Source: Escallonia rubra (taxonomy: Eukaryota > Streptophyta > Magnoliopsida > Escalloniales > Escalloniaceae). Taken from it: DNA of 64,000 bases. Location of the stretch: contig JAVXUO010001186.1 in assembly GCA_033065855.1 (NCBI GenBank), forward strand, positions 62,001-126,000, in the 5' to 3' direction. Below are positions 1-64,000 of the stretch, piece after piece. The notes beneath the pieces were generated by a model, which saw only the letters and a program-made list of their open reading frames with translations, made no database searches and had not been told where the DNA came from. Each line of letters opens with the position of its first letter. The stretch's first letter is position 1. The translations under genes and the position numbers were made by a program.

Positions 1-250
1 TTTAGATTGACATACAAAATAGTATGAGGACTATTGACAATGTTGATTTCAGAACAAATTAAAGTTGCTTTTTGAAACAAATAATAAATGTGCTAAAAAA
101 ATAAGAAGTAATGTACTAGGAAAAATAATTCAAAAATGATTTAACAACAAAGAAGAAATGTACTAGAAAAAAAGAAGAAGGAAAAAGAAGTAAATATGCC
201 TAAACAGTTAGCGCTAACAAGCAAAATGAAGCAATAAAAAAGTCTTTTTA
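1..250. other. AT-rich DNA, nothing recognised
   Basis: This stretch is AT-rich with purine-rich runs. No coding frame, RNA gene or element end is recognisable in it. It may be the inside of the hAT-like element whose end lies at 250-406, the other end being outside the window. Confidence 0.5.
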
Positions 251-406
251 ATTAATTGAATTTACCCCCGGGTATTACCCGGTCCGTTCGGGTAGGGTAT
301 GGGTATCGAAAGAAGCTACCTGAAAAAATCTGGGTCTTCTTTTACCCGGACCCGGCCGGGTATAATCCGTATCCGACGGGACGAGTATACTAGTTTGCCA
401 GGTCTA
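250..406. mobile_element. Right end of a hAT-like DNA transposon
   Basis: The tract is packed with short GC-rich ACCCGG/CCGGGT repeats on both strands and stops at a sequence that reads TAGACCTGGCAAAC on the minus strand. That form (TAG...TGNCAAA followed by GC-rich subterminal repeats) is the same as in the complete hAT element at 5615-7046. No matching left end and no target duplication can be found because the element would start outside the window. It is probably non-autonomous. The call rests on the end sequence and subterminal composition only. Confidence 0.45.
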
Positions 407-1616
407 GTGATCTTTTACAGCAATTGTAAGCAATACTTTGGAGGAGTATTTCAGGGAGACAATGGTGTCTGAAAAAGGGTAAAAAAACGAAGTGGGGAAA
501 ATGGGATGACTATTGGATGGAAGCCGTAGAGGTATTAGAAACCACCATGATGTGTTTATGTGGTGAGACTTAATGTAAGTGAAATGCAAGTCTAACTGAA
601 ATAAAAAAAATTGTACAAAATTATATAAATTTGACAATAAGAGCCCCATCCGACATAATATTTGAAGACATTTAGACATAATATTTGAAGACATTTAGAG
701 ACATTAATATGTTAAGTACATTACATCAAATCCTTTTTAAGTACATTACACCATGAGGTCTTTATTGTGATTGTTGTAAACAAAAAGTACGTGGCTAACT
801 TTTTGTTTACCTGTAGGTGTATAAACAATAATATTTTTTGGAGATATAACATTTTAAAATTAAGGTGTAATAGATTAGTTTATTTATTTGGTAGAGTTTT
901 AGAATATTAAGATTTAAATTTACTTATATATAGATTGATTAATATAGAAATAATGACCCAGCAAAGATATTATTGTAGACCTTTAGCGATACTGTTATGT
1001 TTACTGTATGATTTTTCATAAGCTTATTACACATTGAGAACAAAACGTGGGGAAGTAACACGCTAAAACATTAGCGTCGTCCTTAAGTGCCTTTCTCGTT
1101 TTGCTTCTACTATTTTTATTATTATTATTGTTATTATCATATAGATGTAGACAGCCCCTGACACATGCCTTGAGATAAACAATTATTTTGGATGTGACAC
1201 CTAAATTACAAATTTGTCTCACCCGAATAATCTTTACTAGGATTAAAGGAAAGCACCCTTATGATAAAACATTTACTGAATTCCAGCTATTCACCTTCGT
1301 GATGTTCTAACCTCGAAGTAAACAAAATTAATCGATGTCATTATTAAAAATAATTTAATATTTAATAAAGAACCGTTCCACTTCCACCCCACAACCACTA
1401 ACACATCTTCTTTATCCTTATTATATCGAGTACTCTACCCAAATATCTAACTGTCAACAATTTTACTTCGTTTTCTACTACTCATATCCTCTCGGTTTCC
1501 AAATTAATGGTAAAATGTTTTTCATTTTATGTACCCTTTATTACATGTATGGATCACATGTTTCACCTTAGAAATAGATTAAGTTGGATACTTTAACCCA
1601 CACTAAATACTATATA
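407..1616. other. Intergenic DNA without a recognised gene
   Basis: About 1.2 kb of AT-rich sequence. It contains a short direct repeat near 655-690 (ACATAATATTTGAAGACATT twice) and an ATT-triplet tract near 1110-1138. Open frames here are short, lack conserved motifs and look accidental. Confidence 0.5.
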
Positions 1617-1662
1617 AAAACTCTCTCTCTCTCTCTCTCTCCCCCCCCCCCCCCCCCCCCCC
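1617..1662. repeat. CT microsatellite followed by a poly-C run
   Basis: About 24 bases of CT dinucleotides run directly into about 22 C residues. The length of the C run is likely to be unreliable in the assembly. Confidence 0.9.
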
Positions 1663-1679
1663 GCGTCTAGTAATAATTC

Positions 1680-2090
1680 TTCCCCCACCCCCATAGACCA
1701 ACACAACAAACCCACACACCTACATACACACACGCGTGAATATATAAACAGTTACGGAAATGCACATTCTCTTTTTGAATTAGAGAGAAAGGTTCCATAC
1801 ACTGTAAAACACCAGGTGTTAGTTGTTAAAAGTCGGGGAAGAGAGGTCATGGTTGAGATGGTTAGAGGTCATGGGGTGGGATGGTTATACTTTGTGGCCA
1901 AATATGTCCTGCCACCTATTTAGTTGTATCTAAAAAATAGAAAAAAATAACTTTCTGGCCAATTGTATGTAAATACCTATTTAGTTGTATTTTAGAAATA
2001 AAAAGTGTAAAAAAAAGATTTGAGGTTTGGAAGGCAAAGAACCTAACAATGAATCGAAATACATATAGTATAGATACGGGAATGTGTAGG
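1680..2090. repeat. Dispersed segment, copy 1 (second copy 37690-38230)
   Basis: This segment is clearly related to 37690-38230 over several hundred bases. Shared stretches include a C/A-rich tract with ACATACACACAC, then AGGTGNTAGTTGTTAAAAG, GAGAGGTCAT, CACCTATTTAGTTGTAT (twice, spaced about 80 bp) and GATTTGAGGTTTG. The copies differ by substitutions and indels, so the duplication is old. No coding potential is seen; it may be a fragment of an unrecognised element or part of a segmental duplication. Confidence 0.7.
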
Positions 2091-2379
2091 TTGAGTAATG
2101 GATTAAGTTAAGCAAACTCTATTTTCCCGTTATTTAGGTATGTACAATTTTTTTCCAAATTTCTCCTGCCACATTTCTATTGCATTACTAGACCCTGGAA
2201 TTAGATGATTTGACTAGAATGTCATTTTTACTTAACGTAATAATTGACCACCGTTAACCTCAAAACTTGAGGATGGGAGATGCCATTTTTTGGATGTTAA
2301 TGTGCATAAAGTTGTCATATGTTAAGGGGGTTTAGGCAATTAGCCCAGAAAACATGCCAATAAACCCATCGGCACCATC
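2091..2379. other. Intergenic DNA
   Basis: No gene, repeat end or regulatory structure is recognised in these roughly 290 bases. Confidence 0.4.
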
Positions 2380-2890
2380 ACAATGATCTTCATTGCTGTT
2401 GCACCACAACATCTTCACATGGCCACCATTATCACTACTACCACTACTACCGCCACCAATGTTAACATCACTACCACTGTGGCTAGATCGCAACACTATC
2501 GTTACCACCACACCATTGCCACCACCACCATCACAGTTACCAAAGCTACCACCCAGTTACATCACCACCACCACTAACATTGGAATTACTACCACCATCA
2601 CTAGATCCCGATACCATCACACCACTTTCAAACACCACAAGCACTATCTTCCATGTTGTCACCACCGTCATTGCCACTACACTACCACTAGTGCCATTGT
2701 ATACCATTGACGCGATCAATATGGCTATCAATGCCACCACCACCACTGCAATCATTGCTACTTCTGCTTCCACCACTACTGTCACCAACAATACCACTAG
2801 TGACACCTTAATGCCACCACGACCAACACCATTTCTACCATCACAAGACAACTTCACCACCACTAGCACTATGAATATAACTTGCACACT
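2380..2890. repeat. Degenerate ACC/CAC triplet repeat tract
   Basis: About 500 bp consist largely of ACC, CAC and ATC triplets (CACCACCACC, ACTACCACTACTACCGCC). Because the repeat is triplet-based, it is open in several frames on both strands, giving His/Thr-rich or Val/Gly-rich translations. These have no domain, no consistent start and mutually overlap, so they are not annotated as genes. Confidence 0.8.
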
Positions 2891-3700
2891 ACCGCGCGCC
2901 ACCGTATGTTGCCTCAATGTAAGCTGAAAATATAAATCTGAAAGTTCCAAATTTTCTCCTTCAAACACGAAATTAGATTTCAGTGATTTGAATCTTCTTT
3001 TATTTGTAATTAAAGATAAATAAATTGAAATTTTAATTTGCAATCTACTTCCAGAAAGAATTGGTCCTCCACCGTGCATTATTATGTTGCTAATTCAATG
3101 GGTCACTGTTGACATAGAGGTATAGGCTTTTTCTAGAGAAAACCATTTCGAGTTGAATTGGCAAATATATCCCGTTGGGATGTCCCGACTACCGTGTTCA
3201 GCGCTGCACGATCCTTTCTGCAAACCATCCAATCAACCTCCGAAACAAATTAACGGCCATCACCACCATTACCTATGTCCTTACTCCCAACGCTTAATGG
3301 ACATTAGAATCTATGTGGTACCATGGATTGCTGCGATATTGTCCACGTAATCCTTCGATCAATAGAGTTCAAGGCCCTTCGGGCTCTTTCATTCCTTCAG
3401 CAATCACTACAAATTTTTCGATCATAAACACAAATTTGTCTCAATTTCTCAACCAACGATTCTCTTCGGGAGCCATCTCCAACTAAAGGCTAGTTTTGTC
3501 AGATTCAGAATGAGAATTTTGTGCAGGTCCACGAAATCATGAGTGGCTTACCCAATATTTGAACTCACTCTACACCACTCTGTTTATTCTCCATTTCAAT
3601 TGGTCTTGCTCGGCTGCCGGTGAATTTGATCGTGACAGATCCGTCCAAAGTTCAAGTATTCAAGCGTTTGATTTCAAGAATTAGTCACATGTCCACAAGG
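2891..3700. other. Upstream flank of the F-box gene
   Basis: No gene is recognised. The block duplicated around the F-box gene begins only near 3770, so this DNA is not shared with the second F-box copy. A CTCGG/CTCTTTC-rich stretch near 3370-3620 could be promoter or leader DNA for the F-box gene, but no defined element can be shown. Confidence 0.35.

Positions 3701-3744
<44 letters not shown>
3701..3744. repeat. TC then AC microsatellite
   Basis: A run of TC dinucleotides is followed without a break by AC dinucleotides. It lies about 120-190 bp upstream of the F-box reading frame, so it probably falls in the promoter or 5' leader. Confidence 0.9.
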
Positions 3745-3745
<1 letters not shown>

Positions 3746-3862
3746 TATCTCTCACATCTCTATAATACATGATAAATGGTATTGGTTGGTGCCATACAGG
3801 ATGGTCTCCTGCATCATTTGCATTAGTTGCCTTGATTTCTATTTGATTTTGAATAACTGTCA

Positions 3863-5020
3863 TTGTCGTACCTTTGTCCTTATTCCCTCGTTCTGCAATT
3901 GTTGATTGTACGCGGACAATTTGTAGAGATCAAATGGCCAGTGAGAATTTGCCAAGAAGACGTGGTTACAGAAATTCTCCTGATGCTTCCTGTGAAATCC
4001 TTGTTGAGATGCATGTCTGTTTGTAAGAGTTGGTATACTTTGATAACAAAGCCTAGTTTCACAAATGCATACCTCAATTGCAACGCTGCTCTTAAAAGAA
4101 ACCATTGTGTCCTCGTCAAGCGGTTCCTACCAGAAAGTAACAAAAGTGTCATGTCCTTTCTTAGCGACGAAATTAGCAGTGATGATCATGTCACAGAGAT
4201 CATCATACCGCACTCCAGTGAATTTCTTGAGAGGATGCTAGGTCCTTGCAATGGCATAGTATGTCTTACGGATGACCGTGATATTATCTTATGTAACCCT
4301 TCAATCAGGGACTTCAAGGTCCTTCCTACTCCTTCATTTAACTATCCCCAGGGTTTGTTTTCTAGTACATTATCTGTGGGATTTGGCTATGATCCACACT
4401 CTAGCGAATACAAGGTTATTCGGATTGCAGAACTCCACGAAGATGATGAAGACTGGGGCTACAAGTTTCATTCTGTTAAAGTTGAAATTTACAACCTGAG
4501 TACCAATTCTTGGAGAGAAATAGACGCAATTGTGCCCTACGTTTGGTACTTTCCATGTTCTGAGCTTTTATTTAATGGACATTTTCATTGGTGGGCAGAT
4601 GATGAAAATCATGGTGGCGAGTCAATGCTTTCTTTACATATCAGCACAGAGGTTTTTCAACAGATACGGTTACCTGATGTTTGTGCATTTCCTGACGGAA
4701 ACGAGAGGGCTTTTCTAGTTTTAAATGAATCCATTGCATTAGTTCTTTACAATCCCTCAGTGCAAACGTCCTTCGAGATATGGTTGATGACTGAATATGG
4801 TGTTGTTGGGTCGTGGACAAAACAATTTACTATTGGACCACTTGTACAAGTCGAGCAACCCTTACTGTTTGGGAAGCATGGGCTGCTTCTGGAAAAAGCC
4901 AGTGGCCAGTTAGTATCGTGCGACATCAAATCCCAAAGATTAAAGGAATTTCAAGTGTATGGAGCTCGAGAAAGTTTGAGGGCTCTTATTTATAGTGAGA
5001 GCTTAGTTTCCATCAAGTGA
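3863..5020 (+). CDS. F-box protein with F-box-associated domain, SLF-like
   Basis: F-box proteins are the substrate-choosing subunits of SCF ubiquitin ligases. The frame has an F-box at about residues 31-75 (EDVVTEILLMLPVKSLLR, then CKSWYTLI), followed by an F-box-associated beta-propeller-like domain to the end: GPCNGIVCL, LCNPSIRDFKVLP, VGFGYDPHSSEYKV, VEIYNLSTNSWRE, FHWWA, TEVFQQIRLPD, then ESLRALIYSESLVSI at the C terminus. This order and wording is like the S-locus F-box (SLF) group, though SLF-like genes also occur outside S loci. The expected start is the ATG at 3934 (MASENLP), matching the paralog start at 31659. Relative to that paralog there is one extra base near 3951-3955, which puts the 3934 ATG out of frame. 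The long frame only stays open from an upstream ATG at 3863 or from an internal Met in the F-box. The gene is thus nearly whole but its N terminus is doubtful. No intron is seen, as is usual for this group. Confidence 0.8.
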   Translation: MSYLCPYSLVLQLLIVRGQFVEIKWPVRICQEDVVTEILLMLPVKSLLRCMSVCKSWYTLITKPSFTNAYLNCNAALKRNHCVLVKRFLPESNKSVMSFLSDEISSDDHVTEIIIPHSSEFLERMLGPCNGIVCLTDDRDIILCNPSIRDFKVLPTPSFNYPQGLFSSTLSVGFGYDPHSSEYKVIRIAELHEDDEDWGYKFHSVKVEIYNLSTNSWREIDAIVPYVWYFPCSELLFNGHFHWWADDENHGGESMLSLHISTEVFQQIRLPDVCAFPDGNERAFLVLNESIALVLYNPSVQTSFEIWLMTEYGVVGSWTKQFTIGPLVQVEQPLLFGKHGLLLEKASGQLVSCDIKSQRLKEFQVYGARESLRALIYSESLVSIK

Positions 5021-5606
5021 GGAATTGATATCAAGTGACATGATGGTAATCTCATAGCTTTAACAGCCGCCCTTCTTTTCCTACTATTATAGACATGGAA
5101 TTGCAGTCTATTCTCGAGCTGAGAAATTCTTGTTGGAATGGGTGAGGCTGAGGAATTGAAGTCTATTATTTTCCTTATTACAATACCTTTGGTGTTCTCT
5201 CTAGTCCTTTTAAAATCTTTATATTGATTCCTCTTTAGCTAGAGTTTGTTTACAGAGATATCTCTGTGCTATGTTATTCTAAGGCATGCTGAAGGCACCT
5301 TTAATAAAGTTCTTATTCGGTCAATTATGAACATTTGGGTCATTTTGGGCACCCATGGATGTAGAGGGCCAGAGTACCTAGAGCTGGTATAACGTTTAAC
5401 CTATGATTTAGATTTTTTAATTGCCTAAGGTAAGCAAGTAATGATGAAAGATGTAAGTTTAACCAGAAAAGGTTTAAAATAAGCCTCAACCATTCTAAAA
5501 AATTATATAGATATCTCCTCTACTACTATTTAGCGTAGTCATTATATATCAAAGAATATACAAGTTTGCCACCACATACAGTTCCAAATTAGGTGACACA
5601 GCCACG
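5021..5606. other. 3' flank of the F-box gene
   Basis: No gene is seen. AATAAA-type sites occur near 5301. From about 5400 the sequence matches the flank of the second F-box copy (from about 32300): TTAGATTTTTTAATTGCC here is the uninterrupted form of the site that carries a foldback transposon in the second copy. Confidence 0.6.
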
Positions 5607-5614
5607 ACATTGAC

Positions 5615-7046
5615 TAGAGTTGTCAAAAGGGCCGGGCGGCCCGCGGGCTGGCCCGACCCGGCCCGGTTCTGGCCCGGGCTGGCCCGGCCCCGTCCATGAA
5701 CAGTAGCGGCCCTGCACAAGGGGGCTTGGGGCCTGGACCAGGCCTTCAGATTCTGCGAAAAAGCCCGGCCCGGCCCGGCCCGGTTTTGGCCCGGCCCGAA
5801 TCCAGCCCGGTTTTGGCCCGGGCTTGGCCCGGTTCTGCGGCCCGGTTCTGGCCCTGTAGGCCTGTTTGGCATTTTCTGTTTCATTTCTCTTCTATGTTTC
5901 CTGTTTTCTTGTTTTTTTGTTTTCTGTTGGTTCTTCTTTTTTTTCTTTGTGGGAAAGGTTTTCCCTTTTTTTTTTCCTTTCATTATCTTCCACCCAATGC
6001 ATCCATTATCCACATATCCCATATTTTAACATTTAACTAACATAGTAATTGTAAGTTGTAACAAGGAGGAGGTGGCAAGACTATAAAACATGGTTTTTTT
6101 TAATTATTTTTTATAAAATTACACAAATGTCCCTAAACTTTACGTATTTATAAAAGCACCCCAAACTTTGAGAGTCATGGTGATATTATTGAGAAACGTC
6201 TCTATAAGAATATTGTTGCTCCGCACTTAGGATAATTAGCAATCATTTTTCAGTAGACTTTCGGACAAAGAAACGTAATCTTGGGACATATTTTGAGATC
6301 GAGATTTGTGTACTATTCGAATTATACTTACAAGATTTTCTTTGATTGCACGATTTTGACAAATCTCATATTCACGTCTCTTACGAAAACAACAAGAATT
6401 GGCACACAAAAAGAAAACATTTTTTTGCTTCTCGCTTTTGCTCTAGTTCTTTTTTAGTATTGAGGAATGATAATGGTAAAATATAAGAGCGCATCAACAA
6501 TAAAGTTTTTCGAGCCTCAACCCATTATTAAAAGTAAAAGTAGCCTACAACAGTTTGCTCTATATAACCATCATTGTCGCTAAATGTTATTAGTGTCATT
6601 TTGCATGCATTCTTTTAACAATTGTTTTAGCATTACAATCGTTTTGCATACGTTCTTTTAAGAATTGTTTTAGCGTTATAAAATAAAAGTTACTAGACAT
6701 ATTTAAAAGGAAATACTCATGTAGTAACCAATTCTTTTTTCCCAATTCAAGATAAATTCATGAGGAAGTTGTATCTCTAATAAAACAACATTATGAGTAA
6801 AGAGGGATAATTATAGCCAATTAAAGAAAGAAATTACACAAAAAATATATATATATTTGGGCCCGGGCCCGGCCCTAAATATTGGGCCTAGGGCCAGGGC
6901 TTGGACTGGGCCTAGCATTTCTCCCAGTCGGCCCGGCCCGGCCCGGCCCGGTTGGCAGCCCCACAGGCCCGGCCCCGGCCCGGCCCCACAGCAGGCCCGA
7001 TGGGCTTGGGCTGGGCCGGCCCAAGCCCGGCCCTTTGACATCTCTA
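5615..7046. mobile_element. Non-autonomous hAT transposon, 1432 bp, complete ends
   Basis: The left end reads TAGAGTTGTCAAAAGGGCC and the right end, on the minus strand, TAGAGATGTCAAAGGGCC: near-perfect terminal inverted repeats followed by strongly GC-rich subterminal GGCCCGG repeats at both sides (5630-5860 and 6860-7035). It is flanked by an 8-bp target duplication, ACATTGAC at 5607-5614 and GCATTGAC at 7047-7054, the size typical of hAT. The interior is AT-rich and has no transposase. The paralogous uninterrupted target, CAACATTGACAAAAGTC, is present at 33263-33279, which confirms both borders. Open frames inside the GC-rich ends are low-complexity artefacts. Confidence 0.92.
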
Positions 7047-7101
7047 GCATTGACAAAAGTCAAATGATTTGGCTTAGGGCTGACATACACGCTACCCTTT
7101 C

Positions 7102-7161
7102 AAATTGACATGCAAATGACAACTTCAAAATAAATTGACATGCAAATGACAACTTCAAAAT
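7102..7161. repeat. 30-bp tandem duplication
   Basis: Two identical 30-bp units (7102-7131 and 7132-7161, starting AAATTGACATGC) lie in the shared F-box block. The second block has only one unit, so this is a recent local duplication. Confidence 0.9.
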
Positions 7162-8870
7162 AAATTTACTGCTAATTGCTCCAAAATTGCTTCAAGATTT
7201 TTAGGGAACATTTTTGATACGAAGGGGTTGAATCAAAAAGAAATTTTCCCGTGTATTTAGGAGGCATTTGTTTACATTTTTCATTCCCAAATTTTGCAAT
7301 GTTGATGGAAAATATGCCTTTTATTTGCTCATTTATACATCTTCGTTTTCATTTTGATTAAACGATTCAAACTATATAAAGAGAAAAAAAAAGGTGTTTT
7401 CATATTTTTCCGACTAAGTGGAAGTCTGTGTTGGGAAAATGTAAGAATAAACGACTATTTATCCTTTTTCCAAGCATTGTCTAATATGGATCACATCAAT
7501 CTTTCCCCCCATCCACTCGAGTACACAGTAAGAGTGTGATCTTACAATTCATCCTCCTCATAACCCAGCATCTTCACCGGCACACTTCTAGTACCCATAG
7601 GAACCTAGCCGATAAACAAATAAATTTAAGTGAAATAGCTACTACACCTAATTGTCCTTCTTTTATACTATGCCTATCAAGTATATGAAAAGTATTAGTA
7701 TTCCCTATCCTACCAAATTCATGTAATTGGGCACTTGAAATTTCGCTCTTTATAGTTTAGGTGGTAACATAAAGTTGTTGAAAAAATGTTTTTTGACTGA
7801 GAGCTCTATGTGGAAATTCCCTTAACTCCCTCAGCTTCTATTGACCCACAGTTTTGGAATTCGGATGGTTTTGAGCCGAGTTTGAGCTAACATTTTTTCA
7901 GTTAAATTTTAGGCCCAAAAGCAACTCAAGAGGCCTGATGCCATAAGATTAGGTTGTGTCGGGTCTCTACTAAAATCTTTCATCCAGAATTCCAGTTTTG
8001 AAACTCAGACGATTTTGGCTCGAATTTGAGCAAACCTATTTTCAATGATTTAAACAAGAAGGCTCAGAACATATGCTCTCAGTGGAAAAGTGTTCTCTTC
8101 TATAAAGCAGCCAGGACAATTCTGAGCTCGTCAGTGCTCTTGGTAGTCCTGGTATCATGACTGGAACCCTCAGTTGGGCTCATGTGTTAGGTCTGCTATC
8201 GGTCACAGGCCCATTAGACTTTCACCAAGGGCTCCGCCAAGCCTTACTATTACTTGTATATACCAATTTATAAAAGCCGCTATGTTTGAACGAAGTGCCC
8301 AGCGACTAGTGGCTTCATAACATTACAAAGATGTCGCCAAAGATATCATCTCACAAGATTCCATAGACCAATAAAATTCAAAGATAACGCTCTTGCAAAA
8401 AAATCTACTTGTACATATAGAGACATAATTAGCTCCTTACAATCTCCAAACACAAATTTATTAACTGTAGTCTCATCAAGAAATAATCAACTCTAAAGAG
8501 GACTCCGTTATCTAGCGACTGTCTCTCGTAGCCTCAACCTCGTCACTCTCATAAGTTCCGGAGCCAAAAATAGGATGAGCTTTAGAAAAGACAGAGATGA
8601 GCTAGAGGTCAGTAAGCATATATACCATGCCAAAATATGGTTTAGATTTCGCAAGCATGCTATTGATTTCATCTTAAAACTGTGATTAATTCATAAGAAA
8701 AAAAGATACACGTAATCTGTAGAAAAGTACTAATTATAAATAGGGCTAACCATAAAATTATACCCTCAACTTTACCCGAGTATAAGTTTAGTACCCAACT
8801 TTGAATGTGCAGCTAAGAAGTACCTAAGTTTGAAAAATAGCCCAAATCAGTCCCTCGACAAACGGACTAC
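7162..8870. other. Intergenic DNA, end of block A and unidentified debris
   Basis: Up to about 7340 the sequence still matches the flank of the second F-box copy (33440-33640). Beyond that no gene or complete element is recognised. 7860-8100 holds two loose copies of a TTTTGGAATTCGGATGGTTTTGAGC-like stretch. 8735-8870 looks like a stray transposon end (ACCCTCAACTTTACCC...) without a partner. Confidence 0.45.
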
Positions 8871-8887
8871 CAATACAAGAAATCAGG

Positions 8888-9190
8888 CTTTTAGTGACGG
8901 ACTTGTCCGTCGCTAAAGGCCATAAATCTATCGCTAAACACTTTTAGCCACAAAGACCCCGTCACTAAAAACCCGTTGCCTATAACTCCGTCGCTAAAAA
9001 ATTTACGATGAAATTCTGAAATCCGTCGCCTAAAAATTGAGTTTCAACGACGGCCGACGGGGATATCATTCAATTAGCGACGGAATTTTCGTCGCTAAAC
9101 ATATTTTTCGTATTTTAAATTATTTCTTTTTTGAGAAATAATTTATTACGTAAAATATTTAGCGACGGAATAAAATCCGTCCCTGAAAGA
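8888..9190. repeat. Left subterminal repeats of the outer CACTA element
   Basis: At least eight copies of an AGCGACGGA/TCCGTCGCTA motif occur in both orientations. In En/Spm-type elements such subterminal repeats are the binding sites for the element's DNA-binding protein. Copies are degenerate. Confidence 0.8.
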
Positions 9191-10019
9191 CAAACTAATT
9201 TTTTAAATTTTTTTAATACCCAAACCTGTATTTACAAATTCTCAACAACCATTTCAATCCAGGAAATATTTCTCAATGCACATTAGGGTTAAATAATTAA
9301 TGATTCATCAACGATTATTTAACCCTAAAACAAACGCAATACATATATACAAATTTATAAATTTTATACTAATCGAAAAATAAAATGTACAAAGTTCAGG
9401 AGGGCACGAAAGCGGGATATAATTAATCTAAGTACATCCAAATTACTCGAATTACATCCGAATTAGCCCAATAAAGCCTAAGTACATCCAAATTACTCGC
9501 GATCCCCTTCGACCCCCTACTTCCATCATGCCCCACTGACCCATTGCCCTACCGACCATCGCTCGCAACCCCGGGGACCAGCCACTGCACTACCGGCCAA
9601 AGGCCGGCTGCCCCCCCACTTGTACGTGTTATTTTAATTAAATGTTAGAATTTAACATTTTTCATTAGAATTTTTTTTTCTTACATGTTAGAATTATTCT
9701 GAAATTTTTTTGTTTTTGTTTTGTGAAAGGTCTTTTATTCCATTAAATACAATACTTACATGCCGATGTTTATGTACATTCTACATAGTACACTAAACCC
9801 TAAATTAATTTGTAGTATCCATGTTTCATCAATCCCCCATGCCCTTGCATAGTGCTATATTCTTGACATTTGTTGTGACTTGTTGAATTATTCTGATTAT
9901 AGTTAATTAGATATATTTTTTTCAAGTTTTAAAAATTGATGCCTTAGCCCCTTTGATTTGTAGTTGGGAGTCACACGGAAATTGAATCCCTCAACGAGGG
10001 ATAACCATAAAAAAATAAT
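9191..10019. other. Interior of the outer CACTA element, no gene seen
   Basis: The stretch holds a duplicated TAAGTACATCCAAATTACTC (near 9429 and 9479), a GC-richer part (9500-9620) ending in a C run, and AT-rich DNA. No coding frame with recognisable motifs is present. Confidence 0.5.
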
Positions 10020-10930
10020 TCTTATTAACCCTGATTAACTCCTAACACATCCCTAGCTGACCCTAATTTACTATAATTAACCATGTTTCATCCAAATTAA
10101 ACCTAGTTAACCCTGATCAACCCCGATCAATCCTAATTAACCTTGATTAACTGTAATTAACTCTGATTCACCATAATTAAACCTAATTAGCTATTATTAA
10201 ACCTAAATAACCCTGATTAACCCTAAGTAAACATAATTAATTCCGATTAACCCTAATTACCCCGATTAACCCTCGATTAACCCCGATTAACCCCTACCAC
10301 ATTCCTAGGTAACCCTAATTAACCCTAACTAAACTCTAATTAAATCCTATTAATATATTCCTAATTAACCATGATTATCCTAAATATAATCAAACCCTAA
10401 CTATATACTTAAACCCTGGACTCAATCACAGGTGGGACATTATCAACTCTGCGAATTCTGAAGTGACTCAATCCTAATTAACACATTAACTATAATTAAC
10501 CTTAATTAGCTCTTACTTAAATCCTAATTAAAAATAATTAAGTCTAATTAAACCCAATTAACCATATTTAGATCGAATTAGCGCTCATTAGTATTAACCC
10601 TATTTAGCTCGAATTAGCCCTTATTAGCCATAACCGGCCCTAATTAGCCCTAATTAAAACTGATTAACCCTAATTTACTGTTAATTTAATCTCTAATCAG
10701 CCTTAATCACCGATGATTAACTTAATTAAACCCTGATTGTCTTGATAAATCGTAGACAAACCCTAAATAAACCCAATTAGGGTAATTAACTGTAATATTT
10801 TCTAATTAGGCTCAACTAGCCCTAAGTAGCCCGAATTAATCCCTGAATAACACTAATTGAGTCTAATTAAATACAATTAACTGTAATCAACCCTAAATAG
10901 CTCGAATTGCCCCTAATTAACACATTAACT
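10020..10930. repeat. Degenerate CCTAATTAA-type minisatellite
   Basis: The sequence is built from loose 9-12 bp variants of CCCTAATTAACC / CCCTGATTAACC repeated over some 900 bp. The inner part (from about 10620) belongs to the left arm of the inverted repeat and reappears reversed at 11940-12300. The unit superficially resembles a telomere repeat (CCCTAA) but is not regular, so a telomeric origin is not supported. Confidence 0.75.
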
Positions 10931-11408
10931 TAGCATTCTCACCTTAATTAGCTATTATCTATTTAGGTTCGGTACAAAATCATTTGGTTATAGTGAACTT
11001 GAGCAGAGAAACTAAATCATCAATCCTAAATCCTTTTAATATCTAACGATCCACCAAATCGGGGTTCTCAAGTAAACCCAGTGGTTTTGGTTGGTAAGTA
11101 ATGGACTCAAAAATTTCCCTTAACTCGTCATGTTGAACCATCTCGTTTAAGATCTTATCTTCTGAAACTTCAAATAACACTTTTGGCTCGCAACTTTCTA
11201 TGTCTGCAGAAGAGAAAATTTTCAGAGACAAAAGGTCTTTCTCAACCTGTCGCAGACATTTTCTGCCCTCCATTGTTCCTGAGGTAATTAGATGGTATAT
11301 ATACACAGTTTTCTTCTTACCAATCATGTATGCCCGACATATGGCTTGCCTTTCAACTGATGGATTGCAACCAATATCAAGCAAAATGACTCTCAACGCC
11401 CCCAACCA
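10620..11408 (-). pseudogene. Left arm of inverted repeat: CLASSY/DRD1-type SNF2 gene fragment
   Basis: The minus-strand frame at 11405-11043 (about 120 codons, open) encodes the end of an SNF2 helicase: LLDIGCNPSVERQAICRAY, IYHLITSGTMEG, then EDKILNEMVQHDEL and ITYQPK. NPSVERQA.SRAYRIGQ is helicase motif VI of the plant CLASSY/DRD1 subfamily, chromatin remodelers that bring RNA polymerase IV or V to DNA in RNA-directed DNA methylation. The motif is eroded here (GKKK in place of GQKR, Met for Arg), and only the last part of the helicase is present, so it is a captured fragment and not a working gene. The arm continues outward through minisatellite DNA to about 10620. It pairs with the right arm across a 64-bp spacer. 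Confidence 0.8.
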
Positions 11409-11472
11409 GGGCTGAATAGGGCAAATTCAAGCTAAATAAGGTTTGAAACGCAAGCTATGTGGGACATAAATT

Positions 11473-12255
11473 TGGTTGGGGCGTCAAGATTTGTGTTGCT
11501 TGAGATTGGTTTTAATCCATCAGTTGAAAGGCAAGCCATATGTCAGGCATACGGGATCGGTCTGAAGAAAACTGTGTGTAGTTATCATCTAATTACCTCA
11601 TGAACAATAGAGGGCATGAAATGTATGCGACAGGCTGAGAAAGATCTTTGAACTCATAAAGTCTTATGTTCTGCAGACAAGGAGAGTTGCGAGCCAAAAG
11701 TGTTATTTGAAGTCCTGGAAGATAAGATCTTAGACGAGATGGTTTAACATGACGAGCTAAGGAAATTTTTTGATTAATCCATCACTTACCAACCAAAAGC
11801 ACCAGGTTTACTTGAGAATCCTAATTTGGTAAATCGTTAGATATTAAAGGATTTAGGAATGATGGTTTTCTTTGCTCAAGTTCACTATAACCAAATGATT
11901 TTGTACCGAACCTAAATAGATTAGAGCTAATTAAGGTGAAAATGTCGAGTTAATGTGTTAATTAGAGGTAATTAGGGCAATTCGAGTTATTTAGGGTTGA
12001 TTACAGTTAATTGCATTTAATTAGACTCAATTAGTGTTATTCAAGGATTAATTCAGGCTAATTCGGGCTACTTAGGGCTAGTTGAGCCTAATTAGAACAT
12101 ATTACAGTTAATTACCTTAATTGGGTTTAATTAGGGCTTGTCTACGATTTATCAAGACAATCAGGGTTTAATTAGAGATTAAATTAACAATAAATTATGG
12201 TTAATTAATGTTAATCAGTTTTAATTAGGGCTAATCGGAGTTAGTTGGGTTTAAT
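11473..12255 (+). pseudogene. Right arm of inverted repeat: second CLASSY/DRD1-type fragment
   Basis: This is the reverse-complement partner of 10620-11408, by eye about 85% identical, over the coding fragment (11480-11840) and the outer minisatellite part. It keeps some residues the other arm lost (NPSVERQAICQAYGIG) but has several stops in the plus frame, so it is not coding. Matching non-coding landmarks such as CAAGTTCACTATAACC and GATTTATCAAGACAATC on opposite strands prove that the repeat goes well beyond the gene piece. A transcript running through both arms would fold into a long, imperfect hairpin with a loop of about 64 nt. Confidence 0.8.
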
Positions 12256-12309
12256 TAGGAATAATTACTGTAAACTAGAGTTTAATTAGGGTTAATCAGT
12301 TTTAATTGG

Positions 12310-12469
12310 CATCCCTGGTATGACTGCACGTGCCGTGATAGGAGTGTCCCCACCCCCTGCTGCATCTCAACAGACGCAGACACCGATCGTAGAGCGCTCG
12401 TCTTTACATGAAGACGAGGTCCGTCGCATTGCTACGGAGCTTTATAGGAGGATCATGACGTATAATCAG
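12310..12469 (+). CDS. Penultimate exon of the outer CACTA element gene
   Basis: The frame reads GMTARAVIGVSPPPAASQ... then HEDEVRRIATELYRRIMTY and ends with AATCAG followed by a GTATAA donor. The last exon is at 17198-17263, in the same phase. The Ser/Pro/Gln-rich linker followed by a short helical end is usual for the second, DNA-binding type protein of plant CACTA elements (transposase-24 like), but this piece alone is too short to assign. The 5' exons are not visible; the inverted repeat occupies that place. The gene is broken. Confidence 0.5.
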
Positions 12470-12552
12470 GTATAACCACTATATACGTTTAATTAGTGAA
12501 CACTATACGATTGCTATCGAGATTAATGCACTACAAGAAAAATAACAATTAG

Positions 12553-13080
12553 CGACGGAAAAATTCCGTCGTTAAATATGAAAATTCCGTCGCTAAAGCC
12601 TTTAGCGACGGAAATTCCGTCGGTAACGTTCCGTCGCCTAAACCCTCGTCGCTAAAGGTTTTACCGACGGAATTGGTGTTCCATCAGTGATGCCTTTATC
12701 TTTAGCGACGGACTTGGTCATCCTTTAGCGACGGAAATTTCCGTCGCTAAAAATATGTTGCAATTTTTAGAAAATTAACTTTTTTAAAAATAAATAAATG
12801 AAATATAAATATAATTTTATGAATTTAAAAAAAAATCATTAGCGACGGAAATTCCGTCGCCAATTCCATCGCCAAATTTTGTAGAAGACAAATTTTCCGT
12901 CGCTAATTCCGTCGCAAAACCATATATTGGAGCTAATATTTTTCCGTCGCTAAAGGGGAATTTTTCCGTCGCTAAAGGGAAATATTCCGTCGCTAATTCC
13001 ATTGCTAATTCCGTCGCAAAAATCATATTTCTAGGTGCTAATTGATTTTTTCCGTCGCTAATTCCATCGCAAAAATCATA
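12553..13080. repeat. Left subterminal repeats of the nested CACTA element
   Basis: About 18 copies of a TTCCGTCGCTAA core lie in both orientations, many as adjacent inverted pairs. They match the motif of the outer element, so both elements belong to related families. Confidence 0.85.
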
Positions 13081-13339
13081 TTTAGGAGCTAAAAATTTTG
13101 AAAATAAAAATCATTAAATATGCATAAATAGATTATACTATTCTTAATTAATGCAACAACTATTGACAATAATAATCCAACGTCAACATCCAATAATGAA
13201 CTGAAGATAACAAATATTCAGCATTTGTTGAATACCACCAAAAGTGAACAATAATACATCTAAATCAACCAGTTGCTTGGTTACCAAAATGAACAAATAT
13301 CCCAAAAAACGTAACGTCAAATCTGGTCACATAAGGCAA
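13081..13339. other. 3' flank of the nested CACTA gene
   Basis: AT-rich DNA between the left subterminal repeats and the stop codon of the element gene; likely its 3' untranslated region. Confidence 0.4.
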
Positions 13340-14859
13340 TCATCCACCAAGCTCGTCGAATGTTTCATCATTGCCATCCTCAGTAGCATCAGTAGCACTA
13401 ACTTCGGCCTGTAACAAAGCAATTAAAGGCATGTTAAAGGATGTATTTGGTGGGTGAAACAGTGCCATACAAGCATCAACACTAAAATCTATTTACTATT
13501 GCTCTGTCACAACCAAGGTGTCACAGACAAGAGAACTACAGTTGAAATAAAGATCAAACCACGTGAGTCATGGTCTTAATTTAACTGCTAACCTTCTAGA
13601 GACGTAAATATATAGAGATGAGTGGCGGAGTTGAGTCCACAAAATCAACCATGAAGGACATATCGAAATGCAATATGTGAGCTTGATAGCAACAATGTCA
13701 ATGAAAGTGTTGGCTAACATACATTTTGACAACTGCAAGTAATATGAGATTTTGAAATACACCCGCACCTAGGCCAGTGAGGACTGTCCAGGATATCAAA
13801 CTTAGAAAAATTTGACATGTAAATATTGATACCTCGTAGATCAACATTTGCTTTATGCTTTACTAAAACCCTTCATTACTGTGGTATCACATAAATCTAA
13901 AGAAACGGTAAAACCCTGACTCACAGAGACTCTATTAATGTTCTGTTCAGGCTCATGCCCGTGAAGATTTTTAATAGAAAAATGGAGACTGATTGTTCGT
14001 TCATGTACAATAAGCCATAAATGTAACTTGAAACAAACTTAAGTACTGAACCAATGCCTAGAGCTAGAAGGTATTCTTAAGATATATTAAACAAACTGAA
14101 GTACTGAACCAGCCCCAGAACACACCAAAACTAATTAGCCAAGAAAGAAGGTTTCATTTTTTTCAATAGACCAGTCAACTGGTCAATGACTTTAACCTAA
14201 AAGTAACACCAACCAAACAACACGCAGGCGTTTGTAGCAAATAACAACCTGTGACCATTTGCAGCAAATAACAATGACCATGAAATCATTTTAGGCCCCA
14301 TCCACTGCAACCATGAAATCAACCTGTGAAATTTGACCTTAATGACCACCCTCGCTGCCATTATCATGGGCCTATTAGCACCTACAATTGGTGTATCAAA
14401 TATAAATTTCAAGTCTTGTCCTAGGGGTCAAACCACTAAGACATAGTATCAAGTAGAACTGATACTTAATATTGAGTTAGTTGCTGAACTGATACTTAAT
14501 ATTGGCCTTAAACATGAATGAAGCATGAGGTTTGATACCTGCTGCATGTCATTCTCTTTAATCCGTTTTTCCACCTCAATCTCTACAAGCTTAGCAATTT
14601 CAATCTCTTTCATCTTCTGCACCTCAAGCTACACAATCTTAGTAATTTTGTCTTTCCAATTTTCAGAGGATGGAGGTTGGTCCAGTGAAATATGCATCGA
14701 TGCCCTGGCATCTCGTGCGGTTTCACGAGTACCACGTATACGTCCTTTCTTGTCGCGAACCCCAGGCGTTTGTCGCCACAATTCTGCTGCATCATAATCT
14801 ATCAAGGAAGAGCTGGGCTCCTGAGAACTAATTTCATCAAATCTCACAGCATATGCGTC
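13340..14859 (-). CDS. Transposase-24-like gene of the nested CACTA, 3' exons
   Basis: Two exons can be read on the minus strand. Exon 14859-14539 follows an acceptor (TTATAG) and encodes AVRFDEISSQEPSSSL, then AAELWRQTPGVRDKKGRIRG and SLDQPPSSENWKDK, followed in the same exon by a helix-rich tail with repeated Glu/Lys pairs. It ends CAGCAG before a GTATCA donor. This is the wording of the plant transposase-24 family (the TNP1-like accessory protein of En/Spm elements). One stop codon lies in the tail (near 14631). The last exon, 13408-13340, is 23 codons with an acidic end (EDGNDETFDELGG and stop) after a GTTACAG acceptor. Exons upstream of 14859 are not certain, though 15420-15350 is open. 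In En/Spm such proteins bind the subterminal repeats. Confidence 0.65.
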
Positions 14860-16930
14860 CTATAACTCATGCAAAATGCAAGTCGAGTTAGAGATTCATC
14901 AAACAAAATAGATGAAAAATCAGCTGCAAAAATAAACATTTTTCATTGGAATTTTAGTATGTCATATTGTACTATTCTAAGCTGAAACAGAAAGGATAGC
15001 ACCCCCACCTCCCCATCCCTCTGAAATGTAGGCAATTAGGCGGAGCTAAATTAGTTTCAACTACACTGTTATCTCAAAAGTGTGCATGTACCAACTCCAG
15101 AATATTAAACTGATTAAGTTTCGTGCTAGGAAAATTGATATACATTAAAGGAAATCGGAGAATGCGGCTCTAAGGTGCATAATGCTCAGGAGGCAGATAA
15201 CCCGAGCTAATAAGAAACAAGACCAAACGGGAAACTGAAAGAAAAAGGTAGCAAGTACTTGACAACATGTGTATAAGAAATGAAGCTACTGTAACTCTGT
15301 AAGATATGCCCCAGCAAGAGCAGAGTTCCCAATCGAGTTGATTTCTCGGAACTTCCACTGCAAGTACTTCAGCATGAACCATTCTCTTCACTTCCTGAAT
15401 GATCCCATAAGGGAGGTTCTTCAATTTCTGAACTTTCCTGCATTAAGCTCCTTCAAATTGCAGACCTAAGAAACTCCTCTCAGTTGCTCACTAGCTCCCT
15501 TTTTGCCTACCTTGGAAGTTAGGTAGGCAAACTCAGCTCAAAAAGTGTATGGGTAGCCAGCCGGGAGCAACCTATCATTTGGTACTATGCATCAGAATGA
15601 GAATTATACACTACATTGGTGACATCTAGAAAATAATGATCCATTAGTGTGCAGATGTGCAACACAGCATGTTAATCATTGATCTCTTGTCTACACAGAC
15701 GAGTGTTAAGAGGAAGAGATTAGATTAACTCACTTGGATTAAATCAAGCGTTGTTCCACTTTTCTATTAGTAGATAGAAATTAGGTTGACTCGCCGAATT
15801 CAAAGATGTATAAGGAGACCCACAAGACACTGTTTTGTCACGCATGAACATAACAAAACTAAAGAAAATGGATGTTTGTCCTCCTTCTTTAGTTGCTACA
15901 AATTTCATTGAGATCTTGCATTTCATTTACAACAGGTAATATTTGACTCAAAGATCATACCTAAGAATGCTTGAAGAGGGTGGTGAACTATATGATCAAA
16001 GTTCATATGTTAGGATTTCCTTGTACATTAAACTTCTGATTACCTATTCCAGTTTGATAACGACTCTTGCCGGCTACAAATTAAATTAAACCTCGTTGTA
16101 TGCTCAAGGTACCTCATCGATGCTTGTGCTCACATAATTTCAAAGCAATTTCTGCCATTAACTATAAATCAGTTTGCATCCAACACTGCCTATGCAAATA
16201 CTTGTAACTTTCCCAGAAAGTGTACGTGTGAATATTTCTCTTGTAAATTTTGGCCAGCTCTTGAGTTGATATAGATTCCAGAAACGGCAATAATAAGAAA
16301 AATGACTAACAACATGGAGTATAGTATGATTTAGACCGAAAATCAGAAACGGAATCAAGAACATACGCAAAACCCCAACTCAATAAAAACAAATCCGCAA
16401 GATCACTACAAACGAATCAAGAACATACACAAAACCCCAACTCGAACCCGAAAGCCTCAAACCCCAACCTTAAATAACGTACTCGCAAGGGATTATCACA
16501 AGATTTAGAATTAAAACTAGAGAAAGAGTTGAGACGTGAGAGTGAGAGGAAGAAATTACCTATCCAACAGATGAGACGATCAGAGGAAGATCAGAAGATT
16601 GAAGACCTAAATGTATTGAAATAAGAACCCTAATTTGATTATACCAAAAATCAAACCGTAACAGTTAGTGACCCAAACGTACAGAAAACTTCTATCAACT
16701 GGAAGAAGGCTTCACACAAACCTTCAGAGTGGGAGTGACGGTGGCGCGCGCGAAGGGTTGCTCCACAACGACGACAGGGGTGGGCGGGACGGTGGCGCCG
16801 CTCTCCTGTTCTGTTCTTTTGGCCGATGAAACCTTGGATAATGTTCTTTTGTTTTGTTTTTTATGTTTATTATATGTTATTTTTCTATTTTCAATAACGA
16901 GTAAAAATATTGTTCTCTTATAAAAAATTA
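14860..16930 (-). other. 5' half of the nested CACTA element, exons not resolved
   Basis: This should hold the promoter and 5' exons of the minus-strand gene. A GC-rich part at 16735-16800 could be the leader. Open pieces (15170-15424, 15744-15926, 16158-16370) have no motif I recognise, and no splice chain could be proven. Confidence 0.35.
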
Positions 16931-16939
16931 AAATAATAC

Positions 16940-17160
16940 CTTTACCGATGAAAATACTTCCGTCGGTGAAATCCGTCTCTAAATTCCGTCGCTAAATCAT
17001 TTGTGATGGAAAATTCCGTCGCCTATTTTTCCTTCCCGTGCATTTTTTCCCTCCAGCGTTTTTAGTGACGGAACCTAATTCCATCGCCTAATTCCGTCGG
17101 CAAAGGTGACTTTTAGCGACGGAAAAAGTTCCATTGTTAAATTCCGTCGCTAAAAAGCAT
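16940..17160. repeat. Right subterminal repeats of the nested CACTA element
   Basis: Around nine copies of the TTCCGTCGCTAA motif in both orientations mirror those at the left end. Confidence 0.85.
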
Positions 17161-17197
17161 TTTTCTTGTAGTGATGCATCTGTGCCTTTACATGCAG

Positions 17198-17263
17198 GGC
17201 ACTGCTGCTGGACATGCCGAGCCAGATACGGATCACAGTGCCTCCGTGGATGAGGACGATTAG
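17198..17263 (+). CDS. Last exon of the outer CACTA element gene
   Basis: After an acceptor (TTACATGCAG) the frame reads GTAAGHAEPDTDHSASVDED and ends with Asp and a TAG at 17261-17263. It continues 12310-12469 in phase. Without the nested element the intron would be about 80 bp, a normal size for plants. The acidic end resembles that of the nested element's gene. Confidence 0.6.
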   Translation, partial: GTAAGHAEPDTDHSASVDEDD

Positions 17264-17890
17264 TAGGACCCATCAGATCCGGGACTAGCCAAACCCTGAT
17301 AAGCCCTTCATCTCCTAGCTCTTTGTATCCCGCTCCCGTGCCCACCTCCCCCCCCCCCCCCCCGACTTGTACTCCCCTCCCTTACTCTATTAATGTACCC
17401 CGCTCCCGTGCCCTCCTGAATTGTATACATTTTATTGTTGGATTGTGATTACAGGTTTAGGTATTAAAAAAATTAAAATTAGTTTGACTTTTAGTGACGG
17501 ACTAGATTTTGTCGCTGGTTTAACTAATTTTAAATGAACGACTTTTAGTGACGGCAATTCCGTCGCTAAATATTTTAAACGAAAAATGTTTAGCGACGGA
17601 ATTTCATCGCTAAATATTTTCGGTAATAAATTAATTTCTGAAAAAAGAAATAAATTAAAATACGGAAAATAGAATTAGCAATGGAATATCCGTCGCAAAT
17701 TGTATTTGGACTTCCGTTGTTTAAAGTAACTTTAGGCGATAGATTGAAAAATTCCGTGGCAAAAATTTTAGTAACGGAGTTTTAGTGACGGGATGTCCGT
17801 CGCTAAAACTTTTTTTCGACGGATGTCAGACTTTTAGCGACGGACACTTCTGTCGCTAAAAGTTCGAAATCAGACTGATTCACTGGAGGT
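17264..17890. repeat. 3' terminal region of the outer CACTA element
   Basis: A poly-C run (about 17350-17363) with two copies of CCCGCTCCCGTGCCC is followed by TTTAGTGACGG/CCGTCGCTAAA repeats from 17488 to 17862. These pair with the left subterminal repeats at 8888-9190. Confidence 0.7.
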
Positions 17891-18039
17891 AGATAATTCC
17901 CCTATATGGATAGGGAACGATTAGGCTGTAGGTTTGGGCTATAACTTCCTCATGAGTTCCACTAAGTTGGAATAGGCTAAGGATATAGGCCTATCGATAG
18001 GCCTTTATATCGAAAACCATACCTTATGAGATCGATCAG

Positions 18040-18800
18040 ATGGGAATAACTAGATGGGTAAAAGTCTCAGAATTCAGCCTGTTTCACAACGAAGGGAATC
18101 AATCGACTATTGAACACATTGCTAGGTTTTCCTTTCAATATGGAGATCTAGGTCAGTATGAATGGCCCAAGTTAAAATGGTTTCAATATTCACTGACTGG
18201 GGTGGCCTTTTCATGGTTTGCAAATTTGCCACCAAATTCAGTATTTTCTTGGAAAAACATGGAAGAATTATTCCATGCTCAATTCTTCAAGGTGGAACCA
18301 GAAATTTCTTTGGCCGATTTTGCTAGACTGAAACAATTTTCAGAAGAAAGCGTAGAACAGTTTCTAGGAAGATTTAGAGCCTAAAAAAATGCCATTTTCA
18401 AATGCCAGAATCGAAACTGGCAAATTTAGCTCTCAATGATTTAGATTTGAAAATTAGGGAAAAGTTTGAGGGGATTGAATTCAAAAACGTGTTCGAATTA
18501 TCTTCTAAAGTGGCCCGATATGAGACTCTATTAAGGGAGGAGCAAGTCAGGAAGAATTCATCGATGGGAACTTATTATCAAGATCCTGTCGATTTGGAAA
18601 TAGATGCTGCGGAAATGGTTGGAAAGAAGCCGATTACTTGCGAACCCTTGGTTAAAGTTAGAAGTCCTATCGGTCTACCTTCAAGACAACCTACTAAGCT
18701 AAATCCCTCACCTCCGATGAGGAAATATTCGTTTGATATTAACCAAGCAAATCATATTTTTGATCATCTTTTGAAGATAAAATTTATCCAGCTTTAGGGT
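18040..18800 (+). pseudogene. Gag region of the Tat-type gypsy element
   Basis: The translation has the retrotransposon gag core: RFSFQYGDLGQYEWPKLKWF, GVAFSWFANLP, WKNMEELFHAQFF, SVEQFLGRFRA, then NLALNDLDLKIREKFEG. It is the capsid part of a Tat-lineage polyprotein. The fossil is broken in a few places. Confidence 0.75.
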
Positions 18801-18872
18801 CCTCTCAAGGCCCCAAAGGATAAGAAAGCTAAATATTGTAAATGGAATAATACCATAAGTCACAATACAAAC

Positions 18873-20309
18873 TGAAACCAATAAAACAACCCTAGAGGGG
18901 GTTGAACAGGGTTTTTGAAAATTAATGGAGAATTTAAACTAAGCACAATCATAAATCTCAATCAAACCAAGTAATACTTCAATGGAGATGCTAAATCTCA
19001 AGCAATTAAAGAGCAATAAGTAAAGCGATTGAATTTGAAATACTTGATAAGGATATTTAAATGGTTGGACTTGAACGACCCTCAAGCTTACATCCATCTC
19101 TTCAAGGAAGTCTCTTGCAAGAGCACTAGAATCCACTACTAACTATCTTCTTCCGGGTCAAGATCAAAACCCTTACAACACTGGGTGATATCCCCACACC
19201 GAGGACAAGTCTAATTGAATCCACCAAGCTCACCCAAGACTTGACAAACCCAAGCCTTGATCAAAATCCTTTTACAAAGATCAAATGTGTACAAAGAAAA
19301 CCTTTTGAAAGGAAATGAGTACAAATGAAGCTCTAGTGCAATAGAGAGATGAGAGAATTGATGACTTGAAGGATGCTCACTCTCAATCAAAGAATTGCTC
19401 ACAAAGATGCTCTCTTTAATGATGTAAAATCATGAAGATGAAGAGTGATAACTTTAATCTATGAGCTTTGATGTTTGTTTAGTGTATGAAGGCTTAGAAT
19501 GTGGTTTCCATCATGTATGATGAAACCCCAAATCATTTATATAGGAAGCAAATGAAATATAGCCGTTATAGGCATAATATGGTCAAAACTGCCATTGCAG
19601 TCGACTGTATTCCCAATGCAGTCGACTGGGTTCCCTCTAAAATAGCCGTTGGAGTCTTGTCCTCGAAAATAGCCGTTGGAGCTGAATTTTGACCAATGCA
19701 GTCGACTGGATTCCAATGCAGTCGACTGTATTACACTACTGCCTATCGGTGCCTCACGGAACCCCCTTTCCTATTTTGGGCATAACTTTCTCTAGAAAAT
19801 TGGATTAAGGTGCCGTTTTTTGCGTTGGAAAGATAATGAAAAGTTTTATCAGATATGAAAATATTAGCAGCAACAACAGTTTTGAGAAAATCTGAGTAAG
19901 CTCCAAAGTTCACTCATTTTTAAGAACCGCACTTGTGTGAATGGTTATGAACTCACATGCAATGCACAGGGTATCCTAAGGTCTTTTTAGGTCATAGTCA
20001 TCAATCCAAGCATCAAACCAAGACTAGTTACATAATAATAAAGATCAATCATAATCGATAGTAACTTAGTCTTTGCATTCTTTCTTACTCTTTGACATTG
20101 GATTTGATGAAGCTTCTATAGCATGTCCATTATAGCTTTTAATCTCCTTTGGCTTTAATCCATCTATCAAAATTATCAAATGTGTCTTCATGAGTGTGCA
20201 TGTATATGCCTACTAAGAATACACTCAAAGCACACATTAAAACATAATCAATGTGTAGTTATCATCAAAACAAGATGTAAGCCTAGGTTATCCAACCGTA
20301 GGGCTAACA
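18873..20309 (-). repeat. 3' LTR of the SIRE-like copia element
   Basis: On the minus strand it begins TGTTAGCCCTACGG. It contains four copies of a CAGTCGACTG palindrome near 19595-19730 and matches the right copy along its length. Confidence 0.85.
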
Positions 20310-21374
20310 ATCTCCCCCTTTTTGATGATGACAAACATTGATTATATATAAGGTATGATGTATCATATGGTAGTCAATTAAGCATAACAGTCTCACATAG
20401 AACATTCAATCATTTCTTGTATACTCAAGACATGTCCATTTATCTCGTATAGCAATTAAGCTCATAGCTAGCTTCCTCTCGCTAAAACAAGATATGATTT
20501 TCTTCTAACGTTCTCACACAATCACATAGCATATAGAATCAAGATTATTTCTCCCCCTTTGTCATCAACAAAAAGACAAGGGCATGCATGTGTGAAGAGA
20601 TATTTATAAGAAAGACAATGGCGTGAAGTGCATATAACTCATGAACTCATACATATGACATCAAGTGTTCATTCATTTTCCAAAGAAAGATATATAATGG
20701 AGCTTAATAATCTCTTCTACTTCATGCATATTTCAAGAGTAACAAGATAGTATATGATTCAAGCATGTAAGCTCCCCCTATCAAGTTATCTTATGCATAT
20801 TCCATCCTAATGTATGCTCCCCCTCAATCAATGCATGCCAACAATATCCAACAAACACAACTAAATGTCTAACCGAGTCATATTCCCTTTTTGGCATTAC
20901 CAAAACGGGTGTGTGTATGAATGGCATTGTGAAGCATTAAGATGACATAATTTCAACATGAAATTTTTAATATAAGTGCAAGAGGACCATTCATTGGCAA
21001 GCTTCACATAAGTGCTAGAGGATGATTCATCGGCAAGGTTCACATTAATTCTCAAAAAGCAAGCTATTTATATCATGAGAAATAAGTATGAGCATTTATA
21101 CATGCTTCATGGTATATGTGTTTAGTGTATAGCACAATGTTGAATAGAGCCAAGTTTTATCCTCTTTATGAATTACCAAGGAATTGAGCTCATGAGTGAT
21201 CATTCTTGAAGTTCATTTTCTTGACAAGCTTTGAGGCTCTCCTCATTTGAAGTAGCATATCCAATCTCAGAATGCTTACTCCCCCTTAAGATTTAGCTTG
21301 TTGCTCCTCCTTCTCAAATTTTTTTTGGAGCCTTCTCCTTGTTGCTACTTGCCTTTGCTTTGAACAACCTACAA
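20310..21374. other. Non-coding interior of the SIRE-like copia element
   Basis: About 1 kb between the purine tract and the end of gag, with no coding frame. It holds several CTCCCCCT stretches and a repeated AAGTGC.AGAGGA.GATTCAT.GGCAAG unit near 20968-21040. Confidence 0.5.
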
Positions 21375-23060
21375 TCACAATTTAGGTCTAACTTTTGGTA
21401 CCCACATTTTCTTGGGTCCATAAGTGTTAGTCTTAGTAACATTAAGAAACTCTTTAACAACCCACATTTTCTTTACACATCCATCATAAACAATTCTACA
21501 AGGACAATAACTAGTCCTATGTCCTTTCTTGTTGCACCAATAACAATGTGTAAATGGTGTGCAATAGTTCTTTGGTTGTTTTGAATGAATATTCAACCTA
21601 GCTTGTTGTTGAAAGATTTTAGGAGGCAAGGACAAGGGATCTAATCCAAGACCACCTTTGTTTAGACCAATTGTTTGGCGTCCAAGCATGACATCAACAT
21701 TCTTTTGACCATCAACAAATTTTTCAAGACATTTTTTCAAATCACAAATCTCAACTTTTAAATCTTCATTTTGTTTTTCTAAAGCCAAAATTTTGGAAGA
21801 GATTTGTTTTGAGCTAGGAGTGTTAGCAATTAATTCAACCAAGTCATTATTCACATGTTTCACATATAAATGGTTGAAAATGCATTTATTCTTGGCATGC
21901 AATTCATTATTTTGCATTATCAACTTCTCAATTTTCTTATTAGCCTCAAGGAATTTTTTTGACAAAATAATATTTTTCTTAAAAATTTTCTTGGATTCCT
22001 CATATAGGCTATCATGAGCATCTTCGAAGCTTTCACTATCACTATCACTACCGGAAGAACAACTTACCTCATCATTTTTCATGAAGCACACATTTGCTTG
22101 TTCATTCTTCTCATTGTCTTCATCACTTGAATCGAAGTCACTCCATGTTGGAGTATGTTCGGCATTCATGAATTTTTCCTTCTCTTTCTTATAGAGTTGT
22201 CTTCTTTTAACTCTTTCACATACATCTCTTCTTTCCTTCTTTTCCTTTTTGTATATGGGACAATCCATCTTCATGTGTCCCGGCTTGTGACATTTGTAGT
22301 AAAGCTTCTCTTCGTTGCTAGCATTTTGTTGCCTTTTCCCACCATTCCTTCCAAACCTTAAGAATTTTTTGAAGTTCTTTGCAACCATTGCAACATCTTC
22401 TTCATCAAATTCTTCTTCATCATCACTTGACTCAAGGTTTGAAGATGAAGCTTTAAAAGCAATTGATGTAGGCTTCTTCTTGACATCTTCTTGATCAAAG
22501 GTCTTGATTTGCATTTCGTACGTCATAAGTGAGCACATTAATTCATCAAGAGGAAAGATATTAAGATTCTTCGATTCTTGGATGGTGGGGATCTTTGCAT
22601 CCCAAGCTCTTGGTAAGGACCTAATCACTTTTCTTATGAGATCACCATTAGTGAATTCCTTGCCCAATTGCTTCAAAGGGTTTACAATGTTAGTGAAATG
22701 AGTATTCATATCCGTAACGGATTCATTTGGAAGCATATGGAATAACTCATAATCTCTAAACAATAAGTTCATTTTGAAATCTCTAAAGAGTGAAGTTCCT
22801 TCGTGTGTAACTTGTAGAGTATCCTAAATATTCTTAGCGGAATTACACATAATGACTCTATTGAGTTCATTAGTGTCTAAAGCACAAACAAGATAATTTT
22901 TCGCTCTAGCATTCATACAAATCATCTTCTTATCATGATCACTATACTCCGATTTGGATTTAGGCTCTTCAACCTTGTCAACCACCTTTATCGAAACGAA
23001 TGGGCTATTCTCAACAATGTCCCACATCTCATAGTCTTGAGACTCTAAGTAGATTTTCAT
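21375..23060 (-). pseudogene. Gag of the SIRE-like copia element
   Basis: The minus-strand frames encode a copia-type gag: a capsid part with MWDIVENSPF, NELNRVIMCNSAK, NESVTDMNTHFTNIVNPLK, a CCHC zinc knuckle (CHKPGHMKMDC), a long acidic coiled region, and a second Cys/His motif (CYWCNKKGHRTSYC) near the end with GPKKMWVPK, the usual close of gag in SIRE-type elements. Most of it is still open over 465 codons, with at least one break in the N-terminal part. Confidence 0.8.
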
Positions 23061-23206
23061 CTTAACTTTTCACACACTATAATTGGTCCCATTAAACAAT
23101 AGAGGCCTAGTGGTAGAACTACCCTTCATTCCCCCAATGTAAGCTATGATCGATTAACTCTCTTGGTGTTACCCAATATAACAAGAGCCGAGGCTCTGAT
23201 ACCACT

Positions 23207-24619
23207 TAAAACCAATAAAACAACCCTAGAGGGGGGTGAATAGGGTTTTTGAAAGTTAATGGGGAATTTAAACTAAGCACAAACATAAATCGCAATCAAG
23301 CCAAGTAATACTTCAATGAAGATGCTAACCAAACAATCTCAAACAATTAAAAAGCAATAAGTAAAGAGATTGAGTTAGAGATACTTGACAAAGAGATTTC
23401 AATGGTTCGGCTTGAACTACCCTCAAGCCTGCATCTACCTCTTCAAGGAAGTCTCTTGCAAGAGCACTAGAATCCACTACTAACAATCTTTTTAGGGGGC
23501 AAGATCAAAACCCTTACAACACTTGTTGATATCCCACACCAAGCACAAGCCTTGAATCCACAAATCTCACCCAAGACTTGACAAACCCAAGCCTTGATCA
23601 AAATCCTTTTACAAAGACCAAATGTGTACAAAGAAACCCTCTTGAAAGGAAATGAGTACAAATAAAGCTCTAGTGCAATAGAGAGATGAGAGAATTGATG
23701 ATTTGAAGGATGCTCACTCTCAATCAAAGAATTGCTCACAAAGATGCTCTCTTTAATGATGTAAAATCATGAAGATGAAGAGAGATAAGTTTAATCTATG
23801 AGCCTTGATGTTTCTCTAATGAATGGAGGCTTAGAATGTGGTTTCCATGGTGTATGATGAAGCCCCAAATCATTTATATAGGGAGCAAATGAAATATAGC
23901 CGTTATAGGCATAATATCGCCAAAACTACCATTGCAGTCGACTGTATTCCCAATGCAGTCGACTGGGTTCCCTCTAAAATAGCTGTTGGAGCTGAATTTT
24001 GACCAATGCAGTCGACTGGATTCAAATACAGTCGACTGTATTACACTACTGCCTATCGGCTGCCTCACGGAACCCCCCTCCCTATTTTGGGCATAACTTT
24101 CGATCGGATTGAGGTGTCGTTTTTTGCATTGGAATGATGATTAAATTTTTTATCAAGATATGAAATGATTATCACCAAATTTGTTTTTTAGAAAAGCTGA
24201 GTAAGCTCCAAAGTTCACTCATTTTCAAGAACCGCACTTGTGTGAATGGTTATGAACTCACATGCAATGCACAAGGTGTCCTAAGGTCTTTTTAGGTCGT
24301 AGTAATCAATCCAAGCATAAAACCAAGACTAATTACATAATAATAAAGATCAATCATAATCGATAGTAACTTAGCCTTTGCATTCTTTCTTGCTCTTTGA
24401 CATTGGACTTGATGAAGCTTCCATAGCATGTCCACTATAACTTTAAGCTTCTTTGGCTTTAATCCATCTATCCAAATTCTCAAATATGTCTTCATGAGTG
24501 TGCATATATATATCTACTAAGAATACACTCAAAGCACACATTAGAACATAATCAATGTGTAGTTATCATCAAAACAAGACGTCAGCCGAGGTTATCCAAC
24601 CGTAGGGCTAATACTAACA
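23207..24619 (-). repeat. 5' LTR of the SIRE-like copia element
   Basis: It matches 18873-20309, including the CAGTCGACTG palindromes near 23935-24040. The primer-binding site lies directly left of it at 23190-23206. Confidence 0.85.
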
Positions 24620-27600
24620 ATTGCGTTATTTTCGTAATGCTGTGTAGGATGAAATTGAAGCTGGGCTTCTCAAGTTTTTCGATAAGGATAAATAAGTAAT
24701 GAAGGTGGACAGTGATCTTTTGCCAGAGATGGCGATCTAGATCAACATGGTGTCAGTGGACTATGACCCGATCAACTATTCAAGTGATGAGAAAAGTTCA
24801 GAATGAGACAATTTTAAGGCAAGGAAACTTTTGGAAAAAGAGCATAATCGGGGAAAAAGAGCATAACCAGTATGTCAAAGTTGTGGTTCTTCTAAGGAAT
24901 GGTAAAAAGAATGTGGCAGAAAGAACGGGCGATAGAGAACAAAACCCATTAAAAATGATACAAGAAGGGTATCAAAAAATGAGTTAAGAAGGACAGAATA
25001 ATCACAATCTGACGGGAATGAGCTTTAGACAGTCAAATATGGCTAATCAAGTGATTTACCAGAATAATGTAGGGCCATTTTGGCTCAAAGATGGTGAGAC
25101 CAAGATTTGGACCATTTGATCCAACATATGTGTCCAAAAATTACAAAGGCAAAAATCCCATAACGGGTGAATTGAGAATGATGAGAGAGTATCAAGGAGA
25201 GCCAAGAATGCTGAAGCCCAAAGTGCCACCTGATGATCATTGGCACACAGTCGTCCAAAAGAAGGTTTTATTTTCAAAGACTTATCAAGATTTAAGAAAG
25301 ACGCAAAAAAGAAGGGTGCAAAGGAAATTTGAAGCCATAATGTGAAAAGAGTTGGAAATCAAACAAGCCCAACTCGAGAGAAAAAAATGGATTTGAATGA
25401 GGGAGTCAGAGTGTCAAAACACGGTTGGAGTCGCATAGAGGAGGCAATTCTCCAGGAAATAATCGCGAATGGGAGATTCTAGCAGCTTAAGGAATTATCG
25501 ATTGGCAAAGAAGCAAAGATAAATATCCCCAATAAAAAACAAGATAAAAAGGAAAGAAGAGTGCTTTTCGAAGACAAAAAGATGGAAGCAAAAAGGAAGT
25601 TTGTTCTTCGGAGAGCATGAGGTAAATATCGATTGCAACATAGTGTTCATTCTCCCTCTTAAGTTCAAGGCAAAAGAAAAGCAATCATTTCAAAACAAGG
25701 AAGAAGGAAGATGTAAAAGATGATAAGACTCCAACACCAAATAGTTTTGCACTCTTGAAGACGGATGACACACTAGATGAGGTAAGCCAGAATTATTCTA
25801 ATAAAGGTATTATAATCGATCGTGGAAATCGGATCATATTGACTAGACCAAACCATCAAAGAACAAAGCATTTGAAACCTTTGTTTATTTCCACATTAAT
25901 GGATGGCCAGCCAGTGGCTAGAGTCCTGGCCAATAATGGTGCTGCAATAAACATTTTACCTACTAGAATGTTGAAAAGGCTATGCAAAGATGAAAGGGAT
26001 TAAATTCCATTAGAAGTCATGGTATGTAACTTTGCTGGAGGTGTTTCAAAACCAAAGGGTGTAGTCCCAATAGAACTTACAGTCGAAAAAAAGACAAAAA
26101 TTTCTCCATTCTTTGTAATTGATTCTTCTTCGAGCATTAATGCTTTGCTCGGAAGAAATTGGATACATTTCAATGGTTGTATTCCATCTTCCCTTCACCA
26201 GGTTCTAATATTTTGAAGAGAGGAAAATGATGAGAAAAAAGTAGCCAAGCTGGTTTGGGATGATGATAAGCCATTCTTAGCAGATTTGAACTGTATTGAA
26301 GCAAAGTTTTATCAACAGGAAATAAAGCCATTAGTTTTGGATGAGGATAGAGTACTGGTGTGTGGTCGAGGTGTCGATTCCATGGTTGGACCTGGCAACG
26401 AAAGGTCTTTGCCAAATAAGTGTGAAAATAATTGTTGATGGATAAACGCGCGCGAAAAGGATGTTATGCGCAATGGAAGCCAAAATATGATTCCATAGCT
26501 GATAGCTGGAATAATGAAGAGAATGCCAAAAGATGGGAAACAGAGCCGACAACGGCCGAAGACTTAGATAAGGCAAAAGAAGGACAAGAGGAAGTGGAAA
26601 AGACTCTCAAAAGGTTAATGATTTATGCCATGGAAAAGGGATTGAAAAAATTGTCTCCTATCGATTGGGCAGAATGTGTAGAGGACGATGAAAGAGACTG
26701 ATGGGATGGAGTTCGATTGCAAGATCTCAACTTGGCGCCAGCCAAGTTAGACGATTTGAAGATAAAAACATGATCCGTTAATAGAAGTGAACTTAGGAAC
26801 AAAGGATGATCCACGACCTATTTATGTTAGTGCTCAATTGTCGAACGGGATTAATGAACAAATTATCGAGTTGGTCAGGAATTACAAAGACTGCTTTGCA
26901 TGGAATTATGAGGAGATGCCCGGCTTAGACAGAAAATTGGTGGAACATAGGTTGCTAATCAATCAAAGGTTCAAGCCATTTATACAGGCTCCTAGGAAGA
27001 TGTCAAGTGAGGTAACATTGTTGGTTAAAGAGGAAATCGAGCAACTGATCAAGGCAAAGTTCATTCGGCCAGCCAGGTATGTTGAATGGATCTCTAACAT
27101 TGTTCGTGTATTAAAGAAAAATGGTAAATTAAGAGTATGCATCAATTTTAGAAACTTAAATACTGATACTCCTAAAGACCAATATGCCATGCCTATCGTT
27201 TGTTGGTTCAGCATCTAAACATACTATCATGTCATTCATGGATGGAAATGCTGGGTATATTCAATTTTTTTTATCAAAGATGAAGATGTTCATAAAACAA
27301 CATTTAGATGTCCTGGTGCAATTGGGACATTTGAATGGATAGTAATGCCTTTTGATTTAAAAAATGCTGGGGCCACGTATCAAAGGGCAATGAATTTGAT
27401 CTTTCACGATATGATTGACAAATTTTTAGAGGTAGATGTTAATGATGTGGTTGTTAAATCAGATGATCATCAAGAACATATCCAACATTTAGAAAACGCC
27501 TTCATGAGAATGAGAAAACACAGTTTAAAAATGAACCCTTTGAAGTGTGCTTTTGAAGTTTCTGCAAGGAATTTTTTGGGATTTCTAGTTCACCATAAGG

Positions 27601-27860
27601 GAATCGAATTGATAAAAACAAAGCAAAAGCCATTATAAATGCCAAACCTCCTTCGAATAAGAAATAACTCTAGAGTTTTTTAGGCCAGGTTAATTTCTTA
27701 CGCCGATTCATTGCTAACTTAGCAGGAAAAACAAAAGCGTTCTCAGCTTTGTTAGGGTTAAAAGGAGATATTGAATATCGGTGGGAAGCAGAACATCAGC
27801 AAGCTTTTTAGTCGATAAAAGAGTATCTGGCCAAACCTCCTGTCTTAAACGAAAATATTA
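24620..27860 (+). pseudogene. Gag remainder and pol of the Tat-type gypsy element
   Basis: Protease shows ARVLANNGAAINILPT near 25918-25965. Reverse transcriptase shows WNYEEMPGLDRKLVEH, FIQAPRKM, VRVLKKNGKLRVCINFRNLN, MPFDLKNAGATYQRAMN and VNDVVVKS. The start of RNase H follows (FRQFIANLAGK-like text near 27700). These are the pieces of a Tat-lineage polyprotein. The region is old and broken in many places. Confidence 0.75.
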
Positions 27861-27929
27861 TTTATAAGACAAAAGATCAAACAACAAGGGCAGTTTGAAT
27901 ATCCTTCAATTGGTTTTCTGCTCTAGAGA

Positions 27930-30900
27930 TTATCTGGTCAGTGAAGGCAAGTTGGGAATAAGCCTGAGCTCATTTTTTTCAGAGGTTCTTCCATGGCTGT
28001 AGCTAAATTGACAGCCTCTTGATAAACTGTAGTTTGTCGTTCAAGCAGACCTTGTTCCTTTTTATTCGGGGCAGCCATTCTTATCTCCAGTTCTCTCTTC
28101 TTGGCCTCAATCTCCTCAATATCCTTAGAAATTTGTAGGCTGACTTGATGCCTTTCTTTAATTTTTGCATTCAGAGCGTCAATGTCTTTATCCATCACTT
28201 GGACATTTGATTTGATACCCATACCTTGCTTCCAAGAAGAGGATATAAGCAAAATTTGAAACTTCAAAGTAGAAATCTATTCTGACTGGATATTGTTCAG
28301 TGCATATGCGTTATCGGCAAGAGTTTCAATCAAGTCATTTATCTTCGACAAAGCATCCTCGTTGGCCAAGACATCATAAAGACGATGGGTAAGTAAACTT
28401 TTGAAAACATCAAGGATTGCAGCCACATCAACATTTGAAGTTGAAGTCGATGTCCCTATTGAAGGCCAAGAGAAGGCATTGATCGCCTTTTGAAGTTGTT
28501 GAAACTTTTGATTGATGTCCTAAAAAAATAGGCACGCAGGAGCTTGCTTGTTGAGCAATCGGAATGCATGTAACTCCTATCTGAATGATCGACGGGGAAC
28601 TAAAGCCAATTGGAACAGTTGATGATTCGGGCATTAAAGAAATAACAGTGGTATGTATAGATGGTGTAGGAGTGGGTGCTGAGTCTTTAACTGGACTTGC
28701 AACAACAGGATAATTAATTTCAGTTGGAAGACAAGTTTCAGAAGTAGGAGAAACAATCGGTGAAACATTGCCCGATCGATTAGAATGATGGTTACTGGAA
28801 TCTTCATTAGAATCGTCCTCACCTTGGATGCCTCATGATCCAGTACTTTGCTGTATAAAACAGAACAAGGTATGAGTTGTCTATAATAACACAAAACAAA
28901 AGTTTAAGAACCACAAACCTGTTGAGGTTAGGACACCGATTGATGGGTGGCCGCAATTTGAGGACCCTCACCACCGATAGCCTATGTGTGATTTGGTTCA
29001 TTAGCAGGATTACTAGAAGAAACATTGTCATTTGAAGGGCTGCCCTCCTTACTGGTACTTTCCTGGGTCAAATCGATGGTGATATCACCTAAATCCTAAT
29101 AAGATGGGTAAGAAATATAATAGGGCAATGTACACAGAATTCGATAAAATGAGAAATTTACCTTTAGCGACATGGTCCTTGAGCTAGAACGAGTCTTGCG
29201 TGCTATACTTTTCCTTCAAGTGGCTTTGGGCTTAGTCGTACTTGTGCCAACCTGAGTAGTTAAAGAACCCTCGTGCTGATCAACCGGCGCAATAAAGGTC
29301 TCCTTATCTTTCTCGGGTACTCCACTTGGAGCAGCAGAGGCTCCTATCTCAGTAGCCAACATTTTGGTCGGCCTAACACTTTCTTTAGCTGGATAAAGCA
29401 AATTCATAATCAGAACCTTTCGAAAGGTCGTTATCAACATGATATACAATAGCAAAAGGTTCTTACCTGGGTTCAAGGATGACAGAAAATCGATGAGAGC
29501 TGAAGTAGTCCGAGCAGGAGGAATAATGTTTAAAGGTGCGATCGATATCAGCTCGTTTAATTGAAAGGTAGGGGAAAAGTCATCAGAGACTTACTCTGGT
29601 CGCTCTTTGCTCTCTCAAATTTATTTTTTCTTGTGAATAAGAGCCACATCATCTTATTCGTTGTCCTCTTCCATTTCTTCAATCTTTTCCTCTGTTGACA
29701 TTTCTTTGGAAGAATCATCTGATTCTCCATCGATATCGGATTCTTCTAGAGAAGATTCAACAACAGGTTCTTTCCCTTTTCTTGCCTTGCACTTGTCGAG
29801 AAGGCTCTTCAGAAAGGGATTGGCTTCTCTTTTGAGGAATGATAGGGTGGCTGCTGTCTCCTATACCAATAGAACCAAAACATTGTAAATGAGTTAATAC
29901 TAGCAATCAAAATGGTATTAAAACTAGGGTACCTGGTCGATGTGAGCTGTCCGGAGCAAGACAACCCATGCAGTCGACATACTTAATGCCATCGTATAGT
30001 TTGGTACCACAAGTCAAAAGGACGAACCGATCCAGCAGTACGAATTACAAAATTGGACATACTGTCCATCGATCGGTCTACAACTTTATCTATCGTCCTA
30101 ATATGGTTTTTTTTACTCTCCATATTCTTTCTTTGGCTTCTAGAAAAACCATTATCGATGAACAAAGGGGATGGAATTCCTTGTACCAATCCAAATTTTT
30201 GACCAAACTGAGAGGGAGTATATCGCTCATAGCTACAGACTCCCGATGGTGAGCTCGTGATTTGACCATCCACATGAATAAATCATCCACAAAGAAAATT
30301 GGCTCATACCCTTCAGAAAAAATCTTGAAACTCCATATACATCCCTTCATCTATATGAGTATGAAGGGTTCTAAACCAAGCAGGTCCGATATCTCTAGCA
30401 AGGAACGGATGTGAATGTTTGAGATGGGTAAAATCAAATAAGAAAGAAAAACAAGATATGAATGAATGAAGCTTGATTTCGTCCAGAGAAGACGATGTCT
30501 GTAGGTTAAGAAAGAGGTACCAGGCTGAACATGAATAAAAGGAGCAAACTCAGGGAAATAGGCTTGCAACCACAATTGGACCAACCAGAAAGGACCACCA
30601 ATACTCCAATGAATCTTCTTACCTAATGTAGTAGACATCGGTCTATACAAACTACCTAACAACAAAGGTGTGAGTGCATATTCCCTATCGTGAGCTAAGC
30701 TAATAACTAAATTCATATATTCTTTGGTTAAAGAAAGGCTCGATCCACAAAAAACATTTCGGGATAGCCACATCCAAAGAAAAATAGCTAGCTCTTTCAA
30801 ATCGGGAGAAGTATTAGCATGTTTGGACCTCGATTTGATGAAATATCTCCCAAAAGTTTCAGAGTTCTTTGAAGAAGAGAGAACAAGAGATAAACTAGAG

Positions 30901-31380
30901 TAGGGTTATGGTTGGTCAAAGTATTGGCATGATTACCAATCGGTAAAAGGCCCGTTAGGGCACATACGTAAAAAATGGTGGGGGCCATCATCTTAGTCCT
31001 CAACATAAAGGCATTATAGTAATCGACCAGAAACAAAAAGAGGAGGATAAAAGACATCAATCTAGCTTAGGAAGATCTTTGGACATATAGATTAATTCAT
31101 AAATACCTTGTCGCCTCCATTGATTGGCAAAAGAATTTGACAAACGGTCAACCCAGGAAGCCCAGATTCGTGCCATCCAATTCAAAAAGGGCAAACTGAG
31201 TAACAAATTCTCTGAATCATCAATTGGATATCTTTTTAAAGGTTGAGGCCTAACCCTAAAAGAAGGACCCAAAAATATGGTGGCTGATACATGATAAATG
31301 GTACTCTGGTCCTGAAGGAATCCCTTGCACCAGTTGCATATAATCTCCCTGTGGAGACATACTTTGATAGTTTGCACCGT
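27930..31380 (-). pseudogene. Antisense plant-mobile-domain gene of the Tat-type element
   Basis: Read on the minus strand, 31380-30350 has the parts of the plant mobile domain (PMD, aminotransferase-like family): WASWVDRLS, QGIYELIYMS, MMAPTIFYVCALTGLLPIG, RNVFCGSSL, ALTPLLLGSLYR and GGPFWLVQLWLQAYFPEFAP. After it, 30300-27930 encodes low-complexity sequence and a coiled-coil region (IDALNAKIKERHQVSLQIS). PMD proteins are found both as host genes (MAIN and MAIL, which act in silencing and genome stability) and in transposons. An antisense extra frame at this place is known in Tat elements. It is broken in several places. Confidence 0.7.
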
Positions 31381-31491
31381 TGTAATGATGTATTTTCAAA
31401 TTTCTTATGCTTATAATGTAATCTCATTGTGTGTCAATCCTGGGTTTTGTATACAAAAATGACAACAACTGCGTTTATGTTAAGATTATTG
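31381..31491. other. Junction between the Tat-type element and F-box block B
   Basis: AT-rich DNA with no recognised LTR. The match to the upstream flank of the F-box gene begins near 31492. Confidence 0.4.
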
Positions 31492-31658
31492 GGCGATAAA
31501 TGACATTGGTTGGTGCCATAGAGGATGGTCTCGAGCATAATTTGCATTAGTTGCCCCGGTTTCTATATGATTTCTAACAATTGTCGTTGTTGCATGTCTA
31601 TCCTTATTCCCCCGTTCAACAACTCTGATATTATACACGGACAATTTGCTGAGATTAA

Positions 31659-32260
31659 ATGGCGAGTAGGAATTTGCCTGAAGATGTGGTTAGAGAAATT
31701 CTCGTGATGCTTTTCGTGAAGTCCTTGTTGAGACACATGTCTGTTTGTATGAGTGTGTATACGTTTATAACAAAGCCTAGTTTCACAACTGCACACCTTA
31801 ATTGCGACGCTGCTCTGGAAAAAAAAAAAGAAACCATTGTATTTTGATCAAGCGTTTTCTAAAAGAAAGTAACAAAAAGTGTCATGTCCTTCCTTAGCGA
31901 CGAAATTACCAGTGATGATCATGGCCCACCAACAGAGATCATCATACCACACTCCAACTTTTTACAGATGGGGTCCTTGCAATGGCGTAGTATGTCTTAC
32001 GAATCACCGTCATGATATCTTATGCAATTCTTCAATCAGGGTCTTCAAGGTCCTTCCTGCTCTTTCATTTAACTATCCCCAGGGTTTGTTTTCTGGAACG
32101 ACTGGTGTAGGATTTGGCTTTCATCCACTCTCTAGCGAATATAAGGTTATTAGAGTTGCAAAATTCTACAAAGATGATGAAAGCGGGGCTATACCGATTT
32201 TTTTCTATTTATGTTAAAATTTATGACCTGAGTACCAACTCTTGGAGACTAATAGATGCA
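31659..32260 (+). pseudogene. Decayed SLF-like F-box gene, 5' half only
   Basis: Flank and coding DNA match 3770-4540. The ATG at 31659 opens MASRNLPEDVVREILVMLFVKSLLR followed by MSVCMSVYTFITKPSF: the F-box, with Lys-Ser-Trp of the other copy changed to Met-Ser-Val. The frame is lost after an A11 run near 31819-31829 and reappears further on as GPCNGVVCL, FKVLPALSFNYPQGLF and EYKVIRVAKF. A further frame change follows near 32200 before YDLSTNSWR. Homology stops at 32260: the last 60% of the gene is absent and is joined to its own downstream flank by a 15-bp inverted repeat (see 32250-32283). It is a host pseudogene. Confidence 0.88.
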
Positions 32261-32283
32261 GTTGTGCCCAACTGCATCTATTA
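32250..32283. repeat. Perfect 15-bp palindrome at a deletion joint
   Basis: TAATAGATGCAGTTG, a TGCC spacer, then the exact reverse complement. The left half is F-box coding sequence present in the other copy. The right half is not, so it looks like a snap-back copy made during repair of the break that removed the rest of the gene. Confidence 0.8.
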
Positions 32284-32313
32284 CTATAATGTTTGTTGGC
32301 TTAGATTTTTCAA

Positions 32314-32971
32314 GAGTAAAATACGTTGACCTCCCTTGAGGTTTTGGTTTGTTACACGTGGATCCCTCCCAGTTGTGAAAATTACACCGCACTCCACTAT
32401 TTTAAATTTTCACTAACAAAGAACCCCCAACGTTACTTTGCAATTAAAACATATACCATGTATGCCTTCAAGACAAAAAATTATCAAAGCACCACTAATA
32501 GATAGTGAAGTACGTGCCTCCTAGAAATGCACAAGCCTTGCAAATCTTTGAAGGAATCTTGCCAGACGTTTTTTAATGCCTTCATACCAGGATTGACCCT
32601 AAGTTAAGAACCAAATCTCTGGGCTATCCACCTAGGATTAGCATATTTGTGAATCAATTTGTTTAAGTTTTTGAAGGCATTGAAAAACGTCTGGCAATAT
32701 TCTTTGAGATATTTGCGGGGCTGGCGCATTTCTAGGAACCAAGAGTTCAAGATATGTTATTGGCGCGTTGATAATCTTTTTGTCTTTAGGGCGTACAAGG
32801 TATATTGGAGTAATATTTTACTAACATCATCACTGTTTTAACGGCAAATTAACTTTAAGGGGGTCTTTGTTAGTAAAAATTTAAAATAGGGAAGCACGGT
32901 GTAATTTTTAAAATTAGAAGGGATCCACGTATAAGAAACCAAAACCTCAGGGAGGTCAGTTTACTTTACTC
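32314..32971. mobile_element. Foldback DNA transposon, MULE-like, 658 bp
   Basis: Both ends begin GAGTAAA and the arms are inverted copies over most of the element, including GACCTCCCT.GAGGTTTTGG near the ends and GCCAGACGTTTTT.AATGCCTTCA near the centre (arms 32314-32605 and 32660-32971). It is flanked by a 9-bp duplication ATTTTTCAA / ATTTTTGAA (32305-32313 and 32972-32980), the size typical of Mutator-like elements. The other F-box block has the uninterrupted site (TTAGATTTTTTAATTGCC at 5407-5424). It has no coding capacity. Confidence 0.88.
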
Positions 32972-32980
32972 ATTTTTGAA

Positions 32981-33640
32981 TTGCCTTAGGTAAGCAGAAT
33001 AACTTACTGGCAAGAATAAGGCCTGTAGAGTTTCCATTATTTGTTACTCTAAGTTTGATACAAAGACTATTCTTCAATGAACCTTTGTTAAACAACCTTT
33101 CTCTTGGCTGCAACTATGCAATTCCAATCCAGGCTAAATTAACTTTTTTTCTGATGAAAAGATGTAAATTTTAACCCAAAAAAGGTGTAAATTTAGCCTA
33201 GTCTTAATATCAAAGGATATATGAGTTTGCCGCGTACAATTCCACATGAGGTGACACAACCACAACATTGACAAAAGTCAAATGCTTTGGCTTAGAGCTA
33301 ACATTTACAGTACCCTCTCAAAATTTTCATCTTTCTCCTTGAAATAAAGATAAATCTTCTAGTTAATTAGGATCCAAAGATGATTTTGAATTGACATGCT
33401 AATGACACCTTATAGAAAAAAATTATCGCTATATGTCAAAATTCCTCCGACATTTTTTAGTGACAATTTCTTGTACAAAGGGGTTGAAGCAAAAATAAAC
33501 TTCTCCGCTATATTTAGGAGGTGTTCGTTTTCATATTTCCTTACTAGACTTTTTAGTGACAATTTCTTGTACAAAGGGGTTGAAGCAAAAATAAACTTCT
33601 CCGCTATATTTATGCATTTGAAGGTCAATGAATGATAGTC
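32981..33640. repeat. Downstream flank of F-box block B, with hAT empty site
   Basis: It matches the flank of the F-box gene at 5420-5614 and 7047-7340. CAACATTGACAAAAGTC at 33263-33279 is the site that is occupied by the hAT element in block A. Confidence 0.85.
33454..33612. repeat. 63-bp direct duplication
   Basis: Two nearly identical 63-bp units (33454-33516 and 33550-33612, starting TTTTTAGTGACAATTTC) have a 96-bp period. Block A has a single related unit near 7200, so this duplication is local to block B. Confidence 0.9.
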
Positions 33641-33965
33641 CACGTTTATACTTTTTATTCATGTACACATACTACTTTAGGATAGGTTGAAGTGCAGTTT
33701 AAGCGGATAAGCGTACATCCGAAAGACTTCAGAACGGGGGTTCATTCACAATCATAATTGCAATGTTTATTATAGTTAAAAACTCCAAAGCAGAAATAAA
33801 CACCCTGTTGTTTCATAAATGATGGCCTATTTAACATTTTCAGTTATTCAGTAACTGGTGTATATCTAATTATATTCCTGTAGCAGTTCCAGTTCTGCAA
33901 ACATATTTTTGTCAGTATAGGAGGAGGGCTTCATGAGATCGGGAACTAGGTGAGGATACCACATT
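33641..33965. other. Intergenic DNA
   Basis: No gene, repeat end or element is recognised in this 325-bp stretch. Confidence 0.4.
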
Positions 33966-34560
33966 TTAACACCAACATGGGATGCAAGAATCAAGGTTAA
34001 GGGGGGTGTGTTGAGAGTTAATCTTGATTTAATGAATTGGGACACTAGATATGGATGAATCAAGACATGCATAAATGAACACAAGATGAATGTATGAGTG
34101 ATTAAAAGAGAAAATGAAAAGTGAAAGGTTAGAGGAGTTATAAGTTATAAATGAGCCTTTTCTATGTAGTAGTATAAATTGGTGCATCCCCTAGTCACTT
34201 TCTAATTAATCCAAGAAAGAGAGTGAATTTTATGAATTGAAGTGTTGATTGAGTAGAGAAAAGTGTAAGAGTGTTCCCCTCTCCACCACCTCATTTTCCA
34301 TAATACTTAAGTATTTCCGCTGTGTCTTTTATATTGTGCCCATCACTTTTTTTTTTTTGGTGCAATATTGTGCCCATCACGCAGCAGTATCTACTACATG
34401 TGTTCCTCTTTTGTTTTGCAGATCTGTGTATTGCTAGGCTTCTCAATGCAACCCTGGTCATTCCTGAGATCCAGTCAACCACAAGCAGCAAAGGAATTGT
34501 GTACCAGGCAATTCTAGGCCACGGTCTAGGTTGATATTATTTCTGTATTATTTACGTATG
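33966..34560. repeat. Duplicated segment, uninterrupted copy
   Basis: This segment matches, in order, 38280-38430, 46825-47025 and 51962-52230, that is, the same DNA before two retroelements split it. Shared text includes GTTGAGAGTTAATCTTGATT, TTTTCTATGTAGTAGTATAA, AGTGTTGATTGAGTAGAGAA, and then the O-fucosyltransferase exon. The part 33966-34310 itself resembles the end of an LTR, but no partner is found. Confidence 0.85.
34422..34550 (+). pseudogene. O-fucosyltransferase gene fragment, copy 1
   Basis: After a good acceptor (TTTTGTTTTGCAG) the exon encodes DLCIARLLNATLVIPEIQST then TSSKGI. (A/V)RLLNATLVIPE is the strongly conserved N-terminal motif of plant O-fucosyltransferase-family proteins (GT65/GT106-type). 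They are Golgi membrane proteins, several of them linked to pectin or cell-wall synthesis. Only this one exon is present here, so it is a relic. The second copy at 52047-52433 keeps a further exon. Confidence 0.75.
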
Positions 34561-34640
34561 TCGCATAGCTCATTGGTATTATTTCTGTATATCGCATAGC
34601 TCATCAATTTACGGCAGCACTAGCAAAAGATGTCAGTATG
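34561..34640. other. Short AT-rich flank
   Basis: Contains a direct repeat of TATTATTTCTGTAT and CGCATAGCTCAT. Nothing else is seen. Confidence 0.4.
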
Positions 34641-36722
34641 GTCAAGAAAATCCAATAAAAATTTAGTAAAAAAAAATTCACGAGATCAAATATACGAGAT
34701 TGAGTTTCAGAAGAAATCCCTTACCTCAATTCAAGCTATGCACACAGCTAAACAACCTCGTTCAGATCCTTTGATTTAACCTATATTGGCAAACTCTTTA
34801 TCAGGATTCGATCTATGCTATGGTGTTATAAACTCAGTATTGACTTCATGAACAATTCTCATTCCAACTCCCGAAATAAGCTAACTACAAGCGGTTCATT
34901 TATAGCAAATAGAGATTTCTCAAAATGGAAAACATATACGTTGTATGCACACTATATAGATTGGAAGGTCACTTACATAATGCTACGCAAATCCCCACAT
35001 CAAAATTTCCTGAGCGATGATCATGCTGCTATATCTGGCTCAAAGAACGGTCAATGCCATTCTTTTCCTCTCTATATCCCTATACGTGTGGTAACCCCAA
35101 AGCATCGTCGATCAACACAATATTCCTTTTTGAAATCTCCTCAAGAACTCAAGCATCGCATCCCCTGTTTGACGTTTACACACCCGCAACTAACCCGATT
35201 TGATAATCCCCAAGGTATTTCAAGAAATAATGTCTCTCCTCTCTATCACCGTAAACATTTTCTAAACTTCATTGACACCCAACGAAAACTATATTTCATT
35301 TCACACACAAACACATGTACTGCCATACGTACACACGCACGTACCACCTTGTATATATGCACACTCTTTATACCGGCACTACACGCACCCGTCTACCCAC
35401 AAACACCCAACACACACAGAACCTGTATGTCAAGACATACATAACCGCACTCCTCACCCAGTGTACAATCACAGTACAGTACCCCACATACACACCCTAT
35501 TACACATAGTCATCCAACAACAAACAAATCTACATGCATGCCAAATACGGACATCGTACACCTACAGATGTACACACAAACCACCTAATTCATTTCATTA
35601 CATCCACCGCCAACACTGCCGCTAAATCATCACCCTGCACATCCACCAAAATTACAACAACACCATCAAATCCCGCTTCACAATCAATATCGTAAAACCA
35701 ATTCTACACCATAATCATGGGATCCCGGTAGCAACGGCAATCGGACGGCTGTTGTGGTTAGTCCGGGGACTTACAGTGGCCCCTTCGGTACACCACGTCT
35801 CTACGGCTCACCGTTCGACCGGTGACTATTCGCTGCAATAGTTGCCGTGTTTGGACAGTGGGTGGGGACCCACGGTGGTGCAGCCTTGACCCTAGCTGGT
35901 GATTGGACATTCCGACAGCATGGAGGGGCTAAAGATTGGTGTGAGGTTAGGCCATTTTTTGGCTAACCGTACGGCTGTAGCGATAGCTATCAGTTCGAAG
36001 TCATTGAGGCTGTGACATGTTGACAGCAGCGGTGCAGTGGAGGTCCTTAGCTGGCAGTGGCCGTTATGTGACGGTCGTTCTTCTGTGGCCATTGTTGTGC
36101 CGACGTTTGACCTGTGGCCGTCCTTTGGCATCGATCTAGATTTTTTTGTTGGCTGATTCTGGGTATTAGTTGATGGTGGCAACATCATGTTGATTGCGGC
36201 ATGATGGTCGTAGCATCCGGTGAAGGCGTGAAGCCGGAGTTAATCTCCGGTGATCGCTGTGTGGCCGAAAATGGGGGCTGCCCAGATCTGGAAGTGGCGT
36301 CGCTCGTTCTAGGGCTGCCCACCCTCTGTTTCTCCTTACTCGTTTTCTCTGTTTTCTTTCTTCTATCTCTCTCTTCTTTTTTTTAACTAATTAATTTTGT
36401 TTTGCTTATTTATAAACATATATTCTTTTAATTGCTTCCGGCGGCTCCTCCTTTATATCCTCGAATCTTTCTCTATCATTTCATAATTTCACATTTTTCT
36501 CAATATATCTCTTTCCGCCTAGAATGAGACATTAGACATTTACATAGTAACCCTAATTTAATAATAATTCCTCAAGGTGCTTCCCTCGCTTCCTTAATTA
36601 ACAATCACAATGCTCATGCAAATTCTCGTTAAAATACCCAAATATTCTTACTTGTAGCCGCTAAAAATTAAATAAAATTGTTAGAAATTACTAAAAAGTT
36701 CAAGCCTAAGATTGAGGTATTA
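34640..36722 (-). mobile_element. Probable solo LTR or LTR fragment, gypsy type
   Basis: On the minus strand this stretch starts TGTAATACCTCAATC, a start common to plant Ty3/gypsy LTRs. It has a TATA-like GGATATAAAGGAGG near 36450-36463, then a GC-rich leader-like part (35700-36330) and a CA-rich part (35280-35590). No internal domain or partner LTR is seen. The left border near 34640 is uncertain. A 209-codon frame at 34815-35444 has no recognisable motif and is most likely chance. Confidence 0.4.
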
Positions 36723-37321
36723 CACGGTGTGACTTTGTTATAGTGTACAACTCATGTTCAATGTTACATGTATTTGTTTTATTGTACCTGAAATGCTTTG
36801 AAATGACTATTGATTGAGGGATTGAGTATATACTCGTTCCAAAAAAGTATTCTGAAGCCAAATGCTCTTATATTTATATCGAAATGCTATGGTTTTATTT
36901 GAAAAACCTTCAAAAAAAAATTATTATTTGACTCTATATGAAAAACCGTCTGAATCGTTTTGTTATTTTTAATCCTTGATCGACCTTGTTGGGCTCTCAA
37001 AAGCTCATTCTCGTTTGACTTCCTTTCCGCAAGTAATAACCATCATTAGGTTCCCTGAGTATGGACTAGAACCGAGTGAGAAAAATTGATTTAAGTTAGT
37101 ATTGCTCATTAGAACCCTTGCGTGGGTAAACTTCTCTAGCTTGTTATTAAGGTTTAAATTCAGTTTACTAATTATGTCTGTACATTGAGAGTGATACATC
37201 GATTAATGGTTTAGTTGCTCTGACCTTGGTAGTATTTATTTTTGTTTAGTTTGAGGATATTATTATCTTAGAGTGAGTGATCGAGTGAGTGTATAACATT
37301 AAGGACTTTCGGGATGTTACA
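36723..37321 (+). mobile_element. LTR-like fragment ending GGGATGTTACA
   Basis: The stretch ends CTTTCGGGATGTTACA, as do many plant gypsy LTRs, and has no coding capacity. Its start is not defined. It may belong with 34640-36722. Confidence 0.3.
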
Positions 37322-37830
37322 AACCATGTTGAAACGCCCATTGACAAACTGCGCACACCACAACGCGGACGTCCTACCACCCACCCACTCAGCTCCCACC
37401 TTACACCCCTTTCAGCACTGCACAACCACCGACACCCATAGACCACACCCCGCAGATGCTACTATACACATAGACAACCCCCACCTCATACCACCCCAAC
37501 ACACCCCCACCCCCTTACACTACCGGACAACCCTCAACCCATACAACACTATCGCACGCAACAATCCGGCCCCACTCCTACCACCTACCTGGGCATCCAT
37601 ACCACATAGCACGTACACCCACAGACGCAAAACACATAAACACAGCCCATATCCAACCCCCCCTCCTCTAACCACGTTCTGCCTAAACACTTTAACCACC
37701 GCATAACCCCAGTCCCTACCCACCCACAATCGTGTCTCCGTCCTGCCCTCCACGTTTACCACCCCCACGAACAAACACACCAAACCCACAAATGTGACAC
37801 ACACCCACATACATACATACACACACAAAA
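37322..37830. repeat. C/A-rich low-complexity tract
   Basis: About 500 bp are made of CCAC, CACC and ACAC runs with almost no G on the plus strand. Frames across it are long only because the sequence lacks stop-rich composition. From about 37690 it merges with the dispersed segment shared with 1680-2090. Confidence 0.7.
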
Positions 37831-38230
37831 AAAATCAGGAATAACACATTTTATGTTTGAATTGGACGGAAAGGTTTCAGACACACACTTGCAGCTGTTT
37901 TTCTTTTCATTTTTTTTTGCTTTCCTTCAAATTTACTGGTTGTGTCAAAGTTAATACAATCAAGGTAAAATGCCAGGTGATAGTTGTTAAAAGTAGGGGA
38001 TGAGAGGTCATAGGTACGATGGTTATGCTTTGTAGCCATTTATGTCGTTCCACCTATTTAGTTGTATTTAAAAATAGAAAAGACAACTTTCTAGGAATTA
38101 TATGCAAACACCTATTTAGCTGTGTTTGAGAAATGACAAAAGCCTTGAAAAAAATGATTTGAGGTTTGAAAGGCAAAGAAGATGCCAATGAATACAAATA
38201 GCTATAATACATATATGTGGATATTTTCAC
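37690..38230. repeat. Dispersed segment, copy 2 (first copy 1680-2090)
   Basis: It shares TGATAGTTGTTAAAAGTNGGGG, CACCTATTTAGTTGTAT and GATTTGAGGTTTGNAAGGCAAAGAA with the first copy. No gene is seen. Confidence 0.7.
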
Positions 38231-38269
38231 AAAGCCTCTGAAAATAGAAGTCTTTGAGAAGATAAGGAG

Positions 38270-38430
38270 TCAATATGGAATGCGAGAATCAAGCTTAAGG
38301 AGCGTGTTGAGAGTTAATCTTGATTCAATGAATTAGGACACTAGATTTGGAAAGAATCTAGACATGCATAAATGAAGGAAATATAAATGTGTGAGTGATT
38401 AAATGAGAAGATGAAAAGTGAAAGGTTATG
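38270..38430. repeat. Duplicated segment, interrupted copy, first part
   Basis: Matches 33966-34133. It ends where the gypsy LTR begins; the next part of the segment resumes at 46825. Confidence 0.85.
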
Positions 38431-40163
38431 TGTGAGAACCCAACATTTTATATGCTTTGATTACATATTTAAGTATGATTAGATAAACCACTTTATGTGA
38501 AAATGGTTATGATGAACTATGCATGATAACATATTCGAATGTATGTTTAAATGTTAAACACCTTGTACTAAGTAAATTGTCGTAATTTGATTAGCATTGT
38601 CGTGCTTGCTAGGTGGCATAATCTTGTCTTGTCACCTCATGCTTCTAGCCTTGTCATACTTTTCTTAGCCTTGTCATGCTTGCTAGGTGGCACAACTGTG
38701 TCTTGCCACCTCGTACTTTGAGCCTTGTCGTGCTTGCTAGGTGGCACAACCGTGTCTTGCCACCTCGTGCTTAAAGCCTCGTCGTGCTTGACTTTTCCAC
38801 CTCTTCACCTCCACTTGACACCTCCTACTTGCTTCTAATTTGATATAAAAGACCCAATTGACATGCTTAAATTCTCTTACCTCGTTTTTGAGAGAAAAGT
38901 GCAAGAAAAGCAACCAAAAACCTTACAAAATTTAGAATTAATGCTTGTTTTTGGAAGGGAACCTTAAGCAGTTGATTTGGAAAGTTTCTGTGAGCTTCAA
39001 ATAGTGTTTTGAACATGTTTGGAGGAGTCTTTGGAGGTGTTTCAAATCTGAAAATTGGATTCTTTCATCTCTTCTTTAAGGTAAGATAGTTAAAGTTTTT
39101 TAATGGGCTTTTAAGACATGAATATGGATATATGCTATGTTAGCGTAACTCTTTTAGTATGAATCAATTGTCAAACTTTTAAATACTTGTTAGAGACTTG
39201 TTAATAAGTGAATCTATTCATGTTTAACATATTGGAGGTTATGGAAGACGTGAAATAGGTTATGGTATGTGTGAATTATGGAATTATGTCAAATTAGAAA
39301 TGGTTAGAATATGGTTTTGGACATGTTTGTTAAGTTCTATAATTGAAGCTCAGGTGGTGAGTATAAATGACTATGTTACATGTTCAAGAGGTTATGAAGA
39401 TTATGTTACATCCTTTCATTGTATGGGATGGTCGATATATTGTTGATGATTATTATGCCACCCCGTTCAAATGATTGGGGGTTGAATTGATTGTATTTGA
39501 GTAGCGGTGTACCGTATGAGCGGAACAGTTGTACCTTCGACTGCTACCCGAGGCAGTATCGGTATTCAATTGTTTTCGGTTACTTTGCCTTTGGCCGAGG
39601 CAAATGTTGTGATCTTATATCCCGGGTGTGGTGACATAAGGGTGGTCTATTGATGGGACTGAATTCGAGAATGGTAAACTGTTGTAATGCTCAACTAAGT
39701 GTGAACATGTGATATGTGTTATGTGTACATTTAGAACTGCTTAATGTGATTGAATTGCAATAGCATGCATTATCAGTATTCTTGAGTTGAAAGTTACATT
39801 AAATGTCTTTGATTATCTTATTGAGCCAGTGGGCTGACGGGTTTTTACCCATAATAACATTTTAGATCAAGGAGCCGGTCCCTCGAAAGGCAAGGAGAAG
39901 GTGTGAGGCACGGTGAGAAGACGGGCAAGGGGTCACTTGTACATTTGTGAATTAAGTTGTACTTAAATAGTACAGTATGTCAACTTTGAGATCTGGCAGA
40001 GAGCTTACTAGGTGTGTTTTGTAATAGTAAACTCTTTAATTTTGTATAATATGGTTTAATTACCAAGTGGGTTAGAATGAATGGTATTATCAATATGATG
40101 TGATTAGCCTATGTGTTGTAAGGCTCTAGCTGGGTTGAGATAACCCTAAGTTGGGGCGTTACA
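38431..40163 (+). repeat. 5' LTR of the chromovirus-type gypsy element
   Basis: It contains four copies of a GCTAGGTGGCA(T/C)AA.C.TGTCTTG.CACCTC unit (38610-38770) and a hairpin-forming CGAGGCAGTATCGG/TTTGGCCGAGGC part near 39545-39600. The 3' LTR has the same array. Confidence 0.93.
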
Positions 40164-40167
40164 GTTG

Positions 40168-40180
40168 TGGTATCAGAGCG
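40168..40180 (+). promoter_or_regulatory. Primer-binding site of the gypsy element
   Basis: TGGTATCAGAGCG lies four bases after the 5' LTR and is complementary to the 3' end of initiator methionine tRNA, the usual primer for plant LTR elements. Confidence 0.9.
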
Positions 40181-40229
40181 TAGTTAAAGGCTGAGATAAG
40201 TTCCTAAGGCCTTTTGTGGTTAGAGATTA

Positions 40230-43200
40230 TTGAATTTTGCATATTATATGGGGGTACTTATGCGAAGTTTTGTGTGTAGGTCTATTACAGAGCAAGAGCG
40301 CGGAGCGCGAAATCATGGAAACAATAGAGAAATGGCTGATGAAGGAACTCAAAGAATGAATAATCTTGAGTTTAATGCTGAAGGCCAGGAGGGGCACAAC
40401 TCACAGGTAAATGTAGATGAACACTCCACTGGAAATAATAATCATGTGATTAATAGTGGATTATTGGAGGCTTGTCAGACACTCCAGCACGCCGTAGAAG
40501 AAACGCGATAAATGGGTGGAAATCCCCGTGTAGATACCAACGTGCAAGAAGTAGTAAATGAAGGCAATGCTAGAGGTGCTCAACAAGTTGAGCAACCCTA
40601 GGAGATATTGAATACTGCTCAGGTGTTGGGAGATAGGGTCTTACCCTTGATAGGTTTGTTAAACTGATAAACAATCTATTCTTTGGGAAGCCTGATCCAA
40701 CCTTAACCGATGAATGGTTGGCTAAAGTGGAGAAATTCTTGATACTGCTTGGATTCTGAATTCTCAGAGGTTGGTGTATACTAGCTTTATGCTAGAGGCT
40801 AGTGCAAAAAGATGGTGGAAATTGTTATCTATGAAGTGGGAGAGGGAAGGAGTCCCGTTGACTTGGGAAAACTTTAAAAGGGAGTTCACTAATAAGTATG
40901 TTCCAGCGGTGACCCAAGAAAAAAGAGAAGTAAATTTTATAAAGTTTGAAGAACAAAATATGTCGGTATCAATTCATGAATCACATTTTACTGATCTAGC
41001 CAGATTTTATCCGTACCTGGTGGATACAGAAGAAAGAAAAGTAAGAAATTTTGTTAAAGGTTTGAATAAGGATCTTCGAGATAAGTTGATCCCTTTACAG
41101 CTACAAACTTATATGGCAGTTGTTGATAGAGCATTGGCTATTGAGAATGATTTGGAAGAGGAAAATAATGTTGATACAGAACCATTTAGAGTATCATCAT
41201 ACGGTGGACAGGGAAATCGTAAAAGTGGGAATGTGAACCCCGGTGGAAGGGGCTGAGGGGATACGTGGCAGGGAAATTTTCAAAGGAGGAAATCATAATT
41301 TCTATGGAAACGGTCAGGGAAGAGGTCGAGGTAATCAAATGAGTGGTTATACTGGTAGTCAAGCTAGCTTTGCAACATCATCCCCAGGTGATAATAATAA
41401 AAGGAGAAATCAGACTGAGATATCAAGCACGCAACCATCAAAGCAGGCAAGAATTGGAGAGCGATGTACGTATTGTAATTGGACTGGACATACAGAGAAT
41501 GAATGTCACAGAAAGATGGGTTTGTGTATCAGGTGTGCTCAGCCTGGACATATTGGGAAAAATTGCCCTTATTCTAAAAATCAAAGTATGACTCGTGATA
41601 ACCAAGGTAGAGGGAATCTGCAAGGGAATGCTGAGAGCCCAAGAGTACAAGGACGAGTATATGTATTGGAATCCCAAGATATTCGAGATACTAGCATAGT
41701 TATTGAAGGTACACTTACTATTTTCCAATGTGTTGCTAGATTACTATTTGATCCTAGTTCTACCCATTCATTCATTTCATCATATATGGTGCCCATGTTA
41801 CTCCAAGAACCTCAGTTGCTACCATATGTGTTGGAAGTTAGTACTCCTCTAGGAGAAAGTACTCTAGTTAGTCTGATATATAAATCTTGTGAAATGATTG
41901 TGGGTGAGCATACGTTAAATGCGGACTTGATTGTTTTGCTTATGAGAGGAATTGATATATTGTTGGTGATGGATTGGTTGTCATCTAATCGGGTATCACT
42001 AGATTGTTTTCGTAAGGTTGTGACATTTACTACATTTGATGGAGAATTATGTAAGTTCCAAGATAGAAAGGATGGGGATATGAATATTATTTTAGCTATC
42101 CGAGTAGAGGAATTACGTCCTAGAGGTGGTATGGGATGTTTAGGTTATATGGTGGATAAGCAGAAAAGAAATGTTAAAATAGAATATATACCTGTAGTAA
42201 ATGAATTTGTGGATGTATTTCCTGAGGATGTCACAAAATTACCGGTTGAGTAGGAAATGGAATTTGTGATAGACTTGTTTCCAAGAACAGCCCCAATCAA
42301 AAGCGTCTTCTAGGATGGCTCCAGGTTGAATTGAGGAAGTTGAAGTCGCAGTTACAAGAATTACTGGATAAGTGGTTTATTCGACCTAGTGTATCACCAT
42401 GGCGAGCCCAGTTTTACTTGTTAAAAAGAAAGATGGTACAATGAGGTTGTGAATGAATTACCGGCAATTGAATAGAGTAAATCTATAAAATAAGTATCCA
42501 TTACCGCACATAGATGATTTGCTTGATCAGTTACAAGGGGCAGTGGTATTTTCTAAGTTGGACTTTAGATTTGGATACCATCAATTGAAGATAAGAGAGG
42601 AAGATATTCCAAAGACAGCTTTCCGTACAAGGTATGAACATTATGAATTGTTGTCATGCCGTTTGGATTGACGAATGCTCATGCAGCCTTTATGGACTTA
42701 ATGCATCGAATTTTTAAGGAGCTTTTAGATCAGTTTATAGTAGTTTGTATTGATGATATTTTGGTCTATTCAAAAAGTACAGAGGAGCATGAACGTCATT
42801 TGAGGATTCTATTGCAAGTACTACGGGATACGAAATTGTATGCTAAGTTCAGTAAATGTGAATTTTGGTTAAAGCAAGTGGCCTTCTTAGGTCATATAGT
42901 GTCTGAAGCAGGGGTGACTGTTGACCCGTCTAAAATAGAAGCTGTTTTGAATTGGCAAGTGCCAAAGAATGTAGCAGAAGTTAGAAGTTTCTTGGGATTG
43001 GCGGGATATTATCGTCGATTTGTACAAGATTTTTCAAGGATAGCTGCACCATTGTCCACATTGACTCGGAAGGAAATGGCATATCAGGGGACCGATAAGT
43101 GTGAGGTGAGTTTTCAAGAGTTAAAAATGACATTAACCACAGTTTCAAATTTATTTTATTTTTTTTGCCGAGTGGAAATAAGAGTTTTATGGTGTACAAC

Positions 43201-45145
43201 GATGCTTCAAAGAAAGGATTAGGTTGTATATTGATACAAGATGGCAAAGTTGTGGCTTATGCTTCGAGAAAGCTGAAGCCCTATGAACAGAATTATCCAA
43301 CGCATGATCTTGAGTTAGCAGTGATTATGTTTGCATTGCATAAGTGGAGGCATTATTTGTATGGTGCTGAGTTTGAAATTTTTACTGATCATAAGAGTTT
43401 GAAATACTTATTTTCTCAGCAAGATTTGAATATGAGACAGAGAAGGTGGATGGAAGTACTCAATGATTATCACTGTACGATTCAGTATCACCCAGGTAAA
43501 GCCAATGTTGTTGCAGATGCACTAAGTAGGAAAGTGCAAGTTGCTAGCTTAATGGTGAAAGAGTGGAAGATGATTGAGCAAGCTTGTTCATGGGAGTTAT
43601 CTATTACTGAGTCAGGAATTATTCTTGCAAATTTACAAGTGAAACCAGTGTTATTACAGAGAATCCAGGAGGAACAAGAAAGAAATTTGGAGTTGCAGAT
43701 AGAAGTGAAGGATAAAGATGGAACCTTTAAACCTGAGTTTTTTTATGGATATTGATGGTTTCTTACGGTATAAAGACAGGATAGTTGTGCCTAACAATGA
43801 AGAGTTGAAAGGAGAAATACTGAAAGAGGCCCATAAGTCAAAGTATACAGTGCACCCAGGTGGAACAAAGATGTAACGAGATTTGAAATGTAATTACTGG
43901 TGGAATAACATGAAACAAGAAATAGCTGACTTTGTTTGAAGATGTATTGTATGTCAACAAGTAAAAGCCAAACACCAAAGACCGGCAGGTCGATTGGAAC
44001 CATTACCGGTACCCGAATGGAAGTGGGACCATATAACAATGGATTTTGTTACAGGATTGCCAAGGACCCGTGATGGGCATGATTCAGTATGGGTGATTGT
44101 GGATAGATTGACGAAATCTGCTCATTTCCTACCTGTACTTAAGACGTACTCATTGGATAAATTAGCCCGAGTGTATGTACAAGAAATAGTTCGATTGCAT
44201 GGAATACCAGTAAGTATTGTAAGTGATAGAGATCTAAGATTTATATCTCATTTCTAGAAAAGTTTGCAAGGTGCATTGGGTACAAATTTGAAATTTAGCA
44301 CAGCATTTCATCCTCAGACTGATGGACAATCTGAGAGAACTATTCAAACATTGGAGGATATGCTTCGTGCATGTGTGATAGATTTCAAAGGAAGTTGGGA
44401 TCAACATCTGGCATTGATTGAATTTGCTTATAATAACAGTTATCAGGCCACTATCGGTATGGCACCATATGAAGTTCTATATGGACGAAAGTGTCGCTCA
44501 CCAATTTGTTGGAGTGAAGTCGGAGAAAGGAGTTTAATTGGGCCACAAATAGTTCAAGAGACCACTGAAAAGATTCAGCAAATTCGGCAAAATATTTTGA
44601 CTGCTCAAAGCCGATAGAAAAGTTATGCTGATAACAGACGAAGAGATTTGGAATTTTCAGTGGGAGATTTTGTATTTCTTAAGGTGTCGCCATTCAAAGG
44701 TATAAAGCAATTTGGAAAGAAAGGCAAGTTGTCACCAAGATATATTGGCCCTTATGAAATATTGGATCGTGTTGGAAATTTAGCATACAGAGTTGCCTTA
44801 CATGTGTCTTTGGAAGGAGTACATGATGTGTTCCATGTTTCTATGTTGCGAAAGTATAACCCTGACCCATCTCATGTGATAAGCCCTGAGCCGATATCAG
44901 TCCAATCAGATTTGTCATATGAAGAGTTGCCGGTGCAGATTTTAGCTTTTGATGTGAAAGTTTTGAGGAATAAAAGCATTCCGTTGGTTGGCAAAATCAT
45001 GAAGTGGAAGAAGCCACGTGGGAAAAAGAGGAAGATATGCGGAGAGATTATCCGCACCTATTTGGTAAGTTTAAGTTATGAATTTGGGGACCAAATTCTT
45101 TTAAGAAGTGAAGGGTGTGAGAACCCAACATTCTATATGCTTTGA
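40230..45145 (+). pseudogene. Gag-pol region of the chromovirus-type gypsy element
   Basis: Gag (about 40300-41600) has ASAKRWWKLL, WENFKREFTNKYVPA and two zinc knuckles (CTYCNWTGHTENEC; CIRCAQPGHIGKNC). Protease has LFDPSSTHSFIS and MDWLSSN. Reverse transcriptase (42280-42930) has [16 protein letters not shown] and CIDDILVYS. RNase H (43170-43530) has [20 protein letters not shown] and FTDHKSLKY. Integrase (43830-44560) has [10 protein letters not shown] and FHPQTDGQSERT. The end (44650-45060) has HDVFHVSMLRKY and a chromodomain-like part. Chromodomains in this lineage are thought to guide integration to heterochromatin. A fossil with several breaks. Confidence 0.9.
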
Positions 45146-46824
45146 TTACATATTTAAGTATGATTAGATGAATCACTTTATGTGAAAATGATTATGATGA
45201 ACTATGCATGATAACATATTCGAATGTATGTTTAAATGTTAAACACCTTGTACTAAGTAAATTGTCGTAATTTGATTAGCATTGTCGTGCTTGCTAGGTG
45301 GCATAATCTTGTCTTGTCACCTCATGCTTCTAGCCTTGTCATACTTTTCTTAGCCTTGTCATGCTTGCTAGGTGGCACAACTGTGTCTTGCCACCTCGTA
45401 CTTTGAGCCTTGTCATGCTTGCTAGGTGGCACAACTGTGTCTTGCCACCTCGTGCTTAAAGCCTCATCGTGCTTGACTTTTCCACCTCTTCACCTCCACT
45501 TGACACCTCCTACTTGCTTCTAATTTGATATAATTCTCTTACCTCGTTTTTGAGAGAAAAGTGCAAGAAAAGCAACCAAAAACCTCACAAAATCTAGAAT
45601 TAAGGCTTGTTTTTTAAAGGGAACCTTAAGCAGTTGATTTGGAAAGTTTCTATGAGCTTCAAACAGTGTTTTGAACGTGTTTTGAGGAGTATTTTGAAGG
45701 TGTTTCAAATCTGAAAATTGGGTTCTTTCATCTCTTCTTTAACGTAAGATAGTTAAAGCTTTTTAATGCGCTTTTAGGACATGAATATGGATGTATGCTA
45801 TGTTAGCGTAACTCTTTTAGTATGAATCAATTGTCAAACTTTTAAATACTTGTTAGAGACTTGTTAATAAGTGAATCTATTCATGTTTAACATATTGGAG
45901 GTTATGGAAGACGTGAAATAGGTTATGGTATGTGTGAATTATGGAATTATGTCAAATTAGAAATGGTTAGAATATGGTTTTGGACATGTTTGTTAAGTTC
46001 TATAATTGAAGCTCATTTGTTGAATATAAATGATTATGTTACATGTTCAAGATGTTATGAAGATGATGTTACATCATTTCATTGTAAGGGATGGTTGATA
46101 TATTGTTGATAATTATTATGCCACCCCATTCAAATGATTGGGCATTGATTTGATTGTGTTTGAGTAGCAGTGCACCGTATGAGCCGAACCGTTGTATCTC
46201 CGACTGCTACCCGAGGCAGTATCGGTATTCAATTGTTTTCGGTTACTTTGCCTTTGGCCGAGGCAAAGGTTGTGATCTTATATCCCGGGTGTGGTGACAT
46301 AAGGGTGGTCTATTGATGGGACTGAATTCGGGAATGGTAAACTCTTGTAATGCTCAACTAAGTGTGAACACATGATATGTGTTATGTGCACATCTAGAAC
46401 TGCTTAATGCGATTGAATTGCAATAGCATGCATTATCAATATTCTTGAGTTGAAAATTACATTAAATGTCTTTGATTATCTTATTAAGCTAGTGGGCTGA
46501 CGGGTTTTTACCCATAATAATATTTTAGATCAAGGAGCCGGTCCCTCGAAAGGCAAGGAAAAGGTGTGAGGCAAGGTGAGAAGACAGGCAAGGGGTCACT
46601 TGTACATTTGTGAATTAAGTTGTACTTAAATAGTACAGTATGTCAACTTTGAGATCTGGCAGAGAGCTTACTAGGTGTGTTTTGTAATAGTAAACTCTTT
46701 AATTTTGTATAATATGGTTTAATTACCAAGTGAGTTAGAATGAGTGGTATTATCAATATGATGAGATTAGCCTGTGTTGTAATGCTCCAGCTGGGTTGAG
46801 ATAACCCTAAGTTGGGGCGTTACA
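45116..46824 (+). repeat. 3' LTR of the chromovirus-type gypsy element
   Basis: Nearly identical to the 5' LTR, including the GCTAGGTGGCA repeat block. A purine tract immediately precedes it. Confidence 0.93.
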
Positions 46825-47025
46825 TTAGGTGAGTTACTTCTAGGTTATGAATAAGTCTTTAATATATTTCTAGACTTTTCTATGTAGTAGTATAAATTGG
46901 TGCATCTCGTTGTCACTTTGAAATTAATCAAAAAAATAGAGTGAGTTTTATAAATAGAAGTGTTGATTGAGTAGAGAAAAATATAAGAGTGTTTCTCCTT
47001 TCCACTACCTTCTCTTCCATAATAT
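46825..47025. repeat. Duplicated segment, interrupted copy, second part
   Basis: Matches 34134-34305 and ends with CCATAATAT, where the copia LTR begins. The segment resumes at 51962. Confidence 0.85.
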
Positions 47026-47941
47026 TGTTGAAAAAAATAAGGCAATAATGGAGACAGAAAAATAACCTGAGTCGAATGCTATGCACTATTTCCTTAAAAA
47101 TTTATTTGCACCCTTATTACCTGCTCAGGATAGCAGCAAATATGCCTCCCAAGTTAAAACATGTAAAACACTGTTGATTACAATAGATTGCAGTCAATAG
47201 AGAGAAATTTGAGAGAGAGAGAAAGAACAAGAAAGAAATTTGAAGTGAGAATATGACTCTACCATCAGCCCAATTTATACACCACCAACAGGTGCCTTGA
47301 ACAGGTGCAATCAATTGTGCAAGTTAAATGACTCTGTAGGTGCCATTTAACAGTCAAATTTTGACTCATAGTGAACCGATGCATCCTTTGAACTAAAAGA
47401 CACCATGAACATGTGCCTTCTTAATTTAAAAAGATCATAAATCTGTTTAATTTCACCAACAGTAACACTGTTTTAGTCCAAAAAACACACCTATTCTAGT
47501 TCACAGGTTGAATTTGTTGCAAAAAGTTAAGGTTGGGCTCGAGATGAGGGCTCCTAGCGGTGATACGCACGTGCGAAGTGCAAAGTGCGCCTAAAAGCAT
47601 CAATAGCGCCTCTACGCCACCGTCGTCACCCTCGCCACTACCGCCGATGACGCAGGCACCCAGGCGCACGGAGTGCAGTGCATCACACATGTGCGAGTGC
47701 ATGGCCATACATACCATGTGTTTCTAGAACAATATAGTATGTCACATGGCCAATTAACCTTTCCATTTCTCAAGGAATGTGAGAACCCACATTATGACAA
47801 TTTTCAACCTTATTGAATTTCAATCTTTGAGAGTTTATATCCTTCTAACCTATCAATCAGATTGATTGATTCTTTTTGGACATTAAATCGTGTGGTACAA
47901 AGTTCAATAAGGTAGGATCCAATTTAGGAAAATTTCCAACA
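47026..47941 (-). repeat. 3' LTR of the minus-strand copia element
   Basis: Matches 51061-51961, for example GCAAATATGCCTCCCAAG, CTCTGTAGGTG.CATTTAACAG and the GC-rich GCGCCT.TACGCC part. Confidence 0.85.
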
Positions 47942-48539
47942 ACTTTCCCAATTTTTTTAAATTGGAGTTTATCACATTTGCTTGTTTAGAAAATGTACAT
48001 CTCCCTATCTTTTGGTAGGCCCTACTAAGAAAAATATATCTTTCGACTTGAACTTTTACCATATAGCATTGAATTCGATCAGAATTTAGAGTAGCCTTAG
48101 CCTTGAACTAAGATTCCTTGGTTATTGATCATCACTACTCTGTGTAGAACTTCCCAAGCAAATTTCCAAACACCTGCAGATTTACGGCCTTGTGCTATAT
48201 CTTAGGATTTTCATAAGTGCCATAGAAACGAGCTCAAATCTTGTAGAACCTCCCACTTCCCGCACATATATAGGTAAATATAATAAGTTGCACTTGTATG
48301 ACCTGCACCCTACTTTAAGGACATAGATTTATTAAGGGAACAATTCCCACTCTTCTCTTGTTCTATGTACAAGTTTGCACTATCTTGAGATGACATGAAG
48401 ATCAAAACCTTTCTCTTTTAGGGCATCCTTGGTTATAAATACAACGTGTTTTTCCATTGAAGTAGAAGACTCGAGGTACTCTAGTGTCTTGTCGGTTTCC
48501 ATTTGCATGCTACCTCTCTTATTGCATGAACTTCAAACC
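47942..48539. other. Interior of the copia element next to its 3' LTR
   Basis: About 600 bp between the LTR and the end of RNase H. No coding motif is seen; it is probably 3' untranslated sequence of the element. Confidence 0.5.
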
Positions 48540-49030
48540 CATCTCCCTAGAAGTTTGCCAAATTATATCCCTGCCCAGGCTTTTGTTAAGGGATCTGCCA
48601 AATTTCTTTTGGACTTCACATCGCTAATAGTAACAACTCCTTTGCTTACTTGTTCTCTCACATAGCTATGCTTAAGACTTATATGTCTAGACTTCCCATT
48701 GTAAACTTTACTATATGCCCACATGAACACTGCCTCGTTATCACAGAATATAGAAATAACACATAGTAGAATGTGAAATCAAAGTTTACTTTTTGGAACC
48801 CTAAGAAATAGCACCTCCACCTATGGTATAAATCCAACCACAACTGAAATTTGTTTCATCCGAGTCCGTGATCCAGTTTGCATATGTGTACCCTTCCAAT
48901 ACTACAAGAAATTCCTTGTATGTTAATGTATACTCCATTGCTCCCTTAAGATACTTAAGTACCCTAAACACCGTATTCCAATGGACTTGCTCGGGGTTAT
49001 GAGTAAACCAATTCAAAGCACCGACTGCAT
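48540..49030 (-). pseudogene. RNase H end of the minus-strand copia element
   Basis: The minus strand reads VGALNWFTHNPEQVHWNTVF, RVLKYLKGAMEYTLTYK, LEGYTYANWITDSDE and later DVKSKRNLADPLTKA, the usual close of copia pol. Confidence 0.85.
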
Positions 49031-49055
49031 ATATATATATATATATATATATATA
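49029..49055. repeat. AT dinucleotide repeat at the element border
   Basis: A run of AT dinucleotides separates copia coding sequence from the small palindrome-bearing element. The copia family has no such repeat at this place, so it probably came with the insertion or arose at its edge. A similar run borders the related element at 57678. Confidence 0.85.
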
Positions 49056-50200
49056 ATGAGCTGATCCGTTGATAGCGTTAGCAAAATAGGAGAAATTGCA
49101 AACGCGGTCTGGCCATCCATCCTGAAAGGATTGACGGTCCAAATCTTTTTTTTTGCATTTTTTTTAAGTACGTCCGCTATATTATGTAGCGCAAAATTTT
49201 TTGACAAAAATACCCTCCAGCTTAAAAACAGTCCGTCCGCTACATTATGTAGCGGACTAGTTTTCAGACTTTTTTTCTCTTTCTGTCATTTATGTTCTGA
49301 CTTCTTTCTCTTTCTCTCCCTCCTTTCCTTCTTCTGACTTCTCTCTATATCTCTCTCACATCGCTTTTTTAACTTGTTTATCTTTCTCTCACCATTTTCT
49401 CTCTCATCCTCCTCTCCATCCTTTCTTATCATGTACATGGGTCGTTAGCCAGCAGTGAGACAATGAACAACCTATAACACTGGATGTGTATTCACCAGAT
49501 AGGTGTGTAGAGTAGATTGACAGAGTTGATTTATCTAAAAATGATTTGAAGGCTTAGTAGGTTAGAGTACCTTGATTTATCTAAAAATGATTTCAAGGGT
49601 CAGATCTCGAATAAGCTTCCATTGAGTCTGTAAGTCTTCAATGTCCTGAAAATGCATTGCTGATCTTTCCAGACCATCTGAGAATGACGTGCCTGCTCAA
49701 ATTCAAGAGATGGGGAAACATCACAGCTCTATCATTCGAAGAAATCCCAAAGAAAAGGACCGCCCGCCCAATCAGAAAAGAGAAGATGATATATTAGTTC
49801 ACTGGCACATCTGGACCTAGAATCCAAATTTGTTTTAGACGAGCCTTCTTCTAATTTTTTCATAGTGACGGGAAGAAAGGCCAGTCATTTCCCGGATTCC
49901 ATTCTTCATCCGCGGGAATTGTCCCGGATTCCCTTTTGCAGATCGAGAGAATACTGATGAGAGAAAGAGAAAGGACAGAGAAAGACAGAGCATTGATGAC
50001 AGAAAAAGGAGAGAGAGAGAGAGCAACATGTCAAGAAAATAATGATAGAAAGGAGAGAGAGAGAAACAAAGGTCTGAAAACTAGTCTGCTACACAATGCA
50101 GCAGACGAAGTTGGAGGGTATTTTTGTCAAAAAATTGTCTGCTACATAATGTAGCGAACGTACTTAAAAAAAATGCAAAAAAAAGATCTGGACCGTCCAC
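49055..50200. mobile_element. Small Pack-type element with GTCCGC palindromes
   Basis: Its left end (GAGCTGATCCGTTGATAGCG then GTTAGCAAAATAG) is the same as that of the large element at 57678. Inverted ends pair 49130-49290 with 50045-50196 (GACGGTCCA.ATCTTTTTTTT, GCATTTTTTTTAAGTACGT, TTTTTTGACAAAAATACCCT). Within each end lie GTCCGCTA.ATTATGTAGCGGAC palindromes. The middle carries what looks like a leucine-rich-repeat gene fragment and no transposase. The right border within the copia gag is approximate. Confidence 0.75.
49515..49660 (+). pseudogene. Captured leucine-rich-repeat receptor fragment
   Basis: The frame reads RLEYLDLSKNDFKGQISNKL followed by PLSL, the consensus of plant extracellular LRRs (LxxLDLSxNxFxGxIPxxL), as in receptor-like proteins and kinases. 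Part of the same text (VDLSKNDLK) stands about 45 bp upstream, a local duplication. A stop follows shortly. It is a small captured piece, not a gene. Confidence 0.6.
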
Positions 50201-50215
50201 ATCAGCTTGGTCCTT

Positions 50216-51044
50216 TTTCTACCTCTTAGCCACTCGAAAATGCTTCTTGAAGTGCCCACTTTTTCCATACTTCCAAGAAGCCTTTTAAGGCTTACCATAA
50301 AGCTTACCCTTTGGTTAAAGGGTAAGCTTACTATCAAGCTTACGCTTAGAGCCAATAGAAGAGCCATGGTCTACTACAAGAGCCTTGGAAGATTTGTGGT
50401 CTCCCAACTCAAGCCGAGTTGCAAGAATTCTCTTCAACTTGGATGTACTTGACCAACTATTCTATGGTCATGCCATCCTTGTTTCGTTTTAACTATGCGC
50501 GACAATCTTTCCAAGTGAAAGGTAATTTAGAAATAATTGTAGACACTTGGAAAGACTCGTCAAGAGAGTGGCTCTCAGATATGATCAGATTCATTATCAT
50601 TTGCAATTCATGTATTTGCATAATAACTGACTTGCTATCTACCATGCGGAAGTCAAATAACTTACTGATAAGGAACTTTTTGCTCCTGGTGTCCTCCGTC
50701 TTGTACTTGCTGTCGAGATCATCCCATATCGCAGTACTGTTGCCATACTTGATCTCGTACACATCATAAAGAGTGTCGGACAACCCTTCCAAAATGTATC
50801 CTTTGCAGTAGACATCATCCTTCTCCCACTTTTGCTTCTGCTTGGCAGTAGCCTGCTTGGTTGCTTCATCCGCGTTTTCTTGCACAATAGGCTTTGAAAA
50901 GGTGAACACATAGGTTATCTTCAATGTTGCAAGGAAGAAATACATCTTGCCCTTCCAATGCCTAAAGAAAAAGCCATCAAACTTTGCCAACTTGGAGATG
51001 TCATTGATCACAGGCATCTTTGCAGTAGTCTCCATCGTAGCCAA
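50216..51044 (-). pseudogene. Gag of the minus-strand copia element
   Basis: The frame starts METTAKMPVINDISKLAKFD with GFFFRHWKGKMYFFL, GYILEGLSDTLYDVYEIKY and FLISKLFDFRMVDSKSVIMQ, the copia gag of the UBN2 type. A worn zinc knuckle (YGKSGHFKKHFRVAK) follows near 50230-50280. Confidence 0.85.
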
Positions 51045-51060
51045 AATACTGTCTTAAGAT

Positions 51061-51961
51061 TGTAAGAGAATAAGGCAGTAATGGAGACAGAAACTGAAAA
51101 GAAAAACCTGAATCGAATGCTATGCACTCTTTCTTTAAGTTAATATTTGCTCCCTTATAATCTGTTTAAGATAGTAGCAAATATGCCTCCCAAGATAAAT
51201 GAGGCAAAAAACTATTGATTGTAGCAGATTGCAATCAATAGACATAAATTTGAGAGAGAGAGAGAGAAATTCAAAGTGATAATATGACTCTGCCATCAGC
51301 CGTATTTATAGAGCACTTATAGGAGCCTCAAATAGGTGTCGTCAGTTATGACAGTTAAATGACTCTGTAGGTGTCATTTAACAGTCGCATTTTGACTCAC
51401 AGTGAACAGGTGCATCCTTTGGACTAAAACACACCATGAACATGTGCCTTTTGAATTTAAACAGAACATAAATCTGTTTAATTTCGCCAATAGTCACATT
51501 GTTTCAGTCCAAAAAACACACCTATTCTTTCGTAAACAGTTAAGGCTGGGCTCAGGTTGAGGGCTTCTAGCGACGATGCGCATGTGTAAAGTGTGCCAAA
51601 AAGAGTCAATAGCGCCTTTACGCCGCCATCGCACCGATAGTGTGGGCGCGCGCATGTTCAGTGTGGTGCACTGCATATGTACGAGTGCATGGTCATTCAT
51701 ACCATATGTTTTTAGAACAATATGATATGTCACATGGCCACTTAAGTACCCTTAACCTTTCCATTTCCCAAGTAAAGTGGGTACGCACATTATGATATGA
51801 TAGAACAATATGATATGTTTTTTCAACCTTATTAGTCACCAATCTTTGAGACTTTATATCTCTCTAACCAATCAGTCAAATTGGTCGATTCTTTTTGGAC
51901 ATTAAACCTTGTAGTACAAGGTTCAATAATGTAGGGTCCAATTTATGGAAAATTTTCAACA
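51061..51961 (-). repeat. 5' LTR of the minus-strand copia element
   Basis: Partner of 47026-47941. On the minus strand it begins TGTTGAAAATTTTCC. Confidence 0.85.
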
Positions 51962-52046
51962 AATACAACTACTTCTGTTGTGTCTTCTATATTGTGCCCA
52001 TCATGCAATAGTATCTACTAAACGTGTCACTTTTTTTCTTTTGCAG

Positions 52047-52433
52047 ATACGTGTAATTGCTAGGCTTCTCAATGCAACCCTGGTCATTCCTGAGATCCAG
52101 TCAACCACAAGCAGCAAAGGAATGATTTGGTCTTGAAGTGTAATTTGATCAAAACAAGGGTTAAATTGTGTACCAGGCAATTCTAGGCCACGGTCTAGAT
52201 TGATATTATTACTGTATATCCCATAGTTCATTGATAATATGTTTCATGCAGCTCGGAGTTTAAGAGGTTTGCCTACCTAGTTGAATCTTAAAGGAGCAAG
52301 GAGAAAGAAAGAAATCCCTTCGTTCAAAGTGCCCAACCCAGCTTCACCATCTTTTTATATGCTTCATGTGCTCCCAGTGTTAAATAAGCATTCAGTGGTT
52401 GAATCTGTTGTTTCTAATGGCGAATACTTGCAG
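52047..52433 (+). pseudogene. O-fucosyltransferase gene fragment, copy 2, two exons
   Basis: Exon one (from 52047, after TTCTTTTGCAG) has ARLLNATLVIPEIQSTTSSK. The next exon (52252-52433, after TTTCATGCAG, before a GTAATG donor) has FKRFAYLVES and then, after a frame change, GARRKKEIPSFKVPNPASP, FYMLHVLPVLNKHSVVES and VVSNGEYLQ. These are successive parts of the plant O-fucosyltransferase family with a stretch between them missing. A stop after exon one and the loss of the middle show it is dead. Its relation to 34422-34550 shows that the fragment was duplicated. The copia element above landed in the intron just 5' of exon one. Confidence 0.85.
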
Positions 52434-53010
52434 GTAATGTCTTATGTCAGGTTATAACTTATGTCAACTTTTGGAATATAAATGACAAGCAAGTGTGGTT
52501 TGTTGTCCCACATTGGAAAAGAAAGAAGGATACAAAGCCTTTATAAGGCTCCACCCACCAAATCAACTAACTTTCGATGGTGCGAAAAGTTGGAGAGAAA
52601 TTTGAAAAATTCTTTGGTTTAACCTTGATTTGGGCTTGAAATATTACAATATTTAATGGTCAAAAGATGGGCACTTAGTTGAAATTAATTAATGTATTTT
52701 AATTAATTTCATTTTATTTAGCAGTTAACTGCAGTTAGTAGTTAATTGCAGTTAGTGCTCAAACAGTTGTGTTCGTTGATGCAATGGTTGTGTCCATTGA
52801 GATATTATTTAATATCGGTATATCCTTCAATTTTTAGTATCAGAAAACTTATTATTCAATAACGTGTTCTTGGGGGAAAGTCTGAATTGCTGATCAGAAT
52901 TTCGTTTGGATTTGTAAACCTGGAGGAATCTGCCATTAACCCAGCAGCAATTATAGTGGGGGCATATTTCCTAATTTCGTTTTCTAACAATCTTAAGGAA
53001 ATATCAACGA

Positions 53011-53846
53011 TGGAGGCTAGTGGTACTGATTCTGTCTTCAACAAAATGTTCAATCTTGATGTGTTTAAACTGGAGCGTTTTGATGGCACAAATTTTACTC
53101 GCTGGAAGGACAAGTTGTTGTTCTTACTTATTGAATTAGGCATTGCATATCTGTTGAGCGATCATCTGTCCAAAATTCCTAAACCATCTGATGAGGAGCC
53201 TGAAGTAGTGACTGCATCTCGCAAGAAACGTGAAGAAGATGAAGTCCGCTGTAGAGGGTTTATACTGAACTCGCTATCTGATCGGCTGTATGATCTGTTT
53301 TGGCCGATGAAATCCCCGCAAGAAATCTGGAGGGTGTTGGAAAATACATACACATCTAAGAAACAAGGTACGGACATATTTCTTAGTATGAAATTTTTTG
53401 AGTTTCAAATGTCCGATAAAAAGTATGTTATGAATCAAGTGGATGAATTATTGGTGCTAGTGTCTAGACTCAAGGATTTTATTATAGAAGTGTCTGAACA
53501 ACTACAAGTGGCTGCTGTGATTGCAAAATTACCAGCCACTTGGAATAACTACAGAAAACATTTATTGCACACTTCTGAAGAATTCACCATAGACCAACTC
53601 ATTAAGCATGTTCAAATTGAAGAAGAGACTCGTGTTCGCGAGTATAAATTTACTTTTGAGTCTGAGACTAAGGTTAATTATATTGAGTCAGACACTCAGA
53701 AATCCAGAAAGGCTGATTCTAAGTCTGAAAACAAGAGAAAATTTGATGAAGCCTCAAGTTCAGACTCTGCCAACAATAAGAAGACCAAGTCATGTTTTTT
53801 CTGTAACAAAAAAGGGCACTTTAAGAAGGAATGCAGGTTCTTTTAG
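53011..53846 (+). pseudogene. Gag of the plus-strand copia element
   Basis: It opens MEASGTDSVFNKMFNLDVFK and has LERFDGTNFTRWKDKLLFLL, GFILNSLSDRLYDLF and a zinc knuckle CFFCNKKGHFKKEC near the end. The initiation codon at 53011 fits the family better than upstream ones. Confidence 0.88.
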
Positions 53847-53855
53847 AAACTGAAA

Positions 53856-56800
53856 TTGGAAGGAAATGCAAGGCAAGAGAAGGCAAACGTTGTCAAGGAT
53901 CAATCTGCTTTTGCAGAAATTATTGCTATGGTTGCAAGTCTAAAAATTAGTATGATAACCGATTGCAATATGGCAACAATTGAAAAATCTGCAGATTGGT
54001 GGTATGATTTTGGTGCCTCGGTTCATTGTCGCAAGAACAAAAATATGTTCAAAGATTACGAGGTTGCAACAAAGGATGAGAAAGTCTTGATGGGCAATCA
54101 TGACACAACCAATTTTCTTGGAAAATGGACTGTTGAACAACAATTTACCTCCGGAAAGAAGCTGATTCTGATGAATGAATTCCTTGTCCCGGATGTGAGG
54201 AAGAATCTGATTTCTGCAAATCTGTTGTGCAAGAAGGGCTTAAAATCTGTTGTGCAAGAAGGGCTTAAAGGCTGTTGTAGAGGCAAAAGAAGTTATTTTC
54301 TCTAAGAATTGTGTATTTGTTGGACACGGATTTTCTTGTGATGGCATGTTTAAACTGTGTATTAATAAAGTGGATGTTTCCGTTTACTTGGTTGAGTCCT
54401 CTTTTGATTTATGGCATGCTCGTTTATCACATGTTAATTTTCAGTCACTCAAGTTTATGTCTAAACATAATTTGATTCCTTGTGTTAATGAAAATTCGGG
54501 AAAGTGTCAAACATGTATACAAGCAAAAATGACTAAGAAACCTTTTCCAAAGAATGAAAGAATATCTGAACTGCTTGATCTTGTGAAACTACTTGATCTT
54601 GTACATTCTGGTATATGTGAATTGAATGGTCTGTTAACTAGAGGTGGAAATAGATATTTCATTACTTTTATAGATGATCATTCTAGATTTACTAAAGTAT
54701 ATTTGATGAAATGAAAAGATTAAGCTTTTGACTTTTTAAAATGTTATAAAGCCTTAGTTGAAAATCAATTGGAAAGGAAGATAAAAGTCCTCCGTAGTGA
54801 TCGAGGTGGCGAATACTTTCCAAATGAATTTTCTATTTTTTGTGAAGAAAATGGCTTGATACATCAAACAAGTGCACCTCATACCCCACAGCAAAACGGC
54901 CTAGCCGAAAGGAAGAATAGGACGTTGGAGAAGAATAAAACTTCTCCATATGAATTATGGAGAGGATGAAAGCCTAACTTAAACTATTTGAGGGTATGGG
55001 GTTGTGTAGCCTATTACAGAGTTCCAGATCCTAAACGAACCAAACTAGGACCACGAGCACTTAAACGTGTCTTTGTTGGTCATGCAGAAAACTCAAAAGC
55101 ATATAGATTGTTGGATTTAGATTCTAATGTTATTGTAGAATCTAGAGATGTTGAATCTTAGAAACAAGTTTTCTTGGTGAATCTAACGTCAATCCACAAT
55201 CAAATAATGAACCGTCAAATCCTGCATTGGTACGTGACACATATATGAACTCTAGTTCTTCTTCAAGTAAGAAACATAAAGGAATTGATCTTCCTATTGA
55301 ACCTAGAAAGTGTCAAAGAGCTCGAAAGGAGAAGAATCTAGGTGCTGATTTTATTTCTTCACAAGCAATAGTCTTGTTGGCTGAAGGGAGTAGAGATTAG
55401 GTTTAAACAAAATACCTATTGTTTTACATTTGGAGGAGGATCCTAGAACTTATAGTGAAGCAATGGCTTTAAGAGACAGTGCTTTCTGGAAGGAAGCAAT
55501 AAACGATGAAATGGATTCTCTTTTATCAAACGACACTTGGGTATTAGTTTATTTACCTCCTAGTGCTAAACTCATTGCGTGCAAATGGTTGTTTAGACAA
55601 AAATTCAATACTGGTGGATCTCTACAAACTTTCAAAGCGAGACTAGTTGCAAAAGGTTTTAGGCAAAAGGCACGAGTCAATTATTTTGATACATTTGCGC
55701 CTGTTGCAAGGATTACTTCTATAAGAGTGTTGTTTGCGTTAGCATCAATCTATAATTTATATTATCATCAAATGGATGTGAAAACATCTTTTTTGACTGG
55801 GGAACTTGATGAAGAAGTGTATATGGAGCAACCTGAAAGGTTTGTGCTTCCTGGTAATGAAAAGAAAGTTTGCAAATTAGTTAAATAATTATACGTATTA
55901 AAGCAAGCTCCGAAACAATGGCATGAGAAATTTGATAGTGTGATTTTTTCCCACAGTTTTACACACAATGGAGCTGATAAATGCATTTATTCCAAATTCA
56001 CAAAGGATTATGGTGTGATAGTATGTCTATATGTCGATGACATGCTCATCATATGAACCAATATGAATGGGGTGAATGATACTAAGAGGTATCTAGCTTC
56101 TCAATTTAAAATGAAGGACATGGGAGAAGTTGATACTATCTTGGGAATCAAAGTTAAGAAACATAGTGGGGTTTTGCTTTATGTCAATCCCATTATGTGG
56201 ATACGATTCTTTCCAAATTTAATCATTTGGTGTTTATTGAATTCCATACTCCGTTCGATGTCTCTAACAAGTTGGTGGAGAATATGGGAAGATTGGTAAG
56301 TCAATTAGACTATGCTAGTGCAATTGGTAGTTTGATGTACGCTATGCATTGCACCAGACCTGATATTGCTTTTGCAGTTTCTAAGCTTTCGAGATATACG
56401 CACAATCCTAGCACAGACCATTGGAGAGCTATTGGAAGAGTTCTCGGTTATCTTAAAAGAACTAAGCTCTTTACCTTGTTTTATAACAAGTTTCCTGCAG
56501 TGCTAGAAGGTTACAGTGATGCTAGTTGGATAACTAGTGTCAATGATAATAAGTCAACGTCTGGTTGGATTATCACTTTAGGTGGATGAGCTATCTCATG
56601 GGCTTCTAAGAAACAGACGTGTATCACTCATTCCACAATGGAATCTGAGTTTGTCGCTTTGGCGGCAGCAGGCAAAGAGGCGGACTGGCTGAGAAATTTA
56701 TTGTTAGATATAGAGTTGTGGCCACAACCGATGCCAACAATCTCTTTGCACTTTGATAGTGAAGCTACTATGTCTAGAGCATTTAGCAAGATATATAATG

Positions 56801-56925
56801 GCAAGTCTAGATATATTGCTTTGAGACATGAGTATGTTAGACAACTAATTGCTGATGGTAAAGTCACAGTTGTCTACATTCGATCGAAAAATAATCTTGC
56901 TGACCCACTAACTAACGGTGCTACT
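53856..56925 (+). pseudogene. Pol region of the plus-strand copia element
   Basis: Protease-like DFGASVHC near 54006; integrase zinc part LWHARLSHVNFQSLK and core RSDRGGEYFPNEF with HTPQQNGLAERKN; reverse transcriptase LVAKGFRQKARVNYFDTFAP, MDVKTSFLTGELDEEVYMEQ and CLYVDDMLI; RNase [29 protein letters not shown] and KNNLADPLTNG. Tork/TNT-like copia. A fossil with several breaks. Confidence 0.88.
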
Positions 56926-56930
56926 TGGGC

Positions 56931-57634
56931 AGGCTGGACGGGCCCAAGGGTTAGACCATGACCAACTCACTCTCCAAAAGTCGTGCCCATGTCCAGCCCA
57001 GCCCATCTACGGGGCAAATAATATGTGTCCACGCCAAGCACATCAAAATTTTGGTAGACGCAGGCTGGACGCGGACTGTCCACGGGTTGTCCATGGTTAC
57101 GAATTACTTTTTCTTTTTTTCTAAAACGATTTTGAAACATATCATTGACCATTCAACTCTACAATTTATTCATGATAATGAAAAAAAGTACATTAAAGTC
57201 TTAAAATGAACTTCAATATAAGCATATAAATAAATATTTGGGACAAAATGAGAGAGAAAAAAAATACAAGAATCTCTAATTCTATAATAAGAAATAAAGT
57301 AGAAAAAGAAAAGGACAAAATGAGAGAGAAAAAAATACAAGAATCTCTAATTCTATAATAAGAAATAAAGTAGAAAAGGTAAAGTCTTCAAAGATCTAAA
57401 AAAATGAACGAAAAGTGGGAACCGTCGCTCAATCTGGTTCTGAAAAATAAGACAAGAATATGAGCATACATTTGGCTTTGAGGCTTTGACTTTCTTGAAG
57501 TGGGGGTTGAGAGTTCAGAAAGTAAAAAAAAAGAAATTATATTCTATTAGGTTAAGAGTTTGACGGTCGAGATTGCATAAACTTATGAAGTTCACGGTTT
57601 TTAATGACTAAAGGAAACAAAATAAATATATTGT

Positions 57635-57637
<3 letters not shown>
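56931..57637. other. Intergenic DNA between copia and the palindrome element
   Basis: A GC-richer start (56931-57110) has two related pieces (GCAGGCTGGACG.G near 56929 and 57061) that may be an element end. After this the DNA is AT-rich. 57242-57312 and 57313-57381 are a tandem duplication of about 70 bp (GGACAAAATGAGAGAG start). No gene is seen. Confidence 0.5.

Positions 57638-57677
<40 letters not shown>
57638..57677. repeat. TA dinucleotide repeat at the element border
   Basis: About 20 TA units stand directly before the first base of the large palindrome-bearing element, as at 49029-49055 before its small relative. Confidence 0.9.
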
Positions 57678-57679
<2 letters not shown>

Positions 57680-57724
57680 GAGCTGATCCGTTGAGAGCGT
57701 TAGCAAAATAGAAGAAGTTGCAAA

Positions 57725-57769
57725 CGCGATCTGACCGTCCATCCCGAAAGATGGACGGTCCAGATCGCG
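57725..57769. repeat. Terminal hairpin of the large element
   Basis: CGCGATCTGACCGTCCAT, an 8-base loop, then ATGGACGGTCCAGATCGCG: an 18-bp stem with one bulged base, about 50 bp inside the element end. The small relative has a worn form at 49105-49145. Confidence 0.85.
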
Positions 57770-57791
57770 CCTTTTTCAAAACCTGTCAGAC

Positions 57792-58103
57792 GTCCGCCAT
57801 ACAGTATGGCGGACGAGTTTTTTTTACCAAATTGCCCCTCCGCGCCTGTCCGCTACACAGTAGCGCGGAGGGCATTAATGTCCTGATGGGAGACAGCAAA
57901 AAGTCGTCCGCCATACAGTATAGCGGACGGCCCCTAGGGCTGACACCTGTCAGGGCCTGTCCCATCAGTTTTTTCGGCAATGACGGTTATCTTGTCCTTA
58001 TCTGTCACGTCAACAGTGTCCGCTATACAGTTTAGCGGACGTATAGCCATCCGCGATATTGTATCGCGGACGTAATAGCCATCCGCGGTACTGTATTGCG
58101 GAC
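57792..58103. repeat. Cluster of six GTCCGC palindromes
   Basis: Copies at 57792-57814, 57849-57870 (imperfect), 57906-57928, 58018-58040, 58049-58071 and 58081-58103 lie just upstream of the PMD gene's leader. The first is a perfect 11+1+11 palindrome. Differences in the left half are often matched by complementary differences in the right half. They are placed to act on the PMD promoter. Confidence 0.85.
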
Positions 58104-58109
58104 GTTCAG

Positions 58110-59802
58110 TATACTTGCACGCAGTAACTACGGCACCACTCTTCTCCACTCTTTCTACTCACAAAATATACACTTTCTACGCAATATCCAGTCTTTACCA
58201 CCGGCGTTGGCAAGCATATCGGCGACATTCCGGTGTTAAATATACCCTAAATCGATCACGTAAGTTCACAAAATCTACGATTTTTTGTCTGTAATATTCG
58301 GTTATGATGAATATTGCGTTTTATATATGTATGTTCTTGTTCTTGTGCAAGCGTTTGCAAAATCCGATTCCGTAATAGTATATATATTTATACATATGAG
58401 TACATATGCTAACATTGTACGTATCATTCATGTGCTAACTCGTTATATGTATTATGCATGTGCTAGCGTCGTATTTTTGCATCTTATTATCAAAATCCAA
58501 ACTGAGAAGGTTTTTCCATAATTTCAGTTGCAAAAAATGAAATTTAACCCTGGACCTGAAGACCCATCCGTGTTATACGACCAAGCTAACCATATCAGTA
58601 CGCTCATATGGGATGGTGGAGTAAGATACATTATTTATAAACTTTTCTTATTCTTACGAACGTTGTATATACCGTTGAGAGCGCTTAAATTGTATTTATT
58701 AATTCGTAGGAAAGAGAACTTGTCAACACCGTAGAAGTATCTCGCGATATAGTATCGTGGAAACTGAACACCGCCTAGAAGAGGATACTGCGTGGAATTG
58801 GGTTTGGGATTTTCACGCATGGGCAGATATTTCAACAGCTTGACCGGGCCTTGATAGGTGCCCTTGTTGAGAGGTGGAGAAGTGAAACGAATACGTTTCA
58901 CTTCCCGCTCGGAGAGCTGGCAATTACCCTAGAAGATGTAGGGTTCATCTTAGGGTTGCCGGTGACGGGGCTGCCGGTAATTGCTCCTCCGTCAGAAGCA
59001 ACGAAGACGAGAACCGCTAGGGACTTCCTCCATTCGATACCCCAGGATAAATTTAGCAGTGGTGGTATAAAGTTGAAGTGGTTGGTAGATACGTACGGGG
59101 TATTGCCGGAAAACTATACGGGCCATGAGCTTGTGCTTTACACAAAAGCCTTCCTCTGGTGGGTGATGGGGGCAATTTTATTCCCAACGACGTCGAAGAA
59201 CACGGCCAGCGTGAAATATTTACCGTTGTTGAGTAACCTGGCTGAGGTTGGAGATTATGCATGGGGTGCAGCAGTTCTTTCGTATCTGTACCGAGCATTG
59301 CACAAGGCAACGAGGCCCGACTCCAAAGCCATATGTGCATGTCTCTCGCTATTGCAGGTATATCATATAAATCATGTCTTCGTTATTGTTTTTTTTTTGT
59401 TTTCGCTTTTGTTGAATCGACGATATAAATATAATTTGTCCATTTTTTCAGGTGTGGTCTTATGAACACCTTGCTCCCGGTTCACCGACGCGTAGGGATG
59501 GAACCGATAGAGTGTGGCCTCGGTTGCGTGCTTGGGAGTACAGCCGGAATAATAGCCACTACCGCAGGAGAGTCGATCCCCATCACAACATCACGTTCTA
59601 TCGAGGGGAGTTCGACCGCCTATCTCTGTGTGATTTGCTTTCAGCAGGGGAGACTAGATATGACCGAAAAAAAACTAAGTGTTGGGGAGGGTACATTCTG
59701 CTTGGCTGTCCGCGATATAGTTTAGCGGACGTAAATAGGGCCCCAAAAAAACTAAGTGTTGGGGAGGGTACATTCTGCTTGGCTGTCCGAGATAGAGTTT
59801 AG
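58110..59802 (+). CDS. Plant-mobile-domain gene of the palindrome element, three coding exons
   Basis: The leader (up to 58259) has a GTAAGT donor; the next exon starts at 58528. Coding: exon 58537-58620 (MKFNPGPEDPSVLYDQ, then STLIWDGG), exon 58710-59357 (ILRGIGFGIF, LDRALIGALVERWRSETNTF, FPLGELAITLEDVGFILGLP, LVLYTKAFLWWVMGAILFP, YAWGAAVLSYLYRAL) and exon from 59452 (VWSYEHLAPGSP, WPRLRAWEY). All introns are GT-AG and keep phase 0. This is the PMD of the MAIN/MAIL and PP7-long-form type; host members act in transposon silencing and meristem upkeep. One TAG (58776-58778) stands early in the large exon, and the C terminus runs into the tandem array after about 59660, so the product would be altered or truncated. 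Otherwise the frame is open over about 360 codons. The host or transposon origin of the domain cannot be settled here. Confidence 0.75.
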
Positions 59803-60715
59803 CGGACGTGAAAAAAAACTAAGTGTTGGGTAGGCTACATTCTGCTTGGCTGTCCGCGATATAGTTTAGCGGACCTAAATAGCCCCCCAAAAAAAAACTA
59901 AGTGCTGGGGAGGGAGGCTACATTCTGCTTGGCTGTCCGCGATATAGTTTAGCGGACGTAAATAGCCCCCCCAAAAAAACTAAGTGCTGGGGAGGGTACA
60001 TTCTGCTTGGCTGTCCGCGATATAGTTTAGCGGACGTAAATATGACCGAAAAAAAACTAAGTGTTGGGTAGGCTATATTCAGCTTGGCTGTCCGCGATAT
60101 GGTTTAGAGATCAGAGATAGGCCCCAAAAAAAAAAGCTAAGTGTTGGGGAGGGAGGCTACCTTCTGCTTGGCTGTCCGCGATATAGTATAGCGGACGTAA
60201 ATATGACCGAAAAAAAACTAAGTGTTGGGTAGGCTATATTCTGCTTGGCTGTCCGCGATATAGTTTAGCGGACAGAAATAGGGCCCGAAAAAAAAACTAA
60301 ACTAAGTGCTGGGGAGGGAGGGTACATTCTGCTTGGCTGTCCGCGATATAGTTTAGCGGACCTAAATAGCCCCCCAAAAAAAAACTAAGTGCTGGGGAGG
60401 GAGGCTACATTCTGCTTGGCTGTCCGCGATATAGTTTAGCGGACGTAAATATGACCGAAAAAAACTAAGTGTTGGTAAGGCTATATTCTGCTTGGCTGTC
60501 CGCGATATAGTTTAGCGGACAGAAATAGGGCCCGAAAAAAAAAACTAAGTGCTGGGGAGGGAGGGTACATTCTGCTTGGCTGTCCGCGATATAGTTTAGC
60601 GGACAGAAATAGGGCCCGAAAAAAAAGACTAAGAAACTAAGAAACTAAGTGCTGGGGAGGGAGGGTACATTCTGCTTGGCTGTCCGCGATATAGTTTATC
60701 GGACGTAGATATGTA
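59660..60715. repeat. Tandem array, 13 units of about 80 bp, one palindrome each
   Basis: Each unit reads A-run, ACTAAGTG(T/C)TGGGGAGGG, TACATTCTGCTTGGCT, then GTCCGCGATATAG followed by TTTAGCGGAC, then a short variable link (TAAATAGGGCCC, TAAATATGACCG or TAAATAGCCCCCC). Three link types recur in a loose order, so blocks of several units were duplicated together. The first unit overlaps the end of the PMD frame. The palindrome here has one internal mismatch. One unit (near 60090) has a spoiled right half. Confidence 0.93.
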
Positions 60716-61077
60716 ATTTTTTTGGTCACTTTTTTTGCTCGTTGCACCTTAGGCACGCTATATAGCAAATTTCTATGAATTTCGGCGAAAAACGAGACAA
60801 TTTATTTTTTTGGTTTTTCTATGAAGGGCCTATTCGCGCACACTTTAGCGCCAAATTCATAGCTTGCGAAAATATTGTAATTTTTTATGTCACTTTTTTT
60901 TTCTCATTGCACCTTAGGCATGCTAGTTACCCCATTATAGTATGACGGATGTAGTTAGAAACATATATTCCCAACATTTTACATGCTTCAAAAGACGGGA
61001 TACACCAATTAGAATGACATGTGGATGAGTGCCGGTTGGAATGAAATCCTAGCATGCAGTAGAAAGAGATATATATA
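60716..61077. repeat. Spacer with a 50-bp direct repeat
   Basis: TGTAATTTTTT...GTCACTTTTTTT, then TTGCACCTTAGGCA.GCTA, occurs at about 60711-60762 and again at 60875-60925. No gene is seen. The stretch is likely the 3' side of the minus-strand gene that ends at 61078. Confidence 0.6.
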
Positions 61078-61512
61078 TCACTCTTCATTTGACATATACT
61101 CATCAGATAAGTACTGATCATTGGTTAAAATATTGTTTCTCTCGTTTGATGTGAGCTGCCTCCCAGTAGCCTCGGCCATTTCTTCCGCAAGTTGAAGCAT
61201 ATAAAATCGTTTTCTACGCAGCAACATCCGGTTATTCTCCATACGAATTTGGCGCACAGCTTTCTTACACTGCTTAACATTACGCCGCGACATAGTAAGT
61301 GAACGACGTTGCGGCACAGGTGCACTCAGCGTGGTGAGATCTTGGTGTAGCGCTTCTGATTCCTTAACTCGATATGCCCATTCTCTCCGTAAACCGCAAT
61401 AATACTCTCTGGGATCCGTGTACTTCACTTCTTTGTAGTCGTCGTTCCTTTCACACAACAACCACACAGTCTCACGTCCCCGCAGACTAGAACTCCCAGG
61501 AACTCCTGCCAT
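61078..61512 (-). CDS. Unknown small protein, paralog A (144 aa)
   Basis: I do not recognise the family. The frame is intact from the ATG at 61512 to a stop at 61080-61078. It reads MAGVPGSSSLRGRETVW..., with a core LRREWAYRVKESEAL, PVPQRRSLTMSRRN and AVRQIRMENNRMLLRRKR. The middle is strongly basic and probably helical (about residues 75-120). The last 15 residues are acidic (DEYMSNEE). No signal peptide or membrane segment is seen. It is homologous along its whole length with the plus-strand gene at 61900: LR.EW.YR..E.E.L, P.P......M.R and IR.ENNRM..R..R are shared. Basic helix plus acidic tail suggests nucleic-acid binding or dimerisation, which is inference only. It is divergently transcribed from its paralog. 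Confidence 0.7.
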   Translation of the reverse strand: MAGVPGSSSLRGRETVWLLCERNDDYKEVKYTDPREYYCGLRREWAYRVKESEALHQDLTTLSAPVPQRRSLTMSRRNVKQCKKAVRQIRMENNRMLLRRKRFYMLQLAEEMAEATGRQLTSNERNNILTNDQYLSDEYMSNEE

Positions 61513-61899
61513 TTAACTTTGTTTTGGTTCTAAAGCGATGAGCATGGCTAACATATATAAATAAGCCCACACACCCATACACAATATATTGGTGTGATAG
61601 CTACACAATAGTCTGTCTATCTCTTGTGACAAGACAAGTCGCTGGACATTGAAGATGACAATAGTTGGAGACAACAGCATGCCCGTGTCATAAAGTTGAC
61701 AAGTCTTTGGTGACAAGACAATTCTCTTTGGTGACAAGACAAGTCTCTAGTCTATTGCCAACGTTGGGTCACATCTCATAAAGTTGAAACTGTAGCTCTT
61801 TCATAAAGTGGTTAAGTTTCAAAGTATATATAAGTACATGCATTGCTCATTGCAAGGGGCATAGAGTGATATACTCCCAATTTCATAACAACTCTGGAA
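61513..61899. promoter_or_regulatory. Bidirectional promoter between the two paralogs
   Basis: The 387-bp gap has a TATA-like box on each side: TATTTATATATG on the minus strand (61551-61562), about 45 bp before the ATG of paralog A, and AGTATATATAAGT on the plus strand (61823-61835), about 65 bp before that of paralog B. Between them GGTGACAAGACAA and close variants occur four times (61626-61745), a candidate shared control element. No GTCCGC palindrome lies here. Confidence 0.6.
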
Positions 61900-62331
61900 A
61901 TGTCATATACTCCACGAGATATTTTTGAAGCAATGGGTCGTTACTGGGCGGGCGAAGATGAATTTTACTATTCTTTGCGTCCAAGTTTGCGTTACTCATC
62001 AAGCTATGTGAATACATTACGTGCAGAATGGTCTTATCGGATGAATGAACACGAGGTCCTAGTAGCTGATTCACGGAGCATGAATATACCCATACCTCGA
62101 CAAAAGGCAATCAACATGCCTCGAATTACGCACATGGAGCTTGAAAGGGCACTTCATCGAATACGCGAGGAAAATAATAGAATGCGAGTTCGTCAAAGTA
62201 GGCATAACTTACGTCGTATGGCACGTGATGCACATGAAGATGGCAACAACAATGAAGCACAAGTATACTGGAACATGAGCTTCGAAGAAGGAAATGTTTC
62301 CGATGCTCCAGTTTCAGATGAAGATGCCTGA
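61900..62331 (+). CDS. Unknown small protein, paralog B (143 aa)
   Basis: The family is not recognised. The frame is intact from MSYTPRDIFEAMGRYW to an acidic end (NVSDAPVSDEDA). Core text: LRAEWSYRMNEHEVL, IPIPRQKAINMPRITHME and ALHRIREENNRMRVRQSRHN. It aligns with the minus-strand gene at 61078-61512 over its full length, including the position of the Trp-Tyr-Arg motif, the Pro-x-Pro motif, the ENNRM helix and the acidic tail. The two differ at most other sites, so the pair is old, yet both frames are open, which argues for selection. Its stop codon is 11 bp from the start of a long inverted repeat, so its 3' untranslated RNA could fold into a long hairpin. No intron is evident. Confidence 0.7.
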   Translation: MSYTPRDIFEAMGRYWAGEDEFYYSLRPSLRYSSSYVNTLRAEWSYRMNEHEVLVADSRSMNIPIPRQKAINMPRITHMELERALHRIREENNRMRVRQSRHNLRRMARDAHEDGNNNEAQVYWNMSFEEGNVSDAPVSDEDA

Positions 62332-62341
62332 AGATCGAGTT

Positions 62342-62735
62342 CTATAGCGGACATAAGGGCCTCCGCTTAGGCCGGGGTTCGGGAAGGTCGGAACTAAGTG
62401 TCTGGTCCGTGCCAACCATTTTCTGGTCCAAGTTGCAGACAACCATCCCTCTCTCCTAGGTCCGCTATATAGTATAGCGGACGTCCCGACAAAGCCAAAG
62501 TCTCGAACAGTTGATTGTCCCTACGAGATGTCCGCTATATAGTATAGCGGACAGCTCCGCAGAGGGAAAGTCGGTGGTTCTACGCCCGCACAATACAGTA
62601 CGAAGCTTACGTCATAGTGGTGCAGCAGATCGTTGTCTGCAACTTGGACCAGAAAATGGTTGGCACGAACCAGACACTTAGTTCCGACCTTCCTGAACCC
62701 TGGCCTAAGCGGAGGCCCTTATGTCCGCTATGTAG
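62342..62735. repeat. 100-bp inverted repeat, about 97% identical arms
   Basis: Arms 62342-62442 and 62633-62735 are reverse complements with about three mismatches. Both outer ends carry a TAGCGGACATAAGGGCC half-palindrome. The 190-bp loop holds two perfect GTCCGC palindromes (62460-62482 and 62530-62552). It is either a small foldback element of the same family or a built-in hairpin in the 3' region of paralog B. Confidence 0.9.
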
Positions 62736-63070
62736 TAGAGCTAGAAGTTGTAGCGTTCTGCAGTTTTAATAAATTGGCTTGTTTTAGTCGCATTGTAGCA
62801 TAATGCTGTTTTAATAAATTGGCGCCCCGAAGACTTGTTTTGGCGTCAGAATCAACAACCTCAATATCGATAAACAATAAAGAACGTATGATTCACAATC
62901 AACGATCTCAATATACCGACGGAATCTCAAATGACACAATTAACGTACGATTCACAATCAACGATCTCAATATATCGAGGGAATCTCAAACGACACAATT
63001 GAGCACAATTAAGCGAGAAAAAATTTCGAGGTGATTCAACAACAACATAAATAATTTTATTAATAATAAA
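62736..63070. repeat. Spacer with a 60-bp tandem duplication
   Basis: Units at 62884-62943 and 62944-63003 (GATTCACAATCAACGATCTC in each) are tandem. TTTTAATAAATTGGC occurs twice before (62765 and 62809) and could supply poly(A) signals for paralog B. An AATAATAAAT near 63060 lies just past the B3 gene stop and could serve that gene only on the other strand. Confidence 0.65.
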
Positions 63071-63539
63071 TTAGGGTTCACATTGGGGGAAAGAAATTTT
63101 TTCACAAGTGCTCCGATCAAAGATTACAACTTGAAAATCCCACCACCCAAGGTGTTCAAACACTACAAAGTCCCCGAGTTCGAGGCCATGCTGGCGCACG
63201 AAGACGTTCCAACCCTCTGCGAATTGCTTTTTTTGGGGTCGGCCGGGCTTCAGCTTGATTTCAACCTGCCATGCCCCCTTGCGGCTATATAATCTTGCAC
63301 TGTCATGAATTGTTGTAAATTGATTGGTCAAGGCTTCCGGTATGTCCTAACAAACACAACACAAAAAATACGTTAGTTTTTAACCAAAACATCAAACCTT
63401 TAACACACGAAAATACAGAGAAATAGGGATGGCCTACAAGTTCATTCTCAAACCCCGGCATCATGACTTTGAAAAAGTGTTTGCCTGCCAGGTGCAAGTT
63501 GCCAATAAAATCGTTGGTGGTCTCCGATCCAGAAGCCAT
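63071..63539 (-). CDS. Single B3 DNA-binding-domain protein, two exons, intact
   Basis: Exon one (63539-63438) encodes MASGSETTNDFIGNLHLAGK followed by HFFKVMMPGFENEL and has a GTAGGC donor. Exon two (63346-63071, after GTTAG) begins DIPEALTNQF and continues GAWQVEIKLKPG, FAEGWNVFVRQHGLELGDFV, VFEHLGWWDFQVVIFD and CEKISF. Joined in phase 0 the product is 125 residues, almost exactly one plant B3 domain (FFKVM.PGFE, IP..F, W.V, F..GW..FV..H.L..GD..VFE, F.V.IFD). B3 domains are plant-specific, bind DNA in the major groove, and occur in ARF, RAV, LAV and REM proteins; this is closest to the short REM type. No break is seen. It sits between palindrome clusters and its promoter is full of them, so it is a candidate to bind them (inference). 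Confidence 0.85.
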
Positions 63540-63715
63540 CGAGGTCGGCGTTGAGGGGAGGACGGATTAACGCCGGAGTTCTGGGCCACCGGAGATGTGG
63601 GTGCCGGAGACGGAGTAGCGGCAGCAGATGTTCGAGACAGAGAGAGGTGCCCTCAGATAGGACTGATAACAGCTGATTTAGCGATATGATTAATATATAT
63701 AGTAGGATAGAGTTA
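63540..63715 (-). promoter_or_regulatory. Leader and TATA box of the B3 gene
   Basis: On the minus strand CTACTATATATATTAATC (63687-63704) lies about 150 bp before the B3 ATG and is followed by a C/T-rich leader-like stretch without an upstream ATG in good context. Palindrome copies begin directly upstream. Confidence 0.55.
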
Positions 63716-63718
63716 TCC

Positions 63719-64000
63719 GCCACTTTATATAGCGGACACCAAAAGTTTTTCTTCGATGACGTCCGCTATATTGTCTAGCGGACGTAAATGAATTCCAAAA
63801 GTTTTTCGTCGGTGACGTCCGCTATATTGTATAGCGGACGTAAATGAAGACCAAAAGTCATGAGGTCCGCTATATGGTATAGCGGACGTGAAAGCAGACC
63901 AAAAGTTTTTCTTCGATGACGTCCGCTATATTGTATCGCGGACGTGAATGAAGACCAAAAGTTTTACTGCTCATGAGGTCCGCTCTATGGTATAGCGGAC
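63719..64000. repeat. Second palindrome array, about 56-bp units, upstream of the B3 gene
   Basis: Six copies of the palindrome (starting near 63719, 63762, 63816, 63866, 63920 and 63978) are separated by GTNAATGAAGACCAAAAGTTTT-like links with TCTTCGATGAC. The array runs off the window. Most copies have well-matched halves (GTCCGCTATATTG then TATAGCGGAC). Confidence 0.92.

Follow-up and report, generated by a model that had tools for sequence, protein, structure and literature searches.

PMD domains are linked to host silencing, and the ways in which plant transposons escape silencing and recognise their own copies have been worked out in detail for only a few systems, such as VANC and TNPA. 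Like the element described here, the VANC-carrying VANDALs of Arabidopsis are MULEs with accessory genes, and their non-coding tandem repeats contain a short motif many times over (PMC5735166). VANC proteins carry DUF1985 and DUF287, and their short motif, YAGTATTAY, is repeated in a single orientation (PMC5735166, PMC13317346). However, VANDALs are described as non-TIR elements (PMC13317346), whereas the element here has terminal inverted repeats (TIRs); the VANDAL likeness suggested by the first-pass annotation of this locus therefore holds for the VANC-like motif clusters in non-coding tandem repeats but not for the ends. In the CACTA element En/Spm, subterminal repeats whose motif combines a GC-rich part with an AT-rich one, again as here, are bound by the element-coded TNPA and act in cis for excision and transposition (PMC2613891). 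En/Spm nevertheless belongs to another superfamily, with CACTA ends and unrelated proteins, and our element has sites deep in its interior as well.

Two further groups share the transposon class. The MuTAnT/SaTar elements of Medicago, guayule and rice are TIR MULEs that insert into (TA)n and have many short non-autonomous relatives, as does the family here; AutoMuTAnT is 4.9 kb long with a Jittery-like transposase in a single ORF, and AgS-MULE1 measures 5.3 kb (PMC4486113, PMC5907723). In contrast to our element, MuTAnT/SaTar elements, compared by their description in these accounts, have no PMD, B3, P1/P2 or 23-bp palindrome system. PMD has been reported within MULEs of rice, other grasses and Amborella (PMC5418596), but it is fused to the transposase in grasses and Amborella (PMC5418596), while here it is a separate gene beside B3 and the P1/P2 pair. 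In the open-licence literature, we found by title or abstract start no MULE with PMD, B3 and such palindromes, and no paper combining PMD, a transposon and a palindrome.

A five-gene TIR MULE inserted in (TA)n

The window, that is, the whole 64,000-nucleotide stretch of Escallonia rubra DNA that was analysed, ends inside the element. The feature at 57678..64000 makes up the left two-thirds of a complete element of 9,818 bp, a TIR MULE. Its five genes are PMD, P1, P2, B3 and a FAR1-type transposase with FAR1, MULE and SWIM domains. Its left TIR (57678..57968, plus strand) carries palindromes at +115, +171 and +229 and matches an inverted copy at L005:3206-3493 (92% over 289 bp), where L005:1 corresponds to window position 64001. 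The right TIR ends at about L005:3495, and both it and the transposase (L005:201-2495, minus strand) fall in the 3.5 kb that follow the window, where the first-pass annotation had proposed to look for them. The transposase scored 111.5 bits for Pfam MULE (cut-off 27.6), 51.2 for FAR1 and 23.6 for SWIM, which settles the class that the first-pass annotation had left open. We found neither CACTA termini nor a CACTA-type transposase, the ends in this family reading GGGAGCTGATCC or close variants and the transposase being that of a MULE. The insertion target was an (AT)20 microsatellite (57638..57677); the right end adjoins (TA)n too, and insertion in (TA)n was found in 23 of 25 ends (counted from the end listing). 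Because insertions sit in (TA)n, an 8-11 bp target site duplication is not readable.

The same arrangement recurs at the scored transposase places, with P2 present in 53 of 59 and PMD in 47 of 59. EC1 and EC9a have TIRs at both ends and all five genes. EC9b also has TIRs at both ends, and keeps PMD, B3, the transposase and the palindrome sites without P1/P2, although these could help in trans. Within the window, a small non-autonomous relative at about 49056..50231 (plus strand) has inverted ends and four palindromes, one exact and three with 2 arm mismatches; its left end is the same as that of the large element (57678 on versus 49058 on, 89% over 88 bp). Both the shared end and this relative had been noticed beforehand. 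By eye, the relative sits inside an apparent copia remnant.

The window by itself lacks a partner end, as would be expected if the genes and the left end came from separate insertions. We consider this extremely improbable and have set it aside, given the partner TIR, the transposase and the arrangement repeated in dozens of copies. The view of a single mobile element, for which co-recurrence had been named as the refutation test, survived that test and is confirmed.

Genes of the element

The PMD gene (58537..59664, plus strand; exon limits by eye from sequence) has a first exon at 58537-58620 (ATG to GT), an open main exon at about 58779-59378 and a last exon from about 59452. Pfam PMD (PF10536, cut-off 34.9) matched the main exon with 166.8 bits and the last exon of the sister copy L053 with 57.8 bits. 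PMD is full-length in two sister copies, L053 and L055, both of which continue past the point (about 59626) where their homology to the window copy ends; the L053 product reaches Pfam position 346 of 347. The window copy lacks the C-terminal part, a tandem array occupying its place, which rules out an intact PMD gene here. An in-frame TAG stands ahead of the main exon. It is doubtful that this is a random nonsense change, because EC1 has a TAG at the identical place and the 200-codon frame downstream is stop-free in four elements. By eye, the TAG overlaps a possible second splice acceptor.

P1 (61081-61512, minus strand, 144 aa) and P2 (61900-62328, plus strand, 143 aa) are both open, and an alignment with 35% over 78 aa (E 8e-16) bears out their proposed paralogy. 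They belong to an unannotated helical family with a conserved basic stretch and share a divergent upstream region (61513-61899) without palindromes; the family has relatives in Camellia and carrot, and a second P1 family (C347, C2137) is present in this genome. Neither has a Pfam entry or a clear fold match. Their N-x7-R look suggests a bZIP basic region, which we take as a lead only: there was no match to Pfam bZIP, and a profile match to the c-Fos basic region stayed at chance level (E 2.1). B3 (63071..63539, minus strand, 125 aa) is open, with exons 63539-63438 and 63346-63071 separated by one GT-AG intron, and scored 37.8 bits for Pfam B3 (PF02362, cut-off 30.1). Three of the four genes first seen in the window, P1, P2 and B3, are thus open as claimed, and the PMD assignment is confirmed by Pfam in a truncated gene. 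dN/dS is moderate for P1 and B3 (0.44-0.83). From one element to the next, B3 differs strongly (42-81% per stretch, with dS reaching 0.72), whereas the motif does not.

A 23-bp palindrome with a fixed spacer

The palindrome is GTCCGCTAYAYWRTRTAGCGGAC, 23 bp long. The window holds 21 exact matches to GTCCGC-N(0-20)-GCGGAC against 0.01 expected in shuffles, 20 of them in 57792-64000 and one in the small element at 49235, and the spacer is 11 bases in 21 of 21. In its own genome we counted 19,579 sites with spacer 11 (2 in the reversed control) and 19,809 for spacers 5-20 pooled (126 in the reversed control). The complete element carries 32 sites at ≤2 arm mismatches, 26 of them within the window. 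The earlier estimate of about 30 palindromes is therefore real in kind, but 12 of the 26 form one tandem array; these 12 and six others are non-independent because they lie inside two tandem arrays.

Each half-site, GTCCGCTAYAY, joins a GC-rich arm to an AT-rich arm. Conservation of the arm hexamer (positions 1-6) is partly built in, since sites were chosen at ≤1 mismatch there, but half-site positions 8 and 10, outside the search-fixed hexamers, reach 1.7 and 1.9 bits. The Y-W-R centre at positions 11-13 is kept in 115, 115 and 112 of 117 sites.

Within the arms, covariation was seen between positions 7 and 17 (z 3.1) and between positions 9 and 15 (z 4.6). It could reflect subfamily structure but is compatible with a 10-bp hairpin closed by a 3-base loop as well. 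Together with the near-perfect arms, this covariation would suit a palindrome that acts as an RNA or single-stranded DNA hairpin, whether a small-RNA source, a cruciform or a template-switch correction product. We regard such a hairpin as unlikely: the centre is conserved where a free loop would be expected, positions 11/13 show no covariation, and the distance to the element end is nearly fixed. It is less likely still, and in our view very improbable, that the sites are bound by a host transcription factor which the element just exploits, as no site with ≤1 mismatch was found in the window beyond the two elements.

Placement of the sites

Coding stretches hold 4 of 112 sites against about 42 expected. 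Beyond those of the TIR, three palindromes lie upstream of PMD (58018..58103). The tandem array downstream (59667..60713) repeats a unit of 77-83 bp about 12 times, each time with one palindrome; a 104-nt inverted repeat (62344..62731, 96%) holds palindromes 62460 and 62530 in its loop; and a cluster of six sites with a 56-bp period upstream of B3 (63715..64000) extends past the window. When the 62460/62530 pair is compared across 30 copies, the window's own and those of 29 sisters, 50 of 61 sites carry the commonest letters, while the short spacers take 16 forms. In the cluster upstream of B3, 5.6-9.7% of site positions depart from the window sequence, compared with 1.7-3.3% for ordinary flank.

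In 19 of 25 element ends, non-autonomous copies included, the outermost site begins at a distance of 115-118 bp; in five the first site lies at 96-122 bp, outside that range, and one end (L021:2463) has no site. In four non-autonomous elements longer than 1 kb, all 28 sites fall within about 435 bp of an end. These near-fixed end palindromes in gene-less copies point to mobilisation as much as to anti-silencing.

They bear directly on a VANC-like explanation in which the palindromes serve chiefly anti-silencing: P1/P2, B3 or PMD would bind the clusters and strip silencing marks, and the terminal sites would be retained because an element can move only if its ends are accessible. The sites do form clusters and tandem arrays in non-coding DNA, with spacers that change fast, as is described for VANC targets (PMC5735166, PMC10398659), and most scored copies have open accessory genes. 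However, a near-fixed end distance in copies without genes exceeds what silencing relief needs, and a strict 23-bp palindrome differs from the VANC21 motif of nine bases in one orientation (PMC5735166). None of the five gene products passes the Pfam cut-off for DUF1985, the VANC domain (35.1), the best being PMD at 14.9 bits. We therefore consider this explanation rather unlikely.

Discussion

We favour, with moderate confidence, the explanation that a protein encoded by the element binds the 23-bp palindrome as a dimer, for mobilisation at the ends and for expression or anti-silencing near the genes of this (TA)n-targeting five-gene TIR MULE. That the family underwent recent, strong amplification in its host plant forms part of this explanation and is held with the same confidence. 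Several observations given above speak against the dimer site: the partly built-in conservation of the arm hexamers, the covariation within the arms, the raised divergence of the sites upstream of B3, the sites that EC9b keeps in the absence of P1/P2, the divergence of B3 beside a constant motif, the moderate dN/dS of P1 and B3, and the ends whose first site is displaced or missing. Under the dimer-site explanation, the palindrome would act as a double-stranded site bound by a symmetric dimer. Bound at the sites some 115 and 170 bp in from either end, the protein would bring the ends together for transposition, in gene-less copies as well. The same protein, sitting on the central arrays and on the clusters that lie upstream of the PMD, B3 and transposase genes, would label the element as self and may control or protect its expression. 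The leading candidate readers are the FAR1 zinc domain of the transposase and P1/P2, the latter being helical, with a conserved basic stretch and a shared upstream region free of sites; B3 would come next, and PMD is the least likely direct reader. As we read it, the system probably works like TNPA of En/Spm or VANC of VANDALs and belongs to neither.

More tentatively, P1/P2 may be a transposon-encoded DNA-binding pair that reads the palindrome, an independently evolved self-recognition system for anti-silencing and mobilisation unrelated to VANC, with PMD recruited to exploit the host PMD silencing pathway.

Taken together, the family makes it possible to test how a transposon can recognise its own copies and control them. 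Its open copies are nearly identical, its site is rigid and can be counted, PMD stands beside B3 as a gene of its own, and two of the proteins belong to a new family. These assets allow direct tests of which protein reads the site, whether methylation is removed and why the element carries PMD. If the P1/P2 reading is true, the self-recognition system would have roughly 20,000 sites to act on within a single genome.

A complete (TA)n-flanked MULE carrying five genes

The first-pass annotation had proposed that the PMD (plant mobile domain) gene, the unannotated paralogs P1 and P2, the B3 gene and the palindromes belong to a single mobile element, and its ends, genes and recurrence indeed show one element. 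It spans 9,818 bp, from window position 57678 to ~3,495 bp beyond the window end, the window being bases 62001-126000 of contig C1455. In the sequence to the right (L005, position 1 of which is window position 64001), the partner of the left end lies inverted at L005:3206-3493 (92% over 289 bp). A transposase open frame of 776 codons was also found there on the minus strand (L005:201-2528; 765 aa from the first ATG), with the Pfam domains MULE, FAR1 and SWIM. Among the 120 matches listed, the closest to this transposase are an unnamed protein (46%) and FAR1-RELATED SEQUENCE 5-like proteins of carrot and celery (~39-45%). From left to right, the order is PMD (+), palindrome array, the divergent P1 (-) and P2 (+), B3 (-) and transposase (-). 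(TA)n adjoins both ends of the element, and it lies next to 23 of 25 readable ends as counted from the listing, the exceptions being both ends of the element in locus L021. Beyond the TA repeats, TAAATATATTGT is present on each flank (57623-57634 on the left; ~3530 in L005, a little past the right end), reflecting either chance or an old duplication. Two gene-less relatives lie side by side at L011:4724-6405 and 6446-7956 with (TA)n alone between them, an arrangement resembling the non-nested arrays reported for SaTar in guayule. Elsewhere in the window, a long F-box-like open frame was seen by eye at 3857-5020.

The PMD gene of the window copy is defective. Its match to the sister copies L053 and L055 ends at ~59626, where the array follows, whereas PMD of both sisters runs on beyond that point and in L053 covers the entire PMD domain. 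The main exon is immediately preceded by an in-frame TAG (58776-58778) both here and in EC1, an older copy, and the following 200 codons are stop-free in four elements. This TAG sits at a possible second splice acceptor.

Recurrence and divergence of the gene set

We searched the 566-Mb genome, which its PMD, B3 and FAR1 genes and copia/gypsy-like frames indicate to be that of a plant, with three queries, the first-look places being unscored and possibly including other genes. P2 gave 1,355 such places, of which the best 150 were scored, all at least 96% identical, with 100% identity over residues 1-143 in 28 and no stop in 146. The transposase gave 4,773, with 59 scored at 98-100% identity over all 765 residues (52 stop-free), and the PMD last exon of L053 gave 2,801, with 150 scored at 94-100%; copy numbers may be inflated, as neighbouring contig numbers (e.g. 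C1285/C1286) may represent the same locus twice. P2 and PMD were listed beside most scored transposase places in the window arrangement: P2 at 1.5-2.0 kb in at least 53 of the 59, and PMD at 4.4-7.3 kb in at least 47, both lower bounds because the P2 and PMD lists end at 150 matches; the window's own truncated PMD counts as a miss. Among 30 loci (the window's own included) picked by P2 identity, which biases P2 conservation and does not directly select P1 or B3, P1 was complete and open in 29, the locus edge cutting through it in the other, and the two-exon B3 was open in 24. Synonymous differences in P2 (61900-62328) are nearly absent among the 30 copies (pS 0.0007) compared with 1-2% in nearby non-coding DNA, which could reflect recent gene conversion or hidden constraint.

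The related elements EC1 (~12.0 kb) and EC9a (~12.9 kb) carry all five genes and terminal inverted repeats at both ends, their P1/P2 block having the opposite orientation to that in the window. EC9b (9.8 kb) carries PMD, B3 and transposase, with no P1/P2 match at E 0.01, and EC2 is a partial element. Several genes of these relatives contain stops, which marks them as older or decayed copies. The transposase is among the genes most conserved between elements (dS 0.11-0.20 between the four main ones). B3 (63071-63539) reaches dS 0.34-0.72 in five of six element pairs, far above the transposase, its HFFKVMMPGF segment being conserved and the rest variable; P2 of EC9a likewise diverges strongly. 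Judging from these sequence comparisons, genes may have been exchanged between elements as modules.

P1 and P2 matched no Pfam family. A joint profile recovered 13 relatives (E 1e-36 to 8e-21; P1 identity 47-56%), including carrot (16 members) and Camellia fascicularis; carrot thus has P1 relatives as well as near transposase relatives. A carrot P1 query revealed a second P1 family in the host genome (C347:5948-6337, C2137:21383-21772 and others), in which two places have an open frame, and tens of rows scoring the same or nearly so each contain one TGA. The AF2 model of P1 has two long helices (34-61 and 79-115; pLDDT 83.7, pTM 0.72), for which no convincing fold match was found. Conservation is strong around ENNRMLLRRCR, a stretch that looks like a bZIP basic region, although its match to c-Fos is at chance level.

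A rigid palindrome kept outside coding sequence

The palindrome is a 23-bp rigid dyad kept outside coding sequence, at near-fixed places near the ends. GTCCGC-N11-GCGGAC occurs 19,579 times genome-wide against 2 for the reversed control; spacers 5-20 together give 19,809 sites (control 126), with spacer 11 in 98.8%. Derived from 215 different 43-mers, the half-site reads GTCCGC[T/G]AYAY about a central A/T, its first six letters, and not the remaining ones, being partly fixed by site selection. Of the 112 sites (≤2 mismatches) in four elements, 4 lie inside gene matches, where ~42 would be expected by length, the C-terminal part of PMD not being taken as coding in the three relatives. A site lies within 450 bp of the end in 24 of 25 ends, the outermost starting 115-118 bp from it in 19 and at 96, 100, 111, 121 and 122 bp in the remaining five. 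Four non-autonomous elements exceed 1 kb (the small one of the window, two neighbours in L011 and another in L016) and lack matches to the five proteins; their 28 sites are all no more than ~435 bp from an end. The short non-autonomous element in L021 carries two sites. No site lies between P1 and P2 in the three elements bearing the pair.

At the 62460/62530 pair, the same 23 letters recur in 50 of 61 sites across 30 copies, with short spacers in 16 forms; relative to the window, 1.0-1.2% of aligned site positions differ, against 15.7% for the spacer between them. However, the cluster upstream of B3 counts against a simple picture of site conservation, as its sites differ by 5.6-9.7% compared with 1.7-3.3% in ordinary flank (spacers 3.7 and 22.9%). 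The pair lies in the 180-nt loop of a 104-nt inverted repeat (96%; 62344-62447 and 62628-62731) adjoining the P1/P2 block, and this repeat may have mediated the inversion of the block relative to EC1 and EC9a.

Candidate readers and proposed roles

MULEs with PMD are already on record, the domain being fused to the transposase in grasses and Amborella (PMC5418596), as are (TA)n-targeting MULEs (MuTAnT and SaTar; PMC4486113 and PMC5907723) and MULEs with extra ORFs (mudrB, vanB/vanC). Neither the present gene combination nor the palindrome system was found in the open-licence literature searched.

We infer that a dimeric element-coded protein would bind the palindrome. Recognition of the duplex is favoured by the constant spacing, by the near-invariance of positions 8 and 10 and by the Y-W-R centre; the main point against it is covariation at two arm positions, which may be subfamily structure. 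Candidates for this reader are the transposase, P1/P2 and B3. A transposase must bind the element ends, and FAR1 is named a DNA-binding domain. P1/P2 are putative readers in view of their conserved basic stretch and site-free upstream region.

The end positions of the sites recur in gene-less copies, which argues that sites there would contribute to transposition, as do the TNPA sites of En/Spm (PMC2613891). The internal clusters lie upstream of PMD, B3 and transposase, which argues that they would serve to express the element or to counter its silencing, as VANC sites do in VANDAL elements (PMC5735166, PMC10398659).
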